Assembly (NCBI GenBank): GCA_020696345.1 | Contig: JAEHCK010000002.1 | Span: 24,647 to 88,646 of the forward strand | DNA: 64,000 nt | Source: Thermoplasmata archaeon | GTDB lineage: Archaea > Thermoplasmatota > Penumbrarchaeia > JAEHCK01 | Reading direction: 5' to 3' | Shown: positions 1 to 64,000 of the stretch, one piece after another | Layout: the number at the start of each line of letters is the position of its first letter | How positions within the stretch are numbered: the stretch's first letter is position 1 | Translations under genes and position numbers: made by a program | Notes under the pieces: model-generated | Seen by the model: the letters and a program-made list of their open reading frames with translations, nothing else | Databases searched by the model: none | Told to the model about the DNA's origin: nothing

Positions 1-64
1 GTTACTTGATAATCCAAATCAAAATATATTTGATTCCCCATCAACATACTTCGGGGCGAAAACC

Positions 65-553
65 ATGCCAAAATACCACATGCACAAACACGAGCGCGAA
101 ATAACGAATGAAAATGAATTGATCGAAGTATTACAAAATGGCAAATTTACCACGATCGCCATGTGCAGGGATAATGAACCATATATAGTCACACTCAGCT
201 ATGGCTATGATAAAAACAATAATGCGTTATACTTTCACGCAGCATTAAAAGGCCTGAAACTGGAGTTCATAAAACATAACCCGAGCGTATGTGGAACCGT
301 AATTGAAGATCTCGGATATGTTGAAGATGAATGTGAACAACATTTTAGATCGGTTGTATTCCGGGGAAAGATATCAATTATTGGTAATTTGGATGATAAA
401 AAACATGGTTTGGATATCTTACTAGATCATTTGGAAAAGAATCCGGACCCCATAAAAATAAGAAATATAAAAAACGATGACAGTTATAATAAAATAACAA
501 TGCTGAAATTTGAGATCACAGAAATAACAGGAAAAACGACTAAAAAGAAATGA
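65..553 (+). CDS. Pyridoxamine 5'-phosphate oxidase-family FMN-binding protein (NimA-like)
   Basis: 162-aa ORF; split-barrel pattern (TIAMCRDNEPYIVTLSYGYD, ALYFHAALKGLKLEFIKHNPSVCGTV). Confidence 0.8.
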   Translation: MPKYHMHKHEREITNENELIEVLQNGKFTTIAMCRDNEPYIVTLSYGYDKNNNALYFHAALKGLKLEFIKHNPSVCGTVIEDLGYVEDECEQHFRSVVFRGKISIIGNLDDKKHGLDILLDHLEKNPDPIKIRNIKNDDSYNKITMLKFEITEITGKTTKKK

Positions 554-576
554 ATGATTGAGATCTTTGGAGGCTA

Positions 577-750
577 ATGGTGCCGGATTTTAATAACGAA
601 CTTTGTGATAACTGCGGGGGGTGTGCGGCAGTATGCCCGACAAACGCAATCACGGTGTTCTTTGATATAATTGAAGTTGACCTGGAGCTCTGTAATGATT
701 GTTTAGTATGTCAAAAGGTCTGTCCGGTCAAGGCAATTAGCAAGAAATAA
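577..750 (+). CDS. Small 2[4Fe-4S] ferredoxin
   Basis: Hand translation MVPDFNNELCDNCGGCAAVCPTNAITVFFDIIEVDLELCNDCLVCQKVCPVKAISKK; two CxxCxxCxxxCP motifs; not in the ORF track. Confidence 0.85.
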   Translation: MVPDFNNELCDNCGGCAAVCPTNAITVFFDIIEVDLELCNDCLVCQKVCPVKAISKK

Positions 751-807
751 TTAGGATACAATTATGAAATTTGATAATGATGGATTTGGAATCATTGATG
801 GATTAAT

Positions 808-1929
808 ATGAACTTTGATCATGATATAATCATTGTTGGAGCAGGCCCTGCAGGGCTTAATGCAGGACATTATGCAGCAAAATCCGGCGCAAAAGTGTTA
901 ATTTTGGATAAAAAAGATGAGCTTGGAAGACCGGTACGATGTGCAGAAGCGATAATTGAAAGTATTATCAAGGATTCCAATATTGATCCAAAACCGGAAT
1001 TTATTTCAAATTACATAAATAATTTGATGTGTGTATCCTCCAAGGGTAAGATAATAACTGTAAAAACAAAACTAATGGGTTATGTACTGGATCGGGTCAA
1101 ATTTGAGCAATATCTTGGCCGTCGAGCAGAGAAGAATAACGCTGAAATTCAACTTAGGAGAACAGTAATTGGATTTAACAAGAACAAATTATTAATATCG
1201 AAAAATAATGGTAAATCACAGAAGGTTATTACAGGTAAGATAATCATTGCCGCAGATGGTGTGGAATCTCGAATTGCTCGCTGGGGCGGTATTGATACTA
1301 CACTAAAAATTAACGACATTGCGGTATGCTTTCAATATCATATGAAGGATATAGAGGTTGATGCACGTACAGTTGAATTTTATTGGGGACAGAAATATTC
1401 ACCGCATGGTTATATCTGGATTTTTCCAAAATCGGAAAATTCGGCAAATGTTGGCATTGCTTCTATTGGGAAAAATAATTACAATCTAAAAATACTATTA
1501 AAAAAATTCTTAGCATCACGGTCGCCAAAAAGTAAGATCGTGTCTGAAAGTTTTGGATGTATACCTCAATGTATGCCGCCAAAACCAGTTGTGAAGAATA
1601 ATCTAATTTTAATAGGTGATGCAGGCCGTGTGGCAATTCCAGTAACTGGTGCAGGTATAGGAAACGCTATGTTGACGGGCAAGTGGGCAGGAAATATCAC
1701 CGGGGAAATAATTACTAATAACTTAAATTTAAATGAGTTATACAAATATGAAAAATTGATGGATAAAATACGAAAAAAAATCAAGCGTGCAAATCTCTTA
1801 AAACAAAAAATAATAAATGATGATAACATTTTCAACTTCTATTTTGCACTGCTTGCACCAATCCCATATATATACAAGTTGAGCCCAAAATTAGTTGAAA
1901 ACTTCTTGTTGAAGAATATAAGATATTAA
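808..1929 (+). CDS. Geranylgeranyl reductase family protein (digeranylgeranylglycerophospholipid reductase-like)
   Basis: N-terminal GAGPAGLNAGHYAAKSG FAD motif, RCAEA motif, LIGDAGR...GAGIGNAMLTG. Confidence 0.85.
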   Translation: MNFDHDIIIVGAGPAGLNAGHYAAKSGAKVLILDKKDELGRPVRCAEAIIESIIKDSNIDPKPEFISNYINNLMCVSSKGKIITVKTKLMGYVLDRVKFEQYLGRRAEKNNAEIQLRRTVIGFNKNKLLISKNNGKSQKVITGKIIIAADGVESRIARWGGIDTTLKINDIAVCFQYHMKDIEVDARTVEFYWGQKYSPHGYIWIFPKSENSANVGIASIGKNNYNLKILLKKFLASRSPKSKIVSESFGCIPQCMPPKPVVKNNLILIGDAGRVAIPVTGAGIGNAMLTGKWAGNITGEIITNNLNLNELYKYEKLMDKIRKKIKRANLLKQKIINDDNIFNFYFALLAPIPYIYKLSPKLVENFLLKNIRY

Positions 1930-2011
1930 TATTAATAACTGAGTATATTTTAATATTTTAATGATAAAAATGTTGAATATGCCTTGATAATAATAAGTTG
2001 TTCTATATATC

Positions 2012-2200
2012 GTTGGGATGGCGGGATGTTGTAAATGATACTGAGATATCGGGATGCATAAATGATTTAACGTAAATAAATCAAACATCCTAATAATAGA
2101 TCGTAACGTCCAACATCCTAACAATTAATCGAAATGTAGAACATCCCAATAATAAATCGAAATATAGAACATTCTAGTAATTAATCGAAATGTAGAACTT
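2012..2200. repeat. 28-bp-period array with an orientation switch (locus 1)
   Basis: gggatg units at 2023 and 2051; then aacatcc units at 2084, 2112, 2140, 2168, 2196, exact 28-bp spacing. Confidence 0.8.
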
Positions 2201-2204
2201 ACCA

Positions 2205-3557
2205 TCAATCAAACAACAACTTCTCTGCAACCTTCGCAACAGGTTCGATATACTTCTTATCAGTTGCTACCATCACTGCCCAATCGGGAATATTTCTCTG
2301 CTGTAACGCCTTGGCCAGCGGTGTATATTTTGACAATGGTTTGACTGTTTTATCCAAGATATTGATATCAGTTTGATGAATTCGCGGCTCTGAGACCTTC
2401 AGTTCTTTTAACGGTATGTCGATTATCACATGGCCTTTCGGCACACCGGCTCGTGCAGCTATGGCATCTTCTAATGCCAGACGTTTATCGGGTGTTTCAA
2501 GTCTTAATAGCGCTTCACGTGTTGCATCATCCAAGTCGGTATGTTTCAGATGAAATGCGCGTTTGAACAGGTGCCGATATAGCAAAAATGTAATTAATTC
2601 GCCCTGAAGACCGCCAAGCTTGATAAATTTATGTACAAGCTCGGCCTCGGAACAGACGAGGAACTCTCGCAACTGCTCGGCGCCTAAACGCTCCAGAGCA
2701 CGTGATAACATGAGTTCTGCGATCCGAACGGTCTTATGAAAATATACAGAGGAGTACATCAAAGTTCTTGCAACCAGCATGCCTTCCACGGCAGATAGGC
2801 CGTGTTTATTGATCACGAGGTCGTTATTAAAAACTTCGATCGTCTGTATAAGCCTGTCGATATCCAAAACACCATAAGCCACCCCGGTATAATGCGAATC
2901 CCTCAGCAGATAGTCGATCTGATCTGCATCGATCGTGCTGTGGATAATTTGGTAAAGATACTTCTTTGTATTGAAGAATTGTTGATTATCATGTATTGGT
3001 AGATCTTCAGTTAGCTTGATCATGCCGTCAAACTCTCTCGATTCAGTGCAAATTAGATCTATCACTTTTGCAGGATCAATATTATGGTTTTCCAATATAT
3101 CGGAAATACTTTTTCTTGGTATATGGTTCAGGACCTGCTTATGATCATCATCGAGGATCTCTTCCTCACCTAATATTATCATGCGTGTCAGATCAGTATG
3201 TGTCAAGCCCAACCGTGTGCTGAAAAGATATTCTAAGGTATGAGAGTACGGTCCGTGCCCTATATCATGTAACAATGCAGCGGCAGCCACTAACGATCGT
3301 TCATCTTCATCAAGGTTCAGCGCGTTTGCCATGCGTGCGGCAACATGATAGGTGCCCAAGGAGTGTTCAAGACGTGTATGGTTTGCACCCGGGAAAACCA
3401 AATATGCCAGACCAAGTTGGTGGATACTGTTCAGGCGCTGAAGCTCCGGGGTTTCCAATAATCTCAGGAATGGTTGTATCAATTTGATGGTGCCATGTAC
3501 GGTGTCATGGATGATCTTATATTCCACATCTGGTGTGCTATCACTTGAATGAGGCAT
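2205..3557 (-). CDS. HD-domain phosphohydrolase (dNTPase/SAMHD1-like)
   Basis: NHTRLEHSLGTYHVA, LLHDIGHGPYSHTLE, STIDADQIDYLLRDSHYTG. Confidence 0.85.
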   Translation of the reverse strand: MPHSSDSTPDVEYKIIHDTVHGTIKLIQPFLRLLETPELQRLNSIHQLGLAYLVFPGANHTRLEHSLGTYHVAARMANALNLDEDERSLVAAAALLHDIGHGPYSHTLEYLFSTRLGLTHTDLTRMIILGEEEILDDDHKQVLNHIPRKSISDILENHNIDPAKVIDLICTESREFDGMIKLTEDLPIHDNQQFFNTKKYLYQIIHSTIDADQIDYLLRDSHYTGVAYGVLDIDRLIQTIEVFNNDLVINKHGLSAVEGMLVARTLMYSSVYFHKTVRIAELMLSRALERLGAEQLREFLVCSEAELVHKFIKLGGLQGELITFLLYRHLFKRAFHLKHTDLDDATREALLRLETPDKRLALEDAIAARAGVPKGHVIIDIPLKELKVSEPRIHQTDINILDKTVKPLSKYTPLAKALQQRNIPDWAVMVATDKKYIEPVAKVAEKLLFD

Positions 3558-3612
3558 GTTCGATAGAATTAAGTTTGCGTATTAATTAGTATCGGTTCAC
3601 TAAAATAAGATA

Positions 3613-3695
3613 ATGACTGTTGGGCTTTTTGAACCAAAGACAAAAAAATACAGGAACTTTAGAAATACGCACAAAACTATTGCCCAACAGTCATT
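3613..3695. repeat. 83-bp segment bounded by a 14-bp perfect inverted repeat
   Basis: aatgactgttgggc (3613-3626) and gcccaacagtcatt (3682-3695). Confidence 0.7.
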
Positions 3696-3780
3696 GTGGG
3701 GGTATATTGGGGGAGGAGTATATTTAATCGTGAATTATCTGGTTGTCACCTCGTACTGGTCATTTTTAATTTATTCTCAA

Positions 3781-4944
3781 TTATCTAATAAGTTGGATGT
3801 CCCATCTATTCAAATTATTGTCATCGATACCTGGGTCGAATTTACTTTTTACTCTAGTCAGATTAAATTTTGAATTTTTATTAATACTTTTTACCGAGTC
3901 GTTGCTATCCAGCCCTGTTAAGATTGCAATTACCTTGACCCTATCGTGAAGGCATGGATCCAAACGCGCACCAATAATGACCTCCACTTTTTTATTAAGA
4001 TCTTTTGTGATGCCATTTGCGATCAATTCGGTGCTTTTCAATGTCAGGTTCGCGCCACTTGTAATATGTACCAACGCTCCGGTAACTTTTTTGAAATCGC
4101 AAGAGTATAGAGGATTATTGATAGTATTACGAATAATGGTTTCAGGATCTAATGTGGAGGCTTCCCCGTATAATATGGTGGCTGTACCTCCCGAATTCAT
4201 AACCGACTTTAGATCTGCAAAATCAAGATTTATTAAAGATGGCTCGGTAATGGTCTCTGTTACACCGACTATTATTTCGGCGATCAACTGGTCTATCATG
4301 CCAAAGGCCTCGTTGATCGGTTTATTGCCCACATATTGCATCAATTTATTATTATCCAGAACGATCGTGCTGTTGGCAACCTGTCTAAGGTTTCGAACCC
4401 CGATCTTAGCCTTGGAACAGCGGTCGCGTTCGATGTTAAATGGTGTTGTTACTATTGCGATCACGATCGCACCTGCATCTTTTGCGATCTGAGCAAGAAT
4501 TGGCGCTGAACCCGTACCGGTGCCACCGCCCATACCGGCTATCACGAATAGAAGGTTCGTATCTTTTAATATACCTTCAAAGACCTTTCGCGAAACCTCC
4601 ATACTGCGTCGTGCGATCTCCGGGTCGCCACCTGCGCCACGGCCTTGTGTTAGATTCTTGCCGATCAAGATCTTTTTATTAGTATTGGCCAGCTGAAGCG
4701 CCTGGAGATCTGTATTAACCGCGATGATCTCTGCACCATGAATGCCCATATTGTTCAATAAACTGACACTATTATTCCCGGCACCACCGGTACCTATCAC
4801 CATGATCTTTGGACAACCGATCAATTGTTCTTCGGTGGTATCAATATCGGCGTCTGTATCTAAAATACCGGGGATCTCATCTTCTCTGTTAATCACCACA
4901 GCGGTTGAATCTGCTTCCATAACAATACCTTCCATCATTAGCAT
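3781..4944 (-). CDS. ftsZ: Cell division protein FtsZ
   Basis: GTGGAGNNSV, GMGGGTGTGSAPILAQ tubulin signature; start may be internal (about 4926). Confidence 0.95.
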   Translation of the reverse strand: MLMMEGIVMEADSTAVVINREDEIPGILDTDADIDTTEEQLIGCPKIMVIGTGGAGNNSVSLLNNMGIHGAEIIAVNTDLQALQLANTNKKILIGKNLTQGRGAGGDPEIARRSMEVSRKVFEGILKDTNLLFVIAGMGGGTGTGSAPILAQIAKDAGAIVIAIVTTPFNIERDRCSKAKIGVRNLRQVANSTIVLDNNKLMQYVGNKPINEAFGMIDQLIAEIIVGVTETITEPSLINLDFADLKSVMNSGGTATILYGEASTLDPETIIRNTINNPLYSCDFKKVTGALVHITSGANLTLKSTELIANGITKDLNKKVEVIIGARLDPCLHDRVKVIAILTGLDSNDSVKSINKNSKFNLTRVKSKFDPGIDDNNLNRWDIQLIR

Positions 4945-5129
4945 TAAATTGATCTATTGTTCATATTTACCCAAAGTTCGATTATTTGATATTGATTACA
5001 ATCCGAGAGATTCATATTATGCCTCTGTTCCATTTTCTTTCTAAGAATATCAATGACATTATCATCGAACTTTATTTTTTCAAGCATATTCTTTTCCTCT
5101 TGTTCTCATGACCGGCTAGCGTATTGAGT

Positions 5130-5200
5130 TAGGGGGTAGGGGACCAACCTGTGCTTGGCAGTATAGGATCGGCCCCCTGATTCTCACCGATTATCGTTTA
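5130..5200. other. Possible structured intergenic element, strand uncertain
   Basis: agggggtaggggaccaacctgtgcttggcagtataggatcggccccct: outer AGGGGG/CCCCCT pairing with a smaller inner helix. Confidence 0.3.
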
Positions 5201-5294
5201 AGTCCTCTTTGAGTGCATCCCATTATTCTCATAACGCATCCCTGGCCCTCTAGCAAGGCTATATTAGCAAATAAATGAACATTGAACTTGATAG

Positions 5295-5717
5295 TTATTT
5301 ATTATACATATCATTAACAGCTTTTTTTTCTGCCAGTTCGTTTTGGTAATCGAACCGTGCAACCTTCAGTTGTTTCCATTTAGATAAATAGAAATCTTCC
5401 ATCGAAGTCAGAAACCGATCCAATGACAGATGGATCGCGTTCTCAACATTTAACACATCTCCGGTGGAGACAAAATCCAATAATCTATTAACTGTATTAC
5501 TAGGAAGATGGATGACGACCTTTTGCGAAGTAGGATCCTTAATATTTTCAGAAATGAAGTTCTCCAAGGCCAATCTAATGACCTGTGAACGGGATTTGAT
5601 ATCATGACTAAGTATGATCGAATCGATATCTTCCACTTGATCGGGGGTAAGCCGAATTGTGACCTTTTCAGTATTTAAACCCAAAGGATAACGCCCTCCG
5701 AAGATATTATATATCAA
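5295..5717 (-). CDS. Ribbon-helix-helix (CopG/NikR-like) transcriptional regulator
   Basis: KVTIRLTPDQVEDIDSIILSHDIKSRSQVIRLALENFI. Confidence 0.75.
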   Translation of the reverse strand: MIYNIFGGRYPLGLNTEKVTIRLTPDQVEDIDSIILSHDIKSRSQVIRLALENFISENIKDPTSQKVVIHLPSNTVNRLLDFVSTGDVLNVENAIHLSLDRFLTSMEDFYLSKWKQLKVARFDYQNELAEKKAVNDMYNK

Positions 5718-6306
5718 GAACGGTCAAAGATGATATTATTGCCAGACAATGATTAGCCATCATTATTATTAATGTCGGTCAAATGTAAGGCAAGTTTGCA
5801 TATACTTACATCTTATTTAAAACCTTCTTATACAAAACTGCGTTGCATAAGGGTGATAGAACAACTGTTGTATGGCAGGTGACAAATGAGTTAGTTACAC
5901 ATTCCCCGATCATTTATTTACTGCATTTTTGTGTTTTGATTTGGATATATGATGTTGAACAGTAGTCGAGATGAATTAATAACGAATCGTGGTCGAGCTG
6001 AATTTAAACTGGATCGTAATCGAGCTGAGTTGATTCCAGGATTTGTCTTTAAAACTAGGTTTCAATTAATCAATAATCGATCAAGGCATCTGCCAATCAA
6101 TAAAAAATCAAGACTACATCTCTACAATAACTTTGCTCGACTACAAAATAACAGTATGATATATTGAAATAATAAAACGCAAAACTTCATTTAACTTAAT
6201 TAGATTAGAAATATATCGAAAAATATATCTAAGTATCGTGATCTTTTGGAATGGCGCAATTGTTTGCTTTGTCGGTGAGTTGATAGTATAAAATGATGGT
6301 CTCTAT

Positions 6307-6840
6307 CTAGAAACCATCATTATCTGTATCCGGATCGTTCGGATCGGTTGCACCGTTCTCTACGCTGTCCACCAAGTGGTCATTATCGCTGTCCCAATCA
6401 TACTGATCGGTACCTTTTGCTGGTTCGTCGCCATCGAAAATGAAATCGTTGTCAGTATCTACTTCAGCTTCGGACTCTGATTCGCTTTCGCTCTCCGATT
6501 CGCTTTCAGACTCGCTCTCTGATTCACTTTCGGATTCGCTCTCTGATTCGCTTTCAGACTCGCTCTCCGATTCAGACTCGCTCTCTGATTCAGACTCACT
6601 TTCGGACTCGGCCTCAGATTCGGATTCGCTCTCTGATTCGGATTCGCTCTCTGAACCTTCTGCCTCGGCCTCGTTTTCGTTCTCACCTTCGCCTTCACTC
6701 CCCGGGGGTTTTTCGCCTCCATCGGCGCCACCCGGAGTGGTTCCGCCCAGAACAGGTCCGACAAAACTCCAGCCGATCAACAATACCATTGCGGCAAGTG
6801 TGATTAACAATATTACAGACATTGTCGACTCTTTTTTCAT
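6307..6840 (-). CDS. Secreted Ser-Glu dipeptide-repeat protein with C-terminal thrombospondin type 3-like repeats
   Basis: N-terminal hydrophobic segment, long (SE)n tract, then DTDNDFIFDGDEP...DSDNDHLVDSVENG...DTDNDGF. Confidence 0.7.
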   Translation of the reverse strand: MKKESTMSVILLITLAAMVLLIGWSFVGPVLGGTTPGGADGGEKPPGSEGEGENENEAEAEGSESESESESESESEAESESESESESESESESESESESESESESESESESESESESESESESEAEVDTDNDFIFDGDEPAKGTDQYDWDSDNDHLVDSVENGATDPNDPDTDNDGF

Positions 6841-6947
6841 TTCAATTCCTTCTATTATTTTCCTAATTGTAGTTAGTTATATATAAACTTTACATATTAT
6901 TTATTGATTTATTGGTATATAATGACATATATCACGACATTAAACAT

Positions 6948-9900
6948 TTACTTTTTTGGTTCGATCTTCTGAGCGGTAGGTGGAGCTGTAGGTGGCGTTG
7001 TGGGTTTTGCCGGAGCGGCAGCTGCGCTACCACCGGGCGGTAGCTGTGGTTGTTTTGGTGTTCCCTCTATTGCACTCGTCTCTGGTGTTTCCGGCGGTAA
7101 AGCTTGACCTCCACTGACGGGTCCACTTTCTAACGAGGATACACCCTTACGGTCCAAATCATCACCGAAATAGCTTGCATCATCCTCAACTTCATATGCC
7201 TCGCCAGGTTTCAAACCCTTGTCTTTTCCATATAAGCTCTCGCGCTCGGTTTTGGGTTTACGCTTACGCAGGATAACCAATACTGCAATTATCACAACGA
7301 TAATGATAATGATTATAAATATGCCGATCGCAATTGTAGCTGTACTTTCCTGACTCGTCGATTTTTCTCCATCGTCCTCTGCGTGTTTTACTTTGAATCT
7401 GATGGTATCTACAATGCCGGGTGCACCATTTGGCCCAATTCCACCATCTTGTACAAATAGTGTGAGGTTGTATGTTCCTTGTGAAAATGTATGTTCAAAT
7501 TTCAATTTCTCATCGCCGCCTGAATCTAATAGTTTATCCTCTTCAGTCCCCTGAGCTAACTTGGTGATATTTTTCGGGTCATCAAGGTCAAGATACCATT
7601 TGACTGTGATCTCATCGCCATCAGGATCCAGTGGGTAAGGCTGTGTTGTATAGATATTCAAGGATTTATCGGCGAAATACTCGCCATTTTTAGTTGGATT
7701 CTCGATATCAATGTCGGGTAAACTATTTTGGATCACTACCGATGTTTTGCCAATAGGGCCAAATTCAATACCGTCAAATGGCGTTATCTCAACCGTCCAG
7801 ACATCTCCTCGTGTGGTAACATCTGCCGGAATGGTTCTGATATCCTCGAATCGATCTTGGGTGTTATCATTCATAAGCCAGCGATATGTAAATGTGAGAT
7901 GGTCTCCATCCAGATCAACCTTTTGTGCAGGTTCAAGACATTCTAGCGGTGTTTTGGATGTTGGCATGCTGGGTACGATAATAACTTCCGGCACTTCAGG
8001 TATATTATTAACCACGGTGAATGTTATATTTTTAAATCCGGAGCGTGTGCCTTTACCCAATGCGAATACTTCAGCGTAATAGGTCGTACCATATTGTAAT
8101 GTTGTACTTAGGTTCTCATCTAAAATTTCAATACTTTTTCTTGAGATCTCTTCAGCTTCAAATATTTTCCTACCAGAACGATTATGTCCTTCCCAGACCG
8201 AAATTGTAAATTGATAATCATTAGAGATATGCATCCAACTCAATTCTGGTTTTATACTATGCGTTTCCCATTCATCAGGAATTATCGATTTGCCGGACTC
8301 GACCTTGAAATCATACGGCGGATCGAGTATCGACCTAATTAACGAGCGATCACTACAATCCAATACTTCTTGATTGAAACCATCATCGATCACACCCACT
8401 ATATAATAGTGGACGCCATATGTTAAATGAGTAATATCCCAAATGAATTGCCCCTTCGAACCGTCGTCATTTGCATATATGTAATCATTTTGATTTCTTT
8501 GGCCGTCGCCGTTAATATCTATTTGTATGGAATTCGCGTTTTCTGAAAGATTATTTACGAACGAGTTAGAATGGTATAAATATATCTTTGCGCCATCATC
8601 CAGGGCAGCTTCCGTACCCGAGTCCTCCCATTCTATTGAGAATAAAACATGACCGATATATTTAGTACTCCTTGGTGCGGTAATTCGTATATTCGGCGGT
8701 TCCGGTTTTTTCCAAAGTATATCGAGCGATCCGGGAGCATAACTGTATATTGTACTGACGCCATCTGTAATTACTCCGAAAATGGAATATTCCTCATCCG
8801 GCAGCTCATCTTCATCAAAGACCCAGGTATAACTATTGGGTGAATCATCCTCTTTGATGGTATCGGTAATTAATGTTCCGCTATATTTTTTGAATTTACC
8901 TTGATGATAATATAAGGAGATATCTGCATTATCGTCTACGTCCGAATCATCCCAGGTTATCGTGTACTCGCCGGTAACATCGTCAAGTGTTAGCCCGGTA
9001 TCCTTATCGGGATTCAGGAGTTTCAGGGTTGGTACTTGATTATACTCAAGAAAGATATCATGAATTTTTACCCGGCCTTCGGTGGGGCATTGGACCTCGA
9101 GTTTAATGGGGATATCTCCGTTTTCATCAACTTTATCCTGATGCTCTTTGATATAATTATTTAATTTTTGGCGGAATGGATTTGATGTCACCTCGGGTGA
9201 TACTGTCTCACCGTCTCCTACATTTAATGTACAGTTGTACCAGATGTTCAGATCATCAAACCGGATCCGGCCAGGTTCGCCGATCTTAACATCAAGGTTG
9301 AACTTGACCATTTCATTACCAAAATCGTCTAACCATAAGTTGTTTGCAACAAATTGCTCGTCATCCAATAGCTCTCTGATCGTATCTTTGAATGAACTGA
9401 CAAGCTTGGTGGATGGATTGCTTTTTGTTAGATCTTTCTCCGCCATTAACCATTTTGTATTTGCTGCATCTTCTTTGATCCCTATTCTCGTGGTAATTGG
9501 CATGTCTGATGGTATCATGGACCTGATCACAACATCCGCATCGGTGCCGTCTGTCCAGCCTTTGCCGCTGTTGCGTGTACACCAGACAACATAAAACTTA
9601 TTATTGAATACTATTGAGTTTGCATAGAAATCATCACGGCCAACACCATCACCGTCAAAGGGCGAGACGTCCTGGCGCACACTCCATTCATTACCATCCC
9701 AGTGACGAGTTACAATATCACCATCCGGGTTATCTGCCCAGCGCTCGCCTTGTTCGCGACGCCAGACCACATAGAGTTTGTTATTGAATATTGTGAGTTC
9801 TGGTTTGTTATCGTAACCGCCATTTGTTTCGGGATCTGTTAACTCGACGGGGTCGGTCCAATTGATGCCATCCTCGGTATAACGGATCACGATATCGTAA

Positions 9901-11525
9901 TCAGTGCCATTGGTGATATTTGTATTTCGCGTTCGCCAGATACAATACAACCTGTTCTTACTTGTCACCGGGTCGGTATAAGATATCAATCGCGGATCTT
10001 CATCGGGTATGGAGGCTTGTTGGCCTTTGGCACCGTCGGGTGTGTCACCTTTAGGTGTCATCTCGATGAAATCACTCCAATTCTCGCCATCTTTTGAATA
10101 TCTGTAAACTAGGTCCCAATCATATTTGGTCTCAACATCTACTCGCTTTGTCCAATTGCCTGATTCATTCACATATCTCGGACCATTGGTTTCCCACATG
10201 GCAAATAGTGTGTTGTTCCAAACGGTCAGCGATGGTGCAAAATCCATATCCCACCATCTATCCCCAGCGGTCAGGTCAAAACCGTTTGACCAATCACCGT
10301 CATCACCTGTATCACTGCTGGAGATGATGATATCTCCGCGGTTGCTCCAGTGCCACCAACTAACATTCCATTCATAATTATTATGCGTCGTATTCCCAGT
10401 GTTATTTGACATCCAGATACAGTATATTTTATTTTTGAACTCCACCGCATTTGGTCTTTGGTCGGTTATCGCCCAGGGACGGATCTCTGTGTCACTGATA
10501 TCGCTGTCGTTATTTTTCGTATAATTTTCCTCATTTGCATTGTTGGTAGGATGTGTTATCTCTACATAAGGATCCCAGCCTGAACTTGGATCATACCACC
10601 GGGCAACTATATCACGATCCGTACCGTTTGTAAGACCGCCAGACCAGGTAACGCCATCAAAATTTGGGTAATTATAAAAGCTCATTGAGCCCCAGAATAC
10701 GCCCATGCGACCATCGAATTCAACAACATATGGATGGAAATCGCCGGCTAAGTGTGTTAATCCAGCTGAAGAGGGATATGGCACACAGGTGTCTGGTGAC
10801 GGGGTAAGCTCCATTGATTTCTGCAGCCAATTCACACCATCGGTGGTATAATTATATGAAATATCTGCATCTGATTCGCTGGTTTGTGTACTGTTATAAT
10901 CTCGATAGAACACCCATAACCTGTTCTGGAACACGAATGGCATGGGATCCTGGTTCCAAGTTGCGTAATCTGGCAAGTTCAACTCGGTAATGCCTGGTTC
11001 CCAATGATCATATTCATAAGCCGTAATTTTAGTAGATGCACTGCTCACATCTGCATCTACAGGTAAAAGGAACGATAATGTGTCATTGTACCCATCACTA
11101 TCATAAGTGAGGTTCACACGTACTTGACTATTAGAGAAATATCTCTGGTTGCCAAACGCACCATGACCCGTGCCCTGGTAGGCCCAATCGATCGGTAAAA
11201 CTTCACCTAATTTCATCTCGATATTTTCTGGATACACACCATTATCATTCGCCAAGGTGGTGAAATTTACTGTCATCTTTGTAACATTTGCATCTGCGGG
11301 TATCTTTAAATATTTCACACCTGTACCGGGGAAATCAATAATCATATCGGCCGAGCCATCGGAAAACTTTGAAACGACTTTTCCCTCTGATTGTGGCATA
11401 AATAAAAACATATTCGTAAATGCTGACAAGACAAACACTAACAACAATATTACTGTAAAAATTTTGGACCGAGTCTTCATGGGATCACCCATAATTTGGC
11501 TTTTAAATTGATAATAAACAACCAC
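6948..11525 (-). CDS. Large membrane-anchored surface protein (BNR-like and Ig-like regions, C-terminal TM, Pro-rich tail)
   Basis: 1525 aa; N-terminal signal, repeated FNNKLYVVWRR / FNNKFYVVWCTR units, TM IAIGIFIIIIIIVVIIAVLVIL then KRKPK and Pro/Ala tail. Confidence 0.8.
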   Translation of the reverse strand: MVVYYQFKSQIMGDPMKTRSKIFTVILLLVFVLSAFTNMFLFMPQSEGKVVSKFSDGSADMIIDFPGTGVKYLKIPADANVTKMTVNFTTLANDNGVYPENIEMKLGEVLPIDWAYQGTGHGAFGNQRYFSNSQVRVNLTYDSDGYNDTLSFLLPVDADVSSASTKITAYEYDHWEPGITELNLPDYATWNQDPMPFVFQNRLWVFYRDYNSTQTSESDADISYNYTTDGVNWLQKSMELTPSPDTCVPYPSSAGLTHLAGDFHPYVVEFDGRMGVFWGSMSFYNYPNFDGVTWSGGLTNGTDRDIVARWYDPSSGWDPYVEITHPTNNANEENYTKNNDSDISDTEIRPWAITDQRPNAVEFKNKIYCIWMSNNTGNTTHNNYEWNVSWWHWSNRGDIIISSSDTGDDGDWSNGFDLTAGDRWWDMDFAPSLTVWNNTLFAMWETNGPRYVNESGNWTKRVDVETKYDWDLVYRYSKDGENWSDFIEMTPKGDTPDGAKGQQASIPDEDPRLISYTDPVTSKNRLYCIWRTRNTNITNGTDYDIVIRYTEDGINWTDPVELTDPETNGGYDNKPELTIFNNKLYVVWRREQGERWADNPDGDIVTRHWDGNEWSVRQDVSPFDGDGVGRDDFYANSIVFNNKFYVVWCTRNSGKGWTDGTDADVVIRSMIPSDMPITTRIGIKEDAANTKWLMAEKDLTKSNPSTKLVSSFKDTIRELLDDEQFVANNLWLDDFGNEMVKFNLDVKIGEPGRIRFDDLNIWYNCTLNVGDGETVSPEVTSNPFRQKLNNYIKEHQDKVDENGDIPIKLEVQCPTEGRVKIHDIFLEYNQVPTLKLLNPDKDTGLTLDDVTGEYTITWDDSDVDDNADISLYYHQGKFKKYSGTLITDTIKEDDSPNSYTWVFDEDELPDEEYSIFGVITDGVSTIYSYAPGSLDILWKKPEPPNIRITAPRSTKYIGHVLFSIEWEDSGTEAALDDGAKIYLYHSNSFVNNLSENANSIQIDINGDGQRNQNDYIYANDDGSKGQFIWDITHLTYGVHYYIVGVIDDGFNQEVLDCSDRSLIRSILDPPYDFKVESGKSIIPDEWETHSIKPELSWMHISNDYQFTISVWEGHNRSGRKIFEAEEISRKSIEILDENLSTTLQYGTTYYAEVFALGKGTRSGFKNITFTVVNNIPEVPEVIIVPSMPTSKTPLECLEPAQKVDLDGDHLTFTYRWLMNDNTQDRFEDIRTIPADVTTRGDVWTVEITPFDGIEFGPIGKTSVVIQNSLPDIDIENPTKNGEYFADKSLNIYTTQPYPLDPDGDEITVKWYLDLDDPKNITKLAQGTEEDKLLDSGGDEKLKFEHTFSQGTYNLTLFVQDGGIGPNGAPGIVDTIRFKVKHAEDDGEKSTSQESTATIAIGIFIIIIIIVVIIAVLVILRKRKPKTERESLYGKDKGLKPGEAYEVEDDASYFGDDLDRKGVSSLESGPVSGGQALPPETPETSAIEGTPKQPQLPPGGSAAAAPAKPTTPPTAPPTAQKIEPKK

Positions 11526-11660
11526 TTAATATAGTTTGTGCATTCATATAATTATTTTAAAGTGATGGTTCATTAAATTTCTATTACACTTTTCTCCTTA
11601 TTTATATGTAGTGTATTCATGTGCTAAATTGTAACATTATGTCATTTTTCATGTCATGTT

Positions 11661-12620
11661 TCACTTCATTTTACTGCCAACAAGTACAAAATGCGCGATT
11701 AACGCCTCAAGCTGGATACGTTCATTGCTTCCCTCGACCAACCTGAATTCCACATTACCTATCTGGTCCACAAGTTCAACTTTGGTGATATCTGGGATAT
11801 CGAGATTGAACACTTCATGATGTATTTGTCGAATGATATCTTCACCCGAAAGGCCGTAGTTTATCAATAATTTATCCAAATGCTCCCTGGCCTTTAAAAA
11901 GTTGCTGGTAAGCGCCAAGTGCAACAACTCCTGAACATCTTCCGGGCGTGCCGTAGCAGAAGATTTGTATAAAATTTCATCGGTGATCTCAGAGCTCAGT
12001 ACGGCACCGACCTGAAGGGCATTGATTGCCTTTCGCATATCACCACGGGCTACATATAAAAGTGCGGTATATCCATCTTCCGTGATCTTCAGACCCTCTT
12101 GAACCGCTATTTGCCCCATATATTTCTTAATGTCATCTTTGAGTAATGACCGAAATCTAAAAACTGCACATCTGGATTGTATAGGCTCGATGATCTTGCT
12201 ACTGTAATTACATGACAAGATAAATCTACAGGTACCTGAGTACCGTTCCATTGTACGGCGCAATGCTGCCTGTGCCTCGGGGGTTAGAGCGTCTGCCTCA
12301 TCAAGGAAAATGATCTTGAACTGCATTTTGCCTATGGGTTGTGTGCGGGCGAACTCCTTGATCTTTGTCCGCACAACGGTAATCCCGCGTTCATCAGAGG
12401 CGTTAAGTTCGTGAAAGTTCTGCAGCCACACCTCGCCATAAAATTCGTGTGCAAGTGCAAGCGCACTAGTGGTCTTGCCAGTACCCGGAGGACCTGCGAA
12501 TAATAGATGGGGTAGATTGCCTGTGGATATATACGCTATAAGCCGTTCCGTGATTTCGGTCTGACCTACTATTTCGTCCAGTTTCTTTGGTCTGTATTTT
12601 TCTGCCCAGATCGCTTTCAT
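11661..12620 (-). CDS. rfcS: Replication factor C small subunit
   Basis: WAEKYRPKKLDEIVGQ, GPPGTGKTT, LDEADALTPEAQAALRRTME, SCNYSSKII. Confidence 0.95.
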   Translation of the reverse strand: MKAIWAEKYRPKKLDEIVGQTEITERLIAYISTGNLPHLLFAGPPGTGKTTSALALAHEFYGEVWLQNFHELNASDERGITVVRTKIKEFARTQPIGKMQFKIIFLDEADALTPEAQAALRRTMERYSGTCRFILSCNYSSKIIEPIQSRCAVFRFRSLLKDDIKKYMGQIAVQEGLKITEDGYTALLYVARGDMRKAINALQVGAVLSSEITDEILYKSSATARPEDVQELLHLALTSNFLKAREHLDKLLINYGLSGEDIIRQIHHEVFNLDIPDITKVELVDQIGNVEFRLVEGSNERIQLEALIAHFVLVGSKMK

Positions 12621-13042
12621 GCGCTCCCCTGTAAATTGGTAGTAAAATTGATTAATAACATTCTATTCTAAATAGTTTACCTAAGGGTGATTAAAAGTAT
12701 AATTATATTTCAATTATAAAATAATATTGAGAAAATTTTATTAGTTTGAATTACATATCCATTTTTCCATTTAAATTAAGATTCAATTAAGAAATTAATA
12801 TATTTCACATCGGATCCCCCACGGTTCAAAATTAATTAATAAATACCCCTCGGTAATGGCGTTTAAGATTCGATTTCAAGTTCATAATGAAGGCGATCTA
12901 TCTTCTTTCGTAATTAATAATAATTAAATACTACAAAATATTATCAATATTTATCAATAGTAGTAGAAAATATGGATATGAAATATCCAAACCTCGCTAT
13001 AAAGCACTTATTAAAAACCGCACAAGGGGAGGAGGTTATTTG

Positions 13043-16000
13043 ATGAGATTAAATTCAAGTGTGGGTAACACCCAGCTGAACATCCCTAAAAACTTTTCAA
13101 TTGGACCTAGGAAGCAATGTAAGAACCAAAATAGCCTCATTGTGTGTAATGATCTTTCAAAGATTGATAAGCTTAGAAGACACAATCTCAATGGTATTCC
13201 GACCAAACAGGGTTTAACTAATTGTGCTGGTCTGACCAATGGCAGCGGCCTGACTAATGGAAATGGATTAACCAACGGCAGCGGCCTGACCAATGGTAAC
13301 GGCCTTACTAATGGAAATGGATTAACTAACGGCAACGGTTTGACCAACGGCAACGGCCTTACTAATGGAAATGGTCTTACACTCCGGCACATGATAATTC
13401 ATAAACGAAGACATAAAGAGTCAGTAAAACTGTTTAACCGCAGAAAAAGAATAATTAATGTGTTGGTTGCTATAATATTGATATTAATACCTATTGGCAT
13501 CTATTTAATAGATTATCAAAATACTGATAGTGGAATAGTGATAGATGGAAATTTTCAGGACTGGAACGAAATAGAAGAGATCGATGATCGCGAAGATGAC
13601 CAACTTTATCACCCCAATATTAATATTGTTAAGTGTAAAATGGTTAAAAACGATAACAGGATTTCCTTTTTTATTAGAGTTAAAGGAAGGATATTAGAGG
13701 GTAGCCAGGCCGAAGAAGGCGAACCTTATACCGACACGGTTAGAATATTTATAGATAATGATGCAAATTCAAATACGGGGTATATGATCAATGGCTTGGG
13801 TGCGGATTACTTAATAGAGATCCATGGTAAAGCCGGCCGGCCAATTTTTTCATCTCTGGCGAAATTTGATCCGCAATATGAAACAACAAAATATCGTAAA
13901 CAGACCGATTGGAACGCATGGAAAATTATACAGACACCACAAGTTGCCGCCAGCACAAATCGACTTGAAACTCAAATAATACTGCCCGACATTAACAATA
14001 ATAATGCATATCCTAATTCTAAAGTGAATCAAGATCAGGTGTATGCATATGTCCAAGTGGCGGGTGCAAACGGTGATGAAGACTTTTCTGATTATATTAT
14101 AAATAATATCCCGAATCGCTTGGTAGTAACCCAAAATAGCCTCGCACCTAACAATCTAACCGAGCATGTCTCCGAGGTACTGGAAGTGAAATTTGAAGCT
14201 ATTGGGAAAGATATTCAAGTAAATTCGATCTTCTTTACCCATGAAGGTGCGGGTAATTTAATAAGCGATTGGAAACCCACTATCATTAAAAAAGATACGA
14301 TTTTAAAATATATTGCACGATTAGATGTGAGCTCATCAAAAACCGCGGACTTTGCTAGTGTGCGAATAGATTCGCCAAATGATATCTTGTTGTCAGACAA
14401 TGTGCCAATTACACTCCATGGAACTGGTATGGCGGCTTACATACGTGCACCACCTAAAGAGATCATGATCGACGGTGCGTTCGGCGATTGGCAGGATATT
14501 GAGCCCGAAACGGACATACTAAATGATGACTCGGTGAATGGCAATTCCAATATAGATATTACAGATTATTATAGCATTAAAATGAAAGATAAATTATCAT
14601 TTTATTTAAAAGTTGATGGCACTATGATGAAGGGTTCGAAGATCCTGGCCTCACCATTTCTTCTACCCAAGTCAACACCAGACATAAAAATCAATATTGA
14701 AGAAATAAAAACACATTCTGAGAATAGCTCCAATGTATTTTCAGAACTGCCTGAATTAATTGGTTTCGATATTGCATATATCTTCATAGATACCGATCGA
14801 AACCCGGTCACGGGAAATACTTTGGACCTGCCAATTGGCGCCGAATATATGGTTAAAATATTGGGTCTGGATGGAAAAATAATAGCTCGCGAGTTATATA
14901 AATATGAACCATCGGAAAGTGCCGATCATGATTGGGAGAAATTGGAGGAAGTGAAAGTATTTGCGGCTACAGATGCCAAACAACTTGAAGCACAAATTTC
15001 AACTGAAACGTTTATGGATCTTTCATCTTCGATCGAGGACATTAACGTGTATTTTATAATGACGGACTGGCAAAAAAACAAGGATGAGACGACGAGCCTT
15101 CAAGTGACCAAAAACATTCCGAATGAGGCCGAATGGTTAGCATCATGGTTATCCGATCAAGATACAAACAAAATTGATACTCTTGAAGGTACAAGAGGTT
15201 GGCCTTCAACAACTTTAGATAGCATAGGTACTGTGGGATTGCACACATCAATTGTGCTTGATAATAGTAATGATCCACATATTTGTTACTATAATTCTTC
15301 CGACAGTGCATTAAAATATGTTTATTGGGACGCTGGGCCCATGAAATGGAGCAATACAACTGTTGATGGAAATGGCATGACATACGATGTTGGAATGTAC
15401 GCATCTATGGCATTAGACGGTGCCAATAATCCGCATATCAGCTATTATAATGTTACTGGCACTAGTTTGAAATATGCTCATTGGGACCCTGGGCTGATGA
15501 AATGGATCATTGAAACTATCGATGGTGCGGGTGTGAACGATGTTGGAATGTACACATCTATAGCAATGGACAATGTAGATATGCCACATATCAGCTATTA
15601 TAATTCTACCAAGAATACTTTGAAATATGCATATAATAACAGCGGGGTTTGGAGCGTTGAAACTGTAGATGGTGGTGCAGGTGCGGGTGGGGACGATGTT
15701 GGAAAGTACACATCTATAGCATTAGACATCTTAAATATGCCACATATCAGCTATTATAATGTATCTAGCGCAGCTTTGTTATATGCATATAATAACAGCG
15801 GGATTTGGAGCTTTGATACTGTAGACGACAATGGTTACAATGTGGGTATGTACACATCAATAGCATTAGACGGCAGCAATAAGCCACATATCAGCTATTA
15901 TAACGTAAGTGATACAGCTTTGAAATATGCCAACAATATCACAGGGACATGGAGCAATGAAACTATAGATGGAAATGGCACGACATACAATGTTGGAATG

Positions 16001-16339
16001 TACACATCCATAGGCTTTGACCAAGGAGGTATTTTACCATTTATTAGCTATTATAATGTAACCGGCGGCGATCTACAATGTGCGATTAATAACCTTATAA
16101 GTTGGTCCATAACAACTGTTGATACCGGGGGTGATGTTGGACAATACACATCTATTGACATTGATGGCTCTAACATTCATATAAGTTATTTTGATGTAAC
16201 AAATGGAGATCTTAAGTATTGTAACAATATTCCTGAGTATCAAACACTTGTTCTTCCAATATTTATATTCTTGATTTTCATTGCAACGTTTTGGTCTAAA
16301 AAGAGATCTGGATCCAGATCCAGTAAGGGGGTGATTTAA
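13043..16339 (+). CDS. TNG-repeat surface protein with two CBM9/DOMON-like domains, propeller-like repeats and PEF-CTERM-like tail
   Basis: RBS ggaggagg; GLTNG(N/S)G heptads; TM; two IDGxFxDWxxIE modules; repeated DVGMYTSIALDxxxxPHISYYNxxxxxLKYA; C-term PEYQTLVLPIFIFLIFIATFWSKKRSGSRSSK. Confidence 0.85.
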   Translation: MRLNSSVGNTQLNIPKNFSIGPRKQCKNQNSLIVCNDLSKIDKLRRHNLNGIPTKQGLTNCAGLTNGSGLTNGNGLTNGSGLTNGNGLTNGNGLTNGNGLTNGNGLTNGNGLTLRHMIIHKRRHKESVKLFNRRKRIINVLVAIILILIPIGIYLIDYQNTDSGIVIDGNFQDWNEIEEIDDREDDQLYHPNINIVKCKMVKNDNRISFFIRVKGRILEGSQAEEGEPYTDTVRIFIDNDANSNTGYMINGLGADYLIEIHGKAGRPIFSSLAKFDPQYETTKYRKQTDWNAWKIIQTPQVAASTNRLETQIILPDINNNNAYPNSKVNQDQVYAYVQVAGANGDEDFSDYIINNIPNRLVVTQNSLAPNNLTEHVSEVLEVKFEAIGKDIQVNSIFFTHEGAGNLISDWKPTIIKKDTILKYIARLDVSSSKTADFASVRIDSPNDILLSDNVPITLHGTGMAAYIRAPPKEIMIDGAFGDWQDIEPETDILNDDSVNGNSNIDITDYYSIKMKDKLSFYLKVDGTMMKGSKILASPFLLPKSTPDIKINIEEIKTHSENSSNVFSELPELIGFDIAYIFIDTDRNPVTGNTLDLPIGAEYMVKILGLDGKIIARELYKYEPSESADHDWEKLEEVKVFAATDAKQLEAQISTETFMDLSSSIEDINVYFIMTDWQKNKDETTSLQVTKNIPNEAEWLASWLSDQDTNKIDTLEGTRGWPSTTLDSIGTVGLHTSIVLDNSNDPHICYYNSSDSALKYVYWDAGPMKWSNTTVDGNGMTYDVGMYASMALDGANNPHISYYNVTGTSLKYAHWDPGLMKWIIETIDGAGVNDVGMYTSIAMDNVDMPHISYYNSTKNTLKYAYNNSGVWSVETVDGGAGAGGDDVGKYTSIALDILNMPHISYYNVSSAALLYAYNNSGIWSFDTVDDNGYNVGMYTSIALDGSNKPHISYYNVSDTALKYANNITGTWSNETIDGNGTTYNVGMYTSIGFDQGGILPFISYYNVTGGDLQCAINNLISWSITTVDTGGDVGQYTSIDIDGSNIHISYFDVTNGDLKYCNNIPEYQTLVLPIFIFLIFIATFWSKKRSGSRSSKGVI
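13215..13380 (+). repeat. 21-bp tandem repeat encoding the GLTNGNG/GLTNGSG heptads
   Basis: ggtctgaccaatggcagc / ggcctgactaatggaaat / ggattaaccaacggcagc..., period 21 bp. Confidence 0.9.
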
Positions 16340-16340
16340 T

Positions 16341-18122
16341 ATGACTAAAATATTATTCCGTAATAAAATATTTATCATTTGCTTCGCTTTATATCTCACT
16401 TTTATTCTGTTATCCATGGTTCCGTATATTGCCGAACATGAGATAAGTAGAGGTAAGATCACCGCTGGCGTATATGAATCACATTTGGTATTCCCCGAAG
16501 ATGGCCAATACGGTCATTACGAAAGTGTGATCTTGAAAGACAAGGCAAAGACTGGAAAGATCGATCTGAGGTATGTATACGAAACCCATACCTTACATGT
16601 GGATAATGTAGAGAACATTAAGGAACTGGTAATTGATTCGCAATTGATGTATCAAAATAAATATAAGGAAGTGCTTGGAAGCAATCCAGCTTTTTCGAAT
16701 CCTGATTATTATAAAACTTATTTTGAAGAAACAAATAACGGCGAATTTACGGTTATTATAGATACGGACACGCCCATGGATAAGCTACAAATTCTCGATG
16801 TGCCGCTACCCAACAAGGTTTTAGTTAATTATCTGGCCATTGAAGAGGATTGGTGGAATAATCAGACCCAGTACTATACAAAATTTGGAAATGACATTGT
16901 AATAGATTATATTCCCGAAGGAAGTACGACCGTTAGCTTTTATTTCCAAAAAGAAGGAATGGGTAAGAATCCCAATGCTTATTTTACAGCGAGCAAATAT
17001 GTGGCCCTTGCTAACGAAGATATATCTTTCAATGCCACAGGGTCCTTTGATGAAGAGGGGTATATCGTGGATTTTATCTGGGACTGGGGCGATGGTGTTA
17101 AAGTATCAGGTAAAATTATGAAATACTCTTATTCGAAATTGGGTAATTATATAGTTACCCTAACAGTGCGAGATAATGATAATCTGGGAGATACTTTTTC
17201 AAGAAACATATCGATAGTCCAATCAGATACCGATACGGATGGTGATGGAGTACCTGATCTTACAGACCCTAATCCGGAGATCAAATTGGATACAGATGGC
17301 GACGGGTTATATGATGACTTTGAAACTGTGATAAGTAAATCGGATGTAAATAAAAAAGATACGGACAATGATGGGTGGGATGATGATATTGAATATGAAA
17401 AAGGAACCGACCCAAACAATCGAAAAAGTTATCCAGCAGAAAAAAAAGACCCTGGCCAAGATGGTTTAGACGCTGCGGCCATAACTAGTCTTGGTGCCAT
17501 TGCTGCGATCGTTATAATTTTGATAATAATTATTTTACTACTTTTGAAAAAGCGGAAGAAAGGTGAAGGATCAGAAGAAGAAGAAATTCCAACAAAAAAG
17601 CCTTCAGACCAACAATTAGATCACGGCGCAGCACCTAAAACGCATTACACTCACACGGTGCCGGAGGCGCCAGAGACAATGACTCTTGAGAGGAAATTAC
17701 ACGTTAAACAACCGTCATTATCACCTTCACCCGTAATGCATCCGACCACCAAACCATCAACTACCACACCGCATGTATTTTTACCGCCCGAAGATGACAG
17801 CGGGGAGGTTCCAAATACCCAATTTAATCAACTTGGTTATTTATCAGATGTGAAAAAACCCGAAAAAACAGGGGCGGTTAAAGAGCCAGCCATTATGAAA
17901 CCCAGTAAAATAAAAGGAATTAAATCTAAGAGGAACCCCAAAGAAGATACGATCCAACTATATATCTTAATGATCGGTATTAACAAACCAGTAGCCACAG
18001 CAATATATGATGCAGGTTACACCTCATTATTGAAACTTGAAAAAGCAAATGAAAAGGATGTAATGAAAATAAAAGGCATTGGCCCTAAAATTGCTAAGCA
18101 AATCAAAAAAACATTTAAGTAA
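16341..18122 (+). CDS. Membrane protein with PKD-like and TSP3-like domains outside and a C-terminal helix-hairpin-helix domain predicted inside
   Basis: PKD: AYFTASKYVALANEDISFNATGSFDEEGYIVDFIWDWGDG; DTDTDGDGVPDLTDP; TM AAIVIILIIIILLLLKKRKK; C-term ANEKDVMKIKGIGPKIAKQIKKTFK. Confidence 0.8.
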   Translation: MTKILFRNKIFIICFALYLTFILLSMVPYIAEHEISRGKITAGVYESHLVFPEDGQYGHYESVILKDKAKTGKIDLRYVYETHTLHVDNVENIKELVIDSQLMYQNKYKEVLGSNPAFSNPDYYKTYFEETNNGEFTVIIDTDTPMDKLQILDVPLPNKVLVNYLAIEEDWWNNQTQYYTKFGNDIVIDYIPEGSTTVSFYFQKEGMGKNPNAYFTASKYVALANEDISFNATGSFDEEGYIVDFIWDWGDGVKVSGKIMKYSYSKLGNYIVTLTVRDNDNLGDTFSRNISIVQSDTDTDGDGVPDLTDPNPEIKLDTDGDGLYDDFETVISKSDVNKKDTDNDGWDDDIEYEKGTDPNNRKSYPAEKKDPGQDGLDAAAITSLGAIAAIVIILIIIILLLLKKRKKGEGSEEEEIPTKKPSDQQLDHGAAPKTHYTHTVPEAPETMTLERKLHVKQPSLSPSPVMHPTTKPSTTTPHVFLPPEDDSGEVPNTQFNQLGYLSDVKKPEKTGAVKEPAIMKPSKIKGIKSKRNPKEDTIQLYILMIGINKPVATAIYDAGYTSLLKLEKANEKDVMKIKGIGPKIAKQIKKTFK

Positions 18123-18165
18123 TAAATTAAACAAATGGTTTTAGCATTGAATAATTCAAAATCAC

Positions 18166-19116
18166 ATGAGCTTGGTTTTTGTTTTTAGAGGAATCAGATT
18201 GGATTATGACTTGGGAATAATTGGTGCAGGTCCGGCCGGCCTTTCTGCGGCCATTTATGGCAAGCGCGCCGGGCTGGAAGTGGTGATATTAGACAAGTCT
18301 TTTGGTGGCGGGACGGTTACGATCAACCCCGTGATCGAGAACTATTTGGGATTTGATAGTATCACTGGTGCGGAGCTGGCTGCACGTATGCGTGACCACG
18401 CCGAGAAATATGTAAAGATAAACATGAGTGAACACGTTACTCAACTAGAGGTGATTAATGACCGAATAAAAATAACAACCGATAAAGCTACATACAGGGT
18501 TGGTGCGGTCGTAATCGCAACAGGCTCAGAATATCGCCGGTTAAATGTAAGGGGCGAAGGTAAGTTCCTTGGTCGTGGTGTTTCGTATTGTGCTACATGT
18601 GACGGGCCGTTCTTTAAAAATAAGCGTGTTGCAGTGGTAGGTGGCGGGAACAGTGCGGCAGTTGAAGCGCTTTACCTCAAGGGTTTGACAGATGATCTCT
18701 TTTTAATACATCGTCGCGACCAACTACGCGCTGAAGATATATATGTTAACCAGCTCAAGAAAAATAATATTGATATAATTTTTAGTTCAACGGTGGAAGA
18801 GATTTATGGTGATGAGGTATTAAAAGGTGTGAAATTACATAATAACAGTGATGATAAAATGTCCGAGCTTGCGTTGGATGGGATTTTTATTTCAATCGGA
18901 AACATGCCCCAGTCTGAGATCGTAAAGATCCTCGGTGTTGAACTGGATAAAAGTGGATATATTAAGGTTAATAATAAAATGATGACAAATATTAACCGTA
19001 TATTTGCCGTTGGTGATGTTATCGGCGGTATACGGCAGATCTCAACTTCAGTTGCCGAGGGGGCCACGGCCGCACTTAATAGTCTGGAGTTATTAGGTAG
19101 AAAATATCCGTTTTAA
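18166..19116 (+). CDS. trxB: Thioredoxin reductase
   Basis: GIIGAGPAGLSAAIYGKRAGL, CATCDG redox motif, GGGNSAAVEA, FAVGDV. Confidence 0.9.
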   Translation: MSLVFVFRGIRLDYDLGIIGAGPAGLSAAIYGKRAGLEVVILDKSFGGGTVTINPVIENYLGFDSITGAELAARMRDHAEKYVKINMSEHVTQLEVINDRIKITTDKATYRVGAVVIATGSEYRRLNVRGEGKFLGRGVSYCATCDGPFFKNKRVAVVGGGNSAAVEALYLKGLTDDLFLIHRRDQLRAEDIYVNQLKKNNIDIIFSSTVEEIYGDEVLKGVKLHNNSDDKMSELALDGIFISIGNMPQSEIVKILGVELDKSGYIKVNNKMMTNINRIFAVGDVIGGIRQISTSVAEGATAALNSLELLGRKYPF

Positions 19117-19125
19117 TGATCACGA

Positions 19126-19947
19126 TCATTCATATAAGTCCACGCCAATGGTCTTCAATCCGATCTTTGGAATTTTCGGAAACTTTCTTTTATGCCGATT
19201 TCTTTCCACGCGTGTTTTGAGATTGACTATTTTTTTTTCTTTTAAGCCTAATCCTTTTGCCAGCCTTGATGTAGAAATGTTTCGTTCCAAACCGAACAAT
19301 ATTTTATCGATCGTCCCGTAATCCAATCCAAGTTCGCCCTCGTCCGTCTGACCCTGGACCAGTCCGGCAGTGGGCGGTTTTGAAATTATGCTGTCAGGCA
19401 TCTCCAGCAATCGAGCAAGTTCTCTGACCTGAGTTTTATAAAGGTCGCCAAGCGGTGCAACATCGGACCCGCCATCACCAAATTTCGTGAAATATCCCAG
19501 GAGCAGTTCACTTTTATTACTGGTACCCAATACCAACTGGTTTTTGGTATTTGCTAGTAAATAAATAATATTCATTCTGATCCGAGCTTTTAGATTACCG
19601 ATCGATGTCGGGTCCGGTTCTATGACCATAGCTTCTTCAATGAACGATTGCAGAATTTGGTCGATCCCAATTTCAACTAATCCAACACCGCACTCTTTGG
19701 CGATCGAATGTGCATCAAACGTGTCTTGGTCTGGCGTTGTGCTCTCAGGTAAAAACAATGCAGTGATCTTGTCAGGTTCAAATAGTAGTGTGCATATCTT
19801 CAAAACCACCGCCGAATCCAGGCCGCCGCTTAAACCAAATACTACACCATCCGCACCCGCATCATCGACCTTGTTTTTAATATACCGTTTGATAATTTCC
19901 AAGTTGTCTTTACTGAATTTGACCTCATAACCCATGAACATTACCAC
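19126..19947 (-). CDS. nadE: NAD+ synthetase
   Basis: GLSGGLDSAVVLKI PP-loop, GTSNKSELLLGYFTKFGDGGSDVAPLGDLYKTQV. Confidence 0.93.
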   Translation of the reverse strand: MVMFMGYEVKFSKDNLEIIKRYIKNKVDDAGADGVVFGLSGGLDSAVVLKICTLLFEPDKITALFLPESTTPDQDTFDAHSIAKECGVGLVEIGIDQILQSFIEEAMVIEPDPTSIGNLKARIRMNIIYLLANTKNQLVLGTSNKSELLLGYFTKFGDGGSDVAPLGDLYKTQVRELARLLEMPDSIISKPPTAGLVQGQTDEGELGLDYGTIDKILFGLERNISTSRLAKGLGLKEKKIVNLKTRVERNRHKRKFPKIPKIGLKTIGVDLYE

Positions 19948-20038
19948 GATTACAGATTATTAGATGCCTATTTATTTATAATAATATTAACTTAATCCCC
20001 TTAAGTATATCCCAATTAATAAAGTTGGTGAAAAAAGT

Positions 20039-20857
20039 ATGAAACTCTCGCTGCCGCAAAGGTTCCATAAATACTACGATAAGAAGAATAATTTTGAAAT
20101 AATAAAAAACGAACTTGATCGAACTGAGGCAGATCTAACAGTATTCCCTGAATTATTCCTGACTGGCTACAGTGTAAGGGACAAGATCTCCGAACTGGCA
20201 GAACCAATTACTAGTGAGTTGATCGTTGAGCTCTCAGAATTGGCCGAGAAACGCAAACGTGCCTTGGTTTTCGGCATGCCGGAGCGTGATACTGTCCAGA
20301 AAGGACGGATATTCAATACCGCGGTATTCATAGATAAGCAGGGCACGGTAGGTCAATATCGCAAATTCTTCATGGTCAATTTTGGTCCATTCGAAGAAAA
20401 GAGATATTTTCACGAGGGCAACCTGTTGCCGATCTTCGAGGTCGATGATGTAAAGATCGGATTAATAATATGTTATGATATCTTTTTCCCGGAATTGTCA
20501 AAGGCCTATGCACTTAGGGGAGTAGATCTTATCATTTGTATATCTGCAGGCCCCACCACAAGCAGACCGTTTTTCGAGATCATGATCCCCGCACGCGCCG
20601 TGGAGAGTACTGTATTCTTTGCGTATTCGAACCTGATCGGCCCTGAAAAGAATTTGACATTCTTCGGTGGTAACACGGTGATCGACCCGCGCGGGAAGGG
20701 ACTAGCCAAGGGTGAATATTTCAAAGAGGCCGAGGTGGAGGCCGAGATCGATGTCGAGAGCCTGGATTTTGTCAGGTCACAACGGCCAACACTGCGCGAT
20801 ACGCGAGGTGAACTGTTTGAGTCTGTTAGGGATATGTTAAAGCCGAAGACAGATTGA
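20039..20857 (+). CDS. Carbon-nitrogen hydrolase (nitrilase superfamily)
   Basis: FPELFLTGY (Glu), KFFMVNFGPFEEKRYF (Lys), GLIICYDIFFPEL (Cys). Confidence 0.9.
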   Translation: MKLSLPQRFHKYYDKKNNFEIIKNELDRTEADLTVFPELFLTGYSVRDKISELAEPITSELIVELSELAEKRKRALVFGMPERDTVQKGRIFNTAVFIDKQGTVGQYRKFFMVNFGPFEEKRYFHEGNLLPIFEVDDVKIGLIICYDIFFPELSKAYALRGVDLIICISAGPTTSRPFFEIMIPARAVESTVFFAYSNLIGPEKNLTFFGGNTVIDPRGKGLAKGEYFKEAEVEAEIDVESLDFVRSQRPTLRDTRGELFESVRDMLKPKTD

Positions 20858-20929
20858 TTGTGATTATAGATTGTTAATTTAGGTATGAGGTTTGAGTACA
20901 CTACGATCTTTTTCTAAAGTCAATCGTTT

Positions 20930-21040
20930 GAGGTTTGAGTACACTCATCCCTAGGGATGTGGGATGTGGAACGATGTTTGTTTGATTCAAAGTGTGGGAT
21001 TAGAGTAGATTAAATGTTGCTCTGCTCGCTTGAGGTGAGA
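20930..21040. repeat. Dispersed intergenic repeat, copy 1 (partner 34798-34918)
   Basis: ctagggatgtgggatgtggaacgatgtttgtttgattcaaagtgtgggattag...ttgctctgctcgcttgaggt nearly identical at both sites. Confidence 0.85.
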
Positions 21041-21156
21041 GGAGAAAGGAAAGAGGGCAGAGGAAAGAGGGTCAAGATATTATTGATAAAACCCACTTCC
21101 CACTAACGCTTAAAATCATGATCGCTGAGAAGTGTCCTCTACCCACTTTCCTTAAG
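21033..21156. repeat. Direct repeat left of the tRNA-Gln/tRNA-Glu block (partner 22580-22706)
   Basis: gaggagaaaggaaagaggg...aaaacccactt.ccactaacg...atcgctgagaagtgtcctct.cccactttcct in both. Confidence 0.8.
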
Positions 21157-21241
21157 ATATGAGATATCGATTAACGACCATAAACTCTAAATCACAAAAT
21201 CCATATTCACATCACTCTAAACTTAAAAACTAATCCGATGC

Positions 21242-21313
21242 GGCCCCGTAGTGTAGCGGTTAGCATAAGAGACTCTGGATCTCTTGGCACCAGTTCAAAT
21301 CTGGTCGGGGCTA
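21242..21313 (+). tRNA. tRNA-Gln (CTG)
   Basis: Acceptor ggccccg/cggggct, anticodon stem agaga/tctct with loop CTCTGGA, T-arm accag-ttcaaat-ctggt. Confidence 0.85.
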
Positions 21314-21349
21314 CTCATTTTTTTGGATTTGTTTTTGTTGAGGAAAAAA

Positions 21350-21760
21350 ATGAGTAATCACCAATAACCATGTTCCAATAACCAAATAAGCTCCAATCAT
21401 CAAAAATTCAATGAATCAAACAACAATTGATCCGTGTTTGGTTATTCAGTCATTGGTTACTGGTTATTATTTGGTGATTGTTGGTTGGTTATTGGTTATT
21501 GCAATTAGCAATATTATATCATAAAACAAGATCTCTTCAACAAAAAAAATATAAGGGACTTTCTCGATTGCCCCAACTATTCGTTGGAAAATGATTAATG
21601 CAATCACCAAATTCCAATGACCAAATAAACACCAATTTTCAACAACTCAATGATCCAAACAATAATCCATCCGTGTTTAAGTAATTCTGTCATTGGTTAT
21701 TGATTATTATTTGGTGATTGTTGGTTGGTTATTGGTCATTCCAATAAGCAAAGCTAATAG
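21350..21760. repeat. Two tandem copies of a ~160-bp imperfect inverted-repeat unit
   Basis: aatcaccaat..ccaataaccaaata ... tatttggtgattgttggttggttattggt at 21353-21502 and again at 21600-21742. Confidence 0.7.
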
Positions 21761-21786
21761 TAATGAATGCAATAATAAGCAATGGC

Positions 21787-21920
21787 GCTCCCGTAGTGTA
21801 GACCGGTCAATCATTTTGGCCTCTCGAGGCCTTTCTTTTGCCTGGCAAAAGAAACCCCTGGGAAAGAAAACCAGGAGCCATTGATAGCCAAGGACTCGGG
21901 TTCGAATCCCGACGGGAGCA
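21787..21920 (+). tRNA. tRNA-Glu (CTC) with intron, predicted 21827-21885
   Basis: Acceptor gctcccg/cgggagc, anticodon stem ttggc/gccaa, loop CTCTCG|A split at canonical 37/38, T-arm ctcgggttcgaatcccga. Confidence 0.8.
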
Positions 21921-22500
21921 TTATCTCTTTTTTAATAAATTGATAATGCATAGTTAATGTTCTATGCGTAATTGAGATTCGAACCCTAGAAAAAAATATG
22001 AATACATTATGATTAAATCTTATTTTGTTCTGCCCTAAAAATTCCTTCAATAAGAAATTGGAAATAAATGGAATTTTTACGACTCGGTTACGAATCCCGA
22101 CGGGAGCATTATCTATCTTTTAATGAATTGATAATGCATAGTTAATGTTCTGTGCGTAATTGGGATTCGAACCCTAGAAAAAAATAAGAAGGAATTATAA
22201 TTGAATCTTATTTTTTTCTTGAGCTAAAAATTCCGATGATTTGATATTGAATAGGATTGGAATTTTTACCTCTCGGGTTTGAATCCATTTGTTGTATTAA
22301 GATATAATCTGAAAATGTATTGTCCTCACATATCATTACAATTGTTCGATCGTTTAAACAAAATAATCCTCAGAGAACGAGCAGGCTTATCCCAGAGTTT
22401 TGGGATGAGCGTAAAACTTTTTGCGAGGGGTAAGCCAGCGGAGTTAACTGCCAAAAAGTTTCCGTTCGAATCCCGACGGGAGCATTATCTCTTTTTTAAT
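21894..22500. repeat. Tandem duplications carrying the tRNA-Glu 3' end
   Basis: ~188-bp unit at 21894, 22082 and partial 22271; fourth tRNA 3' fragment gttcgaatcccgacgggagcattatctcttttttaat at 22464-22500. Confidence 0.85.
22379..22463. repeat. Dispersed pseudoknot-forming element, copy A
   Basis: GGCTTATCCC (22384-22393) pairs GGGGTAAGCC (22427-22436); AAACTTTTTG (22414-22423) pairs CAAAAAGTTT (22452-22461); interleaved. Confidence 0.75.
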
Positions 22501-22579
22501 GAATTGATAATGCTTAGTACTACTTTATTAGTTGAAAAATTTAATGAATTATGCATGGAAAATGGTGGATGGTGAATTA

Positions 22580-22706
22580 GGTGTGAGGAGAAAGGAAAGA
22601 GGGAGGTGGGAAGAGGAAAGAGGGTTGAAATCTTGTCGTTAAAACCCACTTTCCACTAACGATTTAAATCATAATCGCTGAGAAGTGTCCTCTTCCCACT
22701 TTCCTA
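22580..22706. repeat. Direct repeat right of the tRNA block (partner 21033-21156)
   Basis: Aligned by eye with 21033-21156. Confidence 0.8.
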
Positions 22707-22765
22707 TCACCTACTACCTATCACCTACTACCTATCACCTACCACCTACCACCTACCACCTAATT
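22705..22765. repeat. Short tandem repeat (cctaycacctactacctaccacc)
   Basis: ctatcacctactacctatcacctactacctatcacctaccacctaccacctaccacc. Confidence 0.9.
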
Positions 22766-22993
22766 TTAATCTACACATCAACATAATTTTCCTCTCACCT
22801 CAAGCGAACGCAGTGAGCGTACTCTCACCTCAAACCTCACTAAGCAACAATCAAGCACATTTTGCCCTTAAAATTACCAACCATTCACCATTTTTATATC
22901 CAATAAAAATTGAGAAATGAACCAGATAAATTAATATAGAATCATGCCATCCTTGAGAGATATCTTTGATAGAAAATCATACGAGGAATACTA

Positions 22994-23101
22994 TTGAAAC
23001 GTGGTTCACGAGCCTGGAAGAAAAAAGGTAAACAACGCTGGAAATGGCGAAAGAAAAAGATGCGAAGGCGAAAGCGCAGTGCACGACGACAAAAGTCATA
23101 A
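22994..23101 (+). CDS. rpl41e: Ribosomal protein eL41-like (35 aa, TTG start)
   Basis: Hand translation MKRGSRAWKKKGKQRWKWRKKKMRRRKRSARRQKS; upstream gagga; Trp/Arg/Lys-rich eL41 composition; missed by the ORF track. Confidence 0.7.
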   Translation: MKRGSRAWKKKGKQRWKWRKKKMRRRKRSARRQKS

Positions 23102-23198
23102 ACTATTTTTTTTAGTTCTTCTATCCCACTTAAGGGATAAAGAAAAGTTTCATAGTGATTTGTATAGTTTTGAGTTTCAGGTTTAAAAATGACAAATT

Positions 23199-23290
23199 CC
23201 AATTCCCTACTCAACAATAATAATTCCATTCCCTACTCATCGATATTACTTCCATTCCCTACTCAGCTATATATTAGCCATTCCCATTGA
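23199..23290. repeat. 26-bp-period tandem array (ccattccctactca core)
   Basis: ttccct cores at 23203 and 23229, ccattccc cores at 23226, 23252, 23278. Confidence 0.75.
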
Positions 23291-23424
23291 ATCAATTAAT
23301 AAGTTTATTATTATTCCCAAACTCTACACCTGAAACTTGAAACTTCTTATCACATTAACATCGGGAATTAATTTAAATATTAATTTTGATATATGTGGTT
23401 CGTCTACCTATACAACCAAACTGT

Positions 23425-23669
23425 GGGAGTATGGGGTAACCCGGCAGCCTAGTGGGCTCCAGTTATGGAGTAACTAAATAATTTAGTTGCCCTACTAATG
23501 ATCCATTAGGGATGATGACCAACGGGTCTGCTGAAGTTAAGTCCAAGACACCAATTCTTGCGTGTCGATGATGACTAACTGGAGCGATGACCTATTAAAA
23601 TGTTCCTTACTATGTTTGGAACATTTCAGGTGATACCCGCCGATCTGGGTTCGAATCCCAGTACTCCCA
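23425..23669 (+). tRNA. tRNA-Trp (CCA) with intron 23463-23634
   Basis: Acceptor gggagta/tactccc; anticodon stem gtggg/cccgc; loop CTCCAG|A; T-arm ctgggttcgaatcccag. Confidence 0.92.
23463..23634 (+). ncRNA. Box C/D guide RNA within the tRNA-Trp intron, predicted targets C34 and C39
   Basis: Box C ATGATGA, D' CTGA, C' ATGATGA, D-like ATGA; antisense cgggtctg (to CAGACCCG of spliced tRNA) and taactggag (to ctccagtta). Confidence 0.8.
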
Positions 23670-23806
23670 CTCTTCTTTTTTTGAAAAAAAAATGTTGGGA
23701 AGTCATGAGTCGAGGGTCCAGATTCATGATTTATTTTTCAAAGTTTCTTGACTACCTGACTCTCAACTCACCGAGTCTTGACTAATAATTACAAAGTAAT
23801 CTAAAT

Positions 23807-25090
23807 TTACTCGTACTTCAGCTCTTTCAATATCTCCTGCGCCCTGTCCACCCGCACCTTCTTTTCTTTTAACATTATCCCAACCACTTTTTCCACCAAC
23901 TCTGGCGGTGCACCGGCGGTAACCGCAACATTACGCGCGTGCAGCCGCATATGGCCGTGCTGTATCCCGGTGGTGGCCAGTGCGCGCAGTGCACCCAGAT
24001 TTTGTGCCAGGCCGATGGTTGCAACGATCTCGCCCAGCTCGTTCGCACTTTTCACACCGAGGATCTTTACATTGGTCCGTGCAGTGGGGTGTACCTTTAC
24101 GGCCCCACCGATCAGCCCCACCGCCATTGGAACTTCGATGGTTCCGATCAGATCACCCTCGGAATCCCTCTTCCACTCGGTAAGCGGCTGGTAGCCCTTT
24201 AACGCTGCAAATGCATGCGCACCTGCCTCAATGGCCCGGAAGTCGTTACCGGTGGCAATGATCACTGCATCGATGCCGTTCATTATGCCCTTGTTATGTG
24301 TAGCACATCTATACGGGTCGGCCTTTGCAAACGTGTAAGCTTCAAGAATGCCGTCGATCACTTCCTCACCGTTCTCGCCGCCGATCACCTCAGGTGTTAC
24401 CTTAACTCGTGCACGTGCTAGACGATAACTTGCAAGGTTGGATAATATGCGCAGGTACACACGTCCACCCGTGAGCTGTTCTAACTGTGGTGCGAGTGCT
24501 TCGGCCATGGTATTGACCGCGTTTGCGCCCATGGCGTCGCGGCAGTCCACCAAAATATGCGTGATCACCATCGGCCCCAGCTCTGTATCCAAAACCCGAA
24601 CCTCCAGGTCACGCGCACCGCCGCCAAACTTCACCAGCATGGGGTCCTGGGCGCTCGCCAGCTGGATCAGATCACTCTTGGCGTCCAAGATCTTTTCTTT
24701 GGCCTCTTGCGGGTTATCCACATTTGTCAACTGTATCTGCCCGATCATGATCGGGTCAGTGCTGCTGGTGGTAAACCCACCGCATTTCCTGGTCAATTTT
24801 CCCATGTTGGAAACCGCTGCGATCACCGAGGGCTCTTCGGTTGCCATTGGGATCACATAGTCTTTACCATTTATCAGAAAGTTCACCGCCACGCCCAGCG
24901 GCAGTTCCATCACACCGATGACGTTCTCCACCATGCCATCTGCTTTTTCGATGCCAAGACTGCCCGGTGTGCTGATATTTTTCGCCTCTTCCTCAGATAA
25001 CCCGGCAAATTCGGTCACGAACTTTAAACGTTCTTCGGGTGTTAATTTATAAAATCCTGAATACTCTGATGATTTTGTCATTTTCATCAC
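23807..25090 (-). CDS. Hydroxymethylglutaryl-CoA reductase, class II type
   Basis: MATEEPSVIAAVSNMGKLTRKCGGF, VDCRDAMGANAVNTMAEALAPQL, ATGNDFRAIEAGAHAFA. Confidence 0.9.
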   Translation of the reverse strand: MMKMTKSSEYSGFYKLTPEERLKFVTEFAGLSEEEAKNISTPGSLGIEKADGMVENVIGVMELPLGVAVNFLINGKDYVIPMATEEPSVIAAVSNMGKLTRKCGGFTTSSTDPIMIGQIQLTNVDNPQEAKEKILDAKSDLIQLASAQDPMLVKFGGGARDLEVRVLDTELGPMVITHILVDCRDAMGANAVNTMAEALAPQLEQLTGGRVYLRILSNLASYRLARARVKVTPEVIGGENGEEVIDGILEAYTFAKADPYRCATHNKGIMNGIDAVIIATGNDFRAIEAGAHAFAALKGYQPLTEWKRDSEGDLIGTIEVPMAVGLIGGAVKVHPTARTNVKILGVKSANELGEIVATIGLAQNLGALRALATTGIQHGHMRLHARNVAVTAGAPPELVEKVVGIMLKEKKVRVDRAQEILKELKYE

Positions 25091-25293
25091 TTTTTTTTCT
25101 TGTGAAATTATTTATTATATTTTATCTATATTTTATGAAATTCCAATATACTATGGAACCAAGGGTCAGGGGTAAGGAGTTAGGGGATCGGGGTGAGGTT
25201 AATGTGATTAATTTTTAGATTTGGTTTTTGGGCTTTTCTTAGGGTTTTGTCGTATTTGGATTTGGGGACTCCCGACTCTCGACTTATACTTGT

Positions 25294-26856
25294 TCACATT
25301 GGAATAATTCCATGCTTACGCTTCGGTGGTTGTGCATCTTTTGATTCATAATGTCTAAACCTAAATATCAATTCCTTTCGTAAATTTGCGGGCTCCACCA
25401 TACCATCCACAATAAGCTCGCTGGCCAGTTTATAGATATCGATATCATCCCGATACTCTTTACGCAGTTTTTGAATTAGTGCTGGCCGTTCATCTTTCGG
25501 TACTTGAACGATCTTATTATAGAACACCGCATTTATAGCGGCTTCCGGGCCCATGACCGCGATCATGGCGGTTGGCAGCACAAGACAGCTATCCGGTTCA
25601 TACCCCGGACCAGCCATGGCGTATAACCCGGCGCCATACGCTTTTCGGACGATCACCGATATCTTTGGCACCGTGGTCTCGGAGACTGCAAATATCATCT
25701 TGGCCCCGGCACGAATTATACCGCCGCGCTCCACATCTGTTCCGATCATGAAACCTGGTACATCAGCCAGAAATAATAGAGGAATATTGAATGCATCGCA
25801 CATCTCAATAAATCTCGCACCTTTATTTGCAGACTCAGAGAACAACACACCGCCCTTAACCGCCGGTTGGTTTGCTATTACACCGATCGACTTACCCTCA
25901 AGCCGGGCAAGACCTGTGATTATTTCAGGTGCGTAGAGTTTCTTTATATCGAAGAATGAATCCTTATCCACAATTCGCTCGATCAGTTCATACATGTCAA
26001 AAGGCAGATTTTCATTCTCTGGCAATATCTTTGAGATCTCTTCGGTAGGTTTACTGGGTTCAAGATTCAATAACGGTGCTGGCTTTTCATTGTAATTCTG
26101 TGGAAAATATGTGATGTATCGACGTGTCAGGTTTATTGCCTCTTCTTCGGTTTTTACCAATATATCACCCATGCCGCTGACCGTGCAGTGCATTCTTGCC
26201 CCGCCCATCTCTTCGAGCGTAACCTTTTCTCCTATCACCATCTCCGCCATGCGCGGTGAACCCAGGTACATGCTGGCATTACCCTCGACCATGATCACGA
26301 TATCGCAAAATGCGGGTATATAAGCGCCGCCCGCCGCTGACGGGCCGAACAAACAACATATCTGCGGTATAACACCGGACAGGTTAGCTTCGTTGTAGAA
26401 GATCCGCCCGGCTCCGCGCCGACCCGGGAACATATCTATCTGATCAGTGATCCTTGCACCGGCAGAATCCACTAAATATATGAGCGGCACCTTTAATCTT
26501 GAAGCGGTTTCCTGGATGCGCAGTATCTTTTCAACGGTTCGCTTTCCCCATGAACCGGCTTTTACGGTTGAATCGTTCGCCATCACACAGGTTACCCTAT
26601 TATGGATCTTACCAACAACGGTGATAACACCATCTGCGGGTAATGTCTCATCCATACAGTTCGCTAACAACCCATCCTCCAATTGAAATTCCGGGTCTAG
26701 CAAGAGTTCCAGTCGCTCACGGACGAATAGTTTATTCTGCGCCTTCAATTTTTGATGATATTTATCGGCGCCACCTTTTTTTATACGTTCGACCTCGTCA
26801 ACAACTTCCTTTTCATTTACCGTGTCTTTGCACTCCTGTTCAACCATATTATTCAC
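25294..26856 (-). CDS. Acyl-CoA carboxylase carboxyltransferase / methylmalonyl-CoA decarboxylase alpha-like
   Basis: LVDSAGARITDQIDMFPGRRGAGRIFYNEANLSG, CLFGPSAAGGAYIPAFCD, RKAYGAGLYAMAGPGYEPD. Confidence 0.9.
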   Translation of the reverse strand: MNNMVEQECKDTVNEKEVVDEVERIKKGGADKYHQKLKAQNKLFVRERLELLLDPEFQLEDGLLANCMDETLPADGVITVVGKIHNRVTCVMANDSTVKAGSWGKRTVEKILRIQETASRLKVPLIYLVDSAGARITDQIDMFPGRRGAGRIFYNEANLSGVIPQICCLFGPSAAGGAYIPAFCDIVIMVEGNASMYLGSPRMAEMVIGEKVTLEEMGGARMHCTVSGMGDILVKTEEEAINLTRRYITYFPQNYNEKPAPLLNLEPSKPTEEISKILPENENLPFDMYELIERIVDKDSFFDIKKLYAPEIITGLARLEGKSIGVIANQPAVKGGVLFSESANKGARFIEMCDAFNIPLLFLADVPGFMIGTDVERGGIIRAGAKMIFAVSETTVPKISVIVRKAYGAGLYAMAGPGYEPDSCLVLPTAMIAVMGPEAAINAVFYNKIVQVPKDERPALIQKLRKEYRDDIDIYKLASELIVDGMVEPANLRKELIFRFRHYESKDAQPPKRKHGIIPM

Positions 26857-27631
26857 CTTTGAATACTGGTTTGCGCTTCTCCTTGAATGCCGCTAACGCC
26901 TCCAGACGGTCCTTTGTAGGGATACATACTTCATAGGCTTCGGATTCTATCACTAGCCCTCGGCCAATATCCACATCCAATCCTTGGTTTACCGCGATCT
27001 TTGCCTGCTGGATCGCAATTGGAGAATTATTGCAGATTTTTTCGGCCATCTCCATGGCAAATTCCATTAATTTACCCTCTGGTGCGATACGATTGATAAG
27101 ACCTATCTCAAGTGCCTCTTGAGCTGTCAATTGAAGTCCGAGAAACAGCATCTCCTTTGCTTTTCCGCGTCCGACCAGCCTCGGCAGTCGCTGGGTGCCG
27201 CCACCACCAGGGATTATGCCAAGTGTGACCTCGGTGAGGCCCATTCTTGCATTCGGTGAAGCGATCCGGATATCACAAGCAAGTGCAAATTCCAAACCGC
27301 CGCCCAATGCAATACCGTTTATCGCACAGATCACAGGTATTGGTAGGTTCTCAATATTTGTGAAAGTATCTCGAATGGTGTGTATGTATTGTCGCACTTC
27401 TGACATTGTCATATTTTCACGCTCTTTCAGGTCGGCACCGGCACAGAATGCTTTATCACCTGTACCTGTTATTATTACAACCCGAATATCTCTGTCGTAA
27501 TTCAGTTCTTTAATAAATTTTGCACCAGCAGCTAATGTTGACCTATCAAGCGCGTTCATTCGCTCGGGTCTGTTCAAGGTTACGATCAGGATATGCCCTT
27601 TACGCTCGGTTAAAATTGAATCTTCAGTCAT
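26849..27631 (-). CDS. Enoyl-CoA hydratase/isomerase (crotonase) family protein
   Basis: [63 protein letters not shown]. Confidence 0.93.
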
Positions 27632-27742
27632 TTTCTATCCCCCCGGTGGGAAGCCCAAGAAATATCTTTTACTTCAAAACTTTTAATGCCCATTATTAAA
27701 GTTAATAGATAATAATTTATCGGTTTTGTGATGACGCATATT

Positions 27743-27945
27743 AGAATGTGGGAATGTGATGATCTTTTGTAGAATATGGGAATGTGATGGTTTTTTGTAG
27801 AATGTGGGAATGTGATACTTGTTTGTAGAGCATGGGAATGGGGAATGTGATTAGTTGATGATGATTATGGGATTGGGTAATGCGATTTATTCCTACTGAG
27901 CAGGGGAATGTGATTTATTATTACTAAGCAGGGGAAAGGAAATGG
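27743..27945. repeat. 28-bp-period intergenic array (agaatgtgggaatgtgat...ttttgt)
   Basis: Unit starts at 27743, 27771, 27799, 27827; further degenerate units to ~27940. Confidence 0.85.
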
Positions 27946-28206
27946 CCATTTAATTTCCTATTCCCTTATCATCTTAATTTGATCCAGTACCTTATCATTA
28001 ATATTTATTCCATTCCCTATTAAAAATCTGAATTTATAAAAAAATGCGATATTTATTGATCGTTTTACATAGCATTTTTTAATTAGTAAGATTTAAATAA
28101 ATTTAGTGAATGTAAGAATGAAAAACAGGGGATTAGAATCTTAGGATAATAGAATAAAATAATATATAAAATTCATAAGTATTCTAATAATTCAACTCAA
28201 ACGAGT

Positions 28207-29130
28207 GTGATGGCCATGCCATGCCATAATGAAGAGCTCAAACAAAAGATCAAAACGCTGAAAGCCCGGAAGAACGCGGTTCTTTTAGTACATAATTATC
28301 AACGCCCCGAGATCCAGGACGTTGCCGATCACTTAGGTGATTCACTGGGTTTGAGCATAAATGCCACAAAGACCGATGCAGATGTGATCGTGTTCTGTGG
28401 TGTGGATTTCATGGCGGAAAGTGCAAAGATATTAAACCCCTCAAAGATCGTGGTTCACCCAAATGCGGCTGCAGTATGCCCCATGGCCGCCATGGTTTCT
28501 GCGGAGGATGTGCGGGAGTTATTATCCACCCACCCAAAAGCTGAAGCCGTGGCATATGTCAATACTTCTGCGGATGTCAAGGCTGAAGTGGATATATGTT
28601 GTACTTCTGCAAACGCCGTAAAGGTGGTTGCCAGCCTGGCCGCACCAGAAGTGATCTTCGTACCCGATGTCAATTTGGGTTTATATGTCAAACGTTTTGT
28701 GTCCGATAAGGAATTTCATTTTTCATCAGGGTACTGCCATGTACATCAGGGTATAATGAGGTCCGAGTTGGAAATCCTCAAAAAAGCACACCCTGACGCT
28801 GAGATATTGGTCCATCCCGAATGTATACCCGAAGTGATCGATTTCGCAAATTTTGTATTTTCCACTGAAGGCATGGCACGTCATGTTAAAACCTCGGAGG
28901 CAAGTGAGTTCATAGTAGGCACCGAGAAAGAGCTGTGCTACCGCCTGGAAAATGAGAACCCGGGCAAGATCTTCCATCGTGTAGATTCTGCACTCTGTCC
29001 TGCAATGAAACAGATCACGCTCGAAGATGTATTGCACAGCCTGGAGTCGCTCACACCCAGAATTGAACTCGACCACGGCATCATAGAAAAAGCAAAAAGG
29101 CCGTTACAAAGAATGATCGATCTGGCATGA
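28207..29130 (+). CDS. nadA: Quinolinate synthase
   Basis: HNYQRPEIQDVADHLGDSL, VIVFCGVDFMAESAKIL, SGYCHVHQGI, HPEC, CPAMKQITLEDVL. Confidence 0.95.
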   Translation: MMAMPCHNEELKQKIKTLKARKNAVLLVHNYQRPEIQDVADHLGDSLGLSINATKTDADVIVFCGVDFMAESAKILNPSKIVVHPNAAAVCPMAAMVSAEDVRELLSTHPKAEAVAYVNTSADVKAEVDICCTSANAVKVVASLAAPEVIFVPDVNLGLYVKRFVSDKEFHFSSGYCHVHQGIMRSELEILKKAHPDAEILVHPECIPEVIDFANFVFSTEGMARHVKTSEASEFIVGTEKELCYRLENENPGKIFHRVDSALCPAMKQITLEDVLHSLESLTPRIELDHGIIEKAKRPLQRMIDLA

Positions 29131-29201
29131 TCGATGTTATTTATATTAACTGCACTTTTGCGTTTTGATTGGATAGAATAATAATTTTAGTTCAACGAGA
29201 T

Positions 29202-29305
29202 GGTCGATCGGTCAGCTAGTCAGTTAGTCAGCTAGTCAGTTAGTCAGCTAGTCAGCTAGTCAGTTAGTCAGTTGGTCGACTAGTCAACTGGCAGACCGAT
29301 CGACC
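29202..29305. repeat. 8-bp tandem repeat (cagytagt) bounded by a 12-bp perfect inverted repeat
   Basis: ggtcgatcggtc (29202-29213) and gaccgatcgacc (29294-29305) around repeated cagctagt/cagttagt. Confidence 0.85.
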
Positions 29306-29464
29306 GATAGACCGGCAGACTGGTGGACTACATCTCAACACCTATAATTCCATCACCATTAGCTCAATCTACTATTCAATCAGCTAACTTACTCTCTACT
29401 ATTTATTTGAAAACGCAAAACTTCAATTATATTAAAATATATTCTCATTATTTGGTGGTAAGAC

Positions 29465-29854
29465 TTGACAGATTATTCCAAGGCATCAGAAGTAAGAACC
29501 GAGAAAGTGGAGGGTCATGAAATAATTGCATTTCCCACAAATGGCCATCAACCTGAAATTGAATGGGAATACCCGGAATTCCAGTGCCTCTGCCCGGTTT
29601 CCAGTCGACATGATCAGGGCATTGTACTTATCAGATATTCTCCCAATAAAAAAATACTGGAGAGCAAGTCTGTGCGTGAATACCTATCGCTGTGGCGTAA
29701 TAAACACATCTGGCAAGAATACGTGACCGAAGAGATAGCTGAAACATTATATCGAGCTTGCGCTCCAAAGTGGCTGATCTTGGAGATCGAATGGGCGCCG
29801 CGAGGTGGTATTGCTGCAAGAACCATATCTAAAAAGGGAGATATTGATAAATAA
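29465..29854 (+). CDS. QueF-family protein (preQ0 reductase / QueF-like amidinotransferase), TTG start
   Basis: PEFQCLCPVSSRHDQG and ESKSVREYLSLWRNKHIWQEYV resemble the QueF active-site region. Confidence 0.75.
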   Translation: MTDYSKASEVRTEKVEGHEIIAFPTNGHQPEIEWEYPEFQCLCPVSSRHDQGIVLIRYSPNKKILESKSVREYLSLWRNKHIWQEYVTEEIAETLYRACAPKWLILEIEWAPRGGIAARTISKKGDIDK

Positions 29855-30040
29855 CTTTGTCTGACATAATTAATGATTATTTATACAAAAATATTTATAA
29901 GGTTTAAAGATATCAAGACGCAAGTCCCAGAATAAATAATGAACTGATGAAAAATTGAGTTTACCTATCGGGAGATATTGGAGAACTTTTAATTTAAGGG
30001 ATAATTAATGTTTGTTTACAAATGATCGGAGGTTTTTACC

Positions 30041-33000
30041 ATGAGTAAGATTGGAAAAAAAATGTTTTTTAGTTTGAAGATCTTGATTACAGCTTTGATC
30101 TTGTTGGTCCCGGTCGGGCTAACACTGGCAATGACCGCACACCATGAAAATGTTGTTGAAGATGGTCAATTGCCCTTTGCAGGCGAGACAAAAGAACTCG
30201 GCTTTGAGCCTATGGAGGTCGTGTCTATGCGCACCGAATTATCCAAGACATTCGATAACGGCGACGGTAGTTATAAAGCGGTGCTCTATCTCGATCCGAT
30301 CCATTATCCGGACGGTTTCGGAAATTGGTTGGATATAGATGATTCAAAACCATTGCTAGGCTCACGATCACGAGACATTGGAAGTTTGATCACTTCAAAG
30401 GATACCATGATCTCAACTTCGTTTGGCCAAGGTGGGAATGAAAATTTGAACATCGGTGCAGATCTAGATCTTAAATTGTCACATGATGTCAGCACTTCAT
30501 CGGGTTTTTATCCATTTAGGATTCTATTAAAATACGATATTGATTCACTTTCTATACCTTCAGGTGCAGAGATCAAAAGTGGTGATATAAAAATATATTA
30601 TTATCAATCCGAAGGCACCGCTGGCGACCCAGGAGTTTCCACACCATTGTCAATAACGGGATATCCTATAACAAGAGATTGGGTTGAAGGTACTGGAACC
30701 TGGGCTGCTGGTACAACCGATGGTGCAACCTGGAACACTTATGATGGAGCAACTGCCTGGACATCAGGGGGTGGCGATTATTCCTCTACTTACACAGGCT
30801 CAGGTTCAACACCTTCAGCATATGGTTGGACTACAATTAATATTAAAAACATTGTCAAGGCATGGGTTGATGGTTCTATCTCTAATTATGGTGCAATTTT
30901 AATAGGTGCGACCAGCCATGAGTTTCTGAAAACGTTTAGAAGTTCAAATTACGGCACATCCAGCGACAGACCTAAATTGGAAATCGACTATGTCTCAAAT
31001 TATCCACCCACTATAAATAAACCCATATTGGACTTAAAATTGGATGAGGATCAGCCAACCGAATATATTGAACTTAATGGTAATTTAAAACCATTAACCG
31101 GACTATTCAAGGATACAATTGGCGAGGTTTTATCATTCTATGTCTGGACTGGCGCTATATGGGTCGGCAGCACCGGTGGCGCTTACGAGAGTAATATTTT
31201 AACGGCTAGCATTATTGGCGAAAACGATACTTTAGAGATAAAATTAAAGGCAAATAAATATGGTACAGATACTATCAAGGTAAATGCAACGGATTCGGAA
31301 TTTGCTTCCAAAGAATATGAGATCCCTGTTACGGTTAAACCCATCAACGACCCGCCAAAGATCAATAAGACAACCGATTGGAAATATGATGAACCCGAAC
31401 CGACCATCGTACCCGGAAAGATAACCTGCAAAGAGGACCAATGGTCGAACTTTACTGTTACGGCCCGTGATATCTTAGAACCGGCCGATAATAAGAAATT
31501 GATCTACAGTTGTAATAACACAGACAGTTATGCCGCCTTCTTTGAGATCGAAAGCAGTACTGGTAAGGTTTCGTTCAAACCAACCGATCTTAATGTGGGT
31601 GTCTATTACCTTAAAATAATTGTGGATGATACGAACAGTGTGAATAACATAGGTAATTTACCATTCACGCTCGAGGTTGAAAACGTTAATGATCGGCCGT
31701 TCATCCAGTATGTATCGGATCAAGAATTAACACCTGATGATGAATCAGTTCAATTAAGAACTACAGCCATAGAGGACGAAGAGTTCATATTCTTCGTAAG
31801 TGCCTGGGATGAGGATTTCGATCTTGATGATAGTGAAGAAGATCTATCATTTTCCATACAACCTAGTACATTTCAGATCCAGAAAGATATTGGTTATTTG
31901 GCGAGTGCTACAGTCAGATTTACCCCATCAAATGACGATGTTGGAACCGCAAGCGCTTATATAACTGTCACCGACCTAGAGCAAGCAGACAGTATTCTTG
32001 AAATTCAGGTCATTGTAGTCAATCAAAATGATAAACCGGAATTCACCAGATTCTATTACAAGACCTCGGAGAAACCCATACAATCACAGCTTTTTGACCT
32101 TGAGAAACTTGGTGCGGGTTATAAAGGAGCAGAATATGAGCCATATGTATTTAAGATCGAGGCAACCGATGTAGATATTGATGATGAGTTGGAGTTCTCG
32201 GTTGGTATTGAGGGTAGAGGTCTGATTACTAGTAACTTGATGCATAAGATCGATGATGTAACCAACAACCCGAATATGAAGCAGATAACAATTACCCCTG
32301 ACCGCCAGGCCGGACGCGAGGGTACAATTGGTGTCAATGTATCTGTGAAAGATCTATCAGATGCAGAAGAATATGTTGTAATACAGATACCGATCGATAA
32401 TATCAATGATGCACCAGAACAATCGACCATCGTTGCAGATATAACCGATTCTGATAAATCTACGCCACGCCTCAAAGAAAATTTATCTGTAGTATTTGAG
32501 GCAAACTACTCGATGGACATCAAACACCCCGACCCGGACGGGACCAGTAAGTACGACTTGGAATATGAATGGGATTTCGGTGATGGCAGTAATGGTGATA
32601 CTGGTATAGATGTGGTACATAAATTCCCAGATAGCGGGAAATATATTATTACACTGACAGTAACCGACCCTGAGGGATTATCAAATGTAACCACAAAATC
32701 GATCGAGGTCACCAAACCCAAAGATAGCGGTGGTGATGACAGTTCAAGTAAAGGTTCAGTGGGTGGTATGCCGATATGGATAATCATCGTTATTGTTGTA
32801 GTGATAGTAGTGCTACTTGTAGTTCTGTTCTTTATGAAGAACCAGAAAAAGAAGAAAGCTGAGGCTGAAGCTGCCCAGGCCCAAGCAGCACAACAGGCAC
32901 AGGTGGCTCAATACGGTTATGGTTATCCAATGGCCGCAGGTTATTATCAGGACCCTGCTATGATGGCGCAATACCAAGCAATGCAGCAGCAACAACAACA

Positions 33001-33577
33001 GCAACAAATGATGATGCAGCAATATCCTGAACAATATCAGCAGATGATGGCCCAACAGCAGGCCGGTTACGGAGATACTACAGGCATGGGTATGGGCATG
33101 GGTACAGGTGTAGAGGGTTATGGTTATGATCAGGCCCAAGCCCAAGGCCAGATGCAAACACAAACAGAACCATTGCAGCAAGCAGCCATGGCCGAGGGAC
33201 AGCTTGACGGCCAGACAGGACAATTGCCGTTAGTTGCTGAACAGCCGCAAATGCTGCCGCCCGCTACGGCAGCTGAAGAAGAACCGGTTGTCCCTGAATC
33301 ACCATTTGCAGAAGCTCAGTCACAGACATTAGAAGAAGAAATTGGTAAGGATGCAGCCGTTGCCGAAATACCTATTGAGCCAGTAAAAGAGGAAAGTGAA
33401 CCTGCCGCACCAACTACACCCGCAGCACCCACAACTGACGCTGATACTACTACTGATGCCGCAGCTCCTGATGATGAACAACCTGCACAACCCGACGAAA
33501 AGAAATGCCAGAACTGTGGCACAGCCACGAAAGATGGCTGGTTCCTATGCCCGAATTGTAAAAAACCATTAATGTAA
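30041..33577 (+). CDS. Large surface protein: DNRLRE-like, cadherin-like and PKD regions, TM, Q/M-rich cytoplasmic segment and C-terminal zinc ribbon
   Basis: Cadherin-like GTDTIKVNATDSEFASKEYEIPVTVKPINDPP; PKD EYEWDFGDGSNGDTG; TM IWIIIVIVVVIVVLLVVLFFM; Q-rich tract; CQNCGTATKDGWFLCPNCKKPLM. Confidence 0.85.
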   Translation: MSKIGKKMFFSLKILITALILLVPVGLTLAMTAHHENVVEDGQLPFAGETKELGFEPMEVVSMRTELSKTFDNGDGSYKAVLYLDPIHYPDGFGNWLDIDDSKPLLGSRSRDIGSLITSKDTMISTSFGQGGNENLNIGADLDLKLSHDVSTSSGFYPFRILLKYDIDSLSIPSGAEIKSGDIKIYYYQSEGTAGDPGVSTPLSITGYPITRDWVEGTGTWAAGTTDGATWNTYDGATAWTSGGGDYSSTYTGSGSTPSAYGWTTINIKNIVKAWVDGSISNYGAILIGATSHEFLKTFRSSNYGTSSDRPKLEIDYVSNYPPTINKPILDLKLDEDQPTEYIELNGNLKPLTGLFKDTIGEVLSFYVWTGAIWVGSTGGAYESNILTASIIGENDTLEIKLKANKYGTDTIKVNATDSEFASKEYEIPVTVKPINDPPKINKTTDWKYDEPEPTIVPGKITCKEDQWSNFTVTARDILEPADNKKLIYSCNNTDSYAAFFEIESSTGKVSFKPTDLNVGVYYLKIIVDDTNSVNNIGNLPFTLEVENVNDRPFIQYVSDQELTPDDESVQLRTTAIEDEEFIFFVSAWDEDFDLDDSEEDLSFSIQPSTFQIQKDIGYLASATVRFTPSNDDVGTASAYITVTDLEQADSILEIQVIVVNQNDKPEFTRFYYKTSEKPIQSQLFDLEKLGAGYKGAEYEPYVFKIEATDVDIDDELEFSVGIEGRGLITSNLMHKIDDVTNNPNMKQITITPDRQAGREGTIGVNVSVKDLSDAEEYVVIQIPIDNINDAPEQSTIVADITDSDKSTPRLKENLSVVFEANYSMDIKHPDPDGTSKYDLEYEWDFGDGSNGDTGIDVVHKFPDSGKYIITLTVTDPEGLSNVTTKSIEVTKPKDSGGDDSSSKGSVGGMPIWIIIVIVVVIVVLLVVLFFMKNQKKKKAEAEAAQAQAAQQAQVAQYGYGYPMAAGYYQDPAMMAQYQAMQQQQQQQQMMMQQYPEQYQQMMAQQQAGYGDTTGMGMGMGTGVEGYGYDQAQAQGQMQTQTEPLQQAAMAEGQLDGQTGQLPLVAEQPQMLPPATAAEEEPVVPESPFAEAQSQTLEEEIGKDAAVAEIPIEPVKEESEPAAPTTPAAPTTDADTTTDAAAPDDEQPAQPDEKKCQNCGTATKDGWFLCPNCKKPLM

Positions 33578-33585
33578 TATTCATT

Positions 33586-34692
33586 TCACCTGCGTATCAC
33601 GATAGTAATTACATCATGGTCCATGAGTATATGGTCTAATCCAACCACCTGGCCGGGAAATTTTGCACTTTTACCCCAGATCAGAGAATATCTAAACTTT
33701 TTTCTGAAGTCCCGATGCAGGATCTCACATATCATGCCAACCGTTGAATTACTTTTAACGACCATTGGTTCTTTAAAATCAGTTTTTTCACCTTGGGGAC
33801 GCATATACAGCCGGATAAAATTTAATGAATCATAAATGGTTTTTTTAAGTTTCTGAAGTTCTTTGTTTCTCTCTGCCGAGATGAATACTACTTTGAAACC
33901 TTTGATATTATCTATGATCTTTTTGCTCTCCGCTTTACTGATCAGGTCAGACTTATTAATTGCAACGATTGCGGGCAAATATATCTTGTTACCGGACATG
34001 AAATCTATGACCTGATCGTCGGTAATATTCTCTCGTATTACAATATCAGCATTGATCAACCCATATGAACTCATTATTGATTTTATGATATCTTCATTGG
34101 TTTTGGTTAATTTAACGGTGGTGTTCACATTCAATCCACCGCGGTCATGCTTGGAAATCGTAATGTCCGGTGGTTGTTGATTAAGTCTAAAACCAGCCTT
34201 ATATAGCTCGTTGACCAGTGTGTCCAGGTTATAACTGAACACGTCCAGCATTAATAGTATCAGGTCGGCTGACCGTGCAGCAGAGATAACTTCTCTGCCT
34301 CTACCTTTACCTTTAGAGGCACCCTTGATCAGCCCGGGCATATCAAGAATTTGGATCTTTGCGCCTTTGTATTCCATGATCCCAGGGATGATGCTTAATG
34401 TTGTGAACCTGTACTCGGCAACATCACTTTCAGCATCAGTTATTTTATTTAATAATGTTGATTTGCCAACACTTGGATATCCTACGATCGCAAGTGTAGC
34501 GTTCCCTGATTTGCGGACAGAATAACCTTTACCTCCTCCGGCACCGCGCTGTACTTTGCGTTTCTCTAGTTCATCACGGAACCGCGCCAATTTGGCCTTG
34601 AGTTTACCAATATGATGCTGAGTGGCCTTATTGTATGGGGTATTTTTTATCTCTTCTTCGATCTCTATGATCTGTTCCTCGATCGTTGACAT
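33586..34692 (-). CDS. DRG/Obg-family GTP-binding protein
   Basis: AIVGYPSVGKSTLLNKIT, ILDMPGLIKGASKGKGRGREV, AINKSDL, C-terminal TGS-like region. Confidence 0.92.
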   Translation of the reverse strand: MSTIEEQIIEIEEEIKNTPYNKATQHHIGKLKAKLARFRDELEKRKVQRGAGGGKGYSVRKSGNATLAIVGYPSVGKSTLLNKITDAESDVAEYRFTTLSIIPGIMEYKGAKIQILDMPGLIKGASKGKGRGREVISAARSADLILLMLDVFSYNLDTLVNELYKAGFRLNQQPPDITISKHDRGGLNVNTTVKLTKTNEDIIKSIMSSYGLINADIVIRENITDDQVIDFMSGNKIYLPAIVAINKSDLISKAESKKIIDNIKGFKVVFISAERNKELQKLKKTIYDSLNFIRLYMRPQGEKTDFKEPMVVKSNSTVGMICEILHRDFRKKFRYSLIWGKSAKFPGQVVGLDHILMDHDVITIVIRR

Positions 34693-34797
34693 AAAACCAC
34701 AGATTCTAACATTATTATTTCTATACCTAATACTATGATTAATTATTAATTAATTTGGCTCTTCTCGAGAATTTGTGCTGCTTTGCTGTATTAACAT

Positions 34798-34918
34798 AGG
34801 TATGAGATGAGAGTACACTCATCACTAGGGATGTGGGATGTGGAACGATGTTTGTTTGATTCAAAGTGTGGGATTAGGGTAGATAAAATATTGCTCTGCT
34901 CGCTTGAGGTTAGAGAGG
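34798..34918. repeat. Dispersed intergenic repeat, copy 2 (partner 20930-21040)
   Basis: ctagggatgtgggatgtggaacgatgtttgtttgattcaaagtgtgggattaggg. Confidence 0.85.
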
Positions 34919-35150
34919 AAAATATAAACCCAAAATCAAAAATCCCAAGCTCAAAGAAAATTTTTCATTAATTAATTCGCTGGCGGAATGAAAATCTTCC
35001 AGCCCAAAGATTGCGAAAAATATTTTATAATTTTGTCCACAATATTAGGGCAAAGAAAATCCCAAAGCCAAAATCCAAAGTTTGGGGTTTTCTGTTTTAG
35101 TTTTTAGGTTAATTCTTCATTTTTCATTCTTCAATTCTTATTCACAATCC

Positions 35151-35212
35151 AACATCCCAACAATGAAGCGATACGTACAACATCCCAATAATGAATTGTA
35201 ACGTCCAAACCT
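35151..35212. repeat. 28-bp-period repeat (locus 2)
   Basis: aacatcccaa at 35151 and 35179, partial third at 35207; same family as 2084-2200. Confidence 0.7.
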
Positions 35213-35340
35213 TAATACATCGTTTTTCCTTAAAGACCCATCAAAAGCACAAGTTATTGGGTTAGAAATAAATAATATGTTTTCATTTAATGGAAGTGAA
35301 ACTTATGATCTATGATCACTTTTACAATAGGTGACGATAA

Positions 35341-36918
35341 ATGAAATTCAACTTGACCGGAAGAATTGTATTGAACAAGAGCCCGGAGCCGAACTTACCC
35401 GGGCTGCAGAAGGATCTGGCCGATTTTTTTTCAGAGGCCAATGAAATGATCTTGACCAAGGGCGCCCCTGAGGGTAAGGGTGCGGCGGTAACTGATTGGA
35501 CGTTAAAGGATGATAATATCCTGGTCACGATCATGTCCGGTCGTTATGTGCGCGCCCATGATGCGCTATTACGGTTGAAAAAGCATCTGGGCATTAAATT
35601 TGGCAAGAAATATCAATTGGGCGCCCGAAGTGTGGTTGCGGATAATTACGATATTGAATTCGCTATTGACCGGCCACCGCTTGCGGAGATCAAGGTGCCA
35701 TTCGTGCAGACGATCAAGTTGGATGGAGCAGATCTAACCTGTAATATCAGCTTTGAAAATTTATCGGAAGAGTTCTTACGGCAGAACTATATAGATCGAA
35801 TAATAAAATTAGTGAATCACAAGATCGCAGACCAATATTATGCTGGCAAGTCCGAGCAATGGGAGGTAATGTGGTCGTCTGTTGAGCGAGACCATGTCTG
35901 GTCAAAGGACCCCACCGATGAGATGCAGCGACTTGGTTGGCTCAAACAGGGGCCGACCAAAGGCAAATGGTTCTACAGGCCGCAGTTAACTGCTATCTTG
36001 CGCGCCATGGAGCAACTTGCCCTTGACCACGTGCTGTATCCGCTTGGCTTCCAGGAGGTTATACAGTCACACTTAGTGCCTTTTGATATCTGGCTGAAGA
36101 CCGGTCATATTGCCGGCACGCCGAATGAATTCTACTATGTGTCCGAACCATTGACACGCGATGTAGACGCCTGGGAAAGTTTTAGAGATACGATATATGT
36201 GACCAACCAGGTGCCGAGTGATAAGTTGAAAGAATTGATCACGGTTCCCAGCATGGGAATTTGTTATGCCCAGTGCCCGGGAATATACTGGTCGTTCCAG
36301 GGTTCGGTGATAGCGGAGGACTCGCTGCCCGTTCTTATTTTCGACCGTGCCGCCAATTCTAACCGGTATGAATCGGGCGGGCGTCATGGCATCGAGCGTG
36401 TGGACGAGTTTCACCGGCTCGAGCCGATATATATCGGTCACCCCGAGCAGTTGATCGAGCTTCGCGAGAAGTTGATCGAGAGATACAAATATGTGTTCAA
36501 CGAAATTTTGGAACTGGAATGGCGCATGGCCTGGGTTACACCGTGGTACCTGGAGCAATCTGGCCAGGTGTCGGAAGTTTCAAAAGAAGAAAATGGAAAA
36601 GTTAATGGTAATGACAAGAACAAGGATAGTGTCAAGCTCAAGGGAACCATCGATTTCGAGGCATATTTGCCGTATCGCGGGACCCGTGAAGAGAGTGAAT
36701 GGCTGGAGTATCAGAATTTGAGCATAATCGGCGATAAATTCATAGATTCATTCAATATCAAAACCCAGCGAGGCGATCTTTGGTCAGGGTGTTCGGGGAT
36801 CGGCCTTGAACGATGGGCGGCTGTGTTTCTTGCGCAAAAGGGGTTGGACCCGGTAAACTGGCCTGATAAGTTCAGGGATGTGCTGGGTGAGCTGCCGGTT
36901 GGATATAGAACATTATGA
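35341..36918 (+). CDS. serS: Serine--tRNA ligase, methanogenic archaeal type (type 2)
   Basis: 525 aa; class II core QGSVIAEDSLPVLIFDRAANSNRYESGGRHGIERVDEFHRLEPIYIG; N-terminal region of the archaeal type; GCSGIGLERWAAVFLAQKG motif 3. Confidence 0.85.
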   Translation: MKFNLTGRIVLNKSPEPNLPGLQKDLADFFSEANEMILTKGAPEGKGAAVTDWTLKDDNILVTIMSGRYVRAHDALLRLKKHLGIKFGKKYQLGARSVVADNYDIEFAIDRPPLAEIKVPFVQTIKLDGADLTCNISFENLSEEFLRQNYIDRIIKLVNHKIADQYYAGKSEQWEVMWSSVERDHVWSKDPTDEMQRLGWLKQGPTKGKWFYRPQLTAILRAMEQLALDHVLYPLGFQEVIQSHLVPFDIWLKTGHIAGTPNEFYYVSEPLTRDVDAWESFRDTIYVTNQVPSDKLKELITVPSMGICYAQCPGIYWSFQGSVIAEDSLPVLIFDRAANSNRYESGGRHGIERVDEFHRLEPIYIGHPEQLIELREKLIERYKYVFNEILELEWRMAWVTPWYLEQSGQVSEVSKEENGKVNGNDKNKDSVKLKGTIDFEAYLPYRGTREESEWLEYQNLSIIGDKFIDSFNIKTQRGDLWSGCSGIGLERWAAVFLAQKGLDPVNWPDKFRDVLGELPVGYRTL

Positions 36919-37068
36919 GAACTTATTAGTGATCGTAGGTGTATTGATCAATTGAGAATGGGATGATAATTTGTTGAGTTAAAGTAGGGTTGATAATTTG
37001 ATGAATTGATGAAGGTTTGATCCAGAAACCGATATCCCATTAAATTATCAAGAAATCGACATCCCATA

Positions 37069-37761
37069 TTAGAGATTTCCCTTTATCATTTCTGGGTCCA
37101 ACAACAATTTCCAGGCAGGTATTAAAACTATACTACCATGCTCTACTTGTATTGTCTCTTCACGGTTCTTAGTGATAACAAACCCTTTTCTGACATTGAA
37201 CTTCATCATGAATTCTGTTACACCTTTCAGATCGGATCTTATTATTTTCTCCTGATATTTAACTTCCACGGGGATTTTCTCGACAACCGCGTCCACTTCC
37301 CTCCTGTTTCTCCAGAAAGCCTCCGCATCCAAGACATTTATCACTGCGTTCTTAACCATTCGTCCTAAAAACGAATCGTCGATTGTAGGTTTGAAGGCAG
37401 AGATTATCCCAGTATCCAAAAGATATGCACGCTTGGTTTTTCTTAAGGTTGCAGTACCTCGTCTATAGTTACCCAGAAGTCTTATCAAAAAACTCTCCTT
37501 CAACCACATAATATACTGTTGTATGGTTCTTCTATCCATATCAAATTGCTGTGCTAGTGATTGGTAATTCAAGTACATACCAGGATTTATTGCTATAGCT
37601 TCAAGTAATCGATGGAGCTTTATTGAATCATCCAATTCAACTTCCAGTTTTGGATAGAAAAACTCATCTTCATAATCCCGGTGCGCTATCAATTCATTTC
37701 TGAATTCAACCACTTTTTCATTTATATTCTCATCATTTAAATAACTATTTTCACGTCCCAA
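37069..37761 (-). pseudogene. DUF4143-containing archaeal ATPase, N-terminal AAA domain missing
   Basis: HTH and DUF4143 segments (MDRRTIQQYIMWLKESFLIRLL, YLLDTGII, EVDAVVEKIPVEVKYQ) without Walker A/B. Confidence 0.6.
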
Positions 37762-38332
37762 TATGCATCATGGGCCAGTAATCATCATATTCTTCGAATT
37801 TTTCCACATTTTCTTTCTCGATCTCCAGAAGTTTGTAATGGCCCAATTCCATAGTGGCGAAAAGCTCGAGAGTCTTTATTAGATCATCATCATCATCATG
37901 GATCTGCCGGGCAAAAACCGTATAAAAATCGCGCGCTGCCATTTCTGCCGCCATTGCACTTGCCAAAACCTCACTCAACGGCACACTTTCCGAGGGCAAC
38001 TGTATTGACGGTAGAGGTACGATCGACTTTTCGGGTATTTCGAGGTCTTTTTCAGGCAAGCGTTTATTCATCACTTCCTCAAGATATGCCTTATGCTTCT
38101 GCTCTTCTCCTGCAAGAAACTTCAATTTATCTTTTAAAAACGCGTTCTTAACAGTGTCTGCCAGCTTAGAATAGACACTAAAGCTGTCCATCTCGGCACG
38201 AATTGCACTGAGAAATAACTCCTCAATTGTAAATTCTCCTAATTCCATTATATCACCAATTAATCTTACATTTTTTTTTAAATCCATCAATTCTTGATTA
38301 TTTTTAATATCTTTTAAAATTCCATTACCCAT
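37751..38332 (-). CDS. Ferritin-like / rubrerythrin-family diiron protein
   Basis: FTIEELFLSAIRAEMDSFSVYSKLAD...EEQKHKAYLEE...AMAAEMAARDFYTVFA...MELGHYKLLEIE. Confidence 0.75.
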   Translation of the reverse strand: MGNGILKDIKNNQELMDLKKNVRLIGDIMELGEFTIEELFLSAIRAEMDSFSVYSKLADTVKNAFLKDKLKFLAGEEQKHKAYLEEVMNKRLPEKDLEIPEKSIVPLPSIQLPSESVPLSEVLASAMAAEMAARDFYTVFARQIHDDDDDLIKTLELFATMELGHYKLLEIEKENVEKFEEYDDYWPMMHIGT

Positions 38333-38515
38333 TGTTGGTTTTGGCTTTAAAGTGTGTGGGTTAAGTGTGTGTGAGTTAAATCCTGAGTTAGGTATTCGGA
38401 ATCATGGTGTTGAATTATCGATAGACTTAAAGATCAATAAACTGCCAAACTAGCACCTAATACCTATTTCCCGGACTCCGCCTCGAATCCGGACTCTCGA
38501 CACTTGACTCTCGAC

Positions 38516-39091
38516 TCAATAAGTTTCCTGGAACACTTCGAAGTATGCTGTTGGATGCGCGCATGCGGGGCATAGTCCGGGCGGTTCGGTGCCTTCGTGT
38601 ATATGTCCGCAGTTGCGGCATTTCCATTGCACTGGTGCGTCTTTTTTGAATACCTTACCACTTCTTACATTTGCAAGTAATTTCCTGTACCGAGTTTCGT
38701 GTTTTTCTTCTACCTTTGCGATATTTCTGAACAGTGCAGCTGCCTCGGCCAAACCCTCTTGCTCTGCAACATCGCCCGCATCTTTATAGATCGCACTCCA
38801 TTCCATGTGCTCGCCCGCGGCCGATGCCTCGAGGTTTGCGGCTGTGTCGCCGATCACACCAGCAGGATATCCTGCCGTAATTTCGACATCGCCGCCTTCG
38901 AGCAATTTGAAAAACAGTTTGGCATGTTCTTTCTCGTTCTCTGCGGTTTCCAAAAAGATCGCGGATATCTGCTCATAGCCTTCTTTCTTTGCCTGCTTGG
39001 CAAAAAAAGTATACCTGTTCCTTGCCTGCGACTCGCCGGCAAATGACGCTAATAAATTCTTCTCTGTTTGTGTTCCTTTTACACTTGCCAT
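38516..39091 (-). CDS. rbr: Rubrerythrin
   Basis: NLLASFAGESQARNRYTFFAKQAKKEG, EEKHETRY, C-terminal CRNCGHIHEGTEPPGLCPACAHP. Confidence 0.95.
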   Translation of the reverse strand: MASVKGTQTEKNLLASFAGESQARNRYTFFAKQAKKEGYEQISAIFLETAENEKEHAKLFFKLLEGGDVEITAGYPAGVIGDTAANLEASAAGEHMEWSAIYKDAGDVAEQEGLAEAAALFRNIAKVEEKHETRYRKLLANVRSGKVFKKDAPVQWKCRNCGHIHEGTEPPGLCPACAHPTAYFEVFQETY

Positions 39092-39293
39092 ATAATTTCC
39101 TCCTACTTTTGCTGTATTTTATTTCAATTAATTATTGTTCATTGATCGTGAATAATGAATTAGGTCTGCGGGGTGAGTACGGTTGCTGCGCAACCTTGAG
39201 GTGTGAAGTTTATCCTATTTGCCCTTGAACTCTCCTCAAACCTCAAGCGAGGGAACCGAGCGTACGCACATCTCACACTTAGCTCAGTAATAA

Positions 39294-39815
39294 TTAATTA
39301 GAGCTTTTTACCGGAAATGTGAACAGCGGTATGCGCGATCCCAGTTCATTATCGAGCATAAACAACCCATTACCGGCATCACCCGATAGTTTTAGCTTTT
39401 GCAGCGCCCCACTGGCTGATGCTTCTTCTTCCACCTGCTCTTTGACAAACCATTGTAAGAAGTTATTTGTCGCATGGTCCTTTTCTTCAACTGCAAGGTT
39501 CACAAGCTCGTTGATCAAACCGGTTACCTTAATCTCATGTTGATATGTGTGCTCCAACGGTGCATTGGGCGATTCCCAATCGGTTGGCGGGCCCTCGATG
39601 GGCTTGAGCGTTACACGCCCGCCCCGCTCGTTAATAAAGTCATAGAATTTCATTGCATGGAATAGCTCTTCTTGTGCCTGGATACGCATCCAATGCGCAA
39701 ACCCTGCCAGGTTTGCTGAGTGGTAATACGCAGCCATGGAGAGATACAGGTATGATGAATAAAGCTCAGCATTGAACTGTGCGTTCAAGGCTTCTTCTAT
39801 TTTGTCGTTTAACAT
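39294..39815 (-). CDS. Ferritin
   Basis: [52 protein letters not shown]. Confidence 0.95.
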
Positions 39816-39844
39816 TTGGTCAACACCTCTGTAAAATTAACGGT

Positions 39845-40219
39845 TTATTTCTTCCATAGGCCATGAAGTGTACAATGTTCGCGTGCAGTCGCGCGATCAT
39901 CCATCCCAGGAAACTCTGCCTCTGGCGCATCACCTGGTTTCAAGAACTTTCTTGAGATGTTATCCCCGGCTATGGCTTCGATAAGCTCGATGTAGTGTTC
40001 ACCCTCCATTGGATGAGCTACCGATCCGACCTTAACAATAATGCCTGAATCGGTTTTTTCGATCACAGGTAGATGTTTCTCAAAGCCTGAATCCTCGATC
40101 TTGGGGTCCAATAGTTGCATTGGCTGACCGCAGCAAACAAGTTCACCTGCACCGGTGTGCAGTACCTCTACCATATTTCCACAGATCTCGCATTTATATA
40201 TTTCTAATTTTTCTGTCAT
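39845..40219 (-). CDS. Desulfoferrodoxin / superoxide reductase
   Basis: YKCEICGNMVEVLHTGAGELVCCGQPM, HLPVIE, GSVAHPMEGEHYIELIE, HCTLHGLW. Confidence 0.95.
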   Translation of the reverse strand: MTEKLEIYKCEICGNMVEVLHTGAGELVCCGQPMQLLDPKIEDSGFEKHLPVIEKTDSGIIVKVGSVAHPMEGEHYIELIEAIAGDNISRKFLKPGDAPEAEFPGMDDRATAREHCTLHGLWKK

Positions 40220-40246
40220 TCTTTCACCTTATTTATTTTTTGTTTT

Positions 40247-40750
40247 TTAATTTCCACAGCTATGACAATCATCAACACAAGCAGCCTTTGATTTATCTTT
40301 TTCGTCGTCAGGTAATTCACCTTTTTTCCGCTTGTAATCTTTAATTGCCTCGTGTAGTGCGTCCGCCGCCAGGTTCGAGCAGTGCATCTTCTTCGGTGGC
40401 AGACCGTCAAGCTCGTTGGCCACATCCTTGCGTGTGATCTTCATTGCCTCTTCTATGTTCATCCCCATCGCAAGCTCGGTAACCATGCTGCTCGTGGCGA
40501 TAGCCGAACCGCAGCCGAATGTCTTGAACTTGATATCTGTTATTTTATCATCTTCTACTTTTATGTATATTTCCATTAGGTCCCCGCAAACGGGGTTGCC
40601 AACTTTTCCGTACCCGTCCGGATCTTCTATGGTTCCCACATTACGTGGGTTCATGAAATGCTCCATTACTTTTTCACTATATCCTACATCTGCCATATTG
40701 ATCACCTGTTTTAATTGATATTGGTAAACTTCTAAATCTGTATTGATCAT
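40247..40750 (-). CDS. iscU: IscU/NifU-like Fe-S scaffold; real start probably 40696
   Basis: YSEKVMEHFMNPRNVGTIEDPDGYGKVGNPVCGDLMEIYIKV, FKTFGCGSAIATSSM, KMHCSNLAADAL. Confidence 0.93.
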   Translation of the reverse strand: MINTDLEVYQYQLKQVINMADVGYSEKVMEHFMNPRNVGTIEDPDGYGKVGNPVCGDLMEIYIKVEDDKITDIKFKTFGCGSAIATSSMVTELAMGMNIEEAMKITRKDVANELDGLPPKKMHCSNLAADALHEAIKDYKRKKGELPDDEKDKSKAACVDDCHSCGN

Positions 40751-40868
40751 TATTGAATTTTGATATTATTTGGAGTTTGTGAGTTTAGGGAGTTGAGAGT
40801 TTTGGGAGTTAAATGTGTTAATAGTCCCTGACTCCAAACTCCCGACACCTATCTTTATTGCTCATTTA

Positions 40869-42023
40869 TTATGCGAGTGGTGATAATTTTCTCAACCTTT
40901 CAACGGTCTCCTTTACAGCCTTTACCACTCCAGGTACTTGGTCCATCGAATTTGATGTTCCCAGAGTTATCACCATTGACCCGTGCGCCTCCTCGTGTTT
41001 CAGCCCTATCGCTAATAGTACATGTGATGCTTCCAGTGTCTTTGAAGAGCATGCTGAACCCGTGGAGATCTGGATATCGTACATATCCATGTTCAGCAGT
41101 ATGCTTTCGCCCTCGATATGGCTGAACCTGAAACTTGCATGATGGGGCAGCCGCAGTGTTCGATGCCCGGTCAAGTATGAATCGTCAATTTTCAAGATAT
41201 CTTCTATCAACTTATCTCTGATCGCCTGTAACCGTGAACTTTCCTCGGCTAGCTCGGTTTTTGCGATCAGCGCAGCCTCGCCGAACCCGGCAATGGCAAA
41301 TATGTTCTCTGTCCCTGCGCGCAAGCCGCGCTCCTGGCCGCCGCCAAGCATCACAGGTTGAAGCTTGACGCCCGGCTTTATATACAATGCACCGGCGCCT
41401 CGCGGGCCGTATAGGTCATTCGATGATAATGATAACAGGTCGATCCCGTCACCCTGTACATCGATGTGGATCTTTCCCGCTGCCGCAGTTGCGTCAACAT
41501 GAAGATAATGACCCTTTTCATGTACGATCTCGCTTATCTCTTTGATCGGTTCTATTGTTCCTATCTCGTTGTTTGCGTACATGATCGAGGTCACAACAGT
41601 ATTCTTTGTTACGATCTCTTTCAATTTGTCTAGCATCAGAAGCCCAGTGTTATCCACCGGCACCTGAGTGAATGTGAACTCGTGTTTTTGCAGTTCTTTC
41701 ATAGGGTTTATCACGGATATGTGCTCGATCGCAGATGCCACGACCTCTTTACCCAGGCCGATGTTGCGCTGTGCCGTGCCCCTGATCGCAAGATTGTTCG
41801 CCTCTGTTGCGCCGCCGGTGAATATTATGTTTTTTTCGTCTTCAGCATTTATCAGCCCAGCTACCTTCTCTCTGGCAGCCTCAATGGCACGCATGGCTTC
41901 CAGGCCGGCAGAGTGCAGTGATGATGGGTTGCCGATCTCGCTGCCAAGATATTGTTTTGCAAACTCCAGCACACGCAGGTCAACGGGCATTGTTGATGCG
42001 TGATCTAAATATATCTTTTCCAT
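40869..42023 (-). CDS. iscS: Cysteine desulfurase (NifS/IscS)
   Basis: IYLDHASTMPVD, FTGGATEANNLAI, HVDATAAAGK, STGSACSSKTLEASHVLLAIG. Confidence 0.95.
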   Translation of the reverse strand: MEKIYLDHASTMPVDLRVLEFAKQYLGSEIGNPSSLHSAGLEAMRAIEAAREKVAGLINAEDEKNIIFTGGATEANNLAIRGTAQRNIGLGKEVVASAIEHISVINPMKELQKHEFTFTQVPVDNTGLLMLDKLKEIVTKNTVVTSIMYANNEIGTIEPIKEISEIVHEKGHYLHVDATAAAGKIHIDVQGDGIDLLSLSSNDLYGPRGAGALYIKPGVKLQPVMLGGGQERGLRAGTENIFAIAGFGEAALIAKTELAEESSRLQAIRDKLIEDILKIDDSYLTGHRTLRLPHHASFRFSHIEGESILLNMDMYDIQISTGSACSSKTLEASHVLLAIGLKHEEAHGSMVITLGTSNSMDQVPGVVKAVKETVERLRKLSPLA

Positions 42024-42052
42024 ATTATTCTACCCAACCTTTTTATTTCCAA

Positions 42053-42415
42053 TTAAAACCACATGGTTGCTCCGGCATCCAATGCCAGGTCGTTCAATGT
42101 TGCCGCGCCCACGATCTTGACCCCCAGCCGAAGCTCTACCCTCTCCCAGCCGAGCATCTGCTTCGAGGCTTCGCAGACCATGATCTCGATGCCCATGTCC
42201 AATGTTCTCTGTATCATCTCGTCGACACTGGGGAATGAGCCCATTTTGATCTTCTTGGCCTCGCCGGGCAGTAAAACTTTCAAGCCCATACCCATATAAT
42301 ACACCTTTGGGTTCAGGTCCATCATTTTTGCGGTCTGGGCCAGAACCAACGGTGAATACTGCCGTTCTGGTGCGTCACTCGTCTGGACATACAATATAAA
42401 TTTATCATCTTTCAT
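42053..42415 (-). CDS. DsrE-family protein
   Basis: FILYVQTSDAPERQYSPLVLAQTAKMM..., IMVCEASKQMLGW, ATLNDLALDAGATMWF. Confidence 0.8.
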   Translation of the reverse strand: MKDDKFILYVQTSDAPERQYSPLVLAQTAKMMDLNPKVYYMGMGLKVLLPGEAKKIKMGSFPSVDEMIQRTLDMGIEIMVCEASKQMLGWERVELRLGVKIVGAATLNDLALDAGATMWF

Positions 42416-42444
42416 TATCGATCCTCCTTATAATTAACAAAGTC

Positions 42445-42717
42445 CTATTTCGTCTTTTTAATATAAAACGTCAAGATCGTGCCTTCTTTTTTAAAGCTTA
42501 ATATCTCATGGCCTGTGCGTTTTGCCCACGCTTTGATATCCTCTTCCGCTGCTGGATCATCGGCCTCGATCCTCAACACATGGCCTACATCTAAGGTGTC
42601 AATTTTCTCTTTTGTCTGTGCAATTGGCATTGGACAAAATAGGCCTACGCAATCCAATTCTTCATCATAATCTTCTTCAGGCATTCTCCAACACTCCCTA
42701 TCCATAATTTTATTCAT
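42445..42717 (-). CDS. tusA: TusA-like sulfurtransferase
   Basis: LDCVGLFCPMPIAQTKEKIDTLDVGHVLRIEADDPAAEEDIKAWAKRTGHEIL. Confidence 0.9.
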   Translation of the reverse strand: MNKIMDRECWRMPEEDYDEELDCVGLFCPMPIAQTKEKIDTLDVGHVLRIEADDPAAEEDIKAWAKRTGHEILSFKKEGTILTFYIKKTK

Positions 42718-42876
42718 TTATATCTTTTCGAAAGCATCTTTGCCTGCACCACAGACTGGGCAGACCCAATCATCCGGCAGGTCATCAAAACTCGTTCCCG
42801 CAGCAACACCATTATCCGGGTCACCCTTTTCAGGATCATATACATATGCACATATATTACATTCGTATTTATCCAA
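42718..42876 (-). CDS. rub: Rubredoxin (TTG start)
   Basis: Hand translation [55 protein letters not shown] gaggaggt; absent from the ORF track. Confidence 0.93.
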
Positions 42877-42962
42877 TCTTACACCTCCTCGATATCTATC
42901 TTTTTTCCATATTAATTAATAAAAAAATGCGTTGTTTATCGATCGTTCTGCGAAGCATTTTT

Positions 42963-43373
42963 TTATATTAGGCAATCTTTACAGACACCCTTGAAATAAC
43001 CGTGAACCTCTTCGATCTTATGCTGACCCTTCAACATCTTTTCCAGATAAGGACAATCCACATCAATATCAATTATGGTTCCGCATATTCTGCACAGGAA
43101 ATGATGATGTGGTTTGACATTGAAATCATATCTCATTTCAGATGTTGATATCGTTAATAAATGAATTATCTTATGTTGATAAAGTTTATCCAGAGAATTG
43201 TAAATAGTAGTCTTTGACAGTGATGGGTTCCGTTTTTTCAAGGCCGAGTAGATCATATTGGCAGTTGGATGTGTTTTGATCTTTGCAAGGTATTTAAGGA
43301 TCTCCAACCTCTGCGGAGTTACCTTCAGGTCATGTTTTTTTAATAACTGAACGAATTCATCCATGTTGACCAC
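42963..43373 (-). CDS. Fur/PerR-family regulator
   Basis: KKHDLKVTPQRLEILKYLAKIKTHPTANMIYSAL, KTTIYNSLDKL, KPHHHFLCRICGTIIDID. Confidence 0.92.
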   Translation of the reverse strand: MVNMDEFVQLLKKHDLKVTPQRLEILKYLAKIKTHPTANMIYSALKKRNPSLSKTTIYNSLDKLYQHKIIHLLTISTSEMRYDFNVKPHHHFLCRICGTIIDIDVDCPYLEKMLKGQHKIEEVHGYFKGVCKDCLI

Positions 43374-43496
43374 TGCACTTTGTTACGGTTTCTAACTTGT
43401 AATGATTACCACCTTGTAGTAACTACTAACAGGTACTTAACTGTTTCTACAGGATTTGGGTCAACTAGAACACATTTGTACATCCACACTAATTCT

Positions 43497-44171
43497 TCAA
43501 ACCTCCCGGCATGACACCTGCTGGCATAACCCGTCATGCGCCGCATGTTGACCTAGATCGAATGCATTGATGTTCTGTTCGAGCGCCTTACTTGGCACCA
43601 CCTTTTCCAGGCCTCTTTTCATGTTTTGTGTGGATACGGGCAAATCCGCGAGAGCAGATAACGCCCCGATAAAGACCGCATTTTCGGTGAGTTTATTGCC
43701 CGCCTCAACTGCAAGAGCAAGTCCATCTATCGTGAAGATATTTTTTGTTACCTTGTTCAAGTTTTCCAATACTGCATCCAAGGCGAGAAAGTCCGTGCTT
43801 TTTTCTTTCGAGTGCGTTGCAACTTCAATGGGCGGGTGTATGATCCTGTTGTTCATGATCACCACACCGTCGTCTTTGAGGTATTCAATGTAACGTAAAG
43901 CCTCCATTGCCTCCAGCGCAACGATCGCATTGGCCTCGCCATAGGGTATCAACGGCGATATTGCCGAGCCACCAATGCGCATGTGGATATAGACCGAACC
44001 GCTCCGCTGCGATAACCCGTGGAGCTCGCCGGTGAATGCACGTACGCCTTCATGGGCGCATGCATGACCGATGGCATTGGACAGCATTACGATGCCCTGG
44101 CCGCCAACACCAACAAGCACGATATCAAATGCCTTTTCATTCTCGGGTTTTGAACCACCATTCATGTTCAT
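43497..44171 (-). CDS. iorB: Indolepyruvate:ferredoxin oxidoreductase, beta subunit
   Basis: VLVGVGGQGIVMLSNAIGHACAHEG, GLSQRSGSVYIHMRIG. Confidence 0.92.
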   Translation of the reverse strand: MNMNGGSKPENEKAFDIVLVGVGGQGIVMLSNAIGHACAHEGVRAFTGELHGLSQRSGSVYIHMRIGGSAISPLIPYGEANAIVALEAMEALRYIEYLKDDGVVIMNNRIIHPPIEVATHSKEKSTDFLALDAVLENLNKVTKNIFTIDGLALAVEAGNKLTENAVFIGALSALADLPVSTQNMKRGLEKVVPSKALEQNINAFDLGQHAAHDGLCQQVSCREV

Positions 44172-46063
44172 TTTTCCACCTCCGGCTTGGGGTTAGAATT
44201 GGTGTTTGAGTTGGAAACCTTACCCTGATCACCAATGGGGTGTATCACCCCGAACGGGCAGATCTTCGCACACACACCGCAGCCGTCACAGATATCCGGT
44301 TGTATATGAGATGCCCTATCATCGGTATCAAATGTGATGGCCGGGCAATGGAAATCCCGAATACACGTATGCGGTTTTTTACATGAGGCCTTGTCGACCT
44401 CATTGGGGATGATCGGGATCTTCGACCTGCGCTTGATCCGGTCGCCGTGTAATGCGCACGACCTGCGTGAGATCACCACTGCCGGACCCTTGAAATCAAA
44501 CGCGGCTCTAAGTATTTTGATATTGTTCTTAACATCATACGAGTCCATGACCTCACAGTGCGGGACACCTATGCCTTTACAGACATTTTCGATCAATATT
44601 CTTTTTTTACCGGCCGGTAGCCCGCGGCCCTCCGGTGTGCCCGGATGCAACTGCTGGCCGGTCATTGCGGTGACTTCGTTGTCGAGCACGATCAATGTAA
44701 TGTTTAGATCATGATACACCGCGTTCACGAGCCCTGGCAGTGCAGCATGGAAGAATGTGGAATCGCCAACCGTGCACATGACCTCGTCCTCCAGTACCTG
44801 TGCCATGCCGGCCGATAAACCCAACGAAGAGCCCATGGATAATAGTGAGACCGACATGTTCAGCGGTGGAAAATACGCCATTGAATAGCAGCCGATGTCG
44901 TTATTGAACACCACATCTCTACCGCGCAGTACCTGTTGAAGCGACCAGAACGTTGCCCTGTGCGGACAGCCCGCACAGAATACGGGCATTCGCGGCGGTA
45001 GTATTGTTTTAAGATCATTGGCACGCTTCAAAACCGCATCATAATCTGTTGATGGTGTAATGTCTAGTGCCGAGGAAATGCCGTTTACTACGATCGGAAC
45101 ATTATACTCCAGCGCCTCGCTGAAATGGCCCGTATCTTTACCGTAAATTGTTAGATCCAAGCCAGCATTTCTCGCGAACCTTCGTGCATTGTGCTCCAGA
45201 TATGGCGAAAGCTCTTCAACTACGATCAATGTCTTCAGACCCTTCATGAACTCTATTATTTTCTTTTCAGGCAACGGGTAAGTTGTGCCTAGCTTTAGGA
45301 TATGAGGTTTAAGCTGTAGTTTATTGGATGCATCTACGGCATAGCTGTAACCCACACCAGAGGTTAATATTCCAAGGTCGCCGTCACCGGTGGTGATAAT
45401 ATTATATTTAGAGTCCTCGAACTCCCTTTTAAAATTCTCTACTTTTTTCAATAACTTGAGCTTATTCTCCCTGGCCACCTCACCAACCGTAAAAAAGTTC
45501 CCACCAACTTCGGACCACCTGGCCTTTTTAAAAGGTGTTCGGTCGAGCTCACCAAAACGCACCATACCGCTCTGGTGGTTTATACGTGTGGTTGTACGGA
45601 CCAGTACAATGGTGCCGTACCGTTCCGAGAGTGTAAAAGCGTCTTTCACCATCTGATATGCTTCCTGAGGGTTGGTCGGCTCCAGCATCGGAATGTATCC
45701 ATACTGCGCAAAGAACCTGCCGTCCTCCTCGCTCTGTGACGAATGACAGTACGGGTCATCGGCCACGACCATGACCAAACCGCCCTTGACTCCAGTGTAC
45801 CCCAATGAAAAAAATGCATCCGAGGCCACATTGAGCCCCACTGATTTCATCGAGGTTAGTGCGCGAAATCCTGCCATGGCCGCACCAGCAGCCGTTTCCA
45901 AGGCAACTTTCTCGTTCGTTGCGATGGTGAATTTATAATCAAAGTGCTTTTGGGCATTGTTGAATGTATCCAGGATCTCGCTCGTCGGTGCGCCTGGATA
46001 GCATGATATCAATTTTACATCGGCCTCGAGAGCGCCTCTCACCATGGCCTCGTTGCACATCAT
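44168..46063 (-). CDS. iorA: Indolepyruvate:ferredoxin oxidoreductase, alpha subunit
   Basis: CYPGAPTSEILD, TPP-binding half (MCTVGDSTFFHAALPGLVNAVYHDLNITLIVLDN), CDGCGVCAKICPFGVI. Confidence 0.93.
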   Translation of the reverse strand: MMCNEAMVRGALEADVKLISCYPGAPTSEILDTFNNAQKHFDYKFTIATNEKVALETAAGAAMAGFRALTSMKSVGLNVASDAFFSLGYTGVKGGLVMVVADDPYCHSSQSEEDGRFFAQYGYIPMLEPTNPQEAYQMVKDAFTLSERYGTIVLVRTTTRINHQSGMVRFGELDRTPFKKARWSEVGGNFFTVGEVARENKLKLLKKVENFKREFEDSKYNIITTGDGDLGILTSGVGYSYAVDASNKLQLKPHILKLGTTYPLPEKKIIEFMKGLKTLIVVEELSPYLEHNARRFARNAGLDLTIYGKDTGHFSEALEYNVPIVVNGISSALDITPSTDYDAVLKRANDLKTILPPRMPVFCAGCPHRATFWSLQQVLRGRDVVFNNDIGCYSMAYFPPLNMSVSLLSMGSSLGLSAGMAQVLEDEVMCTVGDSTFFHAALPGLVNAVYHDLNITLIVLDNEVTAMTGQQLHPGTPEGRGLPAGKKRILIENVCKGIGVPHCEVMDSYDVKNNIKILRAAFDFKGPAVVISRRSCALHGDRIKRRSKIPIIPNEVDKASCKKPHTCIRDFHCPAITFDTDDRASHIQPDICDGCGVCAKICPFGVIHPIGDQGKVSNSNTNSNPKPEVEK

Positions 46064-46254
46064 AAAGGCGGTGCCAGATGTGGCACTTATAATTGAGTCT
46101 AATGCTATCTTAATTCCCCCTATTATTGTGAAGACATTATAACACGTATTTATTATATTAATTTTTTTAACCCCTCAAGCAAATCTGTACTAGATCTAAC
46201 TTTTATGAGACAGGCAAGATAATTTGATTTGATCTCAATGAACATTCGTGTATA

Positions 46255-46410
46255 TTTCGTCCTACGGTTTCGAAATTCGTATCGTGATACGGCTAACGTT
46301 AAACGGCAAAGAGCCGTTAGACGAAACCGATAGACGATACGAATCTCGATACCGTGTAACGAAAGCGTCCCTACGGTGTCAGTTTCGATGTTTGTATTGT
46401 TAGTTGGTTT
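46255..46410. repeat. Inverted-repeat-rich intergenic segment (cgaaac / gatacg motifs)
   Basis: ctaacgttaaacggcaaagagccgttag hairpin with surrounding cgtatcgtgatacg / cgatacgaatctcgatacc. Confidence 0.6.
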
Positions 46411-46452
46411 CGTTTATCGGGTTGTCATTATTGATAGAGAAATACGGTGAAT

Positions 46453-46535
46453 GAGCAGGCAAACCCCGAGTTTTGGGATGACCGTAAAACTTTTTGTGAG
46501 GGGTTTGCCAGCGCAGTTCACCGCCAAAAGTTTCC
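46453..46535. repeat. Dispersed pseudoknot-forming element, copy B
   Basis: GGCAAACCCC (46458-46467) pairs GGGGTTTGCC (46500-46509); AAACTTTTTG (46487-46496) pairs CAAAAGTTT (46525-46533). Confidence 0.75.
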
Positions 46536-46878
46536 GTGCGATACCGTTTAACGATTCTAAGAATCCTTTGGCCTAATTTTATTAATACAGCAAAGCAATA
46601 CAAATTCTCGAGAGGAGCCAAAATAAGTATGAATATGGTTAGGGAAGGAAAGAATCCCTTCCCTAACAACCCAACCCACTTTTAATCTTTCCCAGTGTGA
46701 GCTGACGCTCACACAATAAATAACTTAATTTGAGAGAGACCGAGTATTTACATGGGGAGTACGAAATGATAAAATGAGGATGAAAGAAAAAGGTCAACCC
46801 GAGGGAATTATTTAAATTGAGTAGAATGAGCAAGTTCAGACCACAACACCAACCCCCAAGATACCACCAACCGATAAA

Positions 46879-47148
46879 ATGTTCAATGTCACACCGGTCA
46901 GGCCAAAATCCGAGCCCCGACCGGTTATCCTGATACCGATGGATGACGGTGTATCGGAGATCGAGGGGATAATGAGAGATAAGGATCATGACCATATTAC
47001 GATCTTGAACCCGTTATTGCACAATATCTCCCGCGCACCGCTTCGGAAGCCACCGATGGGTGTGGTTGTAGATCCGAAGAAAGATGTTATGTTGAAGTTG
47101 AGAGACAGGTATATGTATCTAAAAGATAAAGAAGAAAAAAAAGAATAA
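46879..47148 (+). CDS. Hypothetical small protein
   Basis: 89-aa ORF (MFNVTPVRPKSEPRPVILIPMDDGVSEIEGIMRDKDHDHITIL...); plausible composition, no family recognised. Confidence 0.45.
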   Translation: MFNVTPVRPKSEPRPVILIPMDDGVSEIEGIMRDKDHDHITILNPLLHNISRAPLRKPPMGVVVDPKKDVMLKLRDRYMYLKDKEEKKE

Positions 47149-47262
47149 GGATTGATACATTTTTTTTATAAAGTTAAATCTTAAAAGTTAAAAGTTCTGA
47201 ACGAAAGTTACAAATAAATATTAACGTAGGGTGATTGGTTTTTATTTACTCTTATTATAATA

Positions 47263-47408
47263 ACCACGAAGACACGAATTATATAGTTAAAACAACGAAT
47301 GATCCGAATAATCGAATGATCGAATTTATCTTTGATTTAGTGTAAATATTCGTCGATTCGTTTATTCATCGGTCATTCGTTGTTTCGTGTTTTCGTGCTT
47401 TCGTGGTA
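47263..47408. repeat. Large imperfect inverted repeat (arms ~60 bp)
   Basis: accacgaagacacgaa...aacaacgaatgatccgaataatcg and cgattcgtttattcatcggtcattcgttgtttcgtgttttcgtgctttcgtggt. Confidence 0.8.
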
Positions 47409-47715
47409 AAATAATATAATGTGGTATCCCATCATTTTATTTCAATCTTGAAAAGAGCTACATCTGTTTTTACACAGTTGTCAACGGCACATGAAAAATC
47501 CCCAAATCCGAAATTCCAAATTATAATTTCACAAACTTTAATCTTGTTTGGATTTTAGATATTAGTTTTTGTTTAGAATTTAGGATTTAGAGTTTTAAAA
47601 TAAAGATCAGCAAAGACCTGAAGTCATGGATCTATGATTTCATATTGCAAGAATTCCCCACATACGGCGAATAATTCAATTATTATTTCGATCTTGGATT
47701 TCTAAGTTTCTACAA

Positions 47716-50700
47716 TTATTTTTTTCGCCGCCCGAATTTAAACTTTCCCTTCCAAAGAACCGAAATTAAAACAATTAGAATTACAGGAACAGATAAATTT
47801 TCAAACTCAGGTATCTGGCAGTATAATATGTAAGCCTTTCCAACATCGGCAACAGTGCCATTATCGTAGTACGGAGCACCGATAATAATATCGTTATAGT
47901 TATTATTATCAATATCAAAAGCATTTGACACCGACCAGCCAAAGTGATCATTCTCATTTTCTCCGGCTCTTGTCCAATTAGCCGAAGTGATCAATCCTGC
48001 CATTGAACTGGAACCGTTGAATACATATATGGCTCCGGCATCCGATTTTGCACCATTTATAGTATCATTATAAGGCGCACCCACTAGTATCTCACTGTAT
48101 CCATCGTTATCCAGGTTCACGCTGCCCACAGAATATCCGAATTTATCTCCTGTACTTCCGCCGTTAAGTGTCACATTTGCATTAAGTGCAGAGATACTTC
48201 GGGCTAGTAAACCACCGCCATAGAAAACATAGGCCCTTCCACGGGCAGAACCGTGATCGGGTGCACCGATCACTACATCGTCATAAGAGTCGCCGTTTAC
48301 ATTACCACTGCAATTGACTGACCAGCCGAAATTATCTTCTGCGGATTCGCCGGTGAGTGTAACGTTTGGAGCGGCACTTCCAGGGACGAGAGTACCATTT
48401 ACAAAGACATTATCAAAGAGCGGCCCATCATTCAGGTCTCCTTTATTCTGGACCAGGTTTTCCCATAATCTTATTCGTAAATTATTGAGATTATCACATG
48501 AGGTGGGTAAAGTAAATTGGCCCCTAACGGTCCATGATGTTGTTCCCAAGCCAGTTTCAAAATTAGCCCAATTACCACCCTCGTCGATGGAATAACTTCC
48601 ACCGGCTGTACCAAAAACTGGTTTACCGCCATCCTGGCCATATTGCGCATACTGGACCTTGATGTTTGTAAAACCTGTTGCATCAATTGAAACCCACATG
48701 TACCGGACGCCTTTGGTATAACTAGTATAAAGTAACGATCCTGCAGAGTATGTGCCCGTATAGGGTGATGGACTGGTATAGGTTTTCCATTCAGTACCAG
48801 GTACATCAACTTTGGTCCAACCACCTGAAAGTAATTCACCGCTTTCAAAGCCATCAAAGAACAATATTTTATTACTTGTTTTGCCGATATTTTGATTACC
48901 ATAGTATATGTACGCTTTATTCGCTCCTGGCGCACCTACGATCACATCATCGCAAGCATCATTATTTACATTGCATGCCGAAGAAGCCGAGAAGCCGAAC
49001 AAATCACCTGCAGAAGTGCCAGTTAAATTAACATCTGCATATTGTACACCGAAACTACCGGTTAAATTGGAATCGCCAAAGAACAGGTATGCCATGCCTG
49101 CATTTGATTTGGACCCGCTCAAGGTATCATTCAAATATGCCCCAATGATCACATCGTCGTTATTTGCGTTATTTATATCTCCGGCACCTGATACCGAGTT
49201 GCCGAATCTATCACCCGTGCTTCCACCTGTTATGGTAACATCAGTCGTTGTATCTGTCAGACCCGACACATTACTATGATAAATATATGCCCTTCCACGG
49301 CTGCTGTTATACCCTGGAGCTCCGACTATTACATCGTCATAACCATCACCAGTAACATCCGAGACGCCAACCGACCAACCGAACTTACTATTAGGATCCG
49401 GACCTGTTATTGTCACATTAGCGCTTGCAGCATTTAGATTACCTGAGATCGACGCGTATCCATAGAATATATAGACCTTATTCGCACCCGGTGCACCTAC
49501 GATCATATCTCCGTAAGTATCGTTATTCAAATGTCCGGAGGTTATATTGAACCCGAAGAGATCGCTCATATTGGTCCCCGTAATAGTAGCTATCTCGTTC
49601 ATTACAATAGGTACCATGACATATTTGGTCGATGCATTATTGTAGTTATGACCATCGGAGCTCAATTCGGTTCTAACAGTTACTGTATATTGACCTTCCG
49701 TGGTTGGTGTAAAATACCATGTTTTATTTACAGTTGACTTAGGCGAAAATGATGTTATTGAGCTTGTGTTATTCAAAACTTCATTACCATTTGGATTCTT
49801 GACAATACATCTTACATTAAAAGGCTTAGATTGGCTGTTCCACCCGTAATTCTTTATCATTGCCCTTATTTTTGATTGAGTATTTTTCCCTTGCGTATCA
49901 TTTACATTTAAATTTTCAATCCCAACATCGTCAGATAATGTGAAATTGCCAGAAATAACCAAAGCATAATCCTGATCAGGCGCTAAACCCAAAACAGCGA
50001 TGTTTTGTGCTTTTACCTTAATAGTATAAGTTCCCGCTTGTGGTGATTGTAGGTAGACGCATTCCACATTGTTTACATCATCGGTTGTACTACCGTTTGG
50101 GCTGACCCAACCATTTGAAAAATCGTTACCAATATAATATGTAGTTCCGTTGGGTGCGGTGACATTTAGATCCAGATCATTTACCAATCCACCGGAGGAG
50201 CTTAGGCTGCCAGGATGATCGGACCATGCAATAGTTATTTTCAAAGGTTCTCCAGTCCCTACGGGGTAGTAATATGTGTGAGTCTGGCCACTAGCAGTAA
50301 ACCCTGAGGTTACATCATCATGATCCATTTCTCTAGGTGATGTTGGATAAATTGAATTTGTAACATTTACCCTTCCCCAACCCTCGTTATAGTTTGGAAT
50401 AGGTCCCGCATCCATATATGAACTGTTGTATTGCCCATCCATGTCAGTTGCACCATTGATGAGCGTAGCTTTAAGCAAAGCTCCTGAAGGTGATGTTAAT
50501 CCCTCTTTATCAACATAAAATTGTCTGACCAATGCCGCACAGCCGGCCACTAATGGTGTTGCCATACTGGTTCCGCCCGAGTAAACATAAGTGCTGTTAT
50601 AAACCCCCCAGAGCGTGCCCGAGGCTTTACTGGAGCGCGTGGATAATACATTGGTCCCGGGTGCTACCACATCGGGTTTGATCCGCCCGTCATCGGTAGG

Positions 50701-53700
50701 GCCGCGCGAGCTGAACGCTGCCATACCCATTGAATTATTTGATATCATATCAGAGTTAATAGGGTCAACCGGATATTTTGATAACCAAGATCCAGTACCC
50801 CAGGGGAATTGATACCCACCAGATGACCGTAAATTTTCCGATGCGCCTACTGTTAGACAATTCTTTGCCGTGGCTGGAGAGCCAATAGAATCCGTATCAA
50901 TAATGCCATCTGAATTACCATCAGTACCATCATTTCCCGCAGAGAACAAAATCAACATGTCTCGATTTGTCCAGCTAAACTCATCTACATCCTGCGAAGA
51001 AGATGTATACAGCCCCTTCACATTGGAACCCCAACTGTTGGTATGTATCCGTGCACCGTCATCATATGCTTGTTGGAATAATATATTCAGATCGGAAGGT
51101 AGGTCGAGATAATAATCGGTTCCGGATAAATATTCACTTGCTTGAAATATTAATTTTGAACACGGCGCCATGCCTTTGAATTGACCTGAAGATTTTGTAC
51201 CATTCCCCAAAACAGAACCTGAAACATGTGTGCCGTGCCCGGATTTTACATCATCGGTACCATCTGCGTTACCACCGAGAGAGTCATAGATCGATATGAT
51301 CCGCCCTTCGATATCATCATGCATGGTTGCGTTATTTACACCGGTGTCCAGCCCAGTATCACAAACTGCAACGATCTGACCTGTCCCGTTCAAATTATAT
51401 GGCGCACCCCAGACCGGATTCACATTTAATCTCTCAAGATCATCAGCAATATTATTAGTGATATTGAATACGGGTGTTTCTTCGATCCATTCGACATCAG
51501 GGATCGATAAGATCTCATCGACCTTTGTGCCGTTGATGCTAATACAAAGTTTGAGATCCCATTTTGATCTTATTACACCACCTAGTCGTTCGATCTGTGA
51601 CTCGACGATATCTCGATTTTCAAATACTAGTACATCAATATTTATGCTCTCATCATTTTGGATCATATTTACTTCCTGGATCTTATATGCAGGTTGATAG
51701 ATCCCAACCCATCTAACATAAGATAGATCATTAAGTTCTTCGATCTTGGAATCATTAATGTTTACAATAAAAGCATACTCAGGTATATAGCCATAAAATG
51801 TACCGCCCAGTTCGTTAATTTCGTCTAGCCACGATCTCATTATCGGACCAATGAATTGTGCTATGTAATATCCGTTAGGTGTTTCCGTAACGAGATCTTG
51901 AGGAAGATCCAATTCTTCTTCCAACGGATCAAAAGTACCTCCCCTAAGCTTTATTTGAGGATCATCCAAATCTTGCAGGATATTGTTATTTGAATGATCT
52001 TCACTATTCTTGTTCCAATCATGGGCATAGAACCATAGGTTAATTCCATCACTCAATGAAAGATCGAGCATATCAAAAGAGATTTGAGTTTCCAACTGGC
52101 GCGCATCGTTTCCTGTCTGAACATTCCCAAGATCTTCCCAGGACCAATCTTTCTGACTTGCACCAGTGAACTTAGAATAGGAACTTGATATGACCTCACC
52201 TGATTTACCAGTGATCTTGATCATATATTCAGCACCCAAAACCTCTGAGATCGATCCTTCGGTATCAATGAACCGATACCCGGTTTTCACATCGGTGTCA
52301 GTGTCCAAAAATATGGACAAGGTATCTTCACCTATCTTCACAGGTAGTTCAGGTTTAGCCGCCGGCTCGGGTGTGGTGCCTGGTTGGTCATCTGTGCCAT
52401 TTGACGATGGTTCGGCCGGTGGAGGCGGTCGAATGTAAACATATTCCGGTTTTACAGGTATGTTAGCTCCACCCATCATGGTACCTTGGACACTGCAGTA
52501 GAAAGATATCATTGCATCATCGGAAGCTATCATGTATTCGTTTATATCCACATTTCTATTTTGGACGAGTTCGGAGTCTTTATCTTTTTTTGATTCGATC
52601 CCCTCCCAATCTCCAAAAGCACCATCGATGATGATCTTGTTGGGTTCGGGTTGGCCAATATATGCCAGCCGGTTAGTTGTGCCAGTACCTTGAGTATGTG
52701 GGGTGAAAAAAGATACTATACCCTCTTTGATCTCGATATCGCTCAGGGTTCCGATTTCTAATCCAATGGTGGAAAAAACTTGAGCATCTTCCGTAATATC
52801 TATAGCTACAAAAATTGTTTTATCAATATCTTTTCTTAATAAAAGAGGATCAAAAAATAATATTGATGATCTACGATCTGAAAGTATTCCAAATTGAACG
52901 TCGATCTTTAAATCCATTGTTACTTCAAAAACATCATTTGAATTTGTATCCTTCCATAATGAAATTGATTGTACATCAGTCTCAGGTACACTTCCCAGCA
53001 GAGTGAGATCTATTAGATCCACAAACATATTCGAATGTACTGCAGATAGTTTCATTTTTAACAATCCAACATTACTAGCACCGCGATCTATTCTTTCGGG
53101 CGCAATAGGTATAGTTGAAACTAATAATACACCACCTTTAAGTGAGTAAACAGTATCGGTGAAGTCTTCATTACCCTGCGTATCTTTTAAACTCGTAAAA
53201 AGGATCAGTTGTTCGCACTTTTTTATTGTAACTTCGTTTAACGGAATTTTTAATTCTAATTCTGCATTTTTACATTTTGCATGTACCTCGGCTTGCATCA
53301 CCCAACCATTCCAATCATCTGATGTTCGAAATTCATCAAAAAAATACAATTTTGCACTCGATACCTTGCCTTTAAAGCCAGTGATCTTAAGCATGTAATC
53401 TGCACCCAAATAATTTATATTATATCCCGTTTCCAAATCTTGGTCTGTATCTAGAAAGATATGTACTGCATCTTTTCCAATATTCATCGAGTCGACTTTA
53501 TCAGGGGTGCCGTTGAGGATCTTTCCGTTCACTCTTAAATAAACGAATAAGCCATTCTTATCTGATGCCACTTTGTAAGTAACAAGATTAATATTATTAT
53601 TTATAGTCATATCCTCTCGGTTATCAGAAAAACTTCGGACCTCTGACCAATCATCGAATTTTCCATCAATATCAATAATGCCTTGTTCAGAAGGAATTAA

Positions 53701-54138
53701 ATAGAAAACATAAAGGCCCAGCGGCAATACAATTAAATTGATCGCTATTAATGCAAAAATGATCTTATTTTTTTTATCTTTACTTTTTATCACTTTTATT
53801 TTACCTAATTTCTTATTATTTTTGTTGTTCGAGATCTCACCATTTGTTAATCCATTACCGTTGGTCAAACCATTACCGTTGGTCAAACCATTACCGTTGG
53901 TCAGACCGCGGTGAAAGTCAATGGTATTTGATTTGCCCCTTGTCTGTTCATCGAACAGTATTCCGTTGGTCAATCCATTACCGTTTGTCAGACCGCGGTG
54001 AAAGTCAATGGTATTTGATTTGCCCCTAGTCTGTTCATCGAACAGCATTCCGTTGGTAAGTCCATTGCCGTCGGTTAGGCCCGAATATGATTCATGGTCG
54101 TTTTCAATCGCATTTATATTTTTATTTTTTTTTGGCAT
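47716..54138 (-). CDS. Giant TNG-repeat surface protein: two CBM9/DOMON-like domains, S8 subtilisin-like protease, CARDB-like region, FG-GAP repeats, PEF-CTERM-like tail
   Basis: 2140 aa; N-term GLTNGNG repeats; Asp GQIVAVCDTGLDTG, His GHGTHVSGSV, Ser GGTSMATPLVAG; repeated GDxxGDGYDDVIVGAPGYN; C-term PEFENLSVPVILIVLISVLWKGKFKFGRRKK. Confidence 0.88.
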   Translation of the reverse strand: MPKKNKNINAIENDHESYSGLTDGNGLTNGMLFDEQTRGKSNTIDFHRGLTNGNGLTNGILFDEQTRGKSNTIDFHRGLTNGNGLTNGNGLTNGNGLTNGEISNNKNNKKLGKIKVIKSKDKKNKIIFALIAINLIVLPLGLYVFYLIPSEQGIIDIDGKFDDWSEVRSFSDNREDMTINNNINLVTYKVASDKNGLFVYLRVNGKILNGTPDKVDSMNIGKDAVHIFLDTDQDLETGYNINYLGADYMLKITGFKGKVSSAKLYFFDEFRTSDDWNGWVMQAEVHAKCKNAELELKIPLNEVTIKKCEQLILFTSLKDTQGNEDFTDTVYSLKGGVLLVSTIPIAPERIDRGASNVGLLKMKLSAVHSNMFVDLIDLTLLGSVPETDVQSISLWKDTNSNDVFEVTMDLKIDVQFGILSDRRSSILFFDPLLLRKDIDKTIFVAIDITEDAQVFSTIGLEIGTLSDIEIKEGIVSFFTPHTQGTGTTNRLAYIGQPEPNKIIIDGAFGDWEGIESKKDKDSELVQNRNVDINEYMIASDDAMISFYCSVQGTMMGGANIPVKPEYVYIRPPPPAEPSSNGTDDQPGTTPEPAAKPELPVKIGEDTLSIFLDTDTDVKTGYRFIDTEGSISEVLGAEYMIKITGKSGEVISSSYSKFTGASQKDWSWEDLGNVQTGNDARQLETQISFDMLDLSLSDGINLWFYAHDWNKNSEDHSNNNILQDLDDPQIKLRGGTFDPLEEELDLPQDLVTETPNGYYIAQFIGPIMRSWLDEINELGGTFYGYIPEYAFIVNINDSKIEELNDLSYVRWVGIYQPAYKIQEVNMIQNDESINIDVLVFENRDIVESQIERLGGVIRSKWDLKLCISINGTKVDEILSIPDVEWIEETPVFNITNNIADDLERLNVNPVWGAPYNLNGTGQIVAVCDTGLDTGVNNATMHDDIEGRIISIYDSLGGNADGTDDVKSGHGTHVSGSVLGNGTKSSGQFKGMAPCSKLIFQASEYLSGTDYYLDLPSDLNILFQQAYDDGARIHTNSWGSNVKGLYTSSSQDVDEFSWTNRDMLILFSAGNDGTDGNSDGIIDTDSIGSPATAKNCLTVGASENLRSSGGYQFPWGTGSWLSKYPVDPINSDMISNNSMGMAAFSSRGPTDDGRIKPDVVAPGTNVLSTRSSKASGTLWGVYNSTYVYSGGTSMATPLVAGCAALVRQFYVDKEGLTSPSGALLKATLINGATDMDGQYNSSYMDAGPIPNYNEGWGRVNVTNSIYPTSPREMDHDDVTSGFTASGQTHTYYYPVGTGEPLKITIAWSDHPGSLSSSGGLVNDLDLNVTAPNGTTYYIGNDFSNGWVSPNGSTTDDVNNVECVYLQSPQAGTYTIKVKAQNIAVLGLAPDQDYALVISGNFTLSDDVGIENLNVNDTQGKNTQSKIRAMIKNYGWNSQSKPFNVRCIVKNPNGNEVLNNTSSITSFSPKSTVNKTWYFTPTTEGQYTVTVRTELSSDGHNYNNASTKYVMVPIVMNEIATITGTNMSDLFGFNITSGHLNNDTYGDMIVGAPGANKVYIFYGYASISGNLNAASANVTITGPDPNSKFGWSVGVSDVTGDGYDDVIVGAPGYNSSRGRAYIYHSNVSGLTDTTTDVTITGGSTGDRFGNSVSGAGDINNANNDDVIIGAYLNDTLSGSKSNAGMAYLFFGDSNLTGSFGVQYADVNLTGTSAGDLFGFSASSACNVNNDACDDVIVGAPGANKAYIYYGNQNIGKTSNKILFFDGFESGELLSGGWTKVDVPGTEWKTYTSPSPYTGTYSAGSLLYTSYTKGVRYMWVSIDATGFTNIKVQYAQYGQDGGKPVFGTAGGSYSIDEGGNWANFETGLGTTSWTVRGQFTLPTSCDNLNNLRIRLWENLVQNKGDLNDGPLFDNVFVNGTLVPGSAAPNVTLTGESAEDNFGWSVNCSGNVNGDSYDDVVIGAPDHGSARGRAYVFYGGGLLARSISALNANVTLNGGSTGDKFGYSVGSVNLDNDGYSEILVGAPYNDTINGAKSDAGAIYVFNGSSSMAGLITSANWTRAGENENDHFGWSVSNAFDIDNNNYNDIIIGAPYYDNGTVADVGKAYILYCQIPEFENLSVPVILIVLISVLWKGKFKFGRRKK
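53902..54075 (-). repeat. Near-identical ~87-bp tandem duplication in the TNG-repeat N-terminus
   Basis: cagaccgcggtgaaagtcaatggtatttgatttgcccct(t/a)gtctgttcatcgaacag(t/c)attccgttggt starting near 53902 and 53989. Confidence 0.9.
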
Positions 54139-54313
54139 GATACAGTATACTCCTTTGATAATCTCCCGATTTATTATTTAAATAGATATTAAAACAAGGC
54201 CCCTCTTAATATTTTGTCCGAACTTGTAATGGGCAATTTTATATGACCTGAAGGATAATATTGTTTAAATATTTATACTTATTTCACATATAAATCGTTG
54301 AAATAGTTTTTTT

Positions 54314-56977
54314 TTAAACGAAATCCTCGAGCTTAGCACCACCAGATCCTTCATCTTTACTTCCTTTTTTCTTACCCTTCTTTTTACCTGCAGCCCCGAT
54401 AGCTCGTTGTGCGGACACATCCTCCGCAAGTGACTCCGCATCGGAAATGGTATTGATCGCAACATCAGGATCAGTACCTGTATCAGCATCATCGAGTGTT
54501 GGCTCATTACCAGGTTGCGGTTGAGTGAACGACTCGGAGAACAATGACCTCTGCTGAACACCTGTGAGCAACGCCTTCGAATCCCATTCGGTCTCGGCAT
54601 CCATGCCTTCGGTGATTCGGGCCATGGTCCGCGCCATGCGCCCGGCATAGTAATCCAGATCGGGTTGGTTTGAAAGCGGCCGGCCGTCCAGGAACGGCTC
54701 CACCGCCTGCGGCACCTTATGACCGTTCGTGACAATGTACGAGACCTTCATGCCAGGGACAACATCGTAACCCATGTCACGCAGTTGGCGCATAGCGAGC
54801 ACATTGGCCATCCTATTGGGGTCTTTATATTGGCTCTCGTCTTTTACGGTCTTCGAGATCACCAACTTTTCGGTAGAGATCTCACCACTTTTCACATCAG
54901 TAATTGTTTTACGTGCGTAAGAGATAACCTCGTCGTTTTTGCCCGACAATACCATATCGAACATTTTTGTCAAAACCTCACTTTGCAGATCGAACGCATC
55001 CGTGCGCCTGGTCTCATAACCACGGATCACGGTCTCTTGCACGGGGTATACTTTTCTACCAACATATCGTTTCTTTTTTCCATGGGTGAAGAAGCGCTCG
55101 AATATAGCCTCGAACTCCAACACGCGCCCGCCCTTGGTGAACCGCTTGGAAAGGGTTTCGCCCAATTTGACCGCATTGTCCAGATCATTAGAACCTGTCT
55201 CGATGAAAATGCTGTCCGTATCAGAATAGATCACACTGTAATCTTCACCTTCCAGCTTTTTTATGATATCTTTGATGTTTTTTCGGGCAAATGCAGTAAT
55301 ACTCGCGCCTATCTTCGGGTCGGTGAAGCGATAGAAATTGCTGGCGAACACGCCGTATACCGAGTTCATCAAGATCTTTATCGCATCCTGGAGACCATTG
55401 TAATATCGTTTCTCGTCCGGGTCGGTTGCGGCTTTCATCTTCTGTTTGGCCGACTCACGATCGTTCATGAACCTGGTCAGGATCTGCGGCAGAATACCGG
55501 GACGCTGCTCGGAATCAAGAAACCGAATCCCGGTCGGGCTTTTAATGGTACCCGAACCGCTCATGGTGGTGAAGCAAATATTGTTGGCAATGATTATGCT
55601 TGGATACATCGATTTGAAATCCAATAGACATACCCAATTGTATAACCCGGATTTTATGGCATGAACATACCCGCCTTCGATCTTGGAAGTTTTGGATATA
55701 CGCCTCGTGCACGGCACGCCGATGGCATTCTTGTCTGCCTCGCGGATCAGAATGGAATCGATCAATGTGGAGGTTCCTGAATTGATCACATCATCAAGCG
55801 GCAGCTTGGCCACGGCGGCAAGATCCATTGATTTGTCCAGGATTGCGATCTTTTCAAGAATACGCAGCGCCAGCTCGGCGTCACGAGAACAATACTTGAT
55901 CACTTTCTCACGGTTATTCGCCCATTCTTCATCCATCTTGGACGGGTCGACATCATCCTTGGTTTCGTTGAACAGCAGTTTTGAGATATTGGCCAAGGTC
56001 TCTTTTTTTGGCCTGAGTTCTTTCTTCGCATTCCACCATGCATCCGCGATCACGCGGCCGTGAAGACGCCAGAAATGAGCCTTGCCTACTTTATTGAACT
56101 TACCCAGGTCACGACCGACAAAAAGCGTGCCAATGTTATTTTTAGCAGCGCGCTCGATCAATAATGGAATGTCATAGTTATCGATATTATACCCGGTAAG
56201 CACATCGGGGTCAAACTCATGGATGAACTCAACAAAACCTTTGATGATCGATCCTTCCGTACCGTCGAATGTCTTGTAATCCAATTCACCCTTGGGGTTT
56301 CGGTATGCACAGCACAGGCAGTAAATGGTAGAATCCTTAACACTGTTCTCAATATCAAAACTCAATACCTTTAATTTTGGTTTGAATGGCTCTTGCGGTT
56401 CGATACGTTTTACATCCACTACCAGATCTGAGGTGTATCTATTTTCTATCTTTGAATGCTCGAACCTGTTGGTCACAAGCGGTTCATCTTCACTCTTGGA
56501 TGCCGATTCGGATCCATCGCCAGCAGCCATTAACTCGGAGGAAGATGTGGGGAGTGAACCGTGGTCGGGTTTGGTGCCGATAACATCACCGTGAACCCGT
56601 ATGCACGATGGCAAGTTAAAATCATAATAGAATCTGTGAATAAATGGAATATCCGCTGCCAGAATGATCCGGGAGTTCTTGTATCTGTTTCTATATTCCG
56701 GTACCTTGTACGGGAATTGTATCGTGACCTTCACACACTGGCATTTCTCACCCCCTACCTCGAGCTCAACATCGGTGAGGTTCAGCACCTCGGGGTCGGG
56801 TTTTAATTCTCCCAGAATATCTTCAGACGGCGAGACAATGTAAAAATATGGTAAAAAATTCCTAATCCGAGCGGTGATCGATTGGTTTGCAAGGGTACGG
56901 CCAAATAGATCGATCACGACCTTACCGTCTTCAACGGTGTATGAACCTGCCAGCACTCGAATCTCCCAAGAGTCCAT
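54314..56977 (-). CDS. polB: DNA polymerase family B
   Basis: LSFDIEN (Exo I), DFKSMYPSIIIANNICFTT (motif A), NSVYGVFASNFYRF (motif B), YSDTDSIFIE (motif C); no intein seen. Confidence 0.95.
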   Translation of the reverse strand: MDSWEIRVLAGSYTVEDGKVVIDLFGRTLANQSITARIRNFLPYFYIVSPSEDILGELKPDPEVLNLTDVELEVGGEKCQCVKVTIQFPYKVPEYRNRYKNSRIILAADIPFIHRFYYDFNLPSCIRVHGDVIGTKPDHGSLPTSSSELMAAGDGSESASKSEDEPLVTNRFEHSKIENRYTSDLVVDVKRIEPQEPFKPKLKVLSFDIENSVKDSTIYCLCCAYRNPKGELDYKTFDGTEGSIIKGFVEFIHEFDPDVLTGYNIDNYDIPLLIERAAKNNIGTLFVGRDLGKFNKVGKAHFWRLHGRVIADAWWNAKKELRPKKETLANISKLLFNETKDDVDPSKMDEEWANNREKVIKYCSRDAELALRILEKIAILDKSMDLAAVAKLPLDDVINSGTSTLIDSILIREADKNAIGVPCTRRISKTSKIEGGYVHAIKSGLYNWVCLLDFKSMYPSIIIANNICFTTMSGSGTIKSPTGIRFLDSEQRPGILPQILTRFMNDRESAKQKMKAATDPDEKRYYNGLQDAIKILMNSVYGVFASNFYRFTDPKIGASITAFARKNIKDIIKKLEGEDYSVIYSDTDSIFIETGSNDLDNAVKLGETLSKRFTKGGRVLEFEAIFERFFTHGKKKRYVGRKVYPVQETVIRGYETRRTDAFDLQSEVLTKMFDMVLSGKNDEVISYARKTITDVKSGEISTEKLVISKTVKDESQYKDPNRMANVLAMRQLRDMGYDVVPGMKVSYIVTNGHKVPQAVEPFLDGRPLSNQPDLDYYAGRMARTMARITEGMDAETEWDSKALLTGVQQRSLFSESFTQPQPGNEPTLDDADTGTDPDVAINTISDAESLAEDVSAQRAIGAAGKKKGKKKGSKDEGSGGAKLEDFV

Positions 56978-57016
56978 AGAAAACCATAAATGAAGAGTTT
57001 ATATTAGTATTTTGGG

Positions 57017-58330
57017 TTAGATGATTATTGCAAATTCATTGAACAACATGTAATTAACGAGCTGCAAAATGATCATACAGATCATGAATGCCAGCAAGCC
57101 AAAACCTATGGAAATTGGCAGTCCAGGCAGATACTCGTGTTTCTCCAATAATTTTAAGGTTATCAAAAATCCAAAGATCAGGCCCACCACACAGACCAAG
57201 AATATAACCCAGGGTAAAATAAGACCCAGGGCCGGTGAATAGAATATATAGTATGGTAGATACACCAAGGTGTAGGTTAGAACCACGGATGTGAACATGG
57301 AATATATCACAAAATCGCCTAACCCCAAGCTCCAGTCCGGGTTTTCGAACATCAACATCAGATCAAGATCTTCTTCTGTTTTTGCTTCTTTTTTTATGGA
57401 TACGCCTTTTGCTTTACGATACACGACGCGTTTCTCCACTTTTTTTTCAATCGACCGATCCTTCAACTCATCCAGCTCCAAGATCTTTTTGATCGGGCCG
57501 AACTTGACAGAATATATGTCAAAAAGCGAGATCGCTATCAGCAATATGAAAATAAGCCAGATCGGCAGAAACGTGGCCATGAACGAACCCATCAATGCAC
57601 CGGCAAGTGTGAGACCAATGTTACGCCGAAAGACCGTTGTTTTCTTTGAAATAATAAGAAAGCTTATCAAACCACCGATAATTGCAGCAAACGGCAGGAT
57701 ACCCCAGAGCAGAATATCAATGTCCCAATCAGAGTCATATATGAATTCCAAAAAGTTGATCGCAATTATACTAAAGAACAGGATACTACAGATCGCCACC
57801 AGTGCAATTGCCACACCGAACATCGTGCGCAGTGTAAAATGTTTTTTATACTTGAAAAGTAAATAAATACCGAACCCGCCTAATAACGCCACCAGTATCA
57901 GCGGGGCAACATTCAAAACACCGGTCAATAATTTTATCTCCAGTGCGGGTTCACCTTGTTCTGCGGGAATGTCCGGTGATGTCATGTTGGTTTCATTGGC
58001 CTGGCCTGCCTGGTTCGGATCAGGCACGACCTCCACTTTGGGTTTTGGGTTTACCAGCTTGTCTACTTCCTCGGGCGAGACCACGGGCGTGATCGTATTG
58101 GGTAATGATGGTGAAGACGGCCGGTCAATTTCGATCTCATCATGTACGGTCTGGTTGGTATCTAACCGGCTTTTAACGGAAAGACGGTAATCGTTGGTCT
58201 CTTCCGCAATTCCCGGCACGTTCGGGTATGAATTGATGAATACAATTAAAGCGGCCAATACAAGCACGAATAATACTGGTCTGGAGATTTGATATATTTT
58301 CAATAAACGTTCGAGCAAATTAAAAGACAA
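57017..58330 (-). CDS. Presenilin/SPP-like intramembrane aspartyl protease (A22 family)
   Basis: Multi-pass protein; ISLFDIYSVKFGP (YD-like Asp), LGLGDFVIYSMF (GLGD), EYLPGLPISIGFG (PALP-like). Confidence 0.8.
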   Translation of the reverse strand: MSFNLLERLLKIYQISRPVLFVLVLAALIVFINSYPNVPGIAEETNDYRLSVKSRLDTNQTVHDEIEIDRPSSPSLPNTITPVVSPEEVDKLVNPKPKVEVVPDPNQAGQANETNMTSPDIPAEQGEPALEIKLLTGVLNVAPLILVALLGGFGIYLLFKYKKHFTLRTMFGVAIALVAICSILFFSIIAINFLEFIYDSDWDIDILLWGILPFAAIIGGLISFLIISKKTTVFRRNIGLTLAGALMGSFMATFLPIWLIFILLIAISLFDIYSVKFGPIKKILELDELKDRSIEKKVEKRVVYRKAKGVSIKKEAKTEEDLDLMLMFENPDWSLGLGDFVIYSMFTSVVLTYTLVYLPYYIFYSPALGLILPWVIFLVCVVGLIFGFLITLKLLEKHEYLPGLPISIGFGLLAFMICMIILQLVNYMLFNEFAIII

Positions 58331-58366
58331 TGTTTACCTCCAGTGATAGAATATCTCTTAGAATGA

Positions 58367-58816
58367 TCATTTCGACCTTTTTAGTGTTCTTTTTTTCATT
58401 TTCATTTTCTTTGTTTTACCTTTCTTTTTAGTGGTCGTTCGTCTAATGGGCGCGCCGATCTTTGTTTTTTTGCGCTTACCAGCCGCAGATACAGGCGTTT
58501 TCGCACCTGCAGTGAAGCATTTGGGACAGTAATGTTTATTATTCTCCGATCTGGCACAAACCTCGCAGACGATTCCACCGCAGTGATCGCATGAGAAGGT
58601 CGAACCAACAACATCGGTATCGGCAGTATCCAAAAGTCGTTCACAATTAACACAAAAGATCTTGGGACCATATTCATCTCGTGTGCGGTATGAATGCACG
58701 CCCAACTCTAGTCGACCACCGCAAGTTGTGCAAAAAGTTACCTCGGCGTCCGGCCGTACCTGTGATATGGTTCCGCAGATGGTGCACGGTAAACGTAAAG
58801 TCATGTTCTTTTTCAA
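58367..58816 (-). CDS. Zinc-ribbon protein with Lys/Arg-rich C-terminus
   Basis: CTICGTI...CTTCGGRLE, CVNCERLL, CDHCGGIVCEVCARSENNKHYCPKC. Confidence 0.75.
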   Translation of the reverse strand: MKKNMTLRLPCTICGTISQVRPDAEVTFCTTCGGRLELGVHSYRTRDEYGPKIFCVNCERLLDTADTDVVGSTFSCDHCGGIVCEVCARSENNKHYCPKCFTAGAKTPVSAAGKRKKTKIGAPIRRTTTKKKGKTKKMKMKKRTLKRSK

Positions 58817-58872
58817 CAGATCACAGTAATGTTAAGCTTGTTATCAATATTTCTATATTTCGATTTTTTATC

Positions 58873-59115
58873 AGGATGTTCTATATATCAATTATTTACT
58901 AGGATGTTGTACGTGGCGCTTAGTTGTTAGGATGTTGTACATTTCGAATAATTATAAAAATGTTGAACGTATCGCTTGATCATTGGGATGTTGGACGTTA
59001 CGTTTATTTGTTAAGATGTTTGATTTGTTATTGATAATTCATTAATGCATCCTGGTATCTCATCGACATATCTAACATCCCGATATCTCAACGACATATA
59101 CAACATCCCATTATC
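58873..59115. repeat. 28-bp-period array with an orientation switch (locus 3), roughly the reverse complement of locus 1
   Basis: aggatgtt-type units at 58873, 58901, 58929, 58957, 58985, 59013; then (aa/tg)catcc units at 59046, 59074, 59102; exact 28-bp phase on each side. Confidence 0.85.
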
Positions 59116-59208
59116 TACCAGTCGACCATCTCATTGAACTTACCGTTAACCGAAAACGTAATATCTCTGCCTTTAATAATCTCAAATTCCAATAACATAT
59201 AAAAAAAA

Positions 59209-59382
59209 TTACCCGGTAAGAGTGGCATCGAACTCCTCTTGGAGCTCAATGGTGATCATCCTCAGCACATCTTCCAAGGAATTGGCCCGAAATTCGCGTA
59301 AACCACCCAGGTCGGACTGTACCTTTGCAAGTATTCCTGAGCTGTCCTCGCTTATTTCTATATGACACAATGCTTCTTCCAT
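59209..59382 (-). CDS. Hypothetical small acidic protein
   Basis: Hand translation MEEALCHIEISEDSSGILAKVQSDLGGLREFRANSLEDVLRMITIELQEEFDATLTG. Confidence 0.55.
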   Translation of the reverse strand: MEEALCHIEISEDSSGILAKVQSDLGGLREFRANSLEDVLRMITIELQEEFDATLTG

Positions 59383-59443
59383 GACTCACCAGTACCAAAT
59401 GTTAATGAATTTTTTGTAAACAAATAGATGTAAAGGTAGAATG

Positions 59444-59565
59444 GTGGACAGCGATTTGAACTTCCCTTGGGCTCGCGCACCAAAGTACCAAACAAAACGT
59501 GGATGTGCTTAACTGCCGTGTTCGGTATGAGAACGGGTGTAGCCACATCGCTATGGCCGTCCAAC
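59444..59565 (-). rRNA. rrf: 5S ribosomal RNA
   Basis: Minus strand carries cataccgaacacggcagttaagc; terminal helix ggacgg/ctgtcc; TATA-like tttaaata upstream. Confidence 0.9.
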
Positions 59566-59888
59566 CATTCGAGTTGAGATGGGATATTATATTTTAGTAT
59601 TTAAAATTTAGTGAAACCCTTCCTTTCTCGTAAAGAGATAATACATAATCGATAGCACCTTGATATATAAAACACTACTCATTTAGCACCAGTTGTATAC
59701 TTTATCGCAGCATCACGTTGAACGTCAAGGGCGAGGGGTGGTACCGCCTGAAAAATTCACGTGAACAATTGCATCTCCAACAGTATCTCCGAAAGGATTT
59801 TGAAAATTTGATTTAATCCATCTGGCTATACTATTATGAGATATAAGGGACCGAAAACTTTATGTATGGGATATCCATTAGATATCCT

Positions 59889-60041
59889 ATGAAAAAGATA
59901 CCAATATCTGTGCAGAGTCATTTTGAGGTCGATGGAGTATACGGTGTCATAGTCCGTAAGGTGACAAAATTTGGAAACAGTGCGAAGGTTGATTGCCCGA
60001 AGGAATACCTTGGTAGAACTGTCTATCTGGTGATTGTATGA
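59889..60041 (+). CDS. DUF2080-family transposon-encoded protein
   Basis: Hand translation MKKIPISVQSHFEVDGVYGVIVRKVTKFGNSAKVDCPKEYLGRTVYLVIV. Confidence 0.8.
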   Translation: MKKIPISVQSHFEVDGVYGVIVRKVTKFGNSAKVDCPKEYLGRTVYLVIV

Positions 60042-60891
60042 ATCATACCCGTGATAGGATGTTCCGTACTGTCACTACCCTAGATACTTTTATAAATCGC
60101 TGTTTGGATCTTATTCCAAAAGGTCCAACCCTTTCAGGTTTCGAATACAACAGAGACCTGTTGAAAGCTTTTGGATACATGGATGGAACCGAAAGGATGC
60201 GATAACAGGAAAGTTCAAATTCCTAACCTGTGCCCTGGTAAGTTCCGATATTCCTGAAAGGATTCCGCTTATCTCAATACCCATTCATTTGGGTCATGAT
60301 ATGGCAAAGGAAGTCTGTTTCTGCCTTTCACTTATCCAGCCCTTGGTTAAAAGCATCAAACTCAACCTTTTTGACAGGGGATTCTTCAGCAAGGAACTGA
60401 TGTTTGCTTTAGCGAATGGACCATATCCATATCTTATATTCGTTCCAAAAAATGAAAAGGTCAAAGAAGAATTGGGGAAAATGGAAGAAAGTGAGCGAAA
60501 AAAAATCACATATGAATTTAAGTTCTACAAGGATAAAACCACAATTTGTGGTAGTACTACAATGGCCCTACTTAAGAAAATATTTGACACGAAGAGTGAA
60601 AAAGAGTTTGACTGGGCCTTTGCAACAGACCAAGAAGAGATTAATCTGGATTACATCATACCCACATACAAAGGACGATGGCGGATTGAGACTGGTTTCC
60701 GCGTCCAGGACGAAGCCCGGATCAAATCCAAATCCAAGGATATGAAGATTCGTTATTTCTATTTCATTTATGAACAGGTACTTCAATTGCTGTGGGCTAT
60801 CTTTTACAAAAATGAGATGAGTTTCAAAGCATTTATCATTGAGATGTATGAAATGAGTAATGAAAGAGTTAGCAAGCAAGAGAGAAAATAG
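60038..60891 (+). pseudogene. DDE transposase, interrupted
   Basis: MNHTRDRMFRTVTTLDTFINRCLDLIPKGPTLSGFEYNRDLLKAFGYMDGTERMR stop, then ORF 60289-60891 with YKGRWRIETGFRVQDEARIKSKS. Confidence 0.8.
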
Positions 60892-61236
60892 AAGAGGGCC
60901 AGGGCATAGATATCTTAGGGCTATGTCTTGATAGGCCATAGAGATATCTGAGGCTCATTGGTAGTATGTCATCCTTAATGTTCTTCTCTCGAAAATTCGG
61001 ATTCTAAGATGGCCCTATCTCAATAAATTATGTCATTCGGAGATACGGGTTATATACTATTGATGACCAACATCCATTAAAACAAGGATTGAAACAATCC
61101 ACCACGATCTCGTCTCGTATCTTTTCCTCTTTATTATCACGGCTATATCTTGCTTTGTGGAGTACTTTTCCTATGCTAACATTCTCGTGCTCGCGCTCGA
61201 GTGTGATGCCATGCGAGAAAATTGAGGTTCATACAC

Positions 61237-61660
61237 TTAATTTTTATGTTTTTTCAATTTAGTTAGAAGGAACTTCCATGCAGGGATTATTTCGACAGAG
61301 TCTGTTTTGCCCTCTTTTTCCATATCGATAATGATCACTTTCTTCACTTTGTTCCCAAATTTCTCAACGAACTTCTTGACCTGCTTCACATCCTTTTCGG
61401 TCATCTTTACTTCGATCGCGATCAATTCGCCATCATCCTGAATTATGAAATCTACTTCAAACCCGTTCCTATAAAAAAACCTTGCATCCATCTCGGTGGA
61501 TATGATATTCTCCAGCATGAAAGGCAGGACATTTTCAAGATTTTGATTGAAGGCAAAGGCGATGTTCGGTGTTGCGAGATAGACCTTCTTCAGTTTCCTG
61601 AGGCTGGCGATGGGGCTGCCGCGGTAATTGAATACGAATTTGGGGAAATTGGATCGTCAT
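61237..61660 (-). pseudogene. DUF4143 ATPase C-terminal remnant
   Basis: PKFVFNYRGSPIASLRKLKKVYLATPNIAFAF...MLENIISTEMDARFFYRNGFEVDFIIQDDGELIAIEVK; no ATPase domain. Confidence 0.65.
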
Positions 61661-61933
61661 CGAGAAGATTATGTATTTTTCATTTACCGTTGATATAATA
61701 ATTGATCTTGACTCCGGTCACCCTTAATGTGCTTTGTAGTAAACCAAATTCAAATGAATAGTAATCTAAAAATTCTTTAGTCGATAAAACAATAAAAAAC
61801 ATTTATTTAGCTCTAGATGATTAACAGGCGGTGTAAAGATGCAATTGATAGCCAATATCAATTATAACAATGATTGAACTAACAAATAAATGTGGCAGAG
61901 CCACACTTCCTTTGTTTATTTTGAGGAATTGAT

Positions 61934-62140
61934 TTGAGAATGTACAAAGTGATCATCCGAGATCTCAAAAACAAAGAGGATATTGCCATCAGGGCTAGTG
62001 ATAATAATAATTTCTTGTTTACCAGTATAGGTGATAATATCCGTATTAAAAACAAAGTTTATAAGATCACACATCGATCTTATGAGATCACGGATGATGA
62101 CGATTGGATACAGATAATAGACGTTATCGAAGCAATATAA
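61934..62140 (+). CDS. Hypothetical small protein
   Basis: 68-aa ORF just upstream of the Pcc1-like gene. Confidence 0.5.
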   Translation: MRMYKVIIRDLKNKEDIAIRASDNNNFLFTSIGDNIRIKNKVYKITHRSYEITDDDDWIQIIDVIEAI

Positions 62141-62170
62141 ATAAAAATATGCTCGGTTCATGGTGTTTAT

Positions 62171-62422
62171 ATGAAGATCAGGACAACATTCGTTTTTCAA
62201 TTCACAGACCCCAAGAGCGCCGAGCATATCAGAGATGCATTGGAAGTGGATAATTATGATCATGTCCGAACAACACTTGATGGCAATAAGTTGACCGCCG
62301 AGATCGAAGCCGATTCGCTTTTAAGCCTGCTCCACACCACAGAAGACTACCTATCTTGCCTGGTCATCGCAGAAAATGTGCTCGAACAGACAGAGTCTAA
62401 TAAAGATAAGAGTGTGAATTGA
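62171..62422 (+). CDS. pcc1: KEOPS complex subunit Pcc1-like
   Basis: FVFQFTDPKSAEHIRDALEVDNYDHV...LTAEIEADSLLSLLHTTEDYLSCLVIAENVL. Confidence 0.8.
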   Translation: MKIRTTFVFQFTDPKSAEHIRDALEVDNYDHVRTTLDGNKLTAEIEADSLLSLLHTTEDYLSCLVIAENVLEQTESNKDKSVN

Positions 62423-62457
62423 TTATATATCAAAGTATTACTGAAGGTGGACCGTTG

Positions 62458-62492
62458 GGCCTTCGGCTTGGCCTTTGGCCAAGCCTTCGGCC
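62458..62492. terminator. Strong hairpin downstream of the Pcc1-like gene
   Basis: ggcc-ttc-ggcttggcc-ttt-ggccaagcc-ttc-ggcc. Confidence 0.5.
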
Positions 62493-62518
62493 GATCACTA
62501 TGATCATTTAATAAACAG

Positions 62519-63026
62519 AATCGTTTGGTGAGGGGGGACCATTACTATGGATTGTTGTTGAAAAACATTTGGTGAGAGGGGGAATTATTTATTCTTTTTT
62601 CCTAAATATGATATTAAGCCATACAGTAATTTTCCTTGTTTTTCAATTAAATTGTGAATTCTTTTATGATCTTCATTAGCGATGTAACCCAGTCTATTAG
62701 CGATTATTGATAGACTATCAACTTCATTTAGTGAACCTATTGCAATCTTTAAGTGGTGTATATAGCCCGCATTTGTTCCTACTCCAGAGCCTTCAGCAAT
62801 ATTACTTGAAATAGAAACAACAGCTCTCTTAATTTGGGAGGTTAGACCGTAAATTTCTTCCTTTGGAAAATCCTGTGTAATTTTATAGATATGAAATGCC
62901 AAATCAATTGCATTTTTCCATGCGTCAAGTTTCTCAAATGTTTTTGCCATGTTTTTTGAAAATTCTTTAAATGATATATAATTATTCATTTACCGAAAAA
63001 CATCTATCCCCCCTCACCAAACGATT
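62519..63026. repeat. Segment bounded by a 19-bp perfect inverted repeat enclosing a four-helix-bundle gene
   Basis: aatcgtttggtgagggggg (62519-62537) and cccccctcaccaaacgatt (63008-63026). Confidence 0.8.
62585..62989 (-). CDS. Four-helix-bundle protein (23S rRNA intervening-sequence protein / S23 family)
   Basis: KLDAWKNAIDLAFHIYKITQDFPKEEIYGLTSQIKRAVVSISSNIAEGSGVGTNAGYIHHLKIAIGSLNE. Confidence 0.92.
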   Translation of the reverse strand: MNNYISFKEFSKNMAKTFEKLDAWKNAIDLAFHIYKITQDFPKEEIYGLTSQIKRAVVSISSNIAEGSGVGTNAGYIHHLKIAIGSLNEVDSLSIIANRLGYIANEDHKRIHNLIEKQGKLLYGLISYLGKKNK

Positions 63027-63177
63027 GTAGACAATAATTCATTGGAGTGGGTCTCCAAACGATTCCAAGTGATAGCTACTTGAAGTGGCCCCCAAACGAT
63101 TGTAAATGATCATTTATTGAAGTGGTCCCCCCTCTCCAAGTGATTTACATCGATAAAACATCAAAACGGTCCGTATA

Positions 63178-63615
63178 TCAATATATATCTATCAACAGTA
63201 CCTCTTTCAGTTTCTTACCTTGCGAACATTTAACATTTTTGTTAACAGCCTTGATCTCGTATTGTGACCCATATTTCAAGCCAGATGGAAAACATTTTTT
63301 ATAATTCTCACACCCGCGATCTATGCAATCTTCTTCTTTTTCAATGGTAATTCTGGCCTTTTCCACTGCAGTATCCGCATTCAATGCATATTCGATCGGC
63401 ATTATTTCATATTCGACTGCACGCACACCACCTTCGTGGATCTTGCAGTCGTGATGCATGGTCCGAACTTCCTTGACCTTGTAATAACGCCCCTCCTCAA
63501 GATTGAAGCAAACTGTCTTAACCTTGCATTCGCGACACTCAGACAACGGGCCTAAGTACAGGAACATATTATCCTTTTTTGCTTGTTTTTCACCTATTAA
63601 AGTAACATTAGCCAA
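63178..63615 (-). CDS. UPF0179 family protein
   Basis: LGPLSECRECKVKTVCFNLEEGRYYKVKEVR...HHDCKIHEGGVRAVEYE; cysteine-rich archaeal family. Confidence 0.85.
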   Translation of the reverse strand: MANVTLIGEKQAKKDNMFLYLGPLSECRECKVKTVCFNLEEGRYYKVKEVRTMHHDCKIHEGGVRAVEYEIMPIEYALNADTAVEKARITIEKEEDCIDRGCENYKKCFPSGLKYGSQYEIKAVNKNVKCSQGKKLKEVLLIDIY

Positions 63616-64000
63616 AATGAATACCTCCCGGTATGTTTTTGTATATGTATATATGAAAATCTTTAATTCTATTTTGGAGGTAACTGCTATAATCTTAAAT
63701 AAATATATCTAGTTAAAAAGATTATTCGACTCTTCTCCGAATTTGGGCAATATTAAGGGTTGGGGATCACAACTTTGGGGTCAGGACAAGATATCAGTAT
63801 ATTTGGTGCATAGGCTATTTGAAAAGTCAAATTTTAAATTGGAACAATTTTCCTGAGAAAAATTATTCTACATTGGAAAATTCTTTGACTTTTCCAAAGT
63901 TAAAAAGTGTAAAAGTAAATCCAAGTTTTTCAATTTGCAATCTCTAATCTCCAATTTTCAATTGCCTTAGCATACATGTTGCGGGTTAACCCCTGAACTC

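Follow-up and report, generated by a model that had tools for sequence, protein, structure and literature searches.

A short dispersed pseudoknot element of Thermoplasmatota archaea, probably a mobile RNA with a triple-helix fold

The window analyzed here, a 64,000-nucleotide stretch of the contig JAEHCK010000002.1 of a Thermoplasmata archaeon, contains two copies (A and B) of a short repeat, of which copy A lies downstream of an intron-containing tRNA-Glu gene (Table 1). Each unit is built from a variable outer stem (P1), a conserved internal loop (GAGCA/AGCGCA, the 3' strand occurring in near variants), a stem P2, and an H-type pseudoknot (PK) between the P2 loop and the 3' tail. The initial annotation described two copies with two stems, and both positions and pairing are exactly as it gave them. 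Its extent of ~85 bp overlooks the outer stem P1; the real unit spans about 93–97 nt.

Table 1. Positions of the tRNA-Glu site and of the parts of copies A and B in the window.
Feature	Position	Strand	Evidence or remark
Host tRNA-Glu gene with intron, target of A	21787–21920	+	Rfam RF00005, 44.9 bits; ARAGORN with introns
Target segment X (tRNA T-loop to trailer), functional copy	21900–21954	+	Repeat search
Copy A, whole unit (from P1 5' strand up to the duplicated tRNA fragment)	22371–22463	+	R1/R2 covariance-model matches 22368–22465, 101.7 and 94.4 bits
Copy A, P1 5' strand CAGAGAAC	22371–22378	+	Partner 22443–22450, 6/8 standard pairs; segmentation and covariation
Copy A, internal-loop strand GAGCA, conserved	22379–22383	+	Identical in 60/65 copies
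Copy A, P2 5' strand GGCTTATCCC	22384–22393	+	Partner 22427–22436; covariation, segmentation
Copy A, L1 pyrimidine run TTTT (within AGAGTTTTGGG), proposed Hoogsteen strand of triple helix	22398–22401	+	
Copy A, pseudoknot 5' strand AAACTTTTTG	22414–22423	+	Partner 22452–22461; covariation
Copy A, P2 3' strand GGGGTAAGCC	22427–22436	+	
Copy A, internal-loop strand AGCGGA, conserved	22437–22442	+	
Copy A, P1 3' strand GTTAACTG	22443–22450	+	Segmentation
Copy A, pseudoknot 3' strand CAAAAAGTTT, purine strand of proposed triple helix	22452–22461	+	
X duplicate, flush with 3' end of A	22464–22518	+	96% identical
Copy B, upstream duplicate CGATACCGTGTAACGA	46347–46362	+	Score 13 vs 99% control 11
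Copy B, whole unit	46445–46536	+	R1/R2 covariance-model matches 46442–46537, 114.6 and 104 bits
Copy B, P1 CGGTGAAT / GTTCACCG	46445–46452 / 46516–46523	+	
Copy B, P2 5' strand GGCAAACCCC	46458–46467	+	Partner 46500–46509; segmentation
Copy B, pseudoknot 5' strand	46487–46496	+	Partner 46525–46533, 3' side one A short
Copy B, downstream duplicate CGATACCGTTTAACGA	46539–46554	+	Same flank comparison as upstream duplicate

The tRNA-Glu gene has an intron of roughly 60 bases and is missed by a default ARAGORN run. The 55-bp target X of copy A is present three times, the third copy lying at 22088–22142. Two tandem 188-bp units at the T-arm of this gene (21893–22286) carry a different small element (CTAAAAATTCC...GGAATTTTTAC) that likewise ends at a duplicated T-loop; the site has thus been hit by more than one type of element. 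Another dispersed mosaic repeat, rich in CGGTTTCG, TTCGAAACCG, and GTATCG, occupies 46260–46420 and the flanks of many copies elsewhere in the source genome. Its segment TTCGAAACC resembles a tRNA T-loop, and many copies that are not at tRNA genes end there. A match to a CRISPR repeat (RF01320, CRISPR-DR7) was found at 61059–61095.

The element is previously uncatalogued, being absent from Rfam. Searches of copy A and of copies from other genomes against Rfam 15, at gathering and relaxed thresholds, returned nothing over the element, in keeping with the initial annotation, which had recognized no known family. The nearest match (RAGATH-22, 18.5 bits against a threshold of 120.3) falls over the 3' flank. 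Self-cleaving ribozyme families gave no Rfam match to the element; group I and II introns, HDV, and twister were rejected on the same ground, and the strand order is unlike that of HDV. A literature search, with subscription papers mostly outside its reach, found no description of the element.

The family extends far beyond the two copies from which a structure had been proposed, with dozens of scattered copies recovered from the source genome and its relatives. Within the source assembly (G000; 4.97 Mb, 272 contigs), 46 places were found by blastn and 41 by a covariance model built from 27 copies, far more than chance would give. Among relatives, this first model matched only G001, a genome of the same class. 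A second model that included G001 was positive in five of 390 genomes of a phylum-wide sample and in 21 of 300 genomes of one class, the latter spread over seven families. With G000 and G001 included, at least 23 genomes contain the element, many of them in 5–15 copies. At least 22 of these are Thermoplasmatota genomes other than the source, from two classes and about nine families, and the distribution is very patchy. Three named records pass the model, CP070751.1 (Thermoplasmata archaeon bin33, a single chromosome of 5.16 Mb), Thermoplasmata archaeon S014_43_esom, and archaeon Dive96_bin10.379; the matches in G403, a genome from the same phylum as the window, occupy the same places, on one contig, as those in CP070751.1, and this assigns the window to Thermoplasmatota. 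A viral carrier was sought in IMG/VR, where 50 pattern hits occurred and none passed the model. A genome-wide pattern scan likewise gave mostly chance hits, and among the loci tested only Thermoplasmata or other archaeal records pass the model. Some copies are nested in one another, frequently at the junction of the P2 3' strand (P2') with AGCG, and 5'-truncated copies are present.

Covariation is present in all three helices. Both-sided changes were observed in 14 of 28 pairs among 27 aligned copies from the source genome and in 21 of 28, including five of the ten pseudoknot pairs, once the G001 copies were added; these counts are free of segmentation bias, but the structure was derived from those very copies. 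In the 27-copy alignment, 93.7% of cells pair as against 85% after shuffling, and since the copies are related, independent covariation events are fewer than cells. When partners were offset by one column, pairing in this alignment fell from 94% to 53%. Variants of P2 within the source genome include CTTACCCC/GGGGTAAG, CAAACCCC/GGGGTTTG, CTCACCCC/GGGGTGAG, CTAACCCT/AGGGTTAG, and CTGACCCT/AGGGTCAG, with more besides. Distant pseudoknots differ completely in sequence and keep their pairing, as in TTTTTTTCTTTG/CAAAGAAAAAAA (L082, L344), TCTTTCTTGG/CTAAGAAAGA (L143), and GCGAACCTTTTTCC/GGAAAAAGGCTCGC (L149). For 65 copies from nine genomes, we also swapped strands between copies of the same genome; the observed pairing was reached in none of 5000 swaps for each of P1, P2, and PK, though the pairing percentages of this set are upper values, as its automatic segmentation selects for pairing.

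These data strongly support selection on the H-type pseudoknot, as had been proposed from A and B, and leave virtually no doubt that the structure is real. It is also very likely that RNA, rather than DNA, is the folded form. Tandem G.A/A.G pairs, which are typical of RNA helices, occur in P1 of 17 copies, all but one with standard pairs on both sides (mean 11.4 with swapped strands, P = 0.001). Pseudoknot-free RNA folding of the sense strand gave z-scores of −2.35 for A and −5.65 for B.

The loop that directly follows the 5' strand of P2 (L1) is pyrimidine-rich and tracks the purine strand of the pseudoknot (PK') in parallel orientation. Examples are AAAGAAAAAAA with TTTCTTTTTTT (L082), AAAGAAAAAG with TTTCTTTTTC (L145, L147), GAAAAG with CTTTTC (L150), and AAAA with TTTT (A and B). 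Such tracking is expected if U.A-U and C+.G-C triples form in the deep groove of an H-type pseudoknot. For 40 distinct classes, the summed parallel score was 276.5, compared to a mean of 237 and a maximum of 258 with tails permuted, and permutation within genomes reached it in none of 20,000 trials. Antiparallel pairing of L1 with the tail was considered and is weaker than the parallel match (P = 0.0026). On this statistical evidence, the pseudoknot probably carries a major-groove triple helix.

The surroundings of the copies bear the marks of insertion. Flanking direct repeats of 17–144 bp exceeded the control in 40 of 95 copies tested and did not in the other 55; the 40 are made up of 27 of 74 loci that surpassed 99% of a cross-genome control, and of 13 among 21 further copies, a set in which a few loci occur twice. 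The downstream duplicate mostly begins 1–13 nt after PK', which defines a near-fixed 3' junction, while the distance from the start of the first duplicate to P1 is mostly 19–147 bp, the longest single matched stretch being about 110 bp. Of 39 copies in the source genome, 14 follow a tRNA gene on their own strand, almost always at no more than 500 bp, and several, copy A included, end exactly at a duplicated T-loop fragment. Seven of eight copies in G323 lie 1–118 bp from tRNA 3' ends in opposite orientation. Other duplications include 34 bp at tRNA-Gln (L338) and 40 bp inside an mvhD-like gene (L344) of CP070751.1, 45 bp where a surface-protein-like gene ends (L150), the final codons of a gene resembling aspartyl/asparaginyl-tRNA synthetase (L156), 32 bp at L361, and CAGAAGGTATCAAGTAA, which directly abuts P1 where an open frame ends (L372); these names of protein genes rest on reading translations rather than on a family search. 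In each case read in detail, one side of the element retains the full gene and the other holds a remnant.

An empty site was found at rpoB-rpoA'. The two genes overlap (ATGA) in G000 and G001; G403 and G398 have the element inserted between the two, flanked on either side by GGAGGAYTTAAGATGA, so that both genes keep their ends. The duplications rebuild their targets, be they tRNA T-arms, gene ends, or this overlapping junction, and because they leave these intact, insertion into essential genes is tolerated. Past mobile insertion is highly probable. Arrays in which X and element repeat in tandem (L010, L368) indicate that some duplications may be products of recombination. No clear target motif was found at the insertion sites, including 5' of the duplicated target, and the 3' junction wanders over the T-arm. 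As a separate observation, the element lies antisense at the identical nucleotide (ACCA/GTTGCA) of an mvhD-like gene in CP070751.1 (L344) and in G001 (L092/L166), which belong to different classes; this suggests independent insertions at one site.

Several candidate partners were considered. Clustering of 999 ORF stretches around the copies revealed no protein family beside most of them, and the neighbors look like ordinary genes. An apparent ORF (KDNNIWYFRGVPEEVR*) upstream of several copies raised the possibility of a gene ending in the element; it proved to be the 5' side of a nested or duplicated repeat, with no shared gene. An ordinary IS end, which the initial annotation had named as a refuting outcome, was rejected, as no gene recurs beside the copies and terminal inverted repeats are absent; a lack of further copies and of covariation beyond A and B, which it had also listed as refuting, did not occur either. 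Among eight positive genomes tested for reverse transcriptase (PF00078, RVT_1), only G000 has the domain; it is absent in G001, G321, G323, G356, CP070751.1 (G390, a single-contig chromosome), G391, and G392.

We propose that A and B are members of a family of short, non-autonomous mobile elements of Thermoplasmatota archaea, whose mobile unit would be a structured RNA comprising P1, P2, the internal loop, and a triple-helix pseudoknot that ends in the purine-rich 3' strand. DNA copies would be made from this RNA by a target-primed, SINE-like reaction. By analogy with the ENE of the Evade transposon, the L1/PK' triple helix may protect or present the RNA 3' end, which would be joined at a nick inside a gene, often in a tRNA T-loop; a second cut would fall at a variable distance downstream, and the enzyme would be supplied in trans. 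Such a reaction best fits the near-fixed 3' junction, variable 5' side, long duplications of variable length, 5'-truncated copies, and RNA-type fold. Duplications of variable length, the near-fixed 3' junction, and the lack of terminal inverted repeats argue against a DDE-type transposon. We assign this explanation as a whole a probability of about 0.6. Taken by itself, RNA-templated insertion stands at slightly less than even odds. The enzyme is the weak step of the scheme, given that RVT_1 is missing in seven of the eight genomes, and a plasmid-borne or extrachromosomal reverse transcriptase, an archaeal polymerase with reverse-transcriptase activity, or a DNA route may be involved instead. 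More tentative still is the specific proposal of a retroposon-like archaeal element whose entire body is a triple-helix pseudoknot RNA, copied into DNA where tRNA and other genes are nicked, by a polymerase other than a classical reverse transcriptase, with the target rebuilt by long duplication.

The initial annotation had left the choice between an ncRNA, a ribozyme, and a structured mobile or attachment element; of these, a structured mobile element has the best support, from copies nested in one another and from long duplications of the target. The copies at the 3' ends of tRNA and protein genes could instead be a structured RNA that serves the host, such as a terminator, 3'-end stabilizer, or processing signal, copied by duplication and recombination and retained for its function in place, with mobility incidental. 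Its pyrimidine tracts could terminate archaeal transcription on either strand, and the orthologous copy at rpoB-rpoA' is kept in two genomes of one genus with a nearly identical P2 that still pairs. We regard this as unlikely: the element is found in five of 390 and 21 of 300 genomes only, no gene class is common to its copies, and some are found in antisense orientation at the starts of genes (mvhD, etfB), within methylase genes, or within each other.

An element acting at the DNA level would, in the manner of integron attC sites or IS200/IS605 ends, present its folded single strand as substrate to a recombinase or nuclease, with the pseudoknot formed by pairing of single-stranded DNA. Integrons and IS200/IS605 do use folded substrates of this kind, integrases typically target T-loops, and the minus strand of B also folds well (z = −5.27). 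The tandem G.A pairs in P1 and the RNA-type triple helix kept by L1 and PK' speak against this, as does a 3' junction that wanders over the T-arm; attC and Y1 reactions are not known to make duplications of variable length. We therefore hold a DNA-level element to be quite improbable. The 3' tail also runs straight into sequence matching a nearby gene, as if the element were a guide-RNA scaffold resembling TnpB omegaRNA, whose 3' flank, as the guide, would direct an RNA-guided nuclease or transposase in trans; some guide-RNA scaffolds do contain pseudoknots and triplexes. Such guides, however, would lead to cleavage of tRNA genes of the host itself, the matched targets have no common motif on their 5' side that could act as a TAM, and no nuclease or transposase gene, tnpB included, recurs beside the copies, all of which makes a guide-RNA role very improbable.

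A mobile RNA of the proposed kind invites comparison with several known systems. Short dispersed folded repeats, some inside genes, are known from prokaryotic genomes as ERIC, BOX, REP, and Rickettsia palindromic elements; the present element is no simple palindrome but a pseudoknot with a putative triple helix, and it further differs in its conserved internal loop and its long duplications of the target. Like MITEs and the IS200/IS605-derived PATEs, it is short, non-autonomous, and dispersed, but it has no fixed target duplication (17 to 144 bp), no parental transposon was found, and its only inverted ends are the strands of P1, which are part of the fold. With SINEs and other target-primed retroposons (R2, LINE partners) it shares short length, non-autonomy, a link to tRNA, a near-fixed 3' junction, a variable 5' end, and target duplications of variable length; in contrast, it is archaeal and not tRNA-derived, its duplications reach about 140 bp, and most hosts tested (seven of eight) have no reverse transcriptase. 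Triple-helix pseudoknot-type folds have so far been known from telomerase RNA, nuclear-retention elements, and a few riboswitches. The telomerase RNA has an H-type pseudoknot in which a U-rich loop 1 forms U.A-U triples, as in the fold proposed here, whereas our element has no template or reverse transcriptase and is dispersed in many copies. Evade, a transposon of Arabidopsis, retrotransposes more because an ENE triple helix protects the 3' end of its RNA (PMC12501189). Our element resembles this and related elements (MALAT1, PAN) in that a pyrimidine-rich loop appears to engage a 3'-terminal purine tract of the RNA in a triple helix, as with Evade in a mobile element. Where an ENE has a U-rich internal loop and an A-rich tail, the archaeal element has the parallel L1/PK' match with an encoded tail of mixed A and G, gives no match to ENE families in Rfam, and would form U/C versus A/G triples rather than bind poly(A). 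It is also a whole element of about 95 nt, not a module, and its purine strand pairs as an H-type pseudoknot. The element is thus closest in kind to short dispersed folded repeats and SINEs, set apart by its triple-helix pseudoknot body and long, variable duplications.

These findings add a probable RNA family conserved across two Thermoplasmatota classes. They suggest that shielding of an RNA 3' end by a triple helix may have evolved not only in eukaryotic transposons but also in a mobile element of archaea. If movement proceeds via RNA, this would be a SINE-like system in prokaryotes that lack a recognizable reverse transcriptase, and the search for the polymerase becomes concrete.

Individual copies show further peculiarities. 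A longer form (L016 2994–2754, L020, L041, L042; also at contig ends C13 and C226) carries an insert of ~75–155 nt (GGTGAACCGTAGGTTCGCCC...GGCTGATGCG) in the pseudoknot loop, which may be a further RNA domain or the remnants of a larger parent element. Two paralogous DNA-methylase-like genes of CP070751.1 (L350, L351) are interrupted by the element at the same codon without a long duplication, and one copy of this pair has an extra 100-nt insert at the P2'/AGCG junction. Multiple CGACAAATGTT repeats resembling IS ends flank two G001 copies (L046, L048). At L082 (6413–6508), a dCMP-deaminase-like gene has the element in antisense orientation within its start, with apparent in-frame read-through, as in Rickettsia palindromic elements.
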